This document shows positions 1 through 64,000 of a DNA stretch of 64,000 nt, piece by piece. Source of the DNA: Aurelia coerulea (Eukaryota > Cnidaria > Scyphozoa > Semaeostomeae > Ulmaridae); contig CM076951.1 in the NCBI GenBank assembly GCA_039566865.1, positions 12,347,484-12,411,483 on the forward strand, written 5' to 3'. The translations under genes were made by a program, and so were the position numbers. Numbering within the stretch: position 1 is the stretch's first letter; every line of letters starts with the position of its first letter. The notes under the pieces were generated by a model. It did not search any database. It had not been told where the DNA came from and was given only the letters and a program-made list of their open reading frames with translations.

Positions 1-1
1 A

Positions 2-460
2 AAAGGAACTTGTTGCAATTCCACAAGGAATGCCAAGGACAAAAAGACCACCTACTACGCCGGCGTTTTTGCTGCTCTTCAGGAGCGTTTCAAGAAACCT
101 GTAGAACAATTTAAGAATTATCTTTTGGCGCTTCTTGGAGATAGGAATTATTAGAAAATAACTGAAGCCATCGGAAAGGTTGACAAGACGCATTCGAAAA
201 CAACAACAATTGTAACAAGCAACTTCCCCCCGCACATCTTCAAGAGACCTAGACCTTCACTCCAACCACCTGCAGCCAATGACTTTGGTTACCAGCTCCC
301 GGCTCAAGCATTCCCAGGGCCCCCTCCTATTCAACCAAGGATGCCAAATAGAAACAGATACTGCACTTTTTGCAACCGATACAACCACACGTGGTATAAT
401 TGCAGGCGTCGTCAATCTCCATATGGAAGGCAGCAGCAGAACAGGGACAACCAACAATAA
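2..460 (+). pseudogene. gag-like CCHC zinc-knuckle protein fragment
   Basis: The frame is open from base 2 and runs to a stop at 458-460, with one in-frame TAG at 152-154. Near the C-terminus it has a zinc knuckle of the form C-x2-C-x4-H-x4-C (CTFCNRYNHTWYNC), followed by an Arg/Gln-rich tail and preceded by a Pro-rich stretch. This arrangement is typical of retroelement gag or other nucleic-acid-binding proteins, so a nucleocapsid-like role is inferred from the motif. The upstream part has no recognisable domain and the gene is cut by the window start. It is non-functional unless the TAG is read through. It could instead be the last exon of a cellular CCHC protein. Confidence 0.5.
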
Positions 461-586
461 TTTCTGTAATTGATTGATTGTCAATTTATTGTGTTTAACG
501 CTGCTGCACAAATTATAGTGTTGCCATTGTTTCTTTTTCTTCGAGTTTTTGTTCAGAGGACATATGCAGCGTTGGTGATTGGTTAA

Positions 587-1304
587 CCCTATTGTACCCG
601 GGGGGGGCAAAAAATGCCCCCCCAACCAAACTTTTGATTATAAAACCGAGAGGAAATAGACAAATGAGCTGAAACATCCATGACTTTTCCTAATTTTTAA
701 TTGGCAATTAAATTTTAGACTTTCTATTGTCATAATATAAGTCACGTGACCAGTAGATACCCATATTTGGAAAGTAGTCACAAAGAAAATCACAAAAACA
801 GTCATAAATCCTTTGTCTTAACCTTGATGAAGTTGTGATTGGTATCAAACGATTCCCCTTGCAAAGTACTTTCGTTTGATATATACATTATTCATATTTG
901 CTGACATCAGCAAATTATAGATTCCATGACGTCATGCAAATTGATGACGTCATATCTCTAATAAAGAAAGACAAAATTTTTAAATTTTGATATAAATCGA
1001 TGGATAAACATATTATCTTCATTTCTAAATAGTTTATTGAGGTTTTCATACATTTCATTTGAATTAATTAGCACTTTTTGTGTTTTCAGTACTGAAGCTT
1101 ATATCTGACATGGTCCCATTGTTTGGTCGCTTGGCAACGAACCACGTGACCAATTAGCAATAAAATCTATAATTAGACTCCTAATAAATGTACTTACTAT
1201 TGTGCGAAGTTACAATGGCATACTATTTATGGTTTTGGAGATAAGGAGATAGGGTTTTGGAGATAGGGCAGTGGTCTGACCCTAGGAGCCCGGGTAGAAT
1301 AGGG
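587..1304. mobile_element. piggyBac-like MITE, copy A
   Basis: This 718-bp non-coding element is flanked by TTAA at 583-586 and 1305-1308. Its inverted ends are CCCTATTGTACCCGGG and CCCTATTCTACCCGGG, 15 of 16 identical. TTAA duplications and CCCT-type ends are the hallmark of piggyBac elements; assigning it as a non-autonomous member is an inference. Just inside the left end (about 598-623) a run of G and a run of C form a hairpin. The interior holds TGACGTCA at 927-934 and 945-952 and CACGTG boxes near 743 and 1143. Four more complete copies of the family lie in this window. Confidence 0.8.
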
Positions 1305-2175
1305 TTAATGCTCGAACTTTGCTGTTACACGGGTCGACTTGCCCCAATGCCGGCTTCTAGCGAAAATTTCGACCACCAAGCTCGCTCGCTTCTAGCGGAA
1401 ATTTCGATCACCGAAAACGAACTAGCGCGATAAATCGCTCCATTGTCTTATGTGCACGGGACCGTAAAAAAGTGTGGGTACAAAATTTTTGTTTCCCAAT
1501 CCTTTTTACTATTTTCTCAAACTTCTAGATGTCGTACCAAAAAAGTAAACACATTTTTGGAATGTACGAGGCCCCTACTTCATGCTCTGGAATTCTCATT
1601 GAGATTTTTGGACAAGAATAGAATGCGATTGTGTCTCTTTAAAGCAAAGAAACAACTGTATACGATGTCAATTGTTGAAATGGGAGTATTCCTAAACAAA
1701 GCCAAAGTTTCATATATATCGTCTATGATAAAGATCTATTGCAAAAGGCACCAACTTTTACAACGAAATGTTCCCTGGCTTTATCAAAGTTTGCTTCATG
1801 TGATGCATTGAAAGAATTTAAATCCCACATGACATACGTTGGCAACATTTTGCAGGCACAATGTTGGAACAATTTTGTGCTCTCAGGCACAAAAAACTTT
1901 TGGTGAGGTCTGTTCCAAGGCATCTGTCATTCCTGATCATTTTGGCAAACGCTGAAATTTTCTGTGACTCACTCAGTGCATATCTTATGATCTTACGTTT
2001 TGAGGTCATCGACTCGAACATTGCAACCACACTTCCACGTGTTGTCAAATTTTTCCTCCTCCTTCTCAGTGACGCAAAACTTATGAAAATGACAAAAACG
2101 TAAGAGGATCCACTTCCATCATTACCGTTTCTCCCCAAACGTAGCAGCAGGTTTCATGCGCTGCACATGCCACTA
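1305..2175. other. no recognisable gene
   Basis: Short overlapping open frames occur on both strands between 1443 and 2138. None shows a domain, splice signal or compositional support, and they look like chance frames. I see nothing else here. Confidence 0.5.
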
Positions 2176-2671
2176 AAGTAAAAACCAGCGTATTAACGTC
2201 CCCTATAAAACCCAGTGGATTAAGAACCTACAGGCTGAAATTTGCAATTAAACCCCAATTATATAAGGACCCATTAAGCCTGGAATTTGAAATAGGTTCT
2301 TGTTTGTAGAGAGCATGTGGTCTTATTCACAACAGAAGTTTGTGGAAGAATAAAAAATGTTTCTATTACCTGATGAGAAGCTTTTGGAAGATTTTCTCTG
2401 GATTATATAAACATTTCTGATTCTTCCACAAATTTCTGTTGGGGAATATATCTTATAAACTCAACTGATGTGAACTGACAGTAACTAATAGGCCTGAAGT
2501 TTGAATCTGAAGAAAAGAAATTCATGATAGCCATGAATAAAGTAAGAACCAATTTAAGAACCTGAACAGCCTCATTTCCCACTAAATACCAAACACATAA
2601 GAACCTAGTTAGGCTGATTTGCAAAATTGTAGGTTCTTATACGCAGGTTTTTAATACGCGGGTTTTTACTG
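2176..2671. mobile_element. TA-flanked MITE with AAGAACC-type internal motif
   Basis: The ends are inverted: AGTAAAAACCAGCGTATTAA on the left matches the reverse complement of the right end near 2650-2670. TA lies on both sides (2174-2175 and 2672-2673). Inside, the motif TAAGAACCTA recurs in both orientations. It has no coding capacity. It resembles another AAGAAACT-rich piece near 31.25-31.37 kb. The superfamily is not determined; TA targets suggest Tc1/mariner or a relative. Confidence 0.5.
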
Positions 2672-2679
2672 TATCTTTG

Positions 2680-3123
2680 AGCAGTGACATGGCGCCTTGT
2701 CAACAATTCATCGCTATGTTCCACCCCTTCACCCTCATTCACCACAACTTCCTCAACTAAATCTATCGGTATTGCTCCGACTTCTTCATTGCTACTATTC
2801 ATGACTTCCTGCCTTGTTATATCATCCATTAACACATCTTCCCCTATAACATCTGCTTCTCTGTCTTCAACAACTCCTTCGTCTACTGCTATTACTCCAA
2901 CATCTGCACCCCCACCTTCAACCCCCTCCATTAAACCACCTGCACCTTCACCTTCCTCCTTATGATCATCATTTTCCACGATGGAGTTTATGAACAGAAT
3001 ACATGATTCTAAAAGTGAGTCAATTTCATCCCGCCCCATTGAAGGATTCTTTCTGTTAGGACTCCGGTAAGGGACATCTTCTGGCCACCATTCTGGCTCA
3101 CTAAATGAGGACCATATTCCTTT
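2680..3123 (-). CDS. terminal exon with W-W-P/R-SPN motif, copy A
   Basis: On the minus strand a TAG acceptor is followed by an open frame of about 145 codons. It starts with an aromatic motif (IWSSFSEPEWWPEDVPYRSPN) and continues into a long acidic, Val/Glu/Gly-rich tail. The frame runs into the neighbouring MITE and stops at 2605, so the native C-terminus is lost. A second copy lies at 4680-5109 and a diverged one at 9582-9955. Repetition inside 7 kb suggests an exon carried by mobile DNA or a small local gene family. I do not recognise the protein and assign no function. Confidence 0.45.
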
Positions 3124-3850
3124 TCTTTTCATGTCTAAGATAACAATTTTTACTCATCCAGCGGGCATTGCAAAGCAACTGCAATTGCAAATGTTTCGAC
3201 TACCATCTCATTCTTGTGCTACATCTTGGTCAATAAGTATGAGTAATCAAAATAATTGCTTTTTACTGGGCACTTGGCTTCCTTTGCAGCCCCCCGGTTG
3301 TTTGGACCCTCCGCTTCGCATTCATGCACAAATAGGGATGTTACCAACTTATTTGTCAATGTTTATTAAACCCGTTATGTAAATTGTGTTCTATCATACA
3401 GGGCGTCCCAAAAAAAGTGTCTGACTTTTATATTTTAATAAATAGGAAAATATTTTACATATATATATATTAACTGTTCTGGTATCATTTGAGAACAGAG
3501 ACATGTAATTTTCTTTTGAGTCTATTGCAGTTCAAATTTGACAAATACTAAGAAACCAAGGGGTTCTCAAAGTTTTGACCAATTTTTGCATGTTTTCTGC
3601 ACCTTTGCTCTGCTGTCATTTAACTTTACAATGATATTTACTGTTGGAAAATTAAAGTAGCCCTTTTCTTACTGGAAAAGAAGCTTTAAGTTTCATTCTT
3701 TGAAGATGAGTAACTCAAATTAGCAGAAATCTAACTGCTACCACTGGTAAGGAGGTATGTTATCCCAGATAACGCAACGATGTGTTATGTCAAGATTAAC
3801 ATTGAAATGTACAGAGTTGGAGAAACAAAGATTATTGCCTGGTTTCGAAA

Positions 3851-4650
3851 GAATTTTTTTTTTCATTCATTCAGCACAATAACTTTTAAACTATACGGCT
3901 ACAAGACAACATAACATAAAAAGATAAAGAAAAGTAGTAACTAACTTACTACACCTAAATAACAATAACATGAATTATATACATATATGCGCTCTACAGA
4001 GACTTGGGGATATTTAAATTGTGTAATGATTTTTCTCGGATATCAGTAATTTGTCCAGTGAATTTGAGGAGATTGTCAATTGTTTCTTGATCCTCACACA
4101 AGTACATGAATTGAAGCAAATCACCAGGGGAAAGGTGTTTCGTACTTGGATAACTTTCAAAAATTTGATTCAGAAATGCATCTCTAACAACTGAATAGTG
4201 TTCACATTTAAGTAGGAAGTGTTCATCTTCAATGAATTCCTCATTACAAATTTGACAGACCCGATCTTTCCTATTAATTTTTGGGGATTGTCTATGGCCT
4301 GTCTCAATCGCAAGACAATGGTCGCTGAGTCTAAGTTTACTAGTAATCACCCTTAGCTCTCGTTTGTTATGTTGCATTAAATATGGCTCCAGCGTGATGC
4401 CTTTTTTTATATGGAAGAGGAACTCCCCCTTTTTTGAAAAGGACATTTCTCTCTTCCAATATCTATTATAGTTGGTTTTATTGCTAAGCCTGAACATGCT
4501 CTTGGTGCAGGAGTGAAAGTCTTCTAGATTTAGACTTCGCGTAACATTCTCGATATGCGTATTACAATTTAGATTGGATGGAAGTTCCAAATTCATTAAA
4601 TAAGCTTGGTAAATAAGACTATCCTCGGGTGCTGTTTTTGACGTGATCAA
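3851..4650 (-). pseudogene. 5'-truncated LINE: ORF2 C-terminal region and 3' tail
   Basis: The minus-strand frame of 218 codons (4650 down to 3994) ends with the zinc-binding C-terminal motif of many LINE ORF2 proteins: CQICNEEFIEDEHFLLKC, a C-x2-C...H-x4-C arrangement after a conserved RLSDHCLAIETG segment. Downstream on that strand is about 140 bp of 3' UTR ending in GAATGAATG and a run of A near 3851. That is the expected structure of a reverse-transcribed, 5'-truncated insertion. The RT and endonuclease domains are absent. It sits inside the TIR element 3399-5604. Confidence 0.65.
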
Positions 4651-4679
4651 AAAAAAGACTTAATCCTTAAAGACTTTTT

Positions 4680-5267
4680 ACTGTATCTTTGAGCAGTGAC
4701 ATGGCGCCTTGTCAACAACTCTTTATTCACCGCTATGTTCCACCCCTTCACCCTCATTCACCACAACTTCCTCAACTAAATCTATCGGTATTGCTCCGAC
4801 TTCTTCATTGCTACTATTCATGACTTCCTGCCTTGTTATATCATCCATTAACACATCTTCCCCTATAACCTCTGCATCTCTGTCTTCAACAACTCCTTCG
4901 TCTACTGCTATTACTCCAACATCTGCACCCCCACCTTCAACCCCCTCCATTAAACCACCTGCACCTGCACCTTCACCTTCCTCCTTATGATCATCATTTC
5001 CACGATGGAGTTTATGAACAGAATACATGATTCTAAAAGTGAGTCAATTTCATCCCGCCTCATTGAAGGATTCTTTCTGTTAGGACTCCGGTAAGGGACA
5101 TCTTCTGGTAAGGGACATCTTCTAACTGTCGGAGATGCATTTAATTTCAAAGCGGAAAACTTGCATAACGGATCAAAACTTGACAAAGTTGACACGTTCA
5201 CTACCAATGGGCTAGAACGACTGTGTTGTTCATAACCAAGTTTTAAATGTCCCCCGTCTTGCAACAT
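4680..5267 (-). pseudogene. duplicated WWP/SPN exon, copy B
   Basis: 4680-5109 repeats 2672-3100 almost base for base, starting at the shared TTTTTACTGTATC junction and ending at GGGACATCTTCTGG. A few small indels shift the frame, so the acidic tail (4723-5028) and the PYRSPN part (4950-5267) lie in different frames. A short direct repeat of the GGTAAGGGACATCTTCT segment is found at the break point. The copy is non-coding as it stands. It includes the outermost bases of the 2176-2671 MITE, so that MITE was in place before the duplication. Confidence 0.6.
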
Positions 5268-5779
5268 CTAATATTTGGAAATTTTTCAAGTTTGTGAATT
5301 ACATTCTCAGGTTTCTAAAAGTACTTTTAGTTGCGCTTTCTGGGCTATCTGGACAAGTCTATTTAGAAATTAGAATAACATCGGAGAATAGTAGAGGGTA
5401 AAGTGTAGAGTAGAAAACATTCACAATTGGCATCAATTTTAAGGAACCCCCTGGTTTCCTAAAAATTCCAAAATTTAAACAGCGACAGACTCGACAGAAA
5501 ATTATATGTTTCAGATTTCAAAAAATGTCAAAATGGTTCTGATACATCAAACAGTCTTGGACATATTCAAATTTAAAAGTTGGACACTTTTTTGGAACAC
5601 CCTGTATACAATTGATAAATCTACACAAATGTAAACAGAAGTAAAATAAGACTAGAATGGAAAAACAGCACATTTAGAATATCATACATCTGCAAAGCAA
5701 GGCGATATGAGATCAATTGGATGGAGAATTATCATGTTCCAAATTAAAACAAAACAAAACATCCAAATTTTCCAAAATT

Positions 5780-6206
5780 TAAAGAGGATCAATGCAGACG
5801 TGACTGCAATGGATGGAGAGATTCAGGCTGGCATTCAGTATGCAGTAAACTTGGGAGGTGATCCAGAGGCTGAATTCCGAAGTAAACATCGCAACAGAAG
5901 ACTCCCAAGAAGGATCGATCACAATCCTGAGACCCAAGCTCAACTGACGATGATCCAGTTTTATCGGCGAGAGTTCAAGAAAGTATTGGACACGCAGATT
6001 GCTCAATTCGGGAATAACCTTGCTCAATGTCTCCAGGCAGTTAAACCACAAGCCACTGTCTTGCAGCCACCATTAAAACAACCCCAGCTAGAAGATGTCA
6101 ATGAGCTCGTTCAGTTATTTCCATCAAATATGTCTGTTGACCCATTTGCACTGCATCAGAGTTTGGTAACTTTGTCAACACATACAGCTCAAGAACAAGA
6201 AGTTTG
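5780..6206 (+). pseudogene. hAT transposase fragment (ZMYM1-like), central part
   Basis: The plus frame encodes a segment of the type RNRRLPRRIDHNPETQ followed by YRREFKKVLD, which matches the region ahead of the catalytic tail in hAT transposases related to ZMYM1. It ends at a TGA at 6205-6207. The matching C-terminal dimerisation segment lies 280 bp downstream at 6480-6707, separated by stops. The two are pieces of one decayed gene. Catalytic residues cannot be located with confidence. Confidence 0.5.
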
Positions 6207-6479
6207 ATAGCTTGGCTGATGCTGCTTTATTTCTGCTTGTATTATTTCTGCTTGGGTATTGATGCTGCTTGCATTTAATTTCTCTCAAAAACCAAGATGA
6301 AAAAGACTTGTTTGGCTAAAAATAAATCCGAAGTACTCAAAAGTGTCAACAAAACGCTACAAAATTTCTACAAATAGGATTGGCTAAAAATATTAGCACC
6401 AGCTTGTGTACCCAGTTGTTGGGTAACTGCTCCGAAATGGAGAATTAGCTTGAAATTATTATTAATATTATCATCATTA

Positions 6480-6707
6480 TTATTTATTTCAGAAGACTGG
6501 AAATCTGCTTTCCCGCTCACCAACAAAGCTTTCAGGCTTCTCATGACAGCGCCTGTCACCATGGCAAAAGACGAGAGAACTTTCAGGAGGCTGAAGTTGA
6601 TAAAAACCTACCTGCGAAAGTCTATGACTGATCAGCGTCTAGAGTTGCGCATTCTGATGTCCTATGAAAAAAATCTTACTGCAGGGACCGCACAGCCATT
6701 AGGCTAG
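6480..6707 (+). pseudogene. hAT transposase C-terminal dimerisation domain fragment
   Basis: The frame contains the hAT C-terminal signature in degenerate form: PVTMAKDERTFRRLKLIKTY followed by LRKSMTDQRLELRILMSYE. The family pattern is P-V-[ST]-x-A-x-x-E-R-[ST]-F-x-x-L-K-x-I-K-[TN]-x-[LM]-R. This domain (Dimer_Tnp_hAT) mediates transposase multimerisation. The sequence stops shortly afterwards at a GC-rich border. With 5780-6206 it makes a single broken hAT copy. Confidence 0.7.
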
Positions 6708-7079
6708 GGAGGGGCTCCCCCCCCCACTTTCTTCAAAGATTGCATTTTTTTCATTCAAATAAATCAATGACAACAAAGAAAAACGACTCGTAAACAACAT
6801 TATGTGTCAACCGGGCAACTGTGGTATATTTAGTATAACGTAAAACATGATTATTAACACCGAACTGCTGCATCTGCTGAGAGATCTTTCTCAATGGATA
6901 GATGCCTCAAACCTGGCTTCGTTCTTCAAACATGAAGCAAGCAAAATTCAACCGAGCTAGCGATATCAAACTTTCATAAACAACAAGTAGACAAAATGTC
7001 CCTCTTGAAAATTGCTAAAAATTTCGCTAAAAATGACTAAGCATAGCAACTTTGGAAAGTTTGCTCTAACAAATTTTAA

Positions 7080-7956
7080 CCCTATCCAGACTAGGCTTTT
7101 TGAAACTCTGGGGAGACTAGGGGGGGGGCACAAAGTCCCCCCTCCTTGGTTTTTTATAGAATCATAAGTGCTAGAGACTTGAAACTTGGCACAAGTAACA
7201 AACATGATAAGGCAAACAAGATGATGTGATTTGTTTTTGTTTATGTCACGTGATTAAGTGCTGACGTCAGCAAATGTTGCTAATTTGGGTGTAAAACCAC
7301 ATGTACTTTGTCGCATTGTATCTCCAAATTGATAAAATATATCGATGTGATATTTGAAACATAGAAGGATTATATCCTTGTAATTCTTATTTTGAAATTT
7401 TTGCTTTGTAACACTAACATTTTTGCTGATGTCAGCATTTATTTATTTTGCACGAAAAAAGAGCGATTTTTGTCTAAAATTGATTATAAATTACTTTTGA
7501 AAATAGCAAAGAATGCTAAATATACATAAAGTGACCTGCTGCATCATATTATGTCACTCATTTTTCTAAAAATGAAGCATAACATGGTTTTTCATCAGTA
7601 CACATGCGCAACAACCAATTCTTGATGACGTCATCAAAAATCAATAAACTATATATCAAATGAAAGCTTGTTTCAAGACGAGTTCAACAATGTTTGTCTC
7701 ATTGTCATAGAGCCAGTGGTTCAAAAGCTATGGCTTAAAATGTATTTATTTTATGGAGACCTCAATTTACAGTCATGTGTTGACCCCCGGAATCAGTGTC
7801 AAAATTTTTGAAATTGACATGAAAAGATGTCTCATAGATAGAAACTAAAAGTCACAAAAAAGTTAGACTAATTCTAGAGATACTCGACGAGGTGTGTGGA
7901 AAAGTTTACTAGGAGGGGGGGGGCACTTGGTGCCCCCCCCCCTAGTCTGGATAGGG
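7080..7956. mobile_element. piggyBac-like MITE, copy B
   Basis: This 877-bp element has perfect 16-bp inverted ends (CCCTATCCAGACTAGG) and TTAA on each side (7076-7079, 7957-7960). Both ends carry a G-run/C-run hairpin about 40 bp in (near 7119-7143 and 7914-7942); the right loop is CACTTGGTG. The interior is AT-rich and non-coding, with TGACGTCA at 7262-7269 and 7626-7633 and a CACGTG near 7247. Same family as copies at 587, 20829, 30077 and 55614. Confidence 0.85.
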
Positions 7957-9035
7957 TTAAGTAGTAATAGTTTTTTTCAGAATAAAAGCTTTGTTGTTAA
8001 TTTCGCTGGATAGCTCTTTTCGTAGCAATTAAAATCTTTTCTAAACCGAACTGTACATAAATATGGACGTAAAGAGGCAAGTATTTTTTTTTAAAGGGGC
8101 TTTTTCCGACAATCTGAAGAGCGTGGTCTCAAACAATTTTGTAATGAGTCTACGAGCGGAGCACATTTTGTAAATCAAGTCAAATTTCAAGCGACTAATG
8201 CAGATTTTATGGATATCATCCAGGGCTACCCAATGATTTACAATCGTTCTTCAAGATATTTTAAAGACAAAACCAAGAACGCAAATAAGCAGTAAACTAT
8301 GTCCTCTGGGTACCACAGCCTCAAAATTAGAAAGAAATTGAAAATTTGGAAAAGGAAGAGAGAAGGAAGAAAGGAGGAAAACTGTCTTTCCTTCTTTAAC
8401 TTTGTTATTTTATGGCTCTGGTACCCTATGTATACCAATGATATTTTTTGGCTCTGGTATAAACTATGTTGCAACAGCAGCCTTTGATTCACTACGACAA
8501 CCATTCTGTATTCTGTTTGTTTTTTATTCTGCTTTAATTTTTGAGCCCAAAATTGATTTGAAATGCGTGCTCTTTTTTTAGGATGAGATGCAATGGTAGA
8601 TTATGAGATGCGATGAATTATGAATTCCAACCAATTACCATAAAATGCGATGAATTACGACATATGAAAACCAGCGTTAAGTAGATAGACAGTAAGTGAA
8701 TAGATTTGGTGTTTGCATCCCAAACTATTTCACTCCTTGCTTCAAATACATCATCCATATGTTCCTCCAGAGGTTTAGTAAGACCATCCTTTCTTTAAAC
8801 AATAAACAGGCAAACCGGCAACTGCAATGATGAAGTTTGGTAGAAAGATATGATAATTGGAAGATTTCTTTTAGTTCAAATGCAACATGTAAAAATCACT
8901 TAGTTGTAAGACCAGCACTGCAATTTCTTTCCAGGTGCAAAAGCAAGTCAGAATACATTGCTGGGCAGATCATTTGATTTGTCCTCTTTATATCTATCAA
9001 CATCACCACCTTTATCCTCAACACTGAGTCAAGGA
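7957..9035. other. no recognisable gene
   Basis: Low-complexity AT-rich sequence. A few direct repeats (ATGCGATGAATTA near 8580-8655) and the phrase GGCTCTGGTA twice (8414-8460). The short frames at 8238-8504 overlap on opposite strands and have no support. Confidence 0.4.
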
Positions 9036-9039
9036 AATA

Positions 9040-9955
9040 TGGCGAATGAGAATACGTTTGCGACAAGAGAGGAATTCAATGACCTGAAGGAGTAGTTAGA
9101 GGAGCTGCAGGAAACGGTTGGTAGACTCAAAAGAACAGTGAAAAAAGTGGCAAGGGTCAAGAGCACCCAAGGTGTCAATGTGATGAGTGACCTTGAAGCC
9201 AGTTTAAAAAGGCCACTAACAAATTTTACTCCAAACTTCTTGTTTCAAGAACAATAATATTGTTATAGCTTTGTTCCACGAGCATTGTGGCACATGAAAC
9301 ATATCATTATTTGATGATCCTCAGCTCCAAAAGGAAAGAAAATCATAACACGAAGGGCGGTTTCAAGAAATGGTTTGTTAAATGCCCCAGTAGTGGAACA
9401 GAATGCAACATTTTTGCTGAAACTGAGAAAGAAGCAGCAAAACTTGTTTCCCTTTATCTGCACTTTGAAGATAAGTGAAATTTGCCTTCGTATAGCTCAA
9501 GTTACACATTTTGCAGAGTTATTGTTTTTCAAGAATTCATTTTGGTTGCATGTATGTATTGTATCCATGATGTCTTTTCAGGAAAAACTAAAATTTGGTC
9601 ACCAATGAACAAACCTGTGTGGTTCTGGCCTGATTCCGTCGAATTTCGCTCCCCAAATGCTGGCCCTAACCGGATGAGAGTAGCAGATATGGACCTTGTT
9701 CTGCAAGCCTGTTCTACGAAGCTGCGTGAACAGGTCACTCAAGATGAACAGCTAATCATTGACGAGGGAGCTGCAAGTGCAGGGGCCAGTAACGAGCCCA
9801 GTCCGTCAAGCATGGCCCATGCTTCGTCAGTCATGCTACCAAACGAAGGATGCGAGCAGAGCTTTGTTGTGCCTGGCTCATCGCAACGAAAGGATGCAAC
9901 GAAAGTGGATCGATTGAGCCAAATTAAAAAACAACTGAAGGTTCTGCAACTTTAG
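9040..9955 (+). CDS. possible multi-exon gene with coiled coil and WFP/SPN terminal exon
   Basis: Three pieces fall on the plus strand. At 9040-9240 an ATG starts a heptad-rich segment (LEELQETVGRLKRTVKKV) with one in-frame TAG near 9094. At 9287-9475 lies a short frame with paired cysteines. At 9582-9955 a TTTTCAG acceptor precedes an exon encoding KPVWFWPDSVEFRSPN and a Ser/Ala-rich tail, ending TAG. The last exon is clearly related to the WWP/SPN exons at 2680-3123 and 4680-5267. Exon linkage is inferred. The TAG suggests a decayed copy. Function unknown. Confidence 0.35.
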
Positions 9956-10545
9956 CCCCCTGTAGTCCTTTCTAACCCATTTAACGGAAAAAATTTTCAC
10001 TTCCAAGAGGTTTCAAGCATAGGCTCATTTTTATTTCAGGATGAATGAATTAAACAGAATTATTTCTGTTCGCCTACATAAAAGCGGGCGGTTTGTGGCG
10101 AGTGACTTTGTTGTAAGCAAGCTACGATCTAAGAGCGGCTGGTCCTTAATTTGTGTGAATTGACTATTATTTCTTGTGGTTACATTATATCTTTTTGATT
10201 TATTGTACTCTGCCGAAATTAAAATTGCGTTAAACATTTCCAATGAAATCCTTTTGTACTAGAACATCCTCATATGATGTGTTGTGATATCCTAAACCTT
10301 CATGTGGATCATAATAGATATCTTTGCTGAATACATTCAGAAACCTATTTACTATAAACTTGTGTTGAAAGTCCGTTGTCTTTTGTTCTCAAAGCTCATT
10401 GATATGCAAGTGGAAGGACGCAAACTCGGAGAGTGTAGAGGTGCTTTTAAACATGATGGTGGATGACCTGCAGTTGCTGGAGAGGATTGTTCCCCTTTTA
10501 CCGAAGCATGTACTATTTGAAAAATATGGTTTTTATCCAATTGGC

Positions 10546-10702
10546 TGAATGAATGAATGAATGAATGAGTGAATGAATGAATGAATGAATGGATGGATGG
10601 ATGGATGGATGGATGGATGGATGGATGGATGGATGGATGGATGGATGGATGGATGGATGGATGGATGGATGGATGGATGGATGGATGGATGAATGAATGA
10701 GA
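10546..10702. repeat. (GAAT)n/(GGAT)n microsatellite
   Basis: About 155 bp of tandem tetranucleotides: GAAT units, then about 28 GGAT units, then GAAT again. The apparent minus-strand protein of repeated Ile-His-Pro-Ser is an artefact of this repeat. It directly abuts the RecQ fragment. Confidence 0.95.
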
Positions 10703-11050
10703 CCAGAATATGGAAGTCTATCTGCAAACAGATCTTACTTTCCAGAAATTCCCCTTACTGCATTCACTGCAACTGCACCAAAAACTTTCAGCAAACAGAT
10801 TGAATCATCATTGCAATTGGTTGCACCAAACATTGTTTCAAGGTCACCCAACAGACCACACATATTTTGCTGCAAGCAGACCAGGCTCCCAGATTTACAT
10901 GACAATCTGCTGATGCTATCATTGAGCCAATTGCTGTAGAGCTCAAAGAATTGAACACTGCCTTCCCATTAACATTGGTCTTTATGCCCTTCAAATGGTG
11001 TGGATATGCATTTAGGCTTTTGAGAGAATACTTGCTTAAAGTCAGAAGAC
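10703..11050 (+). pseudogene. RecQ-like DNA helicase fragment
   Basis: From 10703 the plus strand encodes [18 protein letters not shown], then AFTATA and SPNRPHIF. These match the RecQ pattern Y-x2-L-x2-L-R-x2-F-P-x-I-P, the A-x-T-A-T-A helicase motif III and the S-P-D-R-P-N-I segment that follows. After a frameshift near 10870 a second part (ELKELNTAFPLTLVFMPFKW, from about 10920) continues. It is truncated by the microsatellite at its 5' end and lacks Walker A, so it cannot be active. Its nearness to an rve-type transposase may be chance or may mean both came from one element. Confidence 0.6.
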
Positions 11051-11075
11051 TTTTGGACGGCAAAACTGTTGTTAC

Positions 11076-12093
11076 ATGCCAGTATTTGAATTCATGGCTC
11101 AGTCAAAAGAATTTGCACGCGAGCCTGAAAGTTGGCGGGATGACCAGGACCTTGCAAAAGATTTAAGAAAGTATGTTGGCTCGAGCATGAAACGAGCAGA
11201 AATACTGGACTTTATGAAGAGGGACTATCTCAGATACAGCTGGAGCATACCAACTCTTGATCGACGCTTGCAACATTTTGGCATTCGGTATGTCAACAAA
11301 GCTACTCCATTAGCGGAGGTCATCGATGCAGTGCAGGCAGAATTACAAGGTGGTGGGCAAAGGCTTGGATATCGAAGTATGAATCTGAAGTTGAGAAATG
11401 AACACAATATTTTTGTACCAAGGAAACTTGTGAGTGATATCATGTGGGATCTAGACCCCCAAGGAGTTGAAGCAAGGAAACTTCGTAAAAAGAAGAAGGG
11501 CGTGAAAAAACCTTTCACATGTGATCGCCCCAACTGGCTCTTCTCTTTGGATGGGCATGACAAAATGATGGGGTTTCAGAACAGTACGTCCCACTTGCCA
11601 TATATGGCTGCCTGGATACATTTTCTAGAAATATATTGCTCCTTCGTGTTTGGACTGGAAACTCTGATCCCCTTGTGGTTGGAAAGTTTATATCATGTAT
11701 CTAACTGAAGCCAAAATAATTCCAATTTATCTACGTGTTGATAAGAGGACTGAAACTGGTGTGATGGCTTCCATACACACATACCTCCGAAGTAAATGTG
11801 GAGACTTGCAAGATCCAACTGATGCTGTTATCTATGGTCCTTCCACATCAAATAAAATTGAACGTTGGTGGAGGGATCTTCACGAACGGATGGAGAAGGG
11901 CTTAAAATCATACTTGAACCAGCTGTTATCAAGATGCGTTTATGATCCACATAATGCCATGGATCGCAACATTTTGGCATATATATTCATCCCTGTGCTA
12001 AAAGGGAATGTGATGCTTTTGTTAGGTTGTGGAATTCACACCGGGTTAGACAACAAAAAGTTTTGGAACTTTCCACAGGCATACCAGACCTGA
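11076..12093 (+). pseudogene. IS3-like (rve) transposase pseudogene, relative of the 38.7-39.9 kb gene
   Basis: The first frame (11076-11708) encodes an N-terminal helical domain, then WLFSLDGHDK with the first catalytic Asp. The second frame (11695-12093) carries the other two positions: RVDKRTET (Asp) and GPSTSNKIERWWRDLHERM (Glu). Both motifs align well with the transposase at 38722-39924. Between the frames and after 12030 the reading frame breaks, so this copy is dead. No inverted ends like those of the 35.6-40.3 kb element were seen nearby. The family catalyses DDE strand transfer. Confidence 0.75.
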
Positions 12094-12731
12094 GGAACTG
12101 TCATTAACAGGGACATCACTTCCAGAAGCTTTGGGCCTTGATGGAGGTATATTTGATTTGGAGGAAGAATCAATGATTAAGACTTTTTTAGCCTTTGGAA
12201 TAATAGGCTTCACAGGTGAAAATTTAAGTTGCATTGAAATTTCTTCCTGGTTTCTCCGCTTGAGAGGGGTGCTGGATAAGGCACAGTTGACTGGCGCCAC
12301 CACATTTTGATTGTTGGTTAGTTTGATGGCAAGTGGAGCAGAGATGATGGTGGGCCTAAGTGAGTGTTCTTGTTCTTGGGATTTCCTTCTTGTTGTACAC
12401 CTTAGACGCTCCTTCAGAATATTCTCCGTTTCCTCAGTCTTGCTCTTTAGGCTCTGCCACTTCTTGCTAAGCGTCAAGCACTCTTTGCATATATATTCAG
12501 TCCCAAGTAGCAGCACAACAGCATATGGCCTAGGCAAATCGGCACTCCAAGGCTCGCGTTCAGCATTTTTCCCGATTTACTGCAACGATCACAACCGTCA
12601 TCTTGTACTGCGTTTAGGAAGCGATGGATATCTTCCTTGTAGTTATTTTTCCCTGACACTAAATTAAAATCATGCTTCTTGTCAAGATTCTTAAGGCAAA
12701 ATGTGCAGATGCGATCTCTTGCAGCCGCCAT
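12046..12731 (-). CDS. unrecognised zinc-finger/coil protein, frameshifted
   Basis: On the minus strand an ATG at 12731 opens a frame with two CxxC pairs (ICTFC and CDRC), as in a small N-terminal zinc-binding module. A second frame, overlapping at 12474-12537, adds YICKECLTLSKKW, a helical segment and a Ser/Pro/Lys-rich tail to 12046. The order C-x2-C, C-x2-C, C-x2-C then a helix suggests one protein of about 225 residues with one frameshift. I do not recognise the family; ZAD-like modules look similar. It is convergent with, and overlaps, the end of the integrase pseudogene. Confidence 0.4.
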
Positions 12732-12859
12732 TATCGGTGGAAACTGAAATAGCTGATGCTGACATCAGCGGAATAGCTTTGTGGCTTGGATGCGCAGACT
12801 CTACTGGGTGAGAATTTTAAATTTTCCATTCAGCTCAATTCGATTTTGTATTAAACCAG

Positions 12860-13572
12860 TCAAGTCTGCACGCAGGCTACATGATCACAGGCAGAACAAT
12901 ATTCTCTTGCTTTATTCATCACAGATTTCAACAGAACTTGAGCATAAGCATTATCGATACTCTCGATCCATTTTCGTTTATCATCAAGGATTTCTTCGGT
13001 CGTAGGAGGTCTAAAAGACGCATGCGGAAATTCACAGTCATCGTGAAAGTCCAAGTTCTCTTCTTTCACTATGTCGCCAATCTTCATTCTCTTGCTGCCT
13101 TCTGGTTGAGGGTCTTCTGACTGAACTTCTTTGCTTTTCTCGATGAGTTTTTCGTCAACTCTCTTTCTCTTCAAATCATTGTCCTTCGATGACGATAAAA
13201 ACATTCCACGAAGAACAGCACTTTCGGTCTTCTTCATAATGGTTGAATCCTTAATCGTAATATTGATCTTGCTTGGTCTTGCACCTTCTTCATATGGCTT
13301 GCCTTGCTTATCAACCAAGTTCCATCGATTAAGCTGAACGACGACGTGTTTGAAAGATCATTTTTTCCCAGTGAATCGTTGGTGGAAGACATCGACGCAA
13401 TCTTGTGTTCCATCATAATTTTGTGTTTTTCACCACTTTCTACTTTGATAGTCTTGAGACTCAAGAAACTATAAAATCGTCCTCTGTATGGTTTCTTCTT
13501 AATCAGGACTTTGTTTTTCTCTGCCAAATCATTCGCATTAGTTTTTACGTCGATTGATTGAAGCTCCAACAT
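12860..13572 (-). CDS. unrecognised ORF 5 of the minus-strand cluster, frameshifted
   Basis: An ATG at 13572 lies 6 bp after the stop of the preceding ORF. The frame reads about 80 codons, then shifts near 13350 and continues open to a stop at 12860, for about 235 residues in all. The second part is Lys/Glu-rich in the middle with a KRKR stretch and ends with a Cys-rich tail (YCSACDHVACV). No domain is recognised. Tight spacing and a common strand argue that this belongs with the ORFs at 13579, 14019, 14655/19717 and 20204. Whether it is viral, transposon-derived or cellular is open. Confidence 0.4.
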
Positions 13573-13578
13573 CAAATT

Positions 13579-13806
13579 CTACATAGATTTCTCCTTAAGA
13601 TAAAGTTTCTTGGCAGCGTGTGGATTTTCATCATCAATCGAAGCCAATAGATACGAAGGAGCATAATTAGGAAACTTACTCAAAATCAATTCGATTGTGA
13701 ACGTTACTTTCACATCATTTCCGTCATTCCCACGTCTGGATTGAGAGTCTTCGAAAATAATTGTGGTCATCTTTGCAGCTAAAGTCGAATGTACTTCAAC
13801 CTGCAA
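13579..13806 (-). CDS. unrecognised ORF 4 of the minus-strand cluster
   Basis: A frame of about 64-75 codons ends in TAG at 13579-13581. The first ATG is at 13770. A TTTTGCAG just upstream could be a splice acceptor, which would make this an exon rather than a complete gene. The product would be small and slightly acidic, with no motif I recognise. The only 6 bp to the next ORF and the shared strand suggest a common transcript. Confidence 0.35.
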   Translation of the reverse strand: MQVEVHSTLAAKMTTIIFEDSQSRRGNDGNDVKVTFTIELILSKFPNYAPSYLLASIDDENPHAAKKLYLKEKSM

Positions 13807-13834
13807 AACATGTTCGTTTTATATATTTCTAAAC

Positions 13835-13950
13835 TTTTTTTCTACCTTAGGGTTAAAAATTATTTACCTTAGGGTTAAATTTTTTCTATCTTAGGATTAA
13901 AAATTATTTACCTTAGGGTTGAAACTTTTCTATCTTAGGATTAAACATTC
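13835..13950. repeat. tandem TTAGGGTTAAA-type repeats between ORFs
   Basis: Five imperfect copies of a unit of about 25 bp, TCTACCTTAGGGTTAAAAAT or TCTATCTTAGGATTAAAAAT, fill the gap between ORF 3 and ORF 4. On the coding strand this reads TAACCCTAAGGTAGAA. It resembles degenerate telomere-like CCCTAA words, or could be a regulatory array. No function shown. Confidence 0.6.
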
Positions 13951-14018
13951 ATCATTTCTAAGTCTTAAACTTCAACACATCCAAGTCCACATTGAATGAA
14001 GCTTTGAAGTAACGAACT

Positions 14019-14595
14019 TCAGATGTGCGAAGCATCATTCAAAAACGATGTTTCGTCAATGGAAGTGATTTCATCTCCACAATCATCACTAACATCATTA
14101 GATTTTGCGTTTTTTTTTGTTCGTATTTCGAATCCTTTGATTCCTCTTATTCTTTCGCTAAGCATTAAGTTGTTTGCAATTTTTATAAATTCTTTAATGC
14201 TATCTTCCTCTTTCATCAATGCTTCAACCACCAACCTACCACATGAAGTCTCTGTGATTGGATTTTGGGATTTTTCAACTAGTTCGCAAAACATCGTTCC
14301 TAATGAATCAGTTAGCGCGCCAATCCTCAAATCATCCGTTCTCGAAAAATTCCTTGCAAGCAAAACCACACGTTTCAGAATCTTCGCTTAGTATCCATAA
14401 AGTCATAAATTGTTCCAACCAGCGTCGCATCGCATTCCATCGTGACTGAGTAGTTAGTTCTTCGTTGATAATGAATTTCTCGATTAAACTAGTCAAATAA
14501 TTGTAACCGACCACAGAATTGAAGAATTTCAAAGCAGCAATGAGGCAAATTTCGTTCGAAGGAGTCGAATTAATCATGATTAAGTAACTCAACAT
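14019..14595 (-). CDS. unrecognised ORF 3 of the minus-strand cluster, frameshifted
   Basis: An ATG at 14595 begins a Leu/Ile-rich helical frame that continues into a second frame from about 14365, with the two overlapping at 14332-14369. One single-base shift would unite them into about 190 residues. The C-terminus is Asp/Ser-rich. There are no membrane segments and no catalytic motif that I recognise. The start lies 60 bp after the predicted end of ORF 2 in the state before the Harbinger insertion, which again suggests a compact gene array. Confidence 0.4.
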
Positions 14596-14654
14596 ACAAC
14601 TGAATTAAATATGAACTACTTATCAACATTTATCAACATTTATCATTGAATCGT

Positions 14655-14743
14655 CTAAAACTTCAACTTGGATACAAAACGAGTATAACTTACTACACAA
14701 TTGTTCGGTGGTTTACCCCTAGCTATAACGATCATTCTTGGTC
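14655..14743 (-). pseudogene. 3' end of ORF 2, cut off by the Harbinger insertion
   Basis: If the Harbinger element and one TTA copy are removed in the mind's eye, the frame of the ORF at 19027-19717 continues uninterrupted here for about 28 codons to a TAG at 14655-14657. The continuity across a 4.28-kb insertion is good evidence that ORF 2 was a genuine coding sequence before the transposon arrived. Confidence 0.6.
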
Positions 14744-14761
14744 TTAAGCCTGGTTTCCATT

Positions 14762-14985
14762 AAATCGCAAAGTGTCGCAGAGTGTCGCAGAGTGTCGCAG
14801 AAATTTGGTTCTGCAACACATTGCGACGAATGGAAACTGCTGTTCTAAAATGCTGCGACACTCTGCGACACTCTGCGACCGGTGTCGCAGAGATAGAAAA
14901 TTTTCTATCTCTGCGACACTTTGCGACACTCTGCGACACTCTGCGATCAATGGAAACACCTGTCCTAAAGTTCTGCGACCAATTG
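14762..14985. repeat. left subterminal TGCGACACTC repeats of the Harbinger element
   Basis: AGTGTCGCAG recurs in direct order at 14769-14805 and in inverted order at 14850-14945, with GGAAAC spacers. The matching right array is at about 18855-19010. Such arrays in PIF/Harbinger elements are candidate binding sites for the element-encoded Myb/MADF protein; that is inference. Confidence 0.8.
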
Positions 14986-15048
14986 CGATCCCAGAACAAA
15001 AGAGTCACGTGATGTTGTTGCAGCTGTGGGGATATCATTCCTTTCAAA

Positions 15049-16119
15049 ATGGCGACTTTCAACGAAGAAGGCATGGCCTTCCTGGAGGAAATTCGAAAGT
15101 ACGATTGTTTATACAATAGATTCAACAAAGATTTTAAGAACAAATTCAAAAAGTATAACTGCTGGATGAAGGTTGGTGAAAAATATGACATGACACCAGA
15201 AGACTGCGAGAAGAAATTCAGAAATCTAAGAACATCGTATGGGAGGATGCTGAGGAAGAGGAAATCAATTCCTTCTGGTTCTGGGCGAGAAGCAGTTACT
15301 GATGAAAACGTCAAACTTGACTGGCTCGCAAATACCATAATACACCGAAGAACAGTCACAAATTTTTCGCTAGAAGATGATACCATGATGAACGAAAGTG
15401 TCGAGGATGAAGAGTTGGATCAAGTTGTTGTTGATCAGCAAAGCCAAAACGATGAGGGCGATACACATACACCTACAGCAGATCAAAGTTTGACTGCAGT
15501 TGCTGAAGCTGAACGTGACGACGGCGAGGACGAGAAAGAACCCATCAAAAATGGTGCCGTGGAAAACTCAAAGTCAGAGAGTGAGAACACAAGCAAAGCC
15601 AAGCAAAAGAGGCTAACTGTGAAATTACAGAGCAGCTCAGCAGATTCATCGTCGTCGCAGAAAAAATCCTGGGCAGCTACAAAGAGTAAACCTTCAAAGT
15701 TGGAGATTGACTTGGCATTGATGCAGTCTGCAAAAAAAATTTCTGAAGTTTCTCAAGTGATCAAGGAAAGGGGTCCTGCAAATGCTGGCCATGGGATCAA
15801 TGATGATGAAGATAGTCTTTTTTGTCGTAGTTTGGTGCAGAGAATGCGAAGATTATCACAACATGGGAAGGCTTTCGTAAGATTTCAAATAGAACAAACT
15901 TTTTATCAGGCAGAAGTTGGAAATCAACAAGCGCAAACATTTCAGAGATTTGGCAGTCCTAATGGATCACATCTACCCACACACCAAAGTGTAACTCCGT
16001 TGCAAGTTCATACTTCATTTCCGTCATACAGAGGTCTCCTGGAATATGGAAATACACCAACTGGTTCAAGCAATGATGATTTCAGTGACAGTAGCTTAGC
16101 AAGTTCTGCTATGCAGTAA
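15049..16119 (+). CDS. MADF/BESS DNA-binding protein of Harbinger element
   Basis: The 356-residue intact frame starts with ATG in CAAAATGG, a good animal start context. Residues about 9-95 form a MADF (SANT-like) domain: FLEEIRKYDCLYNRF, then CWMKVGEKYDMTPEDCEKKF and NLRTSYGRMLRK. The middle is acidic and Ser/Lys-rich. Near residue 250, a BESS-like helix pair (DDEDSLFCRSLVQRM...) probably mediates protein contacts. In known Harbinger transposons the partner protein with such a domain binds the subterminal repeats and brings the transposase to DNA and the nucleus. It diverges from the transposase gene and lies 190 bp inside the left array. Confidence 0.88.
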   Translation: MATFNEEGMAFLEEIRKYDCLYNRFNKDFKNKFKKYNCWMKVGEKYDMTPEDCEKKFRNLRTSYGRMLRKRKSIPSGSGREAVTDENVKLDWLANTIIHRRTVTNFSLEDDTMMNESVEDEELDQVVVDQQSQNDEGDTHTPTADQSLTAVAEAERDDGEDEKEPIKNGAVENSKSESENTSKAKQKRLTVKLQSSSADSSSSQKKSWAATKSKPSKLEIDLALMQSAKKISEVSQVIKERGPANAGHGINDDEDSLFCRSLVQRMRRLSQHGKAFVRFQIEQTFYQAEVGNQQAQTFQRFGSPNGSHLPTHQSVTPLQVHTSFPSYRGLLEYGNTPTGSSNDDFSDSSLASSAMQ

Positions 16120-16846
16120 ATTCATACCAATTCAATAAGTCCTCACTCATTTAGAGATTCAGGGCGGTCAAATGAAAATCCACACAAATGTACGTTAGGG
16201 CCTCGATTTAGCCCACAAGGTCTTTTGCTTAAGATATTTGAAGAATTAAGAAAAACAACAGATAAACTCAATCAAGGAAAATATGAGTACTTTGATGCAA
16301 ATTTAATTTAGCACTAAAGTAAATTTGCATCAAAATGCTTACAGTATATTTTACTTTGTTTATCTGTGTACAACTGCACTTCACCCAAGCAGAAGAATTT
16401 TTCATAAGAAAAACAACCCAAACATTATGTCAAGATAAATGCTTAAAATTGTCTGAAGATGGTTATATTGTCTTTTACACCACATTTCAATAAATATTAA
16501 GACGAGTTTCTGATTCAAACTGTGTATGACATAATGTAACATTAACATGAGTATTACAGTAGGTGTTTCCATTTCCTACGCCTTGTATAGAGAGGTTAAA
16601 TTCTGATAGAAAATTCCTTGTAGGTAAAGGAACTAAGTGGTGATTAAAGACTTGAGAACTATTTGTTTTGCAGCTTTTATTGTAGCTGAAAGTTTGTTTA
16701 ACTGAATTTGTTGACATTGTAATGCAGTTTTGTTAAAGCCATACAGTTCTGGAATATTTGGATATTTTGAATCATATTGTTTACATGATGAAACATGAGT
16801 TCTCATGGCATTTTGTTTCAAATCAGTTTATACGCAGATGATGATT

Positions 16847-18825
16847 TTATTCATGTATCAGACCACAGTTTCTCACATATTTCAACTGCCAAGGTACCGC
16901 ACCAATGGGACTCATGAAAAATTGTTTGAAATTCTCCCTTGCTCTTTCGGCTTCAAAAGTGTATCGGTTGCCTCCAATTCTTTCATAATTAGCTAAACCG
17001 CTGCTATCGTCCTTCACAATACTCCTCCATGTTCCAAGAATTAGATTACCAGAATCATCTTCACAATCCACAAACCCTTCTGGTATATAGCTTGCATTTT
17101 CTGTAAGCCTCAAGTAGTTGTGGAGGCAAATACATGCCCTGATTATGTTGTCTACAAGTTTCACACTTCCTTTAATGGGGCGGCGAAAAATGCGCCACTT
17201 GGCTGACATTATACCAAATGAATTCTCAATTGTGCGCCTTGCCCTGGAAAGGCGATAGTTATAGATTCGTTGTGACTCTTCCAGTTTCTTGCCAGGGTAA
17301 GGTTTCAGCAACCAAGGTTTCAGGGGAAATATGTCATCCCCTATCAACACATATGGCAAATCGATTCCAGCATGGTCAGAGGCTTCAGGTATGCCCAGCT
17401 TTGTTGGAAGAGAGTTGAAAGCTTTTCCAAATTTTGAATTTGCAAATATTGCAGAATCATTTTCTGAACCAACAGATCCAATATCAACAAATGTGAAGCA
17501 ATACCTTGCACCACAAACTGCCATGAGTACAAGACTGTGGAAGTTCTTGTAATTGAATGTTGTAGATCCTGCATTATGAGGGCATTCAATCATTACATGT
17601 TTCCCATCAAGGGCACCAAGGCAGTTTGGGAAATTCCACTCATTTTCAAATTCTTTGGCTAAATCAATCAACTCATCTGTGTTTTTAGGATGAGAAACAT
17701 AAATTTCTTGCAAGGATTGCCAAACAGCACTACATGTTTCCCCTATTATCTTACAAACTGTAGACCTGCCAATTCTAAATGCAAAGGACAACGACTGCTG
17801 AGACTCTCCAGAAGCCAAGTAACGGATGGTTAACATTAGCCTTTCAGCAGCACCAACTGGTTCCCTAGCATTGCAATGCCTCTTTTGAAGCAGGGGTCCA
17901 ACACAACTGAGCAGGTGGTCAAACCTTTCAGGTGACATTCTTGCATATCTGAAAAAAATTGCCAGAATTTAATCTCAATTCACTGGTTCTGCCAACTCCT
18001 GGTAGTGCCTCAGGGGGGGGGGGGGTACTCTGGTTGATTCAGGATAGGGGTGCTCAGGTTACTTTTTTGGGTCTAAAATTTGGGCAAGGATTATTTTTTT
18101 GGGTCAACCATTTGTACAGTTATTTTTTTGGGTTCCTGAAATTCTGGCTTACTTTTTTGGGTCTCAAATGTGAAAAAAAGGAAAAAGATTGGGAAAAAGA
18201 TAGGAAAAATTATTTTTTTGGGTCTATTTTCACGGTAGAAATTATTTTTTTGGGTTGATGCATTGTACCTCAGCCTGAGCACCCCTATCCTAAATATAAC
18301 TGAGTACCCCCCCCCCCTAGGGGTAGTGCCCCCATTTTGGACACACGGAGCACGGCACCATGACAACTCAAGTTTTGAAAATTTAACTGCCAACAACAAT
18401 TATTCACAAAACTGTACAATTTTTTCATGGCAAACAACAGAACATCAAATAATTTTTCATTTACTACATTACTTCTGAAAATTTTGGGGGTACACTGATT
18501 TACCAAGGATCCCTAAAATCTTCATGCAGCCCTGCCCTGACGTTTTTAATGAAAGTATAATTAGTTGAATGGAATACATTGAACTAAAAATGCTGGAATA
18601 CAACACAAAATTTTAGGCCTACCTGAAAAAATTTTCTCTGTCATGCAATCGAAGTTCCTGCACTAAAGTGTGAAATATCCCATGCGTCTTTCGTTTTTTC
18701 AAAAATTTCCTGATCCAAAATCTTGGCTTCCTTCTTCCTTTTCGCTCTAAAACCCTGCGCATTAACGATAAAGTGAGGAAATTGCTAGCCAAGGCAAGAA
18801 AATCTGTTTCTAAAATTCCCGCCAT
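16847..18825 (-). CDS. PIF/Harbinger DDE transposase (two exons)
   Basis: Exon 1 is 18825-18623 and ends TTCAG|GTAGG. Exon 2 is 17948-16847 after TTTTTTTCAG. Joining them restores the family motif DRENFFRYARMSPERFDHLL. The DDE_Tnp_4 domain has Asp in ALDGKHV, Asp in FTFVDIGSVG and Glu in RRTIENSFGI. The N-terminal helix-turn-helix (GRSTVCKIIGE) precedes it. It would cut at the TIRs and insert at TWA sites, together with the MADF protein. About 434 residues, full length for the family, with no stop or shift. The intron of 674 bp contains a MITE (18010-18321). Confidence 0.9.
18010..18321. mobile_element. 312-bp MITE in transposase intron, 9-bp target duplication
   Basis: GGTAGTGCC occurs directly on both sides (18001-18009 and 18322-18330). 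The ends are inverted: a run of about 13 G then TACTC on the left, GAGTACCCCC on the right, followed inward by AGGATAGGGGTGCTCAGG and its inverse. Between them TTTTTTTGGGTC occurs six times in one orientation about every 30 bp. A 9-bp duplication suggests a Mutator-like (MULE) mobiliser. It lies wholly in the intron and leaves the splice sites intact. Confidence 0.75.
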
Positions 18826-19026
18826 ATTGTTATCGAAAAATGGCGCCAAAATTCGAGTCGCAGAGTTCAGCAAAACCAAAATTCTGCGACACTCTGCGAC
18901 ACCTGCGACCAATGGAAACGTCCTGTCGCAGAGAGTCGCAGAGTTCAGCAAAACCAAAATTCTGCGACACTCTGCGACACCTACGACACTTGCGACACTT
19001 TGCGATTTAATGGAAACCAGGCTTTA

Positions 19027-19717
19027 CTTTAAAAACCCTTTTTACAACTCCATTCAACGAACATAAACGTCCTGTTTCACACAATTCTCTCAGTCTAAAA
19101 ACAGCAAACTTCGCCATTCTGGAGGGGGGCAAACATACGATTATCGTTTCTTGACCGTTGTACATCATTAAATCCGCTATCATTCGCAAAATGAAAACTG
19201 TTTTCGATGACAATCCTGCTGCTGCTATTGCTAATTTGTCTTGTTTAGTGTTGTTAGGTTTGACGAAAACATCATTGACGTTGCACCAAACGTAATCTCC
19301 CTTGGTTCTCAGGAGTTCGCAAGCGTTCTTGTTCATAGAAGTCGAGTGTAAGCGTTCAACCACTTCGTCTTCCTTCATTCTGAGAACGTTAACATTGCAT
19401 GGTTTGAGTTGTAGGCTGTGTGGACGTTCTTCGGATTCTGATGCGTATATTGAATCCTTCGATAGAGAATATGAATCTTTGACTTTGTCTTCATTCATCA
19501 AACCATCATCAATCTCAATCTCTTTGTTCTTTTCTTCACGTTGAAGTTCGCTCGTTTGCATCGTTTGTAAATTATCCACCGCTATGGTATTTTCACCAAA
19601 CCTTGACCAATCTTGATTTGCATAGTATCCTTCAAGCGTATTAGCACTAACATCCAAATCCCTTAATGCTGAATCTACAAAATCATCAAGTCCTCCAAAA
19701 CTTACAAATTCCGACAT
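19027..19717 (-). pseudogene. unrecognised ORF 2 of the minus-strand cluster, disrupted by Harbinger
   Basis: An ATG at 19717 begins a frame of about 230 codons that runs into the Harbinger end at 19023. The N-terminal half is acidic and Ser/Asn-rich, probably disordered. The C-terminal half is more hydrophobic and looks folded (AAAGLSSKTVFILRMIADLM). The 3' end survives at 14655-14743. Native length would be about 258 residues. No family is recognised. Confidence 0.5.
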
Positions 19718-20203
19718 AATTAACTTCCCTTCAATCACTCGCTCGATTAGCACTGAACACAGGTCCGTAGGAAGCAGGGGGCAGGTGGGGCTCAAGCCCC
19801 CCCCCAATAATATTGAAAACAATGGTGTTACGTCACAAGCGTCAATTAGATGTATTGTTCTCTATTGTTTTAAGAACAATTGCCCCTCCAATCAGGAGTT
19901 TCTTCCTACGGCACTGACTGAACACAAAATCTTCCGATCGCCAATCCGAAAGATTAATCTTAATCCACAAGCACCATTCTACGCGGCATTTCGTTTCGCG
20001 CAAACTAAAGCATACCTCATGGGATTTGAAGATAGGAACAAACAAACCTGTCTTGTGCAATACCTAAGATAAAACAGCTGCTAAAAACAATACCAACTTA
20101 TTGAAAAACCTAACCAATCGAGATCTCCTATCACGTCTACCATTAAGTCTGTCGTTTCTGTGTCTTTCGTATGCTTTTGTTCTAAGTCTCCAAATCGAAT
20201 TCC

Positions 20204-20518
20204 TTAACTTACTGAATGTTTTTCGAAACATATTTGAAACTTTCTCTTTTCTTGGTTTGAATCTTTGAGTTCATGTTTCGTTGAAACAGTTTTATCAGAA
20301 ACTTTTCTTTTCTTTCTGTGTGGTTCTTGCACTGATTTATCTCCTTTTGAGTGAAATGTTTTCTCTCCTTTCTCGCAAATCAAATCCACCACCTCCTCAT
20401 GAAATAGTGTTGTTCCATCCCTCAACACCGAAACATTTATAGGCTTGTCGTGAGATGCAAAAAATATGTTTCCTCCGATAATGTTTACATTATAACTCGT
20501 TGAAAAATCCTTAGCCAT
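20204..20518 (-). CDS. unrecognised ORF 1 of the minus-strand cluster
   Basis: A 104-codon frame starting with ATG at 20518. The N-terminal half looks beta-rich (VNIIGGNIFF and HDKPINVSVL). The C-terminal half is basic with HRKKRKV, a classical monopartite nuclear-localisation type motif. No homologue is recognised. It is the most upstream member of the cluster; directly upstream are short direct repeats (20520-20740) that could hold its promoter. Confidence 0.4.
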   Translation of the reverse strand: MAKDFSTSYNVNIIGGNIFFASHDKPINVSVLRDGTTLFHEEVVDLICEKGEKTFHSKGDKSVQEPHRKKRKVSDKTVSTKHELKDSNQEKRKFQICFEKHSVS

Positions 20519-20523
20519 TTTTA

Positions 20524-20740
20524 AATGAATCTCCGTTCAATAAATCAAGCTTAAATGACCCTTCCTTCAATAAATCGAGCTTAAAATGAATAAATCTCAA
20601 AACATTAAGCTTCTATTTAAGTATGCATTTCAATGTAAGAAGTTTTTAGTTTCACAACTCAAAACTTTAATAGCCTATCCAAAACCATGTCTTCGAAATT
20701 AATAGCCTATCCACAACCATGTCTTCGAAATTATCTTTTT
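20524..20740. repeat. short direct repeats upstream of ORF 1
   Basis: TTCAATAAATCRAGCTTAAA occurs twice (about 20537 and 20569). AATAGCCTATCCAMAACCAT followed by GTCTTCGAAATT also occurs twice in direct order (about 20670 and 20700). Paired repeats of this size ahead of a gene cluster may be regulatory or recombination remnants. No TIR pair enclosing the whole cluster was found. Confidence 0.6.
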
Positions 20741-20828
20741 CCTCAACTTCGAGACTTTTCTATACTTACGATCCTTCGGATTAAGATTTCATATCATGGG
20801 TGTTAAGGTTAAAATCTTTATACCTTAA

Positions 20829-23071
20829 CCCTATCCAGACTGGGCTTTTTCCGCTACTAGAAGACTGGGGGGGGGGGCTCACTCAGCCCCCCCTCTCTAA
20901 AATCGCAATTTCTTCACTTACAAAGATTAAACTCACCACGCAGGTAGCCTTGCTTATGATCTATCATTTTTCACAAAAATAATTCTAAAATTGGATATGA
21001 CGTCATAATTAGTCAAGACCAACTGGCAAGTGTTCACGAAAAAAATGAAAAAATCAACTTTCTTTTAAATCTTTATAATTTTCTAAGATTGATTCATGAA
21101 ACCAAATTATGCCAATCAAAGCATTGTTAGAAGATGAAAATATACCTAAAAAGTGAAAAATTTGATTTTCGCAAATCCAAGATGGCGGACAGGGAGATTA
21201 AAATTCTTGTTTTTCCGAAAAATGACAAATGCAGCCATAATAGAGAATTGCTCCATATATTACAATGAAAGCTACTTCAATGATAAGTGTTCGTTGCAAA
21301 CTTCATTTTTCCCTTTGAAACTTTAGTTTTGATTATTGCAAAAAATGCTGACATCAGCATTTTTCCCAGTAGTAAGCAAATGATTTGGAAGGAAGAAGGA
21401 AGGGAGAAATAGGGGGTTGAGGATAGTAATTTGGTGAAATTTTGATAATATCTTGACAAACTAAACACTTTCAAGTCAAAAAATTCTCACTGTAAAACAG
21501 ATTCTCAAGATATGCATGAAAACTGATCGTTAGTAATACTACTGGGTGTCCCAAAAAAAAGGTAACAGATTTGATTGGGGCTAGCGATAAGAATTTAAGT
21601 TGATTCGACCCCTGATAAGTTTTGAAGTACTCTTAGATAGTTAACTTGAAGATTGATACCTTATTTGTTGACATTGGTGCATCAAGAGTTGGAATATTAA
21701 TCTTGAAAGTCCAAATTTGCCTCCTACTCCAAACCATAGCTTTTGGGGTTTGGCCTAAGCTGTTAGCTCACTGTGCGGTGGAATCTCCTCAATCATAGCC
21801 AAGTACAAACAAGAAACCTCGTGCTTATGAACACATTTTAGTGGAAATCTGACTCTGAACTTTACAATCAGATTCAAGAATTTAGCCCCGAAGAGACCCC
21901 TTTCTTGATTCTACAAAAATGTAAGTTGCACATGCCTGAGAAAAGTTATTCATCAGCGAAATAAGTCCCGTAGGCTTTAACACAGATTATTTTGCAAACT
22001 TCATTGCTTGAAATGCTTGAATGAAATGTTTTTTGCATCATCTCTCACGAAATTATTGCGAAACAAGCAATCGTGTATGCCCAAGGGAACATAGAAAATG
22101 CTCGTTCGTGCTTGGCTTGGTTTACTTTTGTAAATGCATTTTGACTGGAGAGAAATATTCCTTGGTGACTGTATTCATTAATTTGTTTTTTAGTTTTTAG
22201 TTTTTTACGTTCTTCTCAAACGAGTACCCAAAGGACCAATCCTTGTCCAAAAATGTCTTTCACTGAGGAGATTCCCGTAACCAGTGCGTTAGCAGTTTAG
22301 GCCAAAACCCAAAAGCTCTGGTTTGTAGAGGGACGCAAATTTTGGCTTTCGATATTAATATTTCAACTCTCGATGCGCAAATATCAACAAACGAGGTATT
22401 AATCTTCAAGTTAACTATCGAAGAGTACTTCAAAACATATTTGGGATCGATTCGACTTATACTCAAATCGCTAGTTCCCATCAAATCTGTTACCTTTTTT
22501 TTGGGACACCCGGTATATGAGGATACCCCCGGGGAATCTTATGCCGTTTGCGAGCAATGGTGCACAAAATTCAAACAAAATTACATAGCTTAGGTGGAAA
22601 CAACCCTGTTGATCAGCTTTAATCTATTTATTGCCGATGAAAAAACATTTGGGGTGGAAATAACCTTGCAGAAAGACCGCTAACTAATTTTTGCCATTTT
22701 CTTAAAGATGACATCATAGATGAGGTCATGTGACACATACTTGGTCTATTGTTCCTGGAAAAAGTTAAAGAGACCTGATATATATAAGTATAGAAAGTAA
22801 AAAGGATACTATCAAAGGATTATGAGGTGATCTGGAATTACATCCATAAGCAGCTTACCTAAAAGTTGGCCCCGACCACTCTGAAAAAAAGCCACCCCTC
22901 ACCCCCCTGAATTTGTTTTTCAAAATTTCACACAAAATCATTCTTCAAAAGGATAGAAACTAAAAGTCAAAAAAACCATTTCCTGGTTCGTTGAACCAAT
23001 TTGGAGAAGTGTTCAGTTAAGTATGTGGGGGGGGGGGGGCTGGATGAGCCCCCCCCCCAGTCTGGATAGGG
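20829..23071. mobile_element. piggyBac-like MITE, copy C, with nested TIR element
   Basis: Ends CCCTATCCAGACTGGGC and the inverse of GACTGGGATAGGG-type right end match those of copy B, with TTAA at 20825-20828 and 23072-23075. G/C hairpins lie at about 20867-20895 and 23028-23060. TGACGTCA is at 20998-21005. The total of 2243 bp includes a 972-bp foreign element at 21542-22513; without it the MITE would be about 1.27 kb. No coding capacity. Confidence 0.85.
21542..22513. mobile_element. TA-flanked long-TIR element nested in piggyBac-like copy C
   Basis: The ends begin CYGGGTGTCCCAAAAAAAAG and are inverted over about 245 bp (21542-21790 and 22270-22513) with scattered mismatches; TA is duplicated (21540-21541, 22514-22515). 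No transposase frame. Insertion into copy C fixes the order: the piggyBac-like MITE is older. Terminal sequence relates it to the 3399-5604 element. Confidence 0.8.
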
Positions 23072-23340
23072 TTAAGGCATTTAAAGATAACAAAAAGCCT
23101 TCTTATGGACCGTTTGTTACGATTTAAACTTAAAACCCGAAAAGCAATCTATGAAACCCTGAAGCCCCCTTGGGGAAAGGTTTTTGTCTTTTGAATGCCT
23201 TGAATGGTTACACTAAATAAGAAAGACTCTTCTAAACACCATAAACCCAAATGAATTTGTGTTTATAGGTCACTTTGGATATTTTTCCCAAATTACAAGA
23301 AGTTGATCGTATTTTGTAATGTGCTGTATGTTATAAAAGT

Positions 23341-23455
23341 TAAAATCACCTGAAACCACCTGAAATCATCTCAAATCACCTGAAACCACCTGAAATCATC
23401 TGCAAATCATCTGAAACCACCTGTACATCACCTGCAATCGCCTGTCATTGTTTTG
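23341..23455. repeat. short tandem repeat of CACCTG/CATCTG words
   Basis: An imperfect 10-bp tandem array, AAATCACCTGAAACCACCTG and variants, gives about nine E-box-like hexamers (CACCTG, CATCTG) in 110 bp. It may be a simple repeat only. The spacing near one helical turn is what a homotypic bHLH or Snail-type site cluster would show, but there is no gene start visible beside it. Confidence 0.65.
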
Positions 23456-24500
23456 ATGAATGGGAAAAAGTCTTATTGTCTTCAATTTTGATCATTAACA
23501 CCTAAAAAGGCAAATAATCCTACTGGTGTGATCGGTAGTTCTTAGGTCTCATGCGGTTTCGGTGTTTTAGTACCTGACAGTTTACTTGAGATTCCTAAAT
23601 TCCCTATCTGTCAAAGGTTATCACACCTTAGTTTCAAAGATCATCACACCTTTGCTTTGCAGCAACAACCAGTAGCACCTTGATTGCAATTAAATTGTTC
23701 TTATACAATGGTTTCATGAATGGGTTTTCATTGATATACCCACTATACATTTACTCCATCCTTGATATAAACAGCACTCTTTGTTTGCACACCTGTTCAT
23801 ATCATTGCCTCTGGCTGGATTGTTTCAGATCAGCCTATCATATCGCTTACAAATCCTGTTCGTGTGGTAACCTTTGAAAGCATACCTTCAAAAGCAACCA
23901 ATCACGTAGTCTTGTTTTTCCTTTCCTTTGAATTGCCTTTCTGAAACAACCAATCACATTGCTTTGATTACCGGAATCTCATTTATAATTTGACCGCAAC
24001 AAATCGTTCTCATTATCTTTGGTTCGATGACACAAGAGTAAAGCAAAAAGAGCAAATCATGGCCGCTGAAGGCTCTGAGTTTGGTCCCTCTTCTTTCTCG
24101 TATCAGCTGCAAGGGGTCTATCACTTATTCCAAAATGTAACAAGTTTTTGTTGGGATTTTGAGAGATTTTTCTTTAAAACAAAGAATTTTTCAAAAAGAT
24201 GAACAAGATTTTGGTTTGATAGCATCTTGCATGCATCTTGCCACACAAAGACTTCTGCTTTGATTTTAAGAAAAAAATGTCCTATCCTTCAAAACTATGA
24301 GGAGGCCAGCTCTCTTATGAAGATCAAAATGTGATGATGCTGTACTAATATTGCAGGCATTTCTTAATTCCTTGTCTTTGGACAGCTCTTTGAAACACAT
24401 TTTAAAGGCATCTGTTTGCATTTTTTTAGCTTTACTTCATAGAATTAGAACATTTATTTTGAAGCAGCTTGAAAAATCCTAAAAACTTATCATGGACAAT
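23456..24500. other. no recognisable gene
   Basis: AT-rich sequence. Short frames at 23680-23877 and 23990-24202 have no domain. A repeated ACCAATCACRT word (23899, 23948) is the only other pattern I see. Confidence 0.4.
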
Positions 24501-24506
24501 GAACCT

Positions 24507-25235
24507 TTATCCATCTTTTTCAGTTAGCATATCATATCCTATCATCTTTAAGATTTCCTCTACTATCTCTTTCCTAACTAAAATCATGTCTGAAGCTGTT
24601 GTCATAACTTCAATAATTGTGGGCATCTTTCGAATGTCATCTCTTGCCCTTTTGATGCACGAACCAGCATCACAGGCAACAGGATAAATAGTTGTAAAAT
24701 TATAATGTAAATGCTTGCCTCGCGTTACCAAAATGTCTTTGCTTTCTGTCTGTTCTGCTAACAAATGTGCACGAACAAGCGATTTTAATTTCGATATGCG
24801 AGGCCTGAAAGTTTCTTCGGACGGCCATCTTGGAAATAATGTAACAACTGCCCAGCCTCGATTTCGGTCCGTTCTAAAGTGAAGAGAAGGGAAAGAGAGA
24901 TAGGTGGGCAACGAATAACAATAGAACAAGGGCTGTTATTCGTTGCCCACCTATCTCTCTTTCCCTTCTCTTCACTTTAGAACGGACCGAAATCGAGGCT
25001 GGGCAGTTGTTACATTATTTCCAAGATGGCCGTCCGAAGAAACTTTCAGGTCTCGCATATCGATATTAAAATCGCTTGTTCGTGCACATTTGTTAGCAGA
25101 ACAGACAGAAAACAAAGACATTTTGGTAACGTGAGGCAAGCATTTACATTATAATTTTACAACTATTTATCCTGTTGCCTGTGCCAGCATGGTATAGAAT
25201 TCCAATATCCTCAAGGGGCCAGGTCTATAACGTGG
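24507..25235 (-). pseudogene. possible terminal exon split by the fold-back element
   Basis: On the minus strand, reading from about 25228 through 25191 and, after skipping the fold-back insertion with its 7-bp duplication, from 24670 to 24507, a frame of about 70 codons ends at a TAA. It is helical and charged (CIKRARDDIRKMPTIIEVM). A weak TATAG acceptor precedes it. Continuity across the insertion is modest support for coding. No function assigned. Confidence 0.3.
24671..25183. mobile_element. fold-back (hairpin) element, about 245-bp arms
   Basis: The left arm (24671-24920) is the near-perfect inverse of the right arm (24933-25183) with a 12-base loop between GGGCAACGAATAACA and its inverse. 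CCAGCAT is duplicated directly at the borders (24664-24670, 25184-25190), a 7-bp target duplication. The same short peptide frame therefore appears on both strands, which is a shadow of the symmetry. No internal gene. Confidence 0.85.
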
Positions 25236-25329
25236 ACCCCGTGGACTTCGCGGAATTGTAGTCTGCGTCCGTGAATGTCCGCTTTTTTGCTCAGGCATAG
25301 GTCCCAGCACAAAACGCAGAATTCAATGA

Positions 25330-25490
25330 AAACAAAAAAGTCAATGTAAACCCAAACCCAATAGATAGGAAAGACACCCATGTTTCAAGATCCACGAGTT
25401 GAAGACGGCTGATGTGACTGTGGGAGCTGATTGGTTCTGTAGTGGCACTCCTTCAATGTATTTTGAAAACACATCTATGAGCAGGATATA
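25330..25490 (-). pseudogene. retroelement integrase (rve) fragment
   Basis: On the minus strand, just downstream of the Penelope-like frame, the sequence encodes YRYILLIDVFSKYIEGVPLQ and QSAPTVTSAVFNSWILKHG. This is the central integrase-core pattern (D-x-F-S-K-x-x-E...L) of Ty3/Gypsy or BEL elements with the first catalytic Asp. It breaks afterwards. The fragment is too short to classify. Confidence 0.6.
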
Positions 25491-25503
25491 TCTGTAAACA
25501 TTA

Positions 25504-26275
25504 TCATCTTCTTGCAAGGTGGCTTAAATCAGTTCTTTCTTTGTTTGAAAGATTGTTGTTGGCAAAATTTTTTTCTGGTTCTAAAAGTTCAATAAAACTG
25601 CAAATGGTATTTATTTCTTTGTTTTTTGTGTAAATTGGTCTATTTGATTTGTTTCTATGTAATGAAATATCTTCATTTTCTTTATCCGCAAAAACTTCTC
25701 GTATTTTCACTTTCCGAGTGAAATCCTTAATGTCAGATTTGAAAGGGTTCTTTGGTTTGCTTACTGGGGTGAATTTTGGTCCTTTGGTTAGAAGCGAGAC
25801 ATGTTTGTCTGCCAAGCGGAAGGGCTAAAGGTTGATGATTTTAGCGGAAGGAGTCAAGGAGGTCTTGGATATTTCAGGCCTTGGTAGTTTTTTGAAGCAG
25901 TAGTGTTGTAAGGTTGATGTTGGAATCGTTGGAAACTCTGGTGTGGTGGTGAAGAATGGAAATGGTTTCTTTGGCTGTGGTGTTGCTGTTGTTGTTTTGA
26001 AATTGTTGTGGGCACTGATGCTGTTGTTGTTGTGGAGCATTTTGATGTGGCTGTTTCAGCGGTAGCTGCTTGGACAGACTTGGTTTGGGGACTGCTGAAG
26101 CTTGGCTTTGTGTATCATTTGAGTCAACTGAAATTGGCATAGATGTGTCCAGTTGTTGGGATGAAGCTGATGTAAGCATGGCTTTGTCTTTTGTAATTAT
26201 TGAATTTTTGTTGTTGATTTTTTTGCCCATTGCTTCCAGACATCTTGTTGGTCGTGATCGGTCTTTTCTTTCCAA
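25504..26275 (-). pseudogene. Penelope-like retroelement N-terminal region
   Basis: The conserved part (25815-25504) has HVSLLTKGPKFTPVSKP and DIKDFTRKVKIREVF, the 'L-S-K-G-L-x-F-x-P-T-P...D-x-x-x-F-x-R-K-x-R-L' pattern that precedes the RT domain in Penelope-like elements. Upstream on the same strand, two overlapping frames encode a Gln/Asn/Ser/Thr/Pro-rich low-complexity segment with poly-Gln (26275-25825). The RT and GIY-YIG parts are absent. The sequence is cut at about 26276 by a Gypsy fragment on the other strand. Confidence 0.5.
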
Positions 26276-26284
26276 TTCTTTTTC

Positions 26285-26790
26285 AATTGAAGACTTCTTG
26301 ATACTGCTACTCGGATGGGATAAACTTTACATCGACAGAGAAGGCATTCTTCACCGTAAAACTACTGAGTATGACCAAATAGTATTGCCGCAGAAGTTTA
26401 AACGTCTGGTCTATCGCGAGTTGCACGACGAAATGGGTCATCTCGGGAGCGAGCGAGTGTTTCAGTTAGCCACACAACGATTCTTTTGGCAGAACATGCG
26501 TTCCGATATTGAGACCTATACCACAAAAACTTGTCCTTGTAAAATTCACGAAAACCGAACACAGTTTCATGAGCACCTCTTTCAAGCATTGTAACAACGC
26601 AACCATTCAAACTTGTTTCTATTGATTTCTTACATTTAGAGAAAAGTGTTGGTAGTTTCGAATATATATTGGTAACAATGGATCACTTTACTCGTTATGC
26701 ACAAGTAAACACAACAAAGAATAAGGCAGCCTTGACAGTTGTAGATAAGCACTATAATGATTTCATCCTTTGATTCGGCTTTCCGATGCG
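26285..26790 (+). pseudogene. Ty3/Gypsy integrase fragment (H2C2 zinc finger and start of rve core)
   Basis: The frame from about 26285 encodes LHDEMGHLGSERVFQLATQ, FFWQNMRSDIE and TKTCPC: the His-His-Cys-Cys integrase_H2C2 domain. After a one-base shift near 26545 the other frame gives FKLVSIDFLHLE (first catalytic Asp) and DHFTRYAQVNTT, then FIL-stop-FGFPMRI. Two in-frame TGA codons stand where the family has Arg, as expected from CGA to TGA decay. The fragment ends at the border of a MITE at 26803. Confidence 0.8.
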
Positions 26791-26810
26791 TATACAATGG
26801 CTGGAGCTCC

Positions 26811-27540
26811 TACGCAGTGATATGTCTCATTTCAAACTTCCCTTTAAATAGTGACTGGGTATGCAACGGAGCACAACTCGCTAAGCCAACTTTCGTCAAC
26901 AGCTCGACCAATTTCGCACACCATATTTGGAATCTGCCATGCCAAACGTCACAACTCCGAAACCAATAGCCTTGCAAAGGAATGCGAGGGCGCTATCTCC
27001 AGGGGGAGTTGAGCAAGACATGTTCAAAGCTTTCCATCATGAAGCAAAGGGTTTGATGTAATGAATAATCTTCAGAATCTCACAAATATCTTATATTCAA
27101 TATGCTTCCTTCAAATCAAATATCCGTTAAATCAAGCTGAATTAGATCGGAAATATTTTTAATCACAGCACAAAATCTACAACGGAAGTTAGGTGTTTAA
27201 ATAGCGACTACATTCTCATTCTAAAATTTGACATTTATATCAGAAATATGAAACGAATTGTTTACAAACAACTTCATCACATAACCGAGGCAATGTAGAT
27301 TTATTGATTCAATGGGCGGGTGCAGAAATTCTTCTTCGCCAATTTATATCTGCAAAGAGCACCTTTTATGAAACCCCCGTGGTAGAATGGGGCTTTGCAA
27401 AGCCCTTTGTTCACCATTCTTTTGTTCTAGTAAACCGCATTGGTCGAGCTGTTGACGAAAGTTGGCTTAGCGAGTGGTGCTCCGTTGCATACCCAGTCAC
27501 TATTTAAAGGGAAGTTTGAAATGAGATGTATCGCTGCGTT
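26811..27540. mobile_element. long-TIR MITE inserted in the Gypsy fragment
   Basis: About 110 bp at each end are inverted (26811-26915 and 27438-27540): TACGCAGTGATATGTCTCAT versus the inverse of GAGATGTATCGCTGCGTT. The palindrome GGAGCTCC lies at both outer borders (26803-26810, 27541-27548) and could be an 8-bp target duplication, which would suit hAT. No coding frame inside. It ends the Gypsy frame. Confidence 0.75.
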
Positions 27541-27721
27541 GGAGCTCCCACCGTTTCAACTGTATTTGAAATTTGAATATTGGCGGCGTTTGTTTCCTTG
27601 TTGCAACGAGAGAAGAACGAAGGAGTAGCAACATTATCAAGCGCTTTACCTGCAATCTTGTGGAAAAGAAACAACACAGAGAGTAAAAATACAATTTTGA
27701 TCATATTGTAGGCCACATCAA

Positions 27722-27989
27722 CAGTGCATTATTGCCCATGGTTTTAGGTGTGAATGTGGTAAATGCTCATCAGATAATTTAGCTGGAGCAAGAGAGCACA
27801 GATGCTGCCGGGAGGTGCCACAAGCCATAGGGAAGTTGACCTTTGAAGGTCTGTCAGAAGAGTTACGTTGCGTCACGAACCACCCTGACTTTGATGCACT
27901 AACCAACAAAGCTGTCTTGACACTTGCTGGACCATTATTTAAAACAAGAGAAAGCAAACATTACAAATGTGGAATCGGTCAGAAACTGA
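27722..27989 (+). CDS. exon encoding P2RX7_C-type cysteine-rich domain
   Basis: The exon follows an AACAG acceptor and ends at a strong GTAAGT donor (27990). It encodes CECGKCSS, then HRCCREVPQA and LRCVTNHPDFDAL. The pattern C-x-C-G-x-C ... C-C-x-E ... C-[IV]-T-x-H-P-x-F is the cytoplasmic C-terminal domain of P2X7 receptors, which is also found alone or with other domains in many invertebrate genes and often spread in repeats. It binds zinc in P2X7. The upstream and downstream exons are not identified; the next 3 kb has none I can link. Confidence 0.65.
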
Positions 27990-27999
27990 GTAAGTAAAG

Positions 28000-29480
28000 T
28001 TAATTTTCAAAATATATTTCTCAAGTCAAATGAATGCATTGTGGCCCTGTGTTGTATAATCTGACCATTGAATTACCGGGTGACCCAGAAAAAAGTGACC
28101 CACCGCAATCTGTTATAGAAAAAAAGCAAGTGGCCGATTGAAATACTCAAGTGTTGTTCTGTCGCTAAAAGACTAGCCTACCCCAGCTGCCCAGCTTCTT
28201 GGTTGCTGCATCCTGATCTTTGATGTCTTATTTTTGGCTACCTAAACCTTTTGCAGTAGCGAGGTTTGCCTCCCGAAGATTGTGGCACATGAGATGTGGG
28301 CTGTCTTGCTTGCTCTTCCAATGTGGTTTGCTCATCAGCTGAAAGGACAATTGTCAAATTATTACTGTTTGGGTTAAAGCACTTGGACACATGCCAAATA
28401 CTATGGTGGGGGGGGGAGCCTGGGGCAAAGCAATTTTCCAATTAAATTCATCATTCCTACTCCTTTCAAATAGAGGGTAACCAGCCATACCCTCTCCATC
28501 CCTTGTGTCCACTATTGAACTCTGAAGTTTATGTCTATTACATAAATCAAGATAAAACGATGAATTATTCTTGCATAAATTATGTAGCTAGAAGTATTTG
28601 AAGCTTCGTTTAGCCAGAAACATTCATTAGCAGAACTTAAACGATTTTTTAAAAACTTGGATTACCAGTTGGAAATAAATTTGTTGTTGCGTGCTTCCTT
28701 GCTTCCCATGTGACAATTGCACCTTCCGCATCTTCAGTAAGGGCGACGGGGGTCAGTTGTAACACTTTTTGAAGAATTAACTCTTTTTGAAAAATCAGCT
28801 ATATCAACCAAACAATGATTAATTGCACTCTTGGAGGTAGATGATACTGTAGTCGCATCTCTTGCAATGACGCTATGATAGTATTACATCCTTTGTGACG
28901 CTATGATAGTATTACAATCAGTGGTCGAGTGTTACAATTGACCCCGTAGCATGAGGAAATTATGGCAAATGATTTGGAGGAATTGTTACTCGTCTTTAAA
29001 ATTTTTTTTAACAACAATTTTTAACACAGCCCAAAGCCAACGACCAGTACGCATCACTCACTAATGAAAATTATTTCTAGTTACAAGTAATTATTGCATG
29101 CCTATGGGTTTTCCTTACACAAAATGAAGCACCAGGTAGCAAATTATTCATTGCTTTAAAAATAACATTTTACAGATAAGCCGTGGTATTTATTTCTTTG
29201 TAAATTTGGGTGCATCAGTTGAGAAAAATTGGATCCATCGTGAAAAAATTGCCCTTTCTTTACACATTTCAACTTTTAACTCTTTAACTCCTTTAAAAAA
29301 ATATGTAGGATTTCCTTCAACAGAAATCAACAATAGTTTCTTCAGTCATATTTTCCCAATGCTGGAGTTTCTTAACTTTTTGCAATTTGAGGGTTTTTTT
29401 TGTAAGCTGTTTTTTATAAAAGAATATATGTAATTAAAAACGAAGCACCGTTTACAAGAACCATTTGGAAGGAATTTAAT
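28000..29480. other. no gene identified; scattered repeats
   Basis: A lone TACCGGGTGACCCAGAAAAA end (28073) looks like one terminus of the TA-flanked TIR family without a partner. TGACGCTATGATAGTATTAC occurs twice, 36 bp apart (about 28868 and 28904). A poly-G run is at about 28406. Otherwise nothing. Confidence 0.4.
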
Positions 29481-29486
29481 TCTGAT

Positions 29487-29820
29487 TTAACAGCGAATAT
29501 CAAATTTTACCCGAAACTGAGAGACAATCTCTGTCTCATCTTCATCGGCTAACATCTCAAATGTGTTGATTTCTTCGGTAGGTTCAGTGCGATAGGTGGC
29601 ACAAATGTCTGCATGGCCCTCTTTTTGATTTTTTAGCCCCTCCATTCTCCTTGCCTTTGCTACCAGTTGGCCTTCGTCATTGTCGCTATGTGGCGGAGAC
29701 TGTATTTCTTGTATTTTTTTTGGTATATTTTCTTTGAATTTCGTTAGCATTTCCTTGTTGCTTGTATCAAGGGAACCGTTCCTCCTTGCTCTTTTTATGT
29801 AATAATTTCTTGTTTTCTGC
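29487..29820 (-). CDS. isolated terminal exon, unknown protein
   Basis: A TTTTATGTTGCAG acceptor on the minus strand is followed by an open frame of about 111 codons to a stop at 29487. The product is basic at the start (KTRNYYIKRARRNGS), then charged and polar, ending acidic (MLADEDETEIV). No family recognised. Upstream exons would be at higher coordinates, where only the MITE at 30077 is seen. Confidence 0.35.
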
Positions 29821-30076
29821 AACATAAAATGATACATTATTTCTAATAATACCGATTATCAGAAACACCTAAAGCTTGAAATATCGCTACTCCCCGAATA
29901 TCAAAGGAATTATATTGCAAACTGTCTCACTGCATTGTCGATTTGTTCTATTTAATTTCAATAATTTACCGTGGACATGCGAAAAACTCAAAATCCTGCA
30001 AAACGAGTGAAGCAGATATGGGGTGGGGGGGGGGCTCCCTGATAAAACTCAAAGGACCCTAAACAATCGTTTTTAA

Positions 30077-30968
30077 CCCTATTTTAACCGGGTAAAAAAA
30101 AGTGATTTTCTACCGGGGGGGGGGCGTTTTTCGCCCCCCCCCCCCTATTTTTCTCCGCAAGTATAACAGCTATGACAATGAAACTTGCACTGTGTCATAA
30201 TTGAACAAAGGAGAATCTAAAAATAGTATCAATCCATCAGTAGTCACGTGATTGGTTGCTAGGCAACCAAAAACAATGCAAATTTTGTGAAAATCGAGCT
30301 ATTTTCAAAAAAGGGCCAATTATTAGCAAATAGCTTGATAAAATTGGCAAAAAACCATCCAAATACCTGCTTGACACCATTAATTTGTAGTTTCATATGG
30401 TTTCATACGGATATTTGTGGTTTCTAATAAATTAACTAATTAAATAATGAAAATTTGATTCAATGCAAAATTGTTTGCTCAATAAATATGATTTAAAACC
30501 ATTAATTTCGCATATTATTGATGAAATAAAGTACCTTCATCGATAATTGAGGTAATTCCATCAGTTTTGCATGCAAAAATTACTCATTCATTAGGAATAT
30601 GACGTCATAAAGATTGATGACGTCATAGAAATAATAAAGTGCTGATGTCAGCAAATATGAATAAATTATATATCAAATGAAAGCACTCATTGAGACGAAT
30701 CGAATGGTATATATATTGTTGAGATTTAGTAACAAAGAAAGAAATTAGAGCCGTTTTAAAGAATTTCTTTGTGACCACTCTCCAAATATGGGCATGTGGT
30801 GGTCACGTGGTCGAACAATAGGTCTTGAAATTTTTATTTTCTGATTGCCAACTAAATTTTAGGAAAAGTCAAGACGTTTCAGCATTGTAGGTAGCATCGT
30901 TTGGGAGCTATTAAAAAAAATCCGACAGGGGGGGCGAAAAACGCCCCCCCCCCCCGGTTAAAATAGGG
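30077..30968. mobile_element. piggyBac-like MITE, copy D
   Basis: 892 bp with perfect 16-bp inverted ends (CCCTATTTTAACCGGG) and TTAA at 30073-30076 and 30969-30972. Hairpins of G and C runs lie at 30114-30146 and 30927-30956. TGACGTCA is at 30600-30607 and 30618-30625, CACGTG at about 30245 and 30805. A true piggyBac transposase fragment lies only 390 bp beyond its right end. Confidence 0.88.
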
Positions 30969-31354
30969 TTAAAGTGTTTTAATCTGAATATGGGAAAGTC
31001 ATTATGTGATTTAAACTGCTCAATTTATTTCTGTTTCTGTCATGTCTCCTCATAGTTTCACTTTGTTTAATCTTAAGGCTTACCCTCTTGTTATTGTAAT
31101 ACTTCACATAATTTGACTAGGCATCATCTCAGGCATACACCTCAGTAGTAAATTCTACATCTGGCCCATCTTTGCAACCCTCTAATTTGCTGCCAAAAGA
31201 TGAATTTCGTCATTAATTACACTTGTATGGTTGTTAGTACAAGGCAAACACGAGAAGTTAGAATTAAGAAACTTTCAGCCTAAAAATGAAAAGTATCTAG
31301 ATATAAGAAACCTTTTAGGCTAAGGTGTAAAAAAATGGTTTCTTAAATGCGGGG

Positions 31355-31660
31355 CCTTACTGTACTGCCTGAAGTCAAGTGTTCCTCGGAACTTTACCAT
31401 AGCTTCATCAACGGCATTATCCTTGTGGGCTTTATAATTTTTCAGGCATTTCTTGTTAGTCATGTCAAAATAGTCATGTCCAAAATAGGCCGAATCAAAT
31501 AACGCTTGTCATGATCTGGATCCTCACGGTTGTACTGTGACCGATCATTTGCGTGCAGATATTGAGAAATTTTCTCAAACCTATCCCTGGTCATAACATC
31601 TCCAATTTTTAAAGCCAATTTTTGCAATGGTTCAAGCCTATCCGGAGGTGTTGATGGTAG
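31355..31660 (-). pseudogene. piggyBac transposase fragment (DDE_Tnp_1_7)
   Basis: On the minus strand the sequence encodes MTRDRFEKISQYLHANDRSQ, DKRYLIRPILD and then NKKCLKNYKAHKDNAVDEAM followed by VKFRGTLDFRQ. The order F-x-x-I-x-x-x-L-H-x-N-D ... L-x-K-I-R-P-x-L-D ... D-E-x-M-x-x-F-K-G-R-x-x-x-x-Q-Y is diagnostic for piggyBac/PGBD transposases, with the first catalytic Asp near RPILD. The frame shifts once near 31470. It is truncated at both sides and its 5' end meets the ZSWIM-like pseudogene at about 31640. Confidence 0.75.
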
Positions 31661-32945
31661 ATGCAACTTACAAACTGAATGATTTGCGCCTGCCTCTCTT
31701 CGTTTTGTTGGTCATCGATGATAATGGTGAAAGTGAAGTTTGTGGTCTTTTTTTAGTTACTGATGAAGGCCGAGAAACACTTAAGAAGATGTTCTCATTT
31801 TTCAAGAAACATAACCCTTCATGGGAGCAGACTAAATGCATAATGAGCGACAAAGACTTTACCGAAAGATCAATTTTGGCTGAGGAAACTCCTCGAGCAT
31901 CTCTTCAGATATGCCTGTACCACACCTTGCTTACTTTCGGGAGGGAAATAACAACTGAGAAGATGGGCATTACGCAAGGTCAGAGGAATTTGTGTTTAGT
32001 TTTTGCTTCAAAGAATGGCATATTCCCAGTCGAGAAAAGAGTACGATCTACTGTACCTCCAACTGCAGCATGTGGTCCCGAATAATGTGAGAGAATACTT
32101 TGATGAGCAGTGGCATTCAATCAAGGAAGAATGGGTGCAGTGTTTTAAGAATGAAAAGGAGAATTATCTGAACAGTACAAACAACCGCCTCGAGAGCATC
32201 AATCAGAAATTCAAGGCTGTGGTACAGAGATACTCCAGCATAACTGAATTTTTCAATAGATTGCAAAAATGCCTTGATTCATTATCAGATGAGCGAAATA
32301 AAAGAGCAACCAATCTTGTACAAAAGTGTCCTGTCTCCTATGAGAGTATGTCAAAAGAATACCTTCAGCATCTTACCCCTTATGCATTTGGATATGTCAA
32401 GCAACAACTTTACCTAAAAGCAAAGGTAAATCAATTTGAAAATCAAGGAAATGGAAGGTTTGCAGCTAATTCTACCCAAGGGATGATTTCTACAAGCACT
32501 ACCAACTGTGAATGTTGCTTTCACAGAGCAATGAGATTGCCATGCCGTCACATTTTTTGCACTGAGACTGGAGTTAGGGCTATCTTTATTCTGCCCTGAA
32601 CTATGTAATCCTCGTTGGGGTCGAAACTATTACCAGGAGAATCACTTGGCCTTCTTTCAGACAGCAGACACCATCGACACCAATGAAGTGGATCAAGGTT
32701 TTGTGACCGTGGGAGATGTAAAGCCAAAAAGAATTCTGTCTCAACATGAGAAGTACAGAAAAGCGTTTGATGTTGCAAAACAGCTTGCTTCTGTGTGCTC
32801 AGAAGTGAGCACTAGAGAATATCCAAGCTACTTAGGGGTCCTAGAAGATTTGTTAGACAGCTGGAGAATGGGTCAGCGTGTCTCCTTGAAACGATTTGAT
32901 GATAAGAATGATAGAAATGATGAAACCCCACAGCACATCAAATAA
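31640..32945 (+). pseudogene. ZSWIM3-like / MULE-derived transposase pseudogene
   Basis: Three plus-strand frames in order make one protein. 31627-32085 has MVDATYKLNDLRLPLFV (first Asp) and IMSDKDF (second Asp) with the C-x-Y-H helix. 32003-32599 has the Glu in STNNRLESINQKFK and the SWIM zinc finger NCECCFHRAMRLPCRH (C-x-C-x(n)-C-x-H). 32600-32945 has the family tail after another shift. At least two frameshifts are present. The family derives from MULE transposases; vertebrate ZSWIM3 is a domesticated relative. The start of the protein is missing where the piggyBac fragment begins. Confidence 0.7.
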
Positions 32946-33742
32946 TTAAAGGAAATACCAAGATCACAATATGACTGGAAAGGTTTGATACCAGGCAGAA
33001 AATGTTCTCCAACTATTGAGCAACCTGTGCAACCATTGATTATATGCTTGATGGTCAATTCAGCAGGAGAAGTCAAGCATAAAAAATCACTGGTTACGCA
33101 GCCGGATCGATGATTGGAGACTGTTTGCTGCCTTTCTATGCAGATAGTTTGGAATATGAGAGTGTCTTACGGTGCCATAGAGTTTATTTTCGACATAAAG
33201 GCTGGCTTCTAGTCATTGTAAATTTTGATCAGGTAGAATTTTACATGATAAAAGGTCGATCAGTTGTAATGTTTCATTTTAATTCAAAGTGACTTTTTCT
33301 CACGTAAACAATAGAATCTCTGCCTGCTCAGAACATTCCACTGACTGGAAACTTACGGGAAGCCTTGGCATTGGAAGCAGACATAACTAAGGTTTTGCTT
33401 GCTTTTCACGGAGTGATTGGGCATACATATACATGTTTTGTACTGCACAGTCCAGAAAACATCTGACCAAAATTAACCGTTTTCATTTTATATTGGGACA
33501 TCAGGTGTGTCTTGTGTGCAAATTTGCCTTTCTTTTTGATAACTATCCTCAGGTCAACAACCTTGTTATTGCCATTATTTCCTGCCTCTGCTGTATCATG
33601 AAATATGACTGACTTATTTGCTAATTCCACTCCCGGAATCGTTGACGTGATGCGCTCGTTTTACAAGCCCTAGTACCTGTGTGATCTTCTATTATCAAAT
33701 TTGTTTTTTAACACAATAGGTATGTTTAAACTTAAATTGTAG

Positions 33743-33823
33743 AATCAGTGGACAACATCCAGAAACCAAAGCTACATGACATTTTTACTCAGTTGCCCCA
33801 ACAAGATGCTTCTATCGAGACAG
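33743..33823 (+). CDS. 81-bp exon, repeat unit 1
   Basis: Flanked by an AG acceptor (AAATTGTAG) and GGTACG donor. The phase-1 symmetric exon encodes SVDNIQKPKLHDIFTQLPQQ and then DASIET. It is homologous to the exon at 34068-34148 (shared L-H-D-x-x-T-Q-x-x-Q-Q-x-D-x-S-x-E-T) and of exactly equal length. Parent gene not identified; it may continue the ZSWIM-like gene upstream or be separate. Confidence 0.45.
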
Positions 33824-34067
33824 GTACGAACTAACTTGCATTGAATTATGATATTTTGAACTATTGGCTCTCCTGAAAATTCTTGCAATTGGCACTGCTC
33901 CTTAGATGATGAAACTTGTTTGTGAGTTTTGTCCAATGGCATTCAAATTGTGATTCCTTTGAAATGTGTTTGTTTGTTTGTTTATTTACTCACCCAGGAT
34001 GCTGGTGGTCCCTAAACATGAAAGTTTTTTCAATTTAGATTTATCGCCTTTTAAATTTCAATCTCAG

Positions 34068-34148
34068 AATCACAGAAGACACATGAATCAGTGCTACATG
34101 ATGAAACCACTCAATCGTTACAGCAAACGGATGTTTCTGCCGAGACAG
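34068..34148 (+). CDS. 81-bp exon, repeat unit 2
   Basis: Flanked by CAATCTCAG and GGTGCAG. Same phase and same length as 33743-33823, encoding SQKTHESVLHDETTQSLQQT and then DVSAET. Equal lengths, phases and matching residues indicate tandem exon duplication, which adds 27 residues without changing the frame. No domain is recognised. Confidence 0.45.
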
Positions 34149-34713
34149 GTGCAGTATAATCACTTGCATTGAATTTGAAAATTTAAAAGTATTTCATTTC
34201 CTTCGAGAATTTTATTCGCTGAGCAATGTTAAGGTACAAACAGTAGCATTCATGGAATTCATGTATCATAGGAGCCAAGGCCATGGGCACTGTTTTTTAA
34301 CTGTTCCTTGAACAGGCATACCCCAACATCTGGAGAGTAAATTTCTTTAAAAAAAATCGGGAAACTTCACGCAGTTTCTGTCCTTGTTGCGTTTTATGAA
34401 GGCAGGTAAAATTTAGCAAAATCTCCAGGGTTTATATTGTATTTTTTGCTTGCAGTCGAAATTTGCCCAGTATTGATGATCTGATTGTTCCGTGAATGTG
34501 AATTTCAGGTGGGGATCATAGGACCACGTGTGTTAGTAATGGGCAAATATCGGGAAAACATCTTGAATCTGAAATCTTGAATATACATAGCAGGGTGAAT
34601 GGGGTTCTTGATTAACTGATACCGTAATCAAGTCCAGCCTGCATAGGTTCTTAAAGAGATGCTTATACTTCATAGAGTTTTTATGGATCCCAATGCAGTC
34701 ATTCATCCACTTG

Positions 34714-34851
34714 AAGATGGATACTATAAGAGGAAGATGCAAAAAACAGAAACTTTTCTTAGCACACTGAGGCCTTTACAAAAGATTGAAAGGACTCAGT
34801 GTGCTAAGAAAAGTTTCCGTTTTTGCATTTGCCTCTTATAGTATCTATCTT
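34714..34851. repeat. imperfect hairpin, about 57-bp arms
   Basis: AGATGGATACTATAAGAGG... on the left returns inverted on the right, ending ...TATAGTATCTATCTT, with a loop of about 22 bases. The right arm touches the TTAA of the piggyBac-like end at 34852. It could be a short fold-back element or a precursor-like hairpin RNA; no further evidence. Confidence 0.7.
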
Positions 34852-34855
34852 TTAA

Positions 34856-34988
34856 CCCTATAGTGGTTGGGCTACCTGACACGTCCTATTTTGGTTGGGG
34901 GGGGGCAAAAAAGCCCCCACCCCTACCTAACTCTTGACTGGAAATAGATAAAGCAACCAAATTTGGTGTACTAATAGCCCTAAGCATG
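34856..34988. mobile_element. solo left end of a piggyBac-like element
   Basis: TTAA (34852-34855) is followed by CCCTATAGTGGTTGGGC and a G-run/C-run hairpin (34897-34925), as in the complete family members. No matching right end was found. The fold-back MITE at 34991 and the alpha-kinase transposon at 35579 adjoin it and may have truncated it. Confidence 0.65.
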
Positions 34989-34990
34989 TA

Positions 34991-35576
34991 CCGGGTGAGT
35001 CAAAAAAAACGTGGGGTGTTTGGCGGACTGTGACGTTGCTTGTAGCCACCCGATCGTCGTGAAATAAATTTGTCCATGCAGCAAAAGGTCTAACTTAGAT
35101 TATAAGCCTAACCTCATTAAAATTGGTCACTTGGTGCATTAGTTAAAACGTATTTTCTTTGTAAGGCCTTGTATGGGAGTCTTGCAAACTGATGGAATCT
35201 TTAGCCAAGGCCCTTCAGCATTTTAGCCTTACCAAAGTTACAGATACATGTGGTATTATCAGGAGAGAAAACACTATTTCCTAACTATTTCATTCTCCTC
35301 TGATAATACCACGTGTATCTGTAACTTTGGCAAGGCTAAAATGCTGAATGGCCTTGCTAGCTAAAGATTCCATCAGTTTGCAAGACTCCCATACAAGGCC
35401 TTACAAAGAAAATACGTTTTAACTAATGCACCAAGTGACCAATTTTAATGGGGTAAGGCTTATAATCTAAGTTAGACCTTTTGCTGCACGGACACATTTA
35501 TTTCACAACGATCGGGTGGCTACAAGCGACGTCACAGTCCGCCAAACACCCCACGTATTTTTTTTGACTCACCCGG
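34991..35576. mobile_element. fold-back MITE, about 290-bp arms, TA-flanked
   Basis: The two halves are inverted copies with few mismatches, starting CCGGGTGAGTCAAAAAAAAC and ending with its inverse. The centre is a short AT-rich loop near 35275. TA flanks both ends (34989-34990, 35577-35578). It lies directly against the left terminus of the 35579-40264 transposon. No coding capacity. Confidence 0.88.
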
Positions 35577-35920
35577 TATATGGTGGCCCATCGTTATCAT
35601 CCATCTTTTCATGTTATTGAATTGAAAATAATTATATTTCACAACAGAATAAAATTTAATTAATGAAATATTTACAAAAAAACTATTAAAATAAAATTTA
35701 TAACAAAAAAGTTGTATTTTAAAATTCCTTTTATTGTTGCCGTAATTTATTTTTTATTATTTTTATTGTTTTTCAATCTTCACGCGTGGCTCATCGTTAT
35801 CATTATCAGAGCGAAAACGAGGCTACATGTTCCCGCCAAAATGTCCTGTACTTCGCCTGTTCGCACATGCTACCAGGTGAAATTGCATCGCCTTGGCCTA
35901 TCTGCGCTGTTATCATAGAC

Positions 35921-37206
35921 ATGTCCAACAAGAGAAAGAGGTGGGAATTGTACGAAAAGAAATGTTCAGCAAAGAGGAGAGGAGAACCTGCCGTAAAGAA
36001 GAAATCAAGTGCACCTAGCAGCATAATGGTGCAGCGCATGAGTGCTGATGCAAACCACCTGAAAAAGTTTGAGCCGCTGGACACACGTGATTTCGTTGAC
36101 TTTTCAGATTATGAAGAGATCTCGATCGACAACATCAAACTGGCCTGTGAAAAATTTTACGAAATGCCCAAAGGTTCATGTGATGTTCTTTTGGGTGACA
36201 GAGGGCCATCCTGCTACTTAACGGAGCAAATTTTAGGGAAAAAGGTATATTTTATACGTTTCTTGGACCCTACGAAGAGGGCCAAGAGCAGCAAGGGCAC
36301 TCAATCACAACTTGAAACAGGAAGGAAGAAGAAAATTGTGGAAGATAATGATGAGTCAAATGTAGGTGTGTCTAGTTTCAGAGAAAGGCATCAACAAAGC
36401 ACAATGTTTTCTGACACCACCTTTCCAAAGGTACCCCAGACCGCATTCCCAAAGTCAGTATCCATAGCAGATCTGCTGCAAGCCCGTAAGCTAATTGAGG
36501 CTCCAGACATTTCTACTGTTAAAATGGTGCTTGAGTCTTACAATGTTTATGACAAGGTATGGGAAACTGTAAGCACTGTGGAATTTCTTAAGGAGAATAA
36601 GCATTTTTCAGAAGGAGGATTCCGCAAGGCGTATCTTGCTACATCAAAACATCCAGGTTTCCCCAAAAATGGGTTATCAAAGAATCAAAGGAAGAGAAAG
36701 TTGCTCTGTTGGAAATGACAGTCAAGTTAAGCAATGCCCAACACACACGGAAGCAGGTACAAATGCACTCAGTTGCAAGAAACATTTGCCAGAAATTTGC
36801 TAGGGAAGTTCCTTTCATTTTTGGTACATGTTTCAATTACAAGAAAGTGTATTTTTCAATGATGAATGGTACCCCAGTTACCGTGGAAGAGTTCATTCCT
36901 GGTGACTTTGAAAAATATTCAAACAACACGGGATTGATGGCTGCAATTAAATCTGACGAGCACAAAGAATTCATAGAAAAGGCTGAATGTTTCATGCATT
37001 TTTCCTATGTGGTTACAAATAAGCAGTTGATGGTTGTTGATTTGCAAGGTGTGGGATACAATCTCTGTGACCCAGAAATAGCAAGTATGGTGTTATTGGA
37101 GGAGGGGCAATTGAATTTATGTGCAGGAAATTTGTCAGTAGACGCAATTGAGACCTTTATGACTCATCACACATGCAATAAATTTTGCAAAATGGTCAAA
37201 CTGTGA
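35921..37206 (+). CDS. alpha-kinase (MHCK/EF2K family) carried in transposon, one frameshift
   Basis: From ATG at 35921 the N-terminal about 225 residues are basic and polar with no known domain. The alpha-kinase domain begins near residue 215: GGFRKAYLATS (nucleotide-binding start), WVIKESK with the ATP-binding Lys, QKFAREVPFIFGTCFNYK, VEEFIPGDFEKYSNNTG, HFSYVVTNKQLMVVDLQGVG with the catalytic Asp region and metal-binding Gln, GNLSVDAIETFMTHHTCNKFC with the structural zinc ligands. All landmarks of eEF2K/TRPM7-type kinases are present. The frame changes between GFPKN and WVIKE, in CCCCAAAAATGGG at about 36662, by one base. No introns. It phosphorylates Ser/Thr in known members; here the substrate is unknown. 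The gene starts just inside the left TIR. Confidence 0.85.
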
Positions 37207-37718
37207 ATGGCGAACTAACTCTGATATTTATGACAAGATTTTGTTGGTATTTTAGTTCAATTGTTAAGTTAGATTCCAGGGAATCAGGGTTTGGAACAGA
37301 AAATTGAAGACTTTTGGTGAAAAGTTCAGCAATAATTTGTAAGAACTGAAAAGGTGCTGATCTTTTTTTGGATAAAAAGTGAGCATTTGAAATTGATATG
37401 ACAAGAAAGGAAGGCAATTACAGTAAGAGTCTCAATGGTACTTTTAAGAAATTAAAGAACTCTAGGCATGTATGAACACAACACAGCATTTATGTATGGT
37501 TTTCTATAGATCTTTTAGCTATCCTGGCTAAAAGATTAGCTATCTGGATTGAGCGTTATCTTTATACATATTTATATGCAAGGTTCGATCGAGTGCCACT
37601 TGAGCTTCTATCACTATTGTGCACATTCAAAAAGTCTACAGAATATTGTAAAATATCGTTCGATTTTGATTCTTTGTAGAATTCTGTAGCTAAAAGGTCT
37701 ATTGAGGCATTGATAGAC

Positions 37719-37891
37719 TTAGGCATAGGGGGAGATAGAATTTAAGGGGACTGCTTGATGAAAAATCCATTATTTGAGAAAGATTTGCCCAACTTGAGGC
37801 GGATTTCTGCCCGATTGTGGCTGATTTTTGCAAATTTTTCTGACGTTGGGAGGGCTGCAGCCCCTCAGCCCCACTGTCTCCTACGCCTATG
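37719..37891. mobile_element. 173-bp MITE with 9-bp target duplication
   Basis: TTGATAGAC occurs directly on both sides (37710-37718, 37892-37900). The ends are inverted: TTAGGCATAGGGGGAGATAG and the inverse of CTGTCTCCTACGCCTATG. A 9-bp duplication indicates a MULE-type mobiliser. It inserted in the spacer of the alpha-kinase transposon. Confidence 0.75.
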
Positions 37892-38212
37892 TTGATAGAC
37901 CACCCTTTGTACCTCTGGCTGCCAACTTTAGATCAAGGGTAATTCCAGCTTCAAATATAAATGAGTTTTCATTTTGCTTTTCCAACTGCCATAAAAGCTC
38001 TTCTTTAATAACCCCCACTTTAATAACTGCCCTAAATTTTGAATATATAGTAAATTCAGTGAGTCATGGTTTATGACTGAAGGGGAACTGCTATCCTGTT
38101 TGTTTCTGATGAATATTGATGTGTACTATGTCATTGAAAATAACACATATTTCTGTAAATTTCTTGCTTTCAATCCTCTAAATGTGTGAACATAGTATAT
38201 ATCAGCTATAAC

Positions 38213-38483
38213 CAGTGGCGGATTTAGGGGGGTAAGTGAGAGCAACTACCCTCCTTCAAATGAAAACTCAGCTTGGCACCCCTTTTTTGGCGAGAAAAGC
38301 GCCCCTAATTCCGAGGCACAATTTTTTAACTAATTTTATTTAAGAGATGGAGGAAACATATAAATCAAGGTGTTATTTAATTGAAAATCAATTTCTTTGA
38401 AAAGCATCCACAAATGTTTCCTCTTATATCTTTTCAAGTTACCCCCCTTCAACTTTGGGCTGGATCTGCCCCTGCCCCTCCTG
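38213..38483. mobile_element. 271-bp hAT-like MITE
   Basis: CAGTGGCGGATTTAGGGGG begins the element and GGATCTGCCCCTGCCCCTCCTG ends it. The flanks GCTATAAC (38205-38212) and GCTATAAT (38484-38491) form an 8-bp duplication with one mismatch. CAGTGGCGGA-type ends are common in hAT non-autonomous elements. Confidence 0.6.
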
Positions 38484-38721
38484 GCTATAATAAATTTTGC
38501 ATGCAATGTCTGACTTTCCCCTTTTGTTGCTCCTGGAGATTTAATGGAAGTATAGAATATATTTAAGCAACCACTTTGCAATTGACTGGAGACATGTCAG
38601 ATAAGGGCTAGACCACTGCCTTGAAATAAAATAAATGTTATCCACACTTTTCTGTTTATCCATTCCTGCAAGAAAATAAATAAAGATTCAAGGTTCTGTT
38701 TCTGCATGTCCTTTGTCTCTA

Positions 38722-39924
38722 TCAAGTAAATAAATTGTGTTTCAAGAAAAGATAAGAGTTCTTGGCATCTTTGCTTTGGATTTTCTCTGGATTGGGTATC
38801 TTTGCCCTTAAAGCCTGCTTTAATTCATCTTCAATGAATTCACTTTGTGCAGCCTCTATACCAGACAGCTCTGCAACCTCCACTAATTGCTCATTCAATA
38901 TGGGAATGCCCATGCTCTCAGCCCCATATCTCTCTGGAAATGAAAACATATGATTTGGAATTCCAGTTGGCAGCTCCAAATCTTTCTGTCCTCTTATTCT
39001 ATGATTGTTCCACATGTCTACAAAAATGTTACACTCTCTTTGCATTATTGGCACATACACATAAGCCATGATCTTTCTGTGTAAATAATTGTGTGGATCA
39101 TATTCTTGTTCCTGTAGCAATTCTTTCAGCTGAGTTTTGAAAAACTTTTCTAATCGCTCATGGAGGTCTCTCCACCATCTCTCTATCTTATTGGATGTTG
39201 ATGGGCCATATGCTATTGAATCAAATGGATCTTCAAAAATGTCATTCTGGGACATTAAGTATGTGTGGATGGTAGCCATTTTGCCAGTTTCTGTCCCCTT
39301 GTCCATTCTTAAGAACCTTGGAGCCATTTTCATTTTGTGCAACAATTCTGTATATAATTGACCTATGACCAATGGGTCTGAATTTGAGACTACCACAGAC
39401 AAGGCAAGGATTTTTCTGGAGAAGGTGTCAATGAAACCATACACCCCCAAAGGAAATGTCCAGTTCTGGTAACCACACAGTTTGTCATGACCATCAACTG
39501 AAACAACCTACATTGATCCTTTAGAAGTGAAGTGTGTCTTCTCTCGCTTCCTCTTTTTCTGGAGACTCCTTTTGGCAACACCCTCTGGATCAATGTCTGA
39601 AAGAATATTGTTGACTAAATGCCTTGGAACCTTTATGTCATGATGCACTCTTAGTTTTTGAGACATGGCTCTGTAACCAAGGAGCTGTCCAGGGCCATCA
39701 AGCTCAGCTCTAATTGCACATTGGACATCTTCTACGTCGACAGTTTCATCAATGTAATGTATTCCAAAATGGCGCATACGCCTGTCCAAAGTTGGGAGAC
39801 TCCATTTATAACTGGTGTAGTCACGCTGCAAAAAATCCAACATCTCTGCTCTTTTGATATTCTGACAAACATAATTTTTCATGTCTTCAGCAAGATCGTA
39901 ATCATTTTTCCAACCCACTTCCAT
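38722..39924 (-). CDS. IS3-like (rve/DDE) transposase of the alpha-kinase transposon
   Basis: From ATG at 39924 the frame of 400 codons is continuous except for one TAG at 39508-39510. The related copy at 11.5 kb has Trp there, so TGG to TAG is the likely change. An N-terminal helical domain (residues 1-120, with WSLPTLDRRMRHFGIHY) is followed by the integrase core: Asp in VSVDGHDKL, Asp in LRMDKGTETG, Glu in GPSTSNKIERWWRDL. The D to E gap is 40 residues. The tail is acidic. It would cut at the 268-bp TIRs. It starts 72 bp inside the right TIR. Confidence 0.85.
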
Positions 39925-40264
39925 CGTTATGGCAGATGGTGTTCAAGATCATGCTTCACAGAAAAAGCGAAGAGAAAGGAATTGAGATAAAAGTGGAGGA
40001 CATTTTGGCGGGAACATGTAGCCTCGTTTTCGCTCTGATAATGATAACGATGAGCCACGCGTGAAGATTGAAAAACAATAAAAGTAATAAAAAATAAATT
40101 ACGGCAACAATAAAAGGAATTTTGAAATACAACTTTTTTGTTATAAATTTTATTTTAACAGTTTTTTGTAAAAATTTCATTAAATAAATTTTATTCTGTT
40201 GTGAAATATAATTATTTTCAATGCAATAACATGAAAAGATGGATGATAACGATGGGCCACCATA

Positions 40265-41332
40265 GAAATGAAACAAGCTATCAAACGATTTTAAACAGAA
40301 GCTTTTATCACTCAACAATGCTATTAATTTGTATTGGCAAAAATTTTCGCTTCAGATCACCTTCAAACCCAGTGAAATTTCAAATCCCTTGTAAGACTCG
40401 ACTTTAAATCTCTAAGCTCTTGTCAATGATAATAAAATTGACGTTTCATGGCATATCTGTCAAAACATACCACCATTTGAGAGCAACGTTAACATGAGCG
40501 TGGCCCTTCTTAACTCTGACTCTACCCCTCAAAGATGCCGGACGTAGCACATTTTAGGAGGGGCGAAGCTGCAAATTTGACGGAAAAACAATAGGAAGAT
40601 AAAACTTCGGCCATTTTCGAGGGGGCAAGAGGGGCAGTCACCCTCGCCCTTCTCTCCGGCACAGCTGTGCTTAGATCCTAAGAGCTGCTCAGCTATGCTT
40701 TTGGGTCACATTTTGTTTCAATAAATACCATTTGCAACCAAATATGGAATCTTATATTTACTAGCCTGATAACCAGACCCAAGGCTAATATTTACTGGTT
40801 GAGTAAAAAAGTGAACAAATCTTTGAAAACTCTAATGCAAAACCCGTCCAACCAAGTCATAAAATCTAAAAACTCTTAGTTTAAATTAGGCCTCGACTTA
40901 ACTTTTTGACATTCCCTTTATAACTGTGCGTTTTACGGCTGTTCAATCTGATCAAGATTCTGAAAAGTAATTGTCTTCTTGGTATCTAGCATCAAGTAGA
41001 GAGCGAGATAACTGTTTACAGTTTCCTATTGCATTTTACCAATCAATCAAAAGTTGAAAAACGAGTTAAAGGGAAACATTTTCGGCAACGAAACTTTCCT
41101 GATTTACGAACTTAGTTTTGCCCCAAGATATGTGCTCAATACTATGAGGTAAGGGGGTGGTCTTTACTTCCTCTAGGGGAGGGGATGAAAGACATCTGGA
41201 AGGGGAAACACACAAAAAACCAATTTCGATGGGGGGTATGAAAATAATCGGAAATAAATCCTATCGAATTCCGAAAAAACATATACTGAAGCTCTTCTCT
41301 TTTCTAAGGTAAACCCTATTCATTGCTGATAC
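40265..41332. other. no gene; one possible MITE
   Basis: A segment near 40536-40672 begins with GCCGGACGTAGCAC and ends CTCTCCGGCACAG after G-rich and C-rich stretches, resembling a hAT-type MITE. Its target duplication was not found. The rest is AT-rich without support for coding. Confidence 0.35.
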
Positions 41333-41334
41333 TA

Positions 41335-42518
41335 CCGGGTGCGCCAAAATAAACTATGGGTCATTCCATATAATTTGAACAAAGGCATGTCAAGTCATGT
41401 TCGAGAAACCCACTCAAATTTGTTTCATGTAATTGGAAGGAACTTGCATGAATTTTCCTGTTAAAACAGCAAAAGCAAATTAACTACAAATGATACTCTT
41501 GTGCTACCATGCTATTAGAAGTCAGAATAAAATAAATAAAAAATTCCATGAGCTTCCACTTGAAAAAAGATTAGGTATCAAAATGGCACAAACTTGTATG
41601 TTTGTGCAATTTTAGCGGATTTGAAAAATATGTTACAAATTTTGGTATGAATAATTCCAAATTGCTTCGTCACTCGTTAATGTAAACAAGTTGAAGTTTG
41701 CCTAGACCGAATATTTTTAATTGAATCCACTTGCTAGTCAGTGAATTTGCCTTTTGAAAGTAGCTCAGACACCAAAATGGCCGATATGGGGCATGTTCAG
41801 TGGCTGCAAAATGTACCGGTCAGTAATGTCAGAGTCTTGAGAATTTTACAACCAGTAGTCTACTCTGTTTCCTTCTGCTGAGAAGATTTCATGCTTCAAA
41901 TGGAATTTCAAGGCAGTAATTGAAATATTTTTGCTATGCACGTTTGGCAGGCCATGATAAATCATACACTGGACCAATTTTGAAGATTTATGACTTAATC
42001 TCTAGCAGAAAGCCTGAATTAGATTCTAGGACTTTTTGCAAATTTTTCCGTTCTCTGTTTTTAGAGCTAGAAGCGAGTTGTTTTAATGTTCGTTTTCGAA
42101 ATCATTGAAAAAGATAAAGGAAACTTCGATCAAATTTTAAAAGATTCAACATGAATGAACAAAGAGAAAACGTTTCAGGAGGATTTGGGGGTTTAGTACA
42201 AACTCTAGTATAGCATATTACAATTGGTCGATTTCTAAATCCTAAATCACCGCAAACAAGTTCTCTCTTTGTCCATTCATGTCGATCATTTAGAAAACTT
42301 GATCGATGTTTCTCGATCGTTTTCAGTGTTTTCGAAAACTAAGATTTTAGGAAACTCACTTCTAGCTCTAAAAATTGAAAATGATAAAATTTGCAAAAAA
42401 AACCCTGTATTTAATTCAGGCTTTCTGCTAACGATTAAGTCATAAATCATCAAAATCGATCGAGTGTACGATTCATTGTGGCCTGCCAAACGCACATAGT
42501 TTATTTTGGCGCACCCAG
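41335..42518. mobile_element. TA-flanked TIR element with internal inverted copies
   Basis: Ends CYGGGTGCGCCAAAATAAACT are inverted and flanked by TA (41333-41334, 42519-42520). Within it, about 41938-42130 and 42290-42497 are inverted copies of each other (about 190 bp, with short peptide frames on opposite strands as a result). 1184 bp, no transposase. Same end style as 3399, 21542 and 34991, but with GCGCC in place of GTCCC. Confidence 0.75.
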
Positions 42519-42520
42519 TA

Positions 42521-43320
42521 GTCATTGTTGCAGTAATTCTAAAAATACAAGTTCTTGCTCAACACCACTGTTCGGTGATCTTTTCTCACCCACGTAAAGT
42601 GGCATTGCTGTTCATGTAAACATCTGCGATGAGTATTGGGAGGAAGGGCTGAAAACTTTCTCGTCTGTAGCAAGGGGTCAAAAGTTTTATAACAGAGAGG
42701 GGATCAAATTCCGTAAAATATCTAAAAATGTCTTCCACCCTCTCCCCCGCAAGAACTGATGACCTGTCCCTTATCTTGAAGGTTTGCTTCCAAAGCATTT
42801 AACCAAACAGCATTAAATTACCATTGTTTATGATGATCACAAAAGATAAAACCAAGTTTAAAATTTTTAATAAAATCTGTAAGCATCTCAAATAGAAATG
42901 CTGATTCCAGTCAGTGGAATCTTCCAAGCCAACAACTCGGAGAATTCTAGTACTTTTCAGTGATAATATCTACGTCCTACACTACCTTAATACACCAAAT
43001 TAGCATGGGTATTAATTTAACGCAGTGAAAATCTAAATTTAAGCCATCATGAATTAAAGCGAATGCTGAAGCTAGCTTCTCAAGTGTGCTATAATGAACG
43101 CAAGTTAAGGTGGTTTTATAAATCAACATACAAATTGTCCATTCGCGTAAATTATTGCACCGTGCTAATTTAGTGTGATAAGATATATCCGAATGAAATG
43201 GTGGCACAAGCCCCACTTTGCAACCAACATAATTCATAATATTGTTAAAATATCAAGATCCTCAAAAATGATTTCAATGCAACATACCTCGGATGTCATA
43301 GGGATTCTGTCAAGTACACA
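42521..43320. other. 3' flank of the kinase-transposase gene; no separate gene
   Basis: AT-rich sequence downstream (minus strand) of the kinase-transposase frame. I looked for a long inverted repeat matching 47.4-48.9 kb and did not find one. The short frames here have no support. Confidence 0.4.
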
Positions 43321-43326
43321 AAATTC

Positions 43327-46300
43327 TCACATGTTCAGCTGAAAGTTTTTTCTCAAAAGTTCCCTGTGAGCATCTTCTAAGCGATGTACTACTGACTGAA
43401 AGTCGATATCCGATCCAGAAAACCCAACATTTTCTCCGTTGTTTCCGCGCCGCACACATTGCAAGTTAGGGTGGTAATATCTGCAGCTCTTCTTCTCAAA
43501 AACCTTTAGAACGCCATTCGGTAGCCTCTTTGAACCCTGTTCTAAATGGCTAAGAATCAGGTTATTTGGTGCACTGTATGGTTTCCCGTTAACAAGACGA
43601 GGGAATTTTACACCACATCCCGCGCACACAACCACTCTTGGATGATCATCTAAGAATGTGACCAGGAAATCTTTACTTCTCGGCTGCACCGCTATATGGA
43701 TTCCATTTTGCTTCAAAATCTTGACCTTTAGAGGGGGGTTGATGACTTCTTGAGCTTCTGTGATGGTTTCGACGACGTTCAATCTTCGCTTTCTTCCTGG
43801 CCCTGCCTTTTTGCCCTTTCCAGGAGCAATTTCATGAAGGGCTAGATCTGTGATATTGTTTTGACCCTTCTTTTTTGCAAACTTCTGAATGAGACATTGG
43901 TACTCTCCAGCATGTTTCGCTGCGGCAACAACGTGCGCACATATTTTATCTTTCTTGAATGCCAAGCAGCCATTTCTTGGATCATCTGGGTCACATTTAA
44001 ATTCACCAGCTCCTGTACGTTTTACAAAGTGAGGTGCAGCATCTTGCGAAGAGCCTATTACATGAAAGCATCCGGTGCCAAATGATGGCATTATGTGACC
44101 TTTGGTCATAATCTGTGAGGCCTTTTGGAGGAGGAAAAAGGAGTGCTTGAGTGTCAAGCCAGGTATCTGCAAATGTCCATCCAGGATTGAATTTTGTTGA
44201 TTTCCTTTAACTCTGCATGCTTGGACTTTACAGACCTCTCCAACTTCTTGGTTGTAGAATGCTTTTTCAAAAGAAAGTTTCTTTTCTTTATCAAGCAGAA
44301 TGTACTCTTCACCAATCTGAAATTCTTCGAAGCTCGCAGATAACTGCACATCGCTCTCACCGATAAATGAAGATCTGATGATTTCTTCTTGATCTGCATA
44401 AAATTCCTTCATCTGACTGAGAAACTCGGTGAGTCCAGATGCTTGGTAATTCAATTTCCTCTTCAAAGCGGCGTTGATACTTTCACTAGCGTTGGTGCTG
44501 AATATTCCAGGGATGCCATTTCTTTCTCTTATTTCTTTCAGCATGCCTTCCCTCATGTAATTTGCAATATTACATGAGAACCATTGGTGAAACATAGGCT
44601 GCTTACAAGATGCTCCCCTGTAAGGCATTTCCATTTCATTCCATTTCTCTTCGAGAGACGATAAGATGGCCTCAAATGTCTCCTTATCTCTGCTATCACA
44701 GAGGCCTTCTTGGTGATGAGCACCTGTTTTCTTGCCATAGATCTCATCAATGAAGGCATCTGCGACATCTGTTGGTAGATATGAGACGAGGTGACTTTTG
44801 ACATTTCTTTTGCTGTGGATAAAGCACCTCAAGCCATCTGCAAAAGGCCAAGTCTTCTCACACGCAGAAACGAGGGGGGTTTCTCCATCTGTCCATTTCT
44901 CCATTTCTCCATTCCTACAAGTGCTGTTGTGAAATAATGGTATGTTGTGAATCGCTTGCGATAGTGAATCAATGCTGGGCCCATCTGCAACTTATTCTCC
45001 CCAGTTTTCTGGTCAACCAGTGCCAAATTTCTGTATGTGGTTGGCGTGAATGCAAACTCTCCTAAATCAAACGTAGGGTCAATCGTGAGGGTGGAATGAA
45101 GCCCTTGGGGGGCATTACAACAGAACCTCTCCACATCCCGAAAGCAATTTTCAGTTCCTATAATACACATAGGTTCTGGAGCACATTCTACTCTCCAAAT
45201 TAAGGCTTTCTGTGGATTATTCATGGTCATCTTGCATTGCAGCATCATATCTGCAAGTGTATCCTTTGCATCTCCGAAAGTATTGCCACTCTTGGCAATT
45301 TTGCTTCTGTGATTGTTGAACTTGAAATTTTCAGCCTGCTTAATGTTGCGAGGAAGCATTGCCAATGAACTGGAAGAGAGGTAGCCACCCTCATTTCTTC
45401 TCACATCTTTCATTGCGTTGGTTGGTTTGCTGAACGCTACTGCTTCCTTGATACTTTCTCTGATGCTTTGTGCCGTTTGCTTGCATGGAAGCCCTTTTCT
45501 AGAGTTACCATGAGATGACACTTCAAACTCGTGCTCTGTTTCGTCAAAGGTGTATTGTAGAATTGCATACTGATAGTACCTTAAAGACTCATGGCGCTTC
45601 AGTCTCAAAATGCATCTGTGAAAATCTTGTGATGATGTACAAATGCCATTGTATTTAGTCAAAATGAATTTCTCTTCTCCAGCTTGTGCATCTCGGTTGA
45701 CAGTCGAAGCCTGTATGTTGTCCACCACATCATCATAACTATTGAAATATATATAGTTTGGTCTTCCCTGTCCTGACTTGTAGGAACCATTGTCGTCAGC
45801 TGTTATATCCCCTTGGCTGCTAAGGGCATTTAAGTTGACAATGAAGGCAAGATTGTTTTGCACTCTTGGGGGTACAGCCTCACAGATAATTTTTGGATCA
45901 ATATTTGGACTCAGAAGGATTTTTGCAGCTTCTTCTGGAGTGTAAGTGGTTTTCCTCCCAACCTCAAAAACAGGAAAGTTACGGTAGTATTCTTGGGGGT
46001 TTTTGGATGGTGAAGGACTTTCATTGAAACAGGTTAATTCCTGATGGATACCTGCTGAGGAAATGGTTGCATTCTGGCCCTTGTGCTTATTGGTTCCGGT
46101 CATCCCATGTGTTTCAGAGTCATTTGTTCTTGCAAATGATTGTTGATGATCAAGGTCAGATTGCAATTTTCGGATTATCCCTTGTTCAAAATCAAAATCA
46201 CTTGCATAGCTCTTTCCAAATTCTGATGTGATTGCATTATTTCCATCAATGGCTTCATGTTGTGTTTCCCCAGTCAGTAATGCAGCATTTTCTTCTGGAT

Positions 46301-47345
46301 AATCTGCAGTTTCACGGCCTCCACAATCTTGTCTTTCAAAAAGGACTAATAATTCACTGCTTGTTGGACGATCTTCAGGGTCAAACTTCAGGCATAAGTC
46401 CTTTATCTCACAAAGCAGCTGCCAGCTTTTACTTCTAAATTCCATGTATGTTCCTCCAACGGAGGGCAGCTTTTGCATACCCATTTGCTGCTTTAAAAAC
46501 TGCTCAAGGTTAGGATTAGTTTTGAGCTCCAGTTGAAATGGAAAGGACAACTCTGGGTTGGAGATGCAAAAATATACCATCCCAAGGCTCCAAATATCTG
46601 CTGCATACAGATCTTCTTGATTGGCTGCACCAATTTTCCCCAACAGTAGCTCGGGAGCCATAAACAACAATGTGCCCCGGCCAATATCATTTGTCCTTGT
46701 ATGCAAAATACTTCTTGTTTGATTCTGATTAGATCTACTTTCACCAAAATCCACCAATTTACAATGAACTGGGTCAGCTTCGATTATGTGCATGTTAGCA
46801 TTCACATCATCAAAACCCACATAGTGATTGTTGCAAACCAAAACATTAAGGGTCTTCAGATCACGATGAGCGATTCCATGGAGATGCAAGTAATTCACAG
46901 CATTTGCCAACTCTTTGCCAATGAAGACTGGCATGTTTTCAAACCCAACCAAGTCAAAATCTTCATGTAAAACATTGAGAAAGTCCTTCAAGGAACTGAC
47001 TTGTTTTTCTAAGCCAAATGGACTGAAGCAGAAAAATACATATTCCATCATTATAGCCATTGGCTTTTCACAGATTCCAAGAAAACGTGCAACATGGTTT
47101 GATTGTAATTGCTGAAGAAACTTTGCTTCCTTGATAAACAGTCTTCTTCCCTCACTTTGTTGATCTAACAGTTTCTTGATCACAACAGTTTTGCCTTTGA
47201 AATGTGCAGTCATAACTGTTCCAAAAGCCCCTTCACCAAGCACATCTTTGTCACTCAGGTCAGACCACTTGAATTCTTTTTCTAGTAAACATTCTGGGAT
47301 GCTCCTTTTGACTGGACATTTTGGAAGTGGAAACTTGAACTCCAT
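43327..47345 (-). CDS. protein kinase fused to MULE transposase with SWIM zinc finger, one frameshift
   Basis: One minus-strand frame of about 1,330 residues, numbered from ATG at 47345. A TTTTATAG acceptor at about 47366 leaves an upstream exon possible. Residues about 30-330 are a complete TKL-like protein kinase: LGEGAFGTV, VVIKK, HRDLKTLN, KLVDFGES, MAPELL, DIWSLGM. A Ser/Asn-rich linker follows. The MULE transposase then gives LTIDPTFDLGEFAFTPTTY (first Asp), KRFTTYHYFTTALVG, TDGE (second Asp), LRCFIHSKRNVKSHL, and NASESINAALKRK (Glu). A SWIM-like finger (FKCDP...GCLAFKKDKICAHVV) and a Cys/His-bearing tail end it. The only break is at about 44904-44915, where ATGGAGAA is tandemly duplicated (+8). 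Kinase and transposase parts are in one frame before the break, so the fusion is real in the DNA. Confidence 0.85.
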
Positions 47346-47447
47346 TGGCAATAGATTTAGGTGCCTATAAAATAACGTTGAAAATATCACAAAATCAAAA
47401 CTTCAACAAAACTCTATGCTTGTTGGACTCACACATGAATGCAACCT

Positions 47448-47750
47448 CCTGTACAAAAATACAAGGCTAAACTTGGCCTTGTACAGGCCAAGTTTTAGCC
47501 TTGTAGAGGGGATTATGACCTTGTTATGACCTTGTAATAACCTTGGAAGAAAATTACAAGGCTATCAGTAAGATTCCAAGCTGCAACCAGTCTAACACAA
47601 GGTTTCCACAAGGCTTCTACAAGGCTAATTAGCATTTTTCAAGCCATTTACAAGGTTACAGCAACGCTATTCCAGGCTATAACAAGGTTACAAGGCCATA
47701 ACTACAAGGCTTGTGCATGGCTATTACATGGCCTTGTATTTTCGTACAGG
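47448..47750. mobile_element. MITE rich in ACAAGGCT motifs
   Basis: CCTGTACAAAAATACAAGGC and its inverse (GCCTTGTATTTTCGTACAGG) close a 303-bp element. Inside, ACAAGGCT or its inverse AGCCTTGT recurs more than a dozen times. No clear target duplication. It lies about 100 bp upstream of the kinase-transposase exon. Confidence 0.65.
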
Positions 47751-47886
47751 CTGCACCAAAGCATAAATTTGATAAAACTTCAAAAGGAAATACATTTATT
47801 TGCATCATTAAAAGTATTTTTACAGTGCATTCCTTCCAACTTAGAATGAACACTAGTGCATTGGATCATAACTGATGAATTTCTAC

Positions 47887-47930
47887 TGGGTGTCCCAAAA
47901 AAAGGGCCAGCGTTTCATTGAACGCAGATT
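47887..47930 (+). mobile_element. lone terminus of a TA-flanked TIR element
   Basis: TACTGGGTGTCCCAAAAAAA starts here, the same end type as 21542-22513. No partner in inverse orientation was found before 49 kb. A second lone end in the same orientation, TACAGGGTGTCCTGAAAAAC, is at 48851. Both are probably truncated copies. Confidence 0.5.
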
Positions 47931-48182
47931 CATTCCAGGTACATGCTCAACATTTCAACTTACAGTTTGGCATATGGTATAGGAAGAAATCAGTTATCTG
48001 CAGATGCTATAACATTGGATCTTGATATTGAAAGGCAAAACCAGAGATTTGTGTACGCCTTCCTGCATCATCGTGGTGGAGGGGGGATTTCCAACTAGGT
48101 TTGCACTTTCTTTCATTGCCTTGATGACACATGCAAGAGTTCCGTTCATTTAGCATATTTGAAGTAAGGTCTGAACAGAAAT

Positions 48183-48250
48183 GCATTATTGCATAATACT
48201 AAAATGCATTATTGTGTAATACTAAAATGCATTATTGCATAATATGGCAT
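48183..48250. repeat. 23-bp tandem repeat, about 2.8 copies
   Basis: Unit AAAATGCATTATTGCATAATACT. The core ATTATTGCATAAT is nearly palindromic and octamer-like. A short local duplication only. Confidence 0.85.
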
Positions 48251-49860
48251 TTTGAAAAAGCAATTGAAACTATTCTTTAGTTAAGAAAAAGACAGTTTAT
48301 TCTACTCCGTGCCGTGAAACAGTAAAATTCCCATCTAAAATTCCCAGTTGGTACAAGGCAACAATAACAGCAGCAAACAGTTTTCCCAAGACCTATTTGT
48401 TACAATTCCTTACACAATAGGGTAGTAATTCCAACAATCAAAACAAACTTAAATCTAAATTCTATTCAATTATACAAAGCAACATTTTCTCAGTAGTTCA
48501 ATTTGGTGCACTTGGTATTTTGTTTGTTTTTTTATCAAGTTTATTAATAGTGACTAAACTCTCAATTTGGGTGAGAGTACACATTGTTGTAAACAATGAT
48601 TTGCCATAGGCAACAATATGAATTGATTTTGTCAATGACAAAAACCATGGAGGTGTTTTGTTCCTAACCCCCAACCCCATCACACAGAGCTAAAACTGTA
48701 TATTCTACTGTAGCTTACAAAGACATACTGTACAGTACAAACAAGTTTCTTGTTCACCAGTTTGCTCCAAAGTTTTGTCTTCACTTGCAGATACAATTTT
48801 TCTCATTACTTGTGTCAAAATGATTTGGCCCAAGAGTCCCATTAAAAATACAGGGTGTCCTGAAAAACATGTGCACCGTTTGAGAAGCTACTGTGAGGAG
48901 CCATGAATCTAATTTTCCCGTGTTATAGACTTCAACTAAGAGTTATGTAGGCAAGTTGAGTAAATCTGACAAGTAGCTGCTGATTTATGGGGCAAGGTAG
49001 TCAACATTACTGGTTGCCTCAAAACCAGACAATCTTATCTCGGTGCTTAAGCTTATAACTTGAATTTTGGCTCCAAATGGACCTTAATATGTACATTTTT
49101 ACCAGGAAACACATTTGGGAGTAATAAATGAACAAACAGCTCAAGAAATATTGACTAGGAAACTGTTGGAAGCAATATTGTTGGTTCAAATGGATTCTAT
49201 GATTTTGGAGAAGCAAAATAATTGAATACCATGGGTGCCAGAGCCAAAACATTTAAATTCTTTCTACCAAATATTGCAAACTTTAACAAGATGAAAGTTA
49301 TTGCATATTCAATTCAATTTAGATCTAATAACTGATGGAATCATGGCTTTTGCTGCATATAACCATTTCTGGCAACCAACAATATGTCTTTTCCCCTCAT
49401 TTTTCAGAAACAAGGCCCTTGACGAGATCAGAAAAGTTGGGGGGGGGGGGGGCATTGATACAAAAAATTACCAGAGCACAACATGGAGCTGCCTTTCAGA
49501 ACGGTATGATTTGCAAAAAAGTGGGAGGGGGACATGCCCCCCCCCCCGGCCCTCTGTCGTCGGAGGCCCTGAGAAAATCTAATCTAGCATTACCAAATTC
49601 ATTTATGGAAAAGCTACAAAACCGGGCTGGATCTGTTTTATCCCTCAATTTCTTTGTTTTGGACATTGATGGAGAATATTGAATCCATTTTGGTTTGAGG
49701 CATAACCAGTAATTCTGACTTTTGTGCTTCAAAAATCAGCAACCACTTATACCAAATTTAAGCAAGCAAGGTCTCAAACTCCAAGAAGAAATCTCCTCTA
49801 TTGACAATTTCTAAAAGTAAGAAAATCGGATTTATGGTGGTCTGCTGAAGGGCAACCCTC
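48251..49860. other. no gene identified; G/C-run pair
   Basis: 49437-49452 is a run of G and 49538-49549 a run of C, as at MITE ends, but TTAA or inverted CCCTAT ends are absent. GAAGGGCAACCCTCC at 49846-49860 matches the LINE 3' end at 62840. Short frames here are unsupported. Confidence 0.35.
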
Positions 49861-49872
49861 CTTAAAGAATCA

Positions 49873-50640
49873 TATACACTCATTTTTTTTATACGAAACT
49901 GCTTACGGTAGGCTCAATTTTTAGAAAGTTAAGAAAAGACCCTACCTGGATTTAAAAAGCTAAGAAACTTTGTAATTTACAGTTTTAGTTTTCCTATCGC
50001 ATTCAAAAATGTTATAGCACTGTACAGTTAGAGCAACTGTTTGGACATAATTTTGAGTGCGAATTAAGTTATTGACTTGTTTTGAGATCTACTAGTAAGT
50101 AATTTCAGAGCCCTTGACACAAAACAAGATTAACTTTACATTTCTGGCATTAAAAACATAAGAAACACGTAAGAAACTTTTGGTAGCAAAGTGGCCCAAA
50201 AATTTAAGATTCTGCCTACCAGCCCAGGACCTTAGTTTCTCATCAAAAAAATGAGTGTACACATTTTTTTCATAAGAAACTGGCCACGAGAAACTCAACT
50301 CCCAGATCACCAAAAAAAAAACAAACTCTAGTACTGGGAAAATATAAGTTAAGAAACTAGTTATTTTGATAAAGGAAATCCTTGAGATATTTTTACCCTA
50401 CTTTCACTTGTTTCCTGTATCATATTACTTGTAAGGACCGAGATATGTCTAAACATTGGAAAGCCTTTAAAACCTTGTTTTGAAATGTTCATGAGGGAAC
50501 AGAAGTTGTGAACATGAAGATTGTTATGGAACCTTTAAAAAAACTCATAAGAAACTCAATTTCTCAAAAATCTGATAATTTTAAGAAACTTTAAGTACTG
50601 GCCCAAATTCTTAGTTTCTTATAAAAAAATGTGTGTATGA
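49873..50640. mobile_element. pair of adjacent AAGAAACT-type MITEs
   Basis: TACACTCATTTTTTTTATAC at 49873, a back-to-back junction at about 50235-50275 (CAAAAAAATGAGTGTACACA then TTTTTTTCATAAGAAACT) and an inverse end at about 50615-50640 define two neighbouring elements. AAGAAACT recurs throughout in both directions. Same family as 53430-53850 and related to 52160-52480. Confidence 0.5.
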
Positions 50641-52520
50641 AATATGAAAATATATGAAATATGGATCAGAGATCTGCATCAATATGCATCCACTAAAATG
50701 TTACGGTTTCTCTGCGAAATATATGAACATAAATTTATCTAATACTTTAACATCATGAGCGTTAAGCCCCCCCCCCCCCCCCGCCCTCCTCTCAATATCT
50801 AATTATTTCCAGCAATGAAGGTTATGATGGAAACAACAAAGGATTATGGTTCAGAAATATGCCAGATACTCTACACCTTTCACTCTCATTGTATGTTCAT
50901 CCTAATCTCAAATTTCACACTTTTTCTTCAAAATACCAAGTTTCAACGTCTCAGAACATTTGTGCAATTCTTCAAAATAACTTTTAGTACATGGGGGTGC
51001 TGTGTTCTCGATTAGTTAGTCTAGCTATGTATGGAGAGAGCTCCAAAAAATGCCCTTCAACTTAGTTTAGCTCTTTTTTGTGTACTATATATATCATTCT
51101 GTTGTAAGAATTTGATGAATGAACCGGGCCACTCTTTAGGCCAGTGCTGTTGATCTGGCTGCGGCTGTTAATTGAATTTGCTGTCAGTTCTTTAACTCAA
51201 ATGAAAAGAGAAATTTTCGACTTGAAGCATAAATTTCACAATGAAGTCTTACCAAAGGCACCTTCTTGCTTTGTTCTCCTCTCCCTGGAGGCTCTCTCTA
51301 GCTCCTCTTCTGTCTTCCTTCGTCCCCCGTTTCGCACGCAACGCTTCGTTTCACCTTCGATGACATGTGACTTTTCGCGCCTTTTACCAGCGCCTGCGCA
51401 CTGCATACTCTCGGTGCCGAATAAACGGCAGGGGTTGGAAATGGTGCAGTATAATAATAATCAGGGGCTGGGGCTGGAACAATTTGGGGGGCTGCAAAAA
51501 TTGTAAAAAATCGTTTTCGTTTTCTAAGTAGAAGTATGCACCCCCACCCGGGGAAGTATCATCATCATCATCATCATCATAGCATATAATTTAGAAAATA
51601 GCATTTAAAAAATTTAATAGCATTGAAAAAAAAGCATATAATGCACTACCTAATACAGGCACGGCAGCTAAACTAATCTAAATCAAATAGACTAACACAA
51701 TGAAACTAATACAAAATGCAGTAACAATAATGCCCGGGTGTGCGACGGGGATGTGCCGTTTTTAAGGGAATCGTTTTCATCACTTTTTTCCAGAACAGGG
51801 TATCAAAATGAGGCAATTTTTCTAGAGCAGGTTGTCAAAACATGTCAAAAGGGAAAATTCTGCTAGATCGGGTCGTTTTTCGGTCAAATTTCATGTTCTT
51901 TAGTATACTTTTCACCAATTTTTTCTAGAACAGGTGGAGCAGGTTTTAAAAAGTTATTTTCGTGGGCACACCCACGGAGAGGGGGGGTCCTTCCATAGTA
52001 AAAAAGCCGCGAGCAAGGGTATACTTTTTCGGACTTCTAGTCTAGCCAAGGGTATACTTTTTTGCAATTTTGGCCTACAACGGTCTAGCCAAGGGTATCA
52101 TTTCTGACAATATTGGTCTAGCGAACGGTCAATTCTTGAAAAAATTGTGAAAAGGAAAACGTGTATTTTTTAGAAGAAACTGGCCGAAATTCAACGCTCA
52201 GATCGCCAAAAAAATTAAGAAACTCCAGTTTAAGTTTAGAAACTAGGAAAATTTAAGTTTAGAAACTTTTCATTTTGAAAGGAAATCCTCAACCTATTTT
52301 TAATTTATTTTCACTCGTTTCCTTTATCATATTACTCGTTAGGTACTTGAGTAAGGTCTAAACATTGGGAAAGCTTAAAAAAGCTTGTTTTGAAATGTTC
52401 ACGAGGGCACAGGTAGTGAACATGGAGATCGTTATGAAATGAAACCTTTAAGAAACTCGCGAGATTCTGTTTCTTAGATTCGTTGTTTTCTTAAAATACG
52501 TTTACTCCAAAATAAGGAAA
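50641..52520. other. no gene; poly-C, ATC microsatellite and degenerate repeats
   Basis: A 16-base C run follows GTTAAG at 50764. An (ATC)n repeat is at 51558-51580. GTCTAGCCAAGGGTATAC recurs three times at 52040-52125, and CTAGARCAGG three times at about 51790-51945; this looks like a decayed MITE. AAGAAACT motifs continue at 52160-52480. A frame at 51144-51506 has no domain. Confidence 0.4.
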
Positions 52521-52526
52521 TTTAAT

Positions 52527-52758
52527 GTGAATCTTGAATTCCGGATCTAGAATTAGTGTGAATCTTGAATTCCGGATCTAGAATTAGTGTGAATCTTGAA
52601 TTCCGGATCTTGAATTAGTGTGAATCTTGAATTCCGGATCTTGAATTAGTGTGAATCTTGAATTCCGGATCTTGAATTAGTGTGAATCTTGAATTCCGGA
52701 TCTTGAATTAGTGTGAATCTTGAATTCCGGATCTTGAATCTTGGATCTTGAATTAGTG
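52527..52758. repeat. 31-bp minisatellite, about seven copies
   Basis: Unit TGTGAATCTTGAATTCCGGATCTAGAATTAG with TCTTG in later units. The period of 31 is exact in the first six copies; the last is shortened. It ends beside the tyrosine-recombinase fragment. Confidence 0.92.
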
Positions 52759-52773
52759 ACTCCCTCTATGAAT

Positions 52774-53050
52774 CTATGGACGTGACAGGACAAAGGGCTT
52801 TGTCTTGTGGAAATGCACAAAATATAACTGGTGGGTTGGTTTTGCCTTGTTTTGAATGTTTGGCATTACGTGAAGGTGGTTGATTTGATATGAATCATTA
52901 ATTTTACATGTATTAGAAATTTTAAAATCATGAAGTTCAGATCCTCTGCAAATTGCAGCGAGTCCAAGGAAGGTTATCACTTTCTGTGAGAGCTGCATAG
53001 ATGATAAGTTGTTGTTCTCTGACAAACTGCCTTTTATCAGTGGGGTAGCC
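52774..53050 (-). pseudogene. tyrosine recombinase fragment (DIRS/Crypton type)
   Basis: The minus frame encodes LSSMQLSQKVITFLGLAAIC-RGSELHDFKISN followed by a segment of IN-D-x-Y-Q-I and an FHKTKPF motif. This matches the beginning of the catalytic domain of eukaryotic tyrosine recombinases (L-x-x-K-x-x-x-L-L-A-L-x-x-x-x-R-x-x-x-L), with the first catalytic Arg kept. It is truncated at both sides: a GTAGCCAGGGTTCTG MITE-like end upstream, the minisatellite downstream. Confidence 0.5.
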
Positions 53051-53206
53051 AGGGTTCTGTCTTTGGGAGGGGCAAAAGCGAGCAAAAATGGGTTTCTGTT
53101 TTTCAGAAAAGAAAATTTTTCAGAAAAGAAAATTTTTCAGAAAAAAAGCAACATAATAACATAATATTCAGAAAAACAAAAACAGCCTAGCCTAGGCCCG
53201 AAGGTG

Positions 53207-54620
53207 ACTACTCACAATAAATCTGCTTGAAACTGGAAAAGTGTAACAAAATAAAACAAAATGTTTAGCACCTTCAGTTAGAATATGGTTTCACTGAGTA
53301 AAATCAACCAAGAAACTCAACGGGTAACTATGCATTTTGCAGAAAATTGAATGCCACTATCGGATTGCTGTGATCAGCGATTTGGCCTATACATTTCAAT
53401 AGGAAAACGCATAGGCCCGAAGGTGACTACACGTTTTTTTTATAAGAAACTTGGATCAGCACTTAGTACTAAAAGTTTCTTAATTTCGCATGGAAATTTC
53501 AGTGTTTTAGTAGTAAAAGTTTCTTAATTAGTTTCTTATTTTTGGGGCCTGAAATTGCGCTATTGTTCTAAGTTGAGCCTTCTTCTCGAGAAAGGGCTTC
53601 CATTTTGCATTGACATTGTCATCAAAAAAAAGCCATGCACATCAAGGCAAAAATTTACCAATTTTGCAGTTAAAAATCGAGAAAAGATGAATGTAAATTT
53701 GTTAGAGAGACGTAGAATAAGAGAGACACACAGAAATAAAGTTTTAGAGTTTCTTAACTGTTCTTGAGCGTCGTACTAGAGTTTCTTAAATTTTTGGTCA
53801 TCGTAGTACTAGTTTCTTATAAACCAGTTTCTTATAAAAAAAAAACGTGTACTCACAATAAACCTGCTTGAAACTGGAAAATTGTAACAAAATAAAACAA
53901 AATGATTAGCACCTTCGGTTAGAATAAGGTTTCACTGAGTGAAATCGACCAAGAAACTCAACGAGTAACTGTGCATTTTGCAGAAAATTGAATGCCGCCA
54001 TCGGATTGCTGTTATCAGCGACTTGGCCTATACATTTCAATAGGAAAACGCATAGGCCCGAAGGTGACTACTCACAATAAACCTGCTTGAAACTGGAAAA
54101 TTGTAACAAAATAAAACAAAATGATTAGCACCTTCAGTTAGAATAAAGTTTCACTGAGTGAAATCGACCAAGAAACTCAATGGGTAACTATGCATTTTGC
54201 AGAAAATTGAATGCCGCTATCGGATTGCTGTGATCAGCGATTTGGCCTATACATTTCAATAGGAAAACACATAGGCCCGAAGGTGACTACTCACAATAAA
54301 CCTGCTTGAAACTGGAAAATTGTAACAAAATGATTAGCACCTTCGGTTAGAATAAGGTTTCACTGAGTGAAATCAACCAAGAAACTCAACGGGTAACTAT
54401 GCATTTTGCATAAAATTGAATGCCGCTATCGGATTGCTGTGATCAGCGATTTGGCCTATACATTGCAATAGGAAAAGGCATAGGCCCGAAGGTGACTCAC
54501 AATAAACCTGCTTGAAACTGGAAAATTGTAACAAAATAAAACAAAATGATTAGCACCTTCGGTTAGAATAAGGTTTCACTGAGTGAAATCGACCAAGAAA
54601 CTCAACGGGTAACACTGCAT
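53207..54620. repeat. satellite-like array, about 220-bp unit, five copies, split by a MITE
   Basis: The unit runs from CTACTCACAATAAACCTGCTTG to CATAGGCCCGAAGGTGA. Copies begin at about 53207, 53851, 54070, 54288 and 54495; the last is truncated. Differences are a few percent; one copy lacks AAATAAAACA. The first and second copies are separated by a 415-bp MITE (53433-53850). No coding frame is maintained between units. Confidence 0.88.
53433..53850. mobile_element. AAGAAACT-type MITE inserted in the satellite
   Basis: Ends ACACGTTTTTTTTATAAGAAAC and its inverse, with ACT repeated directly outside, equal to the intact satellite sequence GACTACTCAC. Hence a 3-bp target duplication. Inside are multiple AAGTTTCTTA words in both orientations. 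Non-coding. It postdates the satellite. Confidence 0.7.
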
Positions 54621-54639
54621 GTTAGAAAGAAATAAAAGC

Positions 54640-55612
54640 CGCTGTTGTTGGACTGGACTGAATCACATGACATTTAGGCACACCTTCCCCAGTAAAAATT
54701 ATCCTTGCAGCTATCGCCCTGGAATGATTGCTGCAACAGTTGCTGAAATATGAAGATAAAATGTTACTGAAGAAGTAATGGATGGAATCACATTAGAAAG
54801 TCAGCCAAGATTGTGAAGAATAATGTTTTACTCCAAAGTCATCGCTCCAGATCCACGTATGCCACGATGTAAGTTTCAATCAAAAATGAGCGCGCCTCGC
54901 TTCGAATTTGCATAGCACTGGCCGTTTCCCCTCCCGCGCCTTCGGCGCTCCCTGGTTCAACCAGTGCAGTATGGACCCTATTTTTATTTCGGGTTATTGT
55001 TCTTAAAGCACATTTTGGGTTTTATTATTTTGGGAAGTTTATGACAATAACACAACCATAAAAAATGTGTAAACATCTGCACAAGATATACAACTGTTTT
55101 AAGCTGTCTTTGTCTCTCACCTGATTTTTAGGACATTTAGGACCATCTGGTCTGCCTTTTTGGGTGATAACGGATCGCTGCATCCTTCTCCAAATTTGTT
55201 GAAAGCTCTCCAACTTTTACACTTGCTTGCTGTTGACGCACTTCTATTGTTTTTCTCAAAGCTTCTTGTGCATTTTTCAGAAGTGTTACCTGCCCGTGTC
55301 ATTTGCTGTACATAGTATTTTATTGAACCCATGCATCACATTTGAATGGAACCCGTGCATCACATTTGACATGTATCAATGCCTCATTCAACAGCATCAC
55401 TCCTGTATGTGTTTCAAGCATACAATCCATGTTAGAGAGCACAGTATCTCTCTTCTGTTTCAGATTGGACTGGTCTGTTTCTCTGTTGGTGGACTGTGCT
55501 TGACTGTACTAAATCCCTGTCTTGTACAGCCTCCAAGCTATGTGGCCTGTAATGGCAGACTTTGGCCATTGGCTGATTGTTCTTTTAGAAGAGAGCTTTT
55601 CAAACCCTTTTA
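54640..55612. other. no gene assigned
   Basis: A GC-rich patch at 54893-54965 (GCGCGCCTCGC and CCTTCGGCGCTCC) stands out. On the minus strand two overlapping frames at 55025-55332 read a basic segment (IWRRMQRSVITQKGRPDG) but show no family. Nothing else. Confidence 0.35.
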
Positions 55613-55613
55613 A

Positions 55614-56485
55614 CCCTATTACTACCGGGGGGGGGCACAAAGTGCCCGCGGCAAAGTTTATTTGATGTAGTGTCGTCAGTTCAAAAGATAAAGAGCTGAA
55701 ACTTTGCGACTTTTCCTAAAATTTCATGGACTAATTAAAATTTTGAATTTTTTTTCAAAATGGTAGATACTGATCACGTGACCAACCTCTTTTCAACACG
55801 TGGTCAGCCAGACAATTAAAGAAGCGAGTCCAGTTTTAACACGGATGGTCGTAGAACATCGAGAATACCACCATTCGATAGCTCTCGATGAGAGCTTTCA
55901 GATGATGTATAGTTTTATCCATTTTTGATGACGTCAGCAAATTTTACGTTCATGACGTCATCAAGGTTTATGACGTCATATATATAATAACAAATGTATT
56001 AGATAACTTTAAATGGTCAAAATTGGTTCTATTGATTGTTATGAAAAATTTTAAGGCATTTTAGAGAAATTTCATCAGTAATTAGGGGATTAAATGAAAC
56101 AATGACAAACTGATGCAAATAAATGATGAATATATGATATAAATAACAAGCTTAAATTTACATTTCAATGCCAATTTTTATTCAGTGATGCTTTGGGATA
56201 CATTCTTGTAGTAGTATGAAAGAAATTATCAACTAAGAACTTAAATATTGCCAATATTGTTAATAGTAGGCAAAAAGTGCAATTTTCCTCAATTATGACG
56301 TCATTGTGACGTCATGAAAGTAATGAAGAATTAAAAAAGTAGCCTATTGTGTAGATTTTGTTCCTATACACCATTGTACTAAGTTTCATCCTCATATCTG
56401 CAATATTGGCGAAGTTACGGAGGGGGGCACTTTGTGCCCCCCCCCCCGGGACTAGGATGGTCGAAAAAGCCCCGTAGTAATAGGG
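55614..56485. mobile_element. piggyBac-like MITE, copy E
   Basis: 872 bp. Ends CCCTATTACTACCGGGG and CCCTATTACTACGGGG inverted; TTAA at 55610-55613 and 56486-56489. Hairpins with CACAAAGTG and CACTTTGTG loops lie at 55626-55650 and 56421-56449. TGACGTCA occurs five times: 55929, 55953, 55971, 56296 and 56307. It is inserted at the edge of a LINE RT frame. Confidence 0.9.
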
Positions 56486-56489
56486 TTAA

Positions 56490-57064
56490 AGTCTTTTTCC
56501 TATTTTAATAACAACATCATAAGGAACAGCTGCAGATGAAGAATGAAAGATAATGTAGTTTGTCTTATCAATGTTTAATGATAATTCATTAGCATCAAGC
56601 CGTTTCTTTACTGATCTCAACTCTGTGTTTATAATCTTAATTAAATTAGGTGAGTCTTTGGATTCACAGTATATATTTGCATCATCAGCAAATAGATGAC
56701 AATTTAGTTTCTTTGAGGCATTTGGTAGGTCATTAATGTAGATGAGAACAAGTAATGGACCCAGTACAGAACCTTGTGGTACACCACAAGTAATTGAAGG
56801 TAAGTTGGAATTACTCCCATCAACAGAAACATTTGGCTTTCTATCAGATAGATATGATCTAAACCAATCAAGAACACACCCACGTACACCATAGTGTTCC
56901 AATTTTGATAACAAAATTTTATTATTGACAGTATCAAACACCTTTTGCAAATCTAAAAAAATACCACAACCAAATATTTTATTGTCAAGTGTAGTTTCTG
57001 TCAGACTCACTAGGGCATGATCAATTGAATGGTTTGCAGCCTTCTTTGATGATAATAAATGACA
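56490..57064 (-). pseudogene. LINE reverse transcriptase fragment (CR1/Jockey-like)
   Basis: The minus frame holds FLDLQKVFDTVNNKILLSKL, GVRGCVLDWFRSYLSDRK, CGVPQGSVLGPLLVLIYIND and CHLFADDANIYCES with the catalytic F-A-D-D, followed by NELSLNIDKTNYIIF. These are RT motifs in order. The 5' part and the C-terminal domain are missing. The frame ends where the MITE copy E begins, in VIKIGKRL-stop. The remainder of the LINE was not found beyond the MITE. Confidence 0.85.
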
Positions 57065-57955
57065 GCATGGAAGGTCCTTCACTTAGCATGGAAGGTTGTT
57101 CATCTACATTAGAAAACACACTGCAAACCTGGCAGACAACTGCAAACCTGCAGAGCTGGCAGAAGCAGCAGACCCTGTAATGCAAGGAAACGTAATACAT
57201 GCACCAACAAACAACGCTCATATTCAAAGGAATTAAAGAAGAGCCCAATGAAACTCGGATTCCAACTGTAAAAAACCCCTTGTGAAGTAATTGCACGGCA
57301 ACTAAAATGATGTTGGGCATGTTGAGGATATGATTGAAAGAGCCCATCACTGTAATCCATCCTAGACACATCAAGGCCCAAGACACATCTTAGACACATG
57401 TTAGACTTTACTCCTGCAAGGACAGTGAGCTGATAAAAGAGAACTTTCCTGAGCGAGATTGAAAACATTCAAAAATGAACCTACATGCCGAACAAATATT
57501 CTCTCCTGACCTAACAAAAAGAAGAAATACAGCAATGTTGGAATGCAGGAAGCTAATAAATGATAAACGCATTTGTAATGGCTATGTTAAAAGCCTTATG
57601 TAACCAAATTTCAGTCCTCGATTTTTCACTGTTTTCAAACAACTTATAATGTTATAAACATTCAGTGAAAGTTTCAAATCAAAATTATCAGTTTAAGTAC
57701 AGAAAATTTTGTGTCAAAGTTGAGAAGTTTTGAGAGTTTATCAAGGGAAAAACCTACCATTGATAAAGTGGGTTTATTGGTGATAAAGGAGGTTTTTTCG
57801 AATTCTTGTTCATTTTGAATTTCCTTTTTTAAATGTTAACATCATAATGGCAATTGACTATACTAATTGTAGTTTTCAAATAAAAGAATGGAAATTTAGA
57901 ATTCATATTTGGAATAAAAATTTAGAATTACAATCTTATTTGCAGAAATGGATTA
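57065..57955. other. no gene identified
   Basis: Short frames at 57021-57468 on the minus strand are unsupported. CTGCAAACCTGSCAGA-like words repeat at 57120-57165. The AT-rich part from 57600 may be the interior of the truncated piggyBac-like element whose right end is at 58008. Confidence 0.35.
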
Positions 57956-58008
57956 TGGCCTTAACACTTCATAGATAACATGCCCCCCCCCCCCCAGTAC
58001 AAATAGGG
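57956..58008. mobile_element. solo right end of a piggyBac-like element
   Basis: A 14-base C run is followed by AGTACAAATAGGG and TTAA (58009-58012). The inverse is CCCTATTTGTACT then a G run, the family end. No left partner was found. Confidence 0.6.
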
Positions 58009-58858
58009 TTAAGATCCAACTGTGCACTTTTCGATAAATCTGATGGAACTAACTAAATTTCCTACATGTGGTCAAAAATTCATTCATTTAAAGACAAGTA
58101 AATATGCATCCCCAAACGGCCAAAGGAGGAAGTGATTTGAGTTTTATCACAGGAAGCCCAAATTGATTCACATGATCAAGGCTCTTGTCTGCAGAAACTG
58201 AAGCAACACATTCATCTGTTGTATTAAAAATGTTGGCTACGAGGGGAGGGGCTTTTGAGAGGGGGCTTAGTAGTGAGGGTAGATAAATAAAGCTTTGCAA
58301 TAGTTCTTCTCTTTCCTTATAAAACTTCCGAAATTTATTTTTAATTGTTTCTCTTTCCAGCCTGAGCTACGGCCGTGAAATCAAAGAAATCCAATACCAA
58401 AATGCCTTGGTGAAACGAACAGGCCTGTGTAGTACTGCGTTTTTTTCTGCTGGCATTAGAAATATAAAAGTTCCTGGTAAAGCTCCATGTACCAGATGCA
58501 TGAATGAAAATGATGTGTTGCGTTGTTGCACATGAAATATTGTTAAAGACTTTGCGAGGAATCACATTGAAAAAGCGACAAGATTGCAGAATTGGTTAAT
58601 TATTACAGAACAACGTAAGGGAGAGTGCTGGTTTAATAGAAACCCCTGTCTAAATATAGCATAACGGGGCACTTTGTGAAATGGGTCTTTTTGCCTTATT
58701 GATATATTATAGCAAAAATCACACAAGATTAGGACTGGCTCCAAGTTCCCAACCTAAAAATCATTAAATTATGCTTGGTTGACCTTAGCATTTCATTGTC
58801 ATTTGTTAGTGAGTTAGAGTAATATAACATTGACAGAACTGGGCCCGCGTACCCCTGT

Positions 58859-59137
58859 CTAAAAATAGCAGTTAGGGGCAATTTTCTGTTGGGGTCTGCA
58901 TCTTATCGTTTTGAGCGTATCAAAATGAGTATCCGATGCACTAACGTTGTAAATCATAGTTCGCATCTGCTTTCCGTTCATGGACTTAGGTTTTCCAATT
59001 CCATGCGCCCTGTCGATAACAGTGTCAGGCGCAACAGCTTTTAATTCCTGAAACACTTTTATGGCTTTTTCTAATGATTTCAATCCGGATTCTCCTTTGT
59101 TTGTTGATTCTTCAATACCATCAATTCTAATGCACAA
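58859..59137 (-). pseudogene. LINE ORF1-like fragment
   Basis: The minus frame has LRIDGIEES-like start (CIRIDGIEESTNKGESGLKS), a helix, DTVIDRAHGIGKPK and a following MRTMIYNVS segment. The pattern R-I-x-G-I-x-E ... D-R-A-H-R-[IV]-G is that of the RNA-binding domain of many LINE ORF1 proteins. It lies on the opposite strand from the LINE at 59.66 kb, so it belongs to another copy. Confidence 0.5.
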
Positions 59138-59662
59138 ACGTCAATACAGTCAAATTCGCATCTATAAGTCAAATCACTGTGGACCAAGAAAACTATGTAC
59201 TCTGATGCAAATGAAAAGGGAAAAGTGGATGGGACTTTCAGGATTGCCCAATGTTCTCTGACTCATGCGAATATCTGACTTATGCGAGTCTGACTTACAC
59301 GAGTTTGACTGTCTAGCAAAAATATCAGAAAAACATCAAAAATAAGAAGTTGTGCGTTATTTCTGGAAAGGTCCATCACAGGTAGTGAGTATCATGGATG
59401 GTATATTAATTATGGTGTTATAACTGTTAGTTAGAATCACAGGAAGAGTTGAGATACCTTTGTTTTTTTGTGTTTCCTACCCAAACTGTACTCCAATTCT
59501 AACAGTACTTTCCAGGCCAGTCAATCCCCAATTACTTTGTTTTCTTCATTGTGTTTCCTTCCAAACTGCACTCCAACGCAAACTTTGCTGCCTATGCCAG
59601 TCCTTCCTCATGCAACAGAATTTCAAACCTGACCCAGTCCCCATATAGGCTACAAAAAAGGC

Positions 59663-62497
59663 ATGGCAATTGCATCCCTGAATGTTAACGGTCTACGTAG
59701 TCACCTAGATGAGGTTCAGTTACTGATAAATAATTTAGGGATACATATTCTTGCCTTGAATGAGACTAAGCTTGATCCTAATTACCCAAAAGAGTTGACT
59801 AGCATTGCAGGCTACCAGCAAGAATGCTTGGAAAGGACTTGCAATGGTGGTGGAGTCTCTATCTATATTAGAGACTCTATCAAATACAAACCTCGTTCTG
59901 ATGTCCCAGTTGATGACTTAGAAATCATATGCATTGAAGTGGAACCTCCTAAAAGTAAGTCCTTTCTCGTTCTTGCCTGGTACAGACCACCAAGTGACCC
60001 TGTTGCCTCTTTTGATAAGCTGGAAAAGGTTCTTTCTTTCGTGGACAAAGAGGGTAAAGAAATAATTTTCCTAGGAGACACAAACTGTGATCTCACTCCA
60101 AAACAAGCTGAACAGCCTATAGACAACAACTCAAAGCACATGCTTGATCTCTATGAGTTGTTCAGCTTCAAACAGCTTGTTGAGGAGCCAACTAGGGTCA
60201 CTCTAACAACTTCCTCTATTATTGATCATATTGCTACAACATGTGCCAGAAACATTGTAAAATCAGGGGTACATGAAGTTTCCATGAGTGATCATTATAT
60301 GGTTTACTGCATTCGTAAATTCAATGGTGCAGTAGAAAAAGACCATAAAATGATGTAAACCCGCAAAATGAAAAATTTCAATGAGGATGCATTTTTGGCA
60401 GATGTCTCTGGCATATGCTGGGAGCAAATGCTTACTGAAACAGATGACATCAATACTCTTGTCAATAATTGGTCGAACCTATTTTCCTTGATCATAGACA
60501 AACATGCTCAAATAACTGAAATGCGTGTTTCAGAGAAATACTGCCCATGGATAGATAAAGACCTTAGGGACCTTATGCAGACTAGGGATAAGTTAAGAAA
60601 GGCTGCTTCCAAAAGAAAATCCCAATTTCTTATGGATTCATATAGGCAGGTCTGCAACAAGGTCAATTCTAGGAATATTCAGTTGAAGAAGCAATATTTC
60701 ACTGATAAGATCTCTGCATGCCAAGGCAACATGAAAGAATCTTGGAAGGCAGTTAATGAACTTCTCAATGAGAGATCAAAGTCCAGTAACATCAGGTGTC
60801 TCAAAGTGGCTGGCAATGAAACTGTTCATAAAAAAGGCATTTCAGATGCTATGAACAATTTATTTTGCTCTATAGGCAAGGAACTAGCAGACAAAATTGA
60901 TCCTGTCCCCAACCCTCTTCTTACAGGTGAATATGAAGTCAATGCAAATAAGGCTAAGTTTAACTTCAAGACCATTGAAGTAAAAGAGATCAGGGCTGCA
61001 TTTGCCAAGATTAAAACTGCAAAGAGCTTTGGGATTGACAATATCTCTAGCTACTTTGTGAAACTGGCCTTACCTTTCATTGAAAACTCTCTTGCTTTCT
61101 TGTTTAACACTTCCATTGAAACTAGCCAGTTCCCGGATTCATGGAAAGTAGCTAGAGTTACTCCGATTTTCAAAGATGGAGACAAGACTGAAAAATCAAA
61201 CTACCGTCCGATATCAGTCTTACCCTTTATCTCAAGGCTCTTTGAAAAACTTGTTTTTGACCAGCTGTATCAGTATATGAAAGAAAATGGTCTCTTCTCC
61301 CCTGATCAATCTGGTTTTCTGAGGCTTCATTCTACACTTACGTGTTTGCTCAAAAATACTGATGACTGGTACAATGGCTTGGACCTTGGACGGCTTGTGG
61401 GATTAGTGTTCATTGATTTGAAAAAGGCTTTTGATACTGTTGATCATGACATCCTCTGTGAAAAACTTCAAATTTATGGTGTTCAGCAGCGAGAGCTGTC
61501 TTGGTTTAGGTCATACCTATCCAACCGTAAACAATTCTGCAGGGTTAATGGTGTTGCCTCAGACATAGGGGATGTAGAAGTCGGTGTGCCACAAGGCTCA
61601 TGTCTCGGCCCTCTTCTCTTCCTCATCTATATCAATGACCTTCCACTGGCCGTCCAGGGTTCAACTGTGTCCATGTATGCTGACGACACCAGTTTGTGTC
61701 ACCAGGCATTGAATATGACTCAGCTGAATGGTGCTATTAACAATGATCTTAGGCGATTGGATACATGGCTTCAAGGCAATAAACTTTCTTTGAATGTTGC
61801 AAAAACACACGCCATGCTTATTACTACCAGGCAAAAACGTAACGTTCTCAAAAGTACAAATCAGAATTTGGAATTGAACATACCTGACAATGAGCTTGAC
61901 GTTGTTCAAAAAACAAAATACCTTGGTGTCCAAATTGATTTCTCTTTAGATTGGAAAGAGCAAATAAAGGCTGTCTCTGCCAAGGTCTCAAGGGCCATCG
62001 GCTTTTTAAAGCATGCCAAGAAGTTTCTACCAAGGGAAACTCTTGAGAATCTTTACACAGGTATTGTTGAGCCACACTTTCGATACTGTTGTTCTGTTTG
62101 GGGTTGTTGTGGTTCTAGTGAAATCAAGCAGCTACAGAAGCTTCAAAACCGAGCTGCCAGGATTGTTACGAATAGCAGCTTTGACTCCCCAAGCAGGCCA
62201 CTTATCGAAAGGCTGGGCTGGAAGACCATTGAACAACTCATCAGTAATGAGTCAAAAACAATGGTCTTCAAGTCACTCAATGACCTGGCTCCGCAATACT
62301 TGAAAAGCCTTTTCAAAAGAAATTCACAATGCTCCACCCGTTGCCTTCGAAATACCGAGACTGACCTGAGGGTACCAAAGAAAACATCTGCAAATGGGCA
62401 GAAATGTTTCTCTTTTAGGGGTGCAAAATTGTGGAATAGCCTTTCAGCTGAGTGAAAGCAGGCATCCTCTCTTAATAGCTTCAAAACATCTATTTAG
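59663..62497 (+). pseudogene. LINE ORF2: AP endonuclease and reverse transcriptase
   Basis: From ATG at 59663 the APE endonuclease has SLNVNGLRSH, LNETKLD, WYRPPS, LGDTNCDL, SIIDHI and MSDHYMV. A TAA at 60356-60358 breaks the frame; the same frame resumes at once and has an ATG at 60368. The RT follows: NYRPISVLPFISRLFEKL, FIDLKKAFDTVDHDILCEKL, GVPQGSCLGPLLFLIYINDL, MYADDTSL (catalytic). The C-terminal domain has RYCCSVWGCC and LQKLQNRAARIV. A TGA at 62453-62455 comes 14 codons before the TAG at 62495 that ends the family-typical LNSFKTSI tail. It would nick target DNA and reverse-transcribe its own RNA; this copy needs two reversions. Confidence 0.88.
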
Positions 62498-62506
62498 ATA
62501 ACTACA

Positions 62507-62655
62507 GGGGTGGGGCCTGCGGCGGTGGCGCTGGTTGTCCTTGGGTGGCGGGCCGGCTTGGGGCGAATGGCGGTCATGGTTTCTATCGCTGTTCGCTCCG
62601 GGTTGTCGTGTCACCGGGGGGCTGCCGGTGCTGGCGCTGCAGGTTCTGCCCCTGT
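62507..62655. other. GC-rich block at the start of the LINE 3' UTR
   Basis: About 150 bp of high GC (GGCGGTGGCGCTGG, GGCGGGCCGGCTTGGGGCG, CCGGGGGGCTGCCGGTGCTGG) in otherwise AT-rich sequence. It begins right after the ORF2 stop. A structural or RT-recognition role is possible; none is shown. Confidence 0.7.
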
Positions 62656-62884
62656 CAGAGACTTAGGATTTGTTTTTCTTTCTTGTTTTTATTTCTAATA
62701 TGTATATAAATAATCAATTCTTGTAAATAGGTTTTTAATATTATGGTTTCTATTGTAATTAGGGTTAAGGTAATTTATTTGGTATTTTTGTATAGTAATA
62801 GTTTTTATCGGAGGGCCCCTTGAAAAACGGTTTTTACCGAAGGGCAACCCTCCTAAAATAAATCAAATGAAATGAAATGAAATG

Positions 62885-64000
62885 ACAGCCACGAGAAAGA
62901 ATTACAGGTTTGCAGGTTGTTTTCTGCCACAGCAAACTTCAGCGAGTTCTGAGCCGCTCCCTGCAGTCCATTCAAATGCATTCCTTGGTCACTTGCCATC
63001 ATTGTGATCGCCTATCATCCCTCTCCACATCTTCACGTTTTGTTTTGTGATTGGACACATCACTATGTAGAAATGAGCAGAAACTTGCGGCCATTGCTCT
63101 CTGGCCTGAAATCTCTCGATGATCAAGGGTCGCAAATTGGTCCTTTCCTGTGCAGAGACAACTTTTCGGCTACGCAAATCCGGGGGTTGCTTCACAATAA
63201 TATGTGAAAGTGAGGCTCTCACAACAGGGTGGAAATGGCACGAAATTATATCTGTGGAGAACATGCTTGTCTAAATAACAATTTTTACGATGTGCAACAT
63301 GAACAACTCAACATTGATCAAGCTATGGTATGTGTCAAATTGCTATGTTTTTTTACTTTACGAATGTTTTCCCTGAAATGCACATGTTACTCTAAAATCA
63401 TTGACCAAATATGCAGGAATGATAGATGACTATTGTGAATCAACCCCCGGAGGTTGACATGTTATTGTGAAGCAACCCCCGGATTTGCATAGCCGCAAAG
63501 TGCAATCCTCTTATTTTTTGCAGCCAGAACAGTCTGACGGATAGGATATGAGTCCCACCAACAACACAAGGCACTGATGTGATGAAGGTGGTGGTTTGAC
63601 CTACTGTATAGTATCTGCCTGAAGCATTCTGAAAGCAACACGAGAGAATTACAACACTGTGTCACTCATTTTATTTGGTTGTACTGCAGCAATATATAGG
63701 GTTTATTGGGGCAAATTAAGTGGTAAGTATGTGGTACAAATTATTTTGCTACAATCTTTGTTCACAGTATTCCAGCCCCAACCACTCGGAACTACCCTCC
63801 CTGATAAACAAAATACATGTAATGATTTATCAGTTGAACGTCTGCTGTTTCCCACAATTAACACTACCTATTTTACCCTGCAGGCCCTTACCCTTTAATC
63901 TAAAATAATTAATAATAATAGTGTGGAAAGAAGGGCTTACGGCAGGAGTTTGATCAACAGGCAAGAAAGTTAACAAGTTCCCATTACTACTTGATGTATC
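62885..64000. other. no gene identified
   Basis: Short frames on both strands overlap and lack domains. AACCCCCGGAKKTTG-type words repeat (63441, 63474, and inverse near 63178). The window ends in AT-rich DNA. Confidence 0.4.

Follow-up and report, generated by a model that had tools for sequence, protein, structure and literature searches.

The minus strand of the window, by which we mean the whole 64-kb stretch of DNA analysed here, carries at 43330-47345 an intronless coding sequence in which a protein kinase is continued into a MULE-type transposase. There is a single break in the frame and the stop codon lies at 43327-43329. The sequence is spread over two overlapping open reading frames, 44829-47402 (857 codons, stop to stop) and 43327-44991 (554 codons), and the start ATG of a close relative, protein P0001, maps to 47345. 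The first-pass annotation had placed the kinase in frame with the MULE part and this was confirmed: one uninterrupted frame in the raw DNA leads from the kinase through the linker to beyond the first catalytic Asp of the transposase. The kinase-MULE fusion is genuine and far beyond chance. Flanking the gene, directly 5' of the kinase ATG, is a MITE-like fold-back repeat (47448-47750, unstranded) with 20-nt ends that are 95% complementary and with TACAAGGC sub-repeats inside; the hairpin of 47430-47760 has a z value of -6.76.

The kinase domain (46347-47252, minus strand) is defined by a Pfam match of ORF 44829-47402 to Pkinase (E 6.8e-31) and by 19 signature positions. The window holds the complete set of eukaryotic protein kinase catalytic motifs, which read GEGAFGTV, VVIKK, KEAKF, HRDLKTLN, DFGESR, APE and DIWSLG, and the G-loop, HRD and DFG elements earlier described as intact do keep all their signature residues. 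On alignment, the 19 positions are identical in all six domains that are covered from the G-loop onwards. P0020, in which the N-lobe is not alignable, shows F in the column of the alpha-C Glu, and P0002 enters the alignment with the last three signature positions only. Comparison with solved structures placed generic kinases on top (EGFR, LIMK1, CTR1, IRE1 and ULK) among the best 60 of 881 matches, and these 60 did not name a host origin for the domain.

A weakly conserved linker follows (45996-46346, minus strand), with 16-26% identity to the corresponding regions of P0002-P0004. Between P0001 and P0003, identity amounts to 40% in the kinase, 16% in the linker, 48% in the N-terminal MULE part, 61% in the DDE core and 48% at the C terminus, so that the kinase, to judge from its 40% against the 16% of the linker, has been retained next to a drifting sequence.

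On the same strand, the N-terminal part of the MULE region and the beginning of its DDE domain occupy 44910-45995, the first Asp (in DPTF) being encoded at 45078-45080. After the frame break at 44893-44909, the remainder (43330-44892) contributes the second Asp (in TDGE) at 44887-44889, a CxxH from 44826 and the Glu (in SESIN) at 44482-44484. All three catalytic residues that had been assigned to the DDE domain beforehand were thus found; in P0001 they are Asp 756, Asp 825 and Glu 960, with the CxxH at 846-849. A CxxH placed between the second Asp and the Glu is a criterion by which MULE transposases are recognised. Of the 17 MULE-bearing proteins collected, 12 were aligned (alignment A4), and all 12 have Asp, Asp, CxxH and Glu without variation. 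Pfam matches of MULE type are weak and fall short of the curated cut-offs, both in the window and in the relatives scanned: Transposase_mut (PF00872) matches ORF 43327-44991 with E 2.6e-4 and 20.4 bits, just under its cut-off of 21, and in the relatives the best PF10551 match is that of P0006 (E 3.6e-5, 24.6 bits), each matching relative falling below the cut-off of 27.6.

SWIM-type zinc fingers are common, though not universal, in MULE transposases. The SWIM finger previously assigned to this protein survives as a variant, CDPDDPRNGC...CAH, which a pattern search located at 43933-43995 (minus strand), but the Pfam SWIM profile itself has no match in the window at E<=1. Among the relatives scanned, the profile matched P0006 (E 0.0018) and, marginally, P0020 (E 0.97), both under cut-off. 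Nearer the C terminus, a putative zinc-binding CxxC...YYHPxxxC (43456-43626, minus strand; pattern search, the motif being assigned by inspection) is common to the window and to relatives without a kinase.

P0001 (1344 aa, source eukprot) is annotated 'Seg6924.1 ... GoldUCD ... Serine/threonine-protein kinas', a style of naming ('Seg6924.1 ... GoldUCD') that we take to be that of an Aurelia genome, and is approximately 99% identical to the window copy. Its residues 1-812 align to 47345-44910 with 805/812 identical, and its residues 824-1344 to 44892-43330 with 515/521 identical, in both cases without an intron. Residues 813-823 are missing from the window, and P0003 has matching residues there. 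Instead of these 11 residues the window has 17 nt of repeat-like sequence, and the frame is shifted just before the second catalytic Asp. The break had been attributed to an 8-bp tandem duplication only; the 8-bp repeat is indeed present, but 11 residues have also gone and 17 nt stand in their place. P0001, which keeps the missing DDE residues, is an intact relative of the window copy, and the break may reflect a rearrangement local to this copy or a fault of the assembly. Since the DDE domain lacks 11 residues and then runs out of frame, the window copy is probably unable to transpose; translation of its 5' part might still yield a protein of kinase and linker.

In the 1333 residues compared, the window and P0001 differ at 13, none of which is among the 19 kinase signature positions. 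Changes specific to the window occur at 621 and 715, both positions being kept by all other rows of alignment A1, and changes specific to P0001 occur at 233, 1294 and 1309, positions at which one or more relatives have the window's residue. Changes in both of these close copies, although the numbers are small, would fit drifting copies of an element better than one guarded host gene.

The fusion is not confined to these two copies. A query made of the linker and MULE parts matched 14 proteins, four of them with a kinase: P0001 (99% identity over 95% of the query), P0002 (54% over 73%), P0003 (49% over 74%) and P0004 (45% over 77%). When the MULE part of P0003 was used, in a search that scored only the 7998 candidates with most shared words, six proteins were recovered, including P0003 itself, and the kinase bearers were the same four. 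The kinase query gave 14 matches, six of which (P0001, P0003 and P0017-P0020) had E values of 1.5e-226 to 2.9e-42, the other eight being generic kinases at E 9.6e-5 or worse. The kinase of P0004 has a Pfam E value of 1.7e-24, yet was missed by this query; the searches are therefore not exhaustive, and the gap to the generic kinases rests on an incomplete search. Beyond P0001, the linker-MULE, P0003-MULE and kinase queries returned no close relative.

In all, kinase and MULE are found in one protein in five cases, P0001-P0004 and P0019, of which P0001 is nearly the same as the window copy. P0003 (1416 aa; longest contig 8653 bases) has the kinase followed by the MULE part as in the window, P0002 is partial, with the C-lobe of the kinase only, and P0004 is partial and ends within the DDE domain. 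P0019 (1324 aa) bears the source tag 'lgn', presumably Logan, and its MULE match (E 1.9e-4) is under cut-off. Most of the relatives are unnamed predicted proteins rather than cDNAs. Checked against other proteins, the kinase-MULE junction recurs in divergent relatives, and this recurrence contradicts the possibility, raised at the outset, that kinase and MULE share a protein in no other genome. For P0005, whose sequence begins within the MULE part, the absence of a kinase says little; P0006, which has no kinase, begins by eye near the start of the MULE region. The sea anemone Actinostola (Cnidaria) contributes P0020, with a kinase, a protease-like domain and the marginal SWIM match given above, and Pfam found no MULE domain in its gene model. 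This model (Actinostola sp., QZH41_005805) also extends far at the C terminus, where Pfam gave no strong match and host exons may have been fused to it. Neither P0017 nor P0018 gave a MULE match, and both end shortly after the protease-like domain.

The protease-like domain follows the kinase in P0002 and P0017-P0020, at the site of the linker, and the window has no such domain. It contains a Cys and an Asp-Thr-His, and resembles viral tegument-like deubiquitinases (VTD). C31, D170, T171 and H172 are invariant in all five pieces (alignment A2). Herpes_teg_N of Pfam matched two of the five, with a best E of 0.017, and a PDB profile search with the domain yielded one match, which was unrelated (E 0.91). 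Solved VTD structures are reported (PMC9741609), and that the PDB search matched none of them counts against a close relation. UFSP2 and ATG4 are likewise described as using D-x-H, so that the motif is not unique to VTD. The protease-like domain is likely to be a VTD. For a remnant of it in the window, the best tblastn match (E 0.18 at 11851-12087) is not credible. Of the MULE-tree members P0001-P0004, P0002 has the VTD-like domain and the other three, by eye (alignment A3), do not, and the distribution would fit repeated loss.

Phylogenetic analysis placed the seven element kinases in one clade (support 97/96). P0002 was left out of this tree, whose eight outgroup rows, five of them distinct, were all weak matches from the kinase query; the tree program issued a warning about long branches. 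The 17-row MULE tree groups P0001-P0004 in a single clade (100/98), which P0005 adjoins (100/100). P0019 is remote from them, at the tip of a very long branch, and two changes of the kinase label are required; the tree consequently does not give the MULE-kinase pairing a single origin.

Long terminal inverted repeats (TIRs) with a target duplication of 8-11 bp are a criterion for MULE DNA transposons. Long TIRs had been anticipated around the element, but the flanks contain none above shuffled controls. This was assessed through local alignment of the flanks, compared with alignments in which one side was shuffled in blocks of two bases. The inner flanks (42523-43329 and 47346-47890) gave a score of 20, as high a score being reached in 174 of 200 shuffles, and the wider flanks (40501-43329 and 47346-50500) a score of 29, reached in 26 of 60. 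Nor could the expected target duplications be placed around the element. Two candidate TIR pairs were rejected: that of 42525-42551 with 47733-47759 (27 nt, 70%) runs into the fold-back repeat, and that of 42501-42526 with 47878-47903 points outward, its members being, by inspection, ends of separate MITE-like repeats. MULE groups without TIRs are also listed in the Mutator survey (PMC6446971). Comparison of 42500-48500 with the whole window revealed no second copy. Pattern searches for related DNA in viral contigs gave no match with one pattern and 65 matches with another, none of them confirmed; in genome contigs there were 37 matches, again with none confirmed.

Relics of other transposable elements abound in the window: DDE and MADF genes of Harbinger type, a MULE of ZSWIM1/3 type, a gene with an integrase core and a reverse transcriptase of LINE type. 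A PIF/Harbinger-type pair consists of a MADF/BESS gene (15013-16116, plus strand) adjoining a DDE_Tnp_4 transposase (16850-17968, minus strand). The second MULE relic, of ZSWIM1/3 type (31597-32942, plus strand), continues across overlapping frames; the profile scan matched ZSWIM1-3_RNaseH-like (E 3.8e-32) and MULE (E 1.3e-19) in 31597-32082. The integrase-core gene (rva_4, E 5.8e-20) is at 38725-39507 on the minus strand, and ORF 11040-11705 (plus strand), by eye like ORF 39511-39942, has a weak HTH_21 match (E 0.0042), below cut-off. The LINE-type relic (59633-62452, plus strand) has, by eye, an endonuclease-like ORF followed by the reverse transcriptase (RVT_1, E 1.5e-32). At 41331-42522 lies a MITE-like element, bounded by inverted repeats of 28 nt (96%) and enclosing a further inverted repeat of 114 nt; the motif ACTGGGTG near one of its ends is seen again at 12803, 21541 and 47885.

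In our view the locus is probably a degenerate copy from a Mutator-like (MULE) lineage of DNA transposons whose transposase protein carries a functional kinase. Since several distant relatives have kept the same kinase, it seems to be a working component of the element and not a chance addition, and a kinase that serves the transposon would fit the conserved catalytic residues. The abundance of other transposon relics nearby also speaks for this reading; the lack of TIRs above shuffled controls and of a placed target duplication, the sub-cut-off Pfam matches of MULE type and the outlying position of P0019 on the MULE tree speak against it. The kinase would have joined the element long ago and been retained for helping transposition. 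As every transposase molecule carries the kinase, it would act where the transposase sits, the most likely substrates being that same transposase or host proteins of DNA repair, of chromatin or of the ubiquitin pathway. Where a VTD-like domain is present, removal of ubiquitin might protect the complex from ubiquitin-dependent removal, as the authors of PMC9741609 suggest for the VTDs of Helitrons. A bolder version, to which we would give not quite an even chance, is that the lineage, at least in the sea anemone-type source and probably in jellyfish, combines its own kinase, a viral tegument-like deubiquitinase and a MULE transposase in one polyprotein, with an element-specific family of kinases acting in cis to control the stability of the transposase or the chromatin at target sites, the protease having been lost repeatedly and the kinase kept.

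The kinase motifs are intact in the window copy while its DDE domain is broken, the flanks show no TIR, and P0001 is the sole close relative in the linker-MULE, P0003-MULE and kinase queries. These observations would suit a domesticated host gene, that is, a MULE-derived kinase and DNA-binding factor in which the transposase part binds DNA and the kinase acts on chromatin. Nevertheless, domestication seems unlikely and is not favoured here: module content varies among divergent relatives, P0001 keeps the residues that the DDE-broken window copy has lost, both of these close copies are altered at conserved positions, and none of the 12 aligned proteins has lost Asp, Asp, CxxH or Glu.

A kinase captured passively as a host fragment, in the style of Pack-MULEs and with no role in transposition, is conceivable in that MULEs acquire fragments of host genes (PMC6446971), but appears improbable given that all six domains, at roughly 36-43% identity and next to a drifting linker, keep their catalytic residues, and given the single clade of element kinases. 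Less probable still are two adjacent genes or an artefact of assembly or gene modelling. In gene models, kinase is one of the domains found most often together with transposable element domains (PMC12062965), and the frame break could be an assembly error; on the other hand, the raw DNA frame is uninterrupted over the kinase, linker and MULE part to beyond the first Asp, and P0003, P0002, P0004 and P0019 have the same domain order, a recurrence by which this explanation appears largely refuted.

Transposons are known to carry enzymes that modify DNA or chromatin and enzymes that handle ubiquitin. Should the kinase of the MULE lineage described here prove active, a cut-and-paste element would have phosphorylation signalling within its own machinery. 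The recurrence of a kinase with a tegument-like protease also bears on the trade in accessory enzymes between transposons and viruses. In the literature searched by title and opening of the abstract, a scope outside which Repbase lay, no transposase with a built-in protein kinase is described. The word 'kinase' is absent from the main texts of PMC13359780 and PMC6431247; fusions of kinase and reverse transcriptase are reported in PMC12062965, in the main text of which 'MULE' does not occur.

Like the element described here, MULE/MuDR elements have a DDE transposase, a SWIM-type finger in many groups, and accessory domains. The additions listed in the Mutator survey include SWIM, FLYWCH, SET, FAR1, the Ovarian Tumour gene and others, the Ghost sub-group Cnidaria and the cnidarian MuDR-6_HM being tabulated with 'Ovarian Tumour Gene' (PMC6446971). 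Unlike the surveyed MULEs, the present transposase protein starts with a kinase, a word absent from the main text of that survey. The VTD-bearing Helitrons (PMC9741609) resemble P0002 and P0017-P0020 in that a transposon protein carries a protease with Cys and Asp-x-His, and cnidarian VTDs fused to transposon-associated domains are reported there; neither 'kinase' nor 'MULE' appears in the main text. In comparison with those Helitrons, a MULE transposase takes the place of RepHel and a kinase is added, and the window copy has no VTD-like domain. Fungal DNA transposons with a TET/JBP dioxygenase (PMC12730594) also bear a host-modifying enzyme, although the enzyme is another one and, in the present case, is built into the transposase protein. 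Finally, SETMAR and CSB-PGBD3 (PMC8704517, PMC3459987) also join an enzyme or cellular domain to a transposase, but these are single host genes, whereas the present fusion recurs in a divergent, element-like family.
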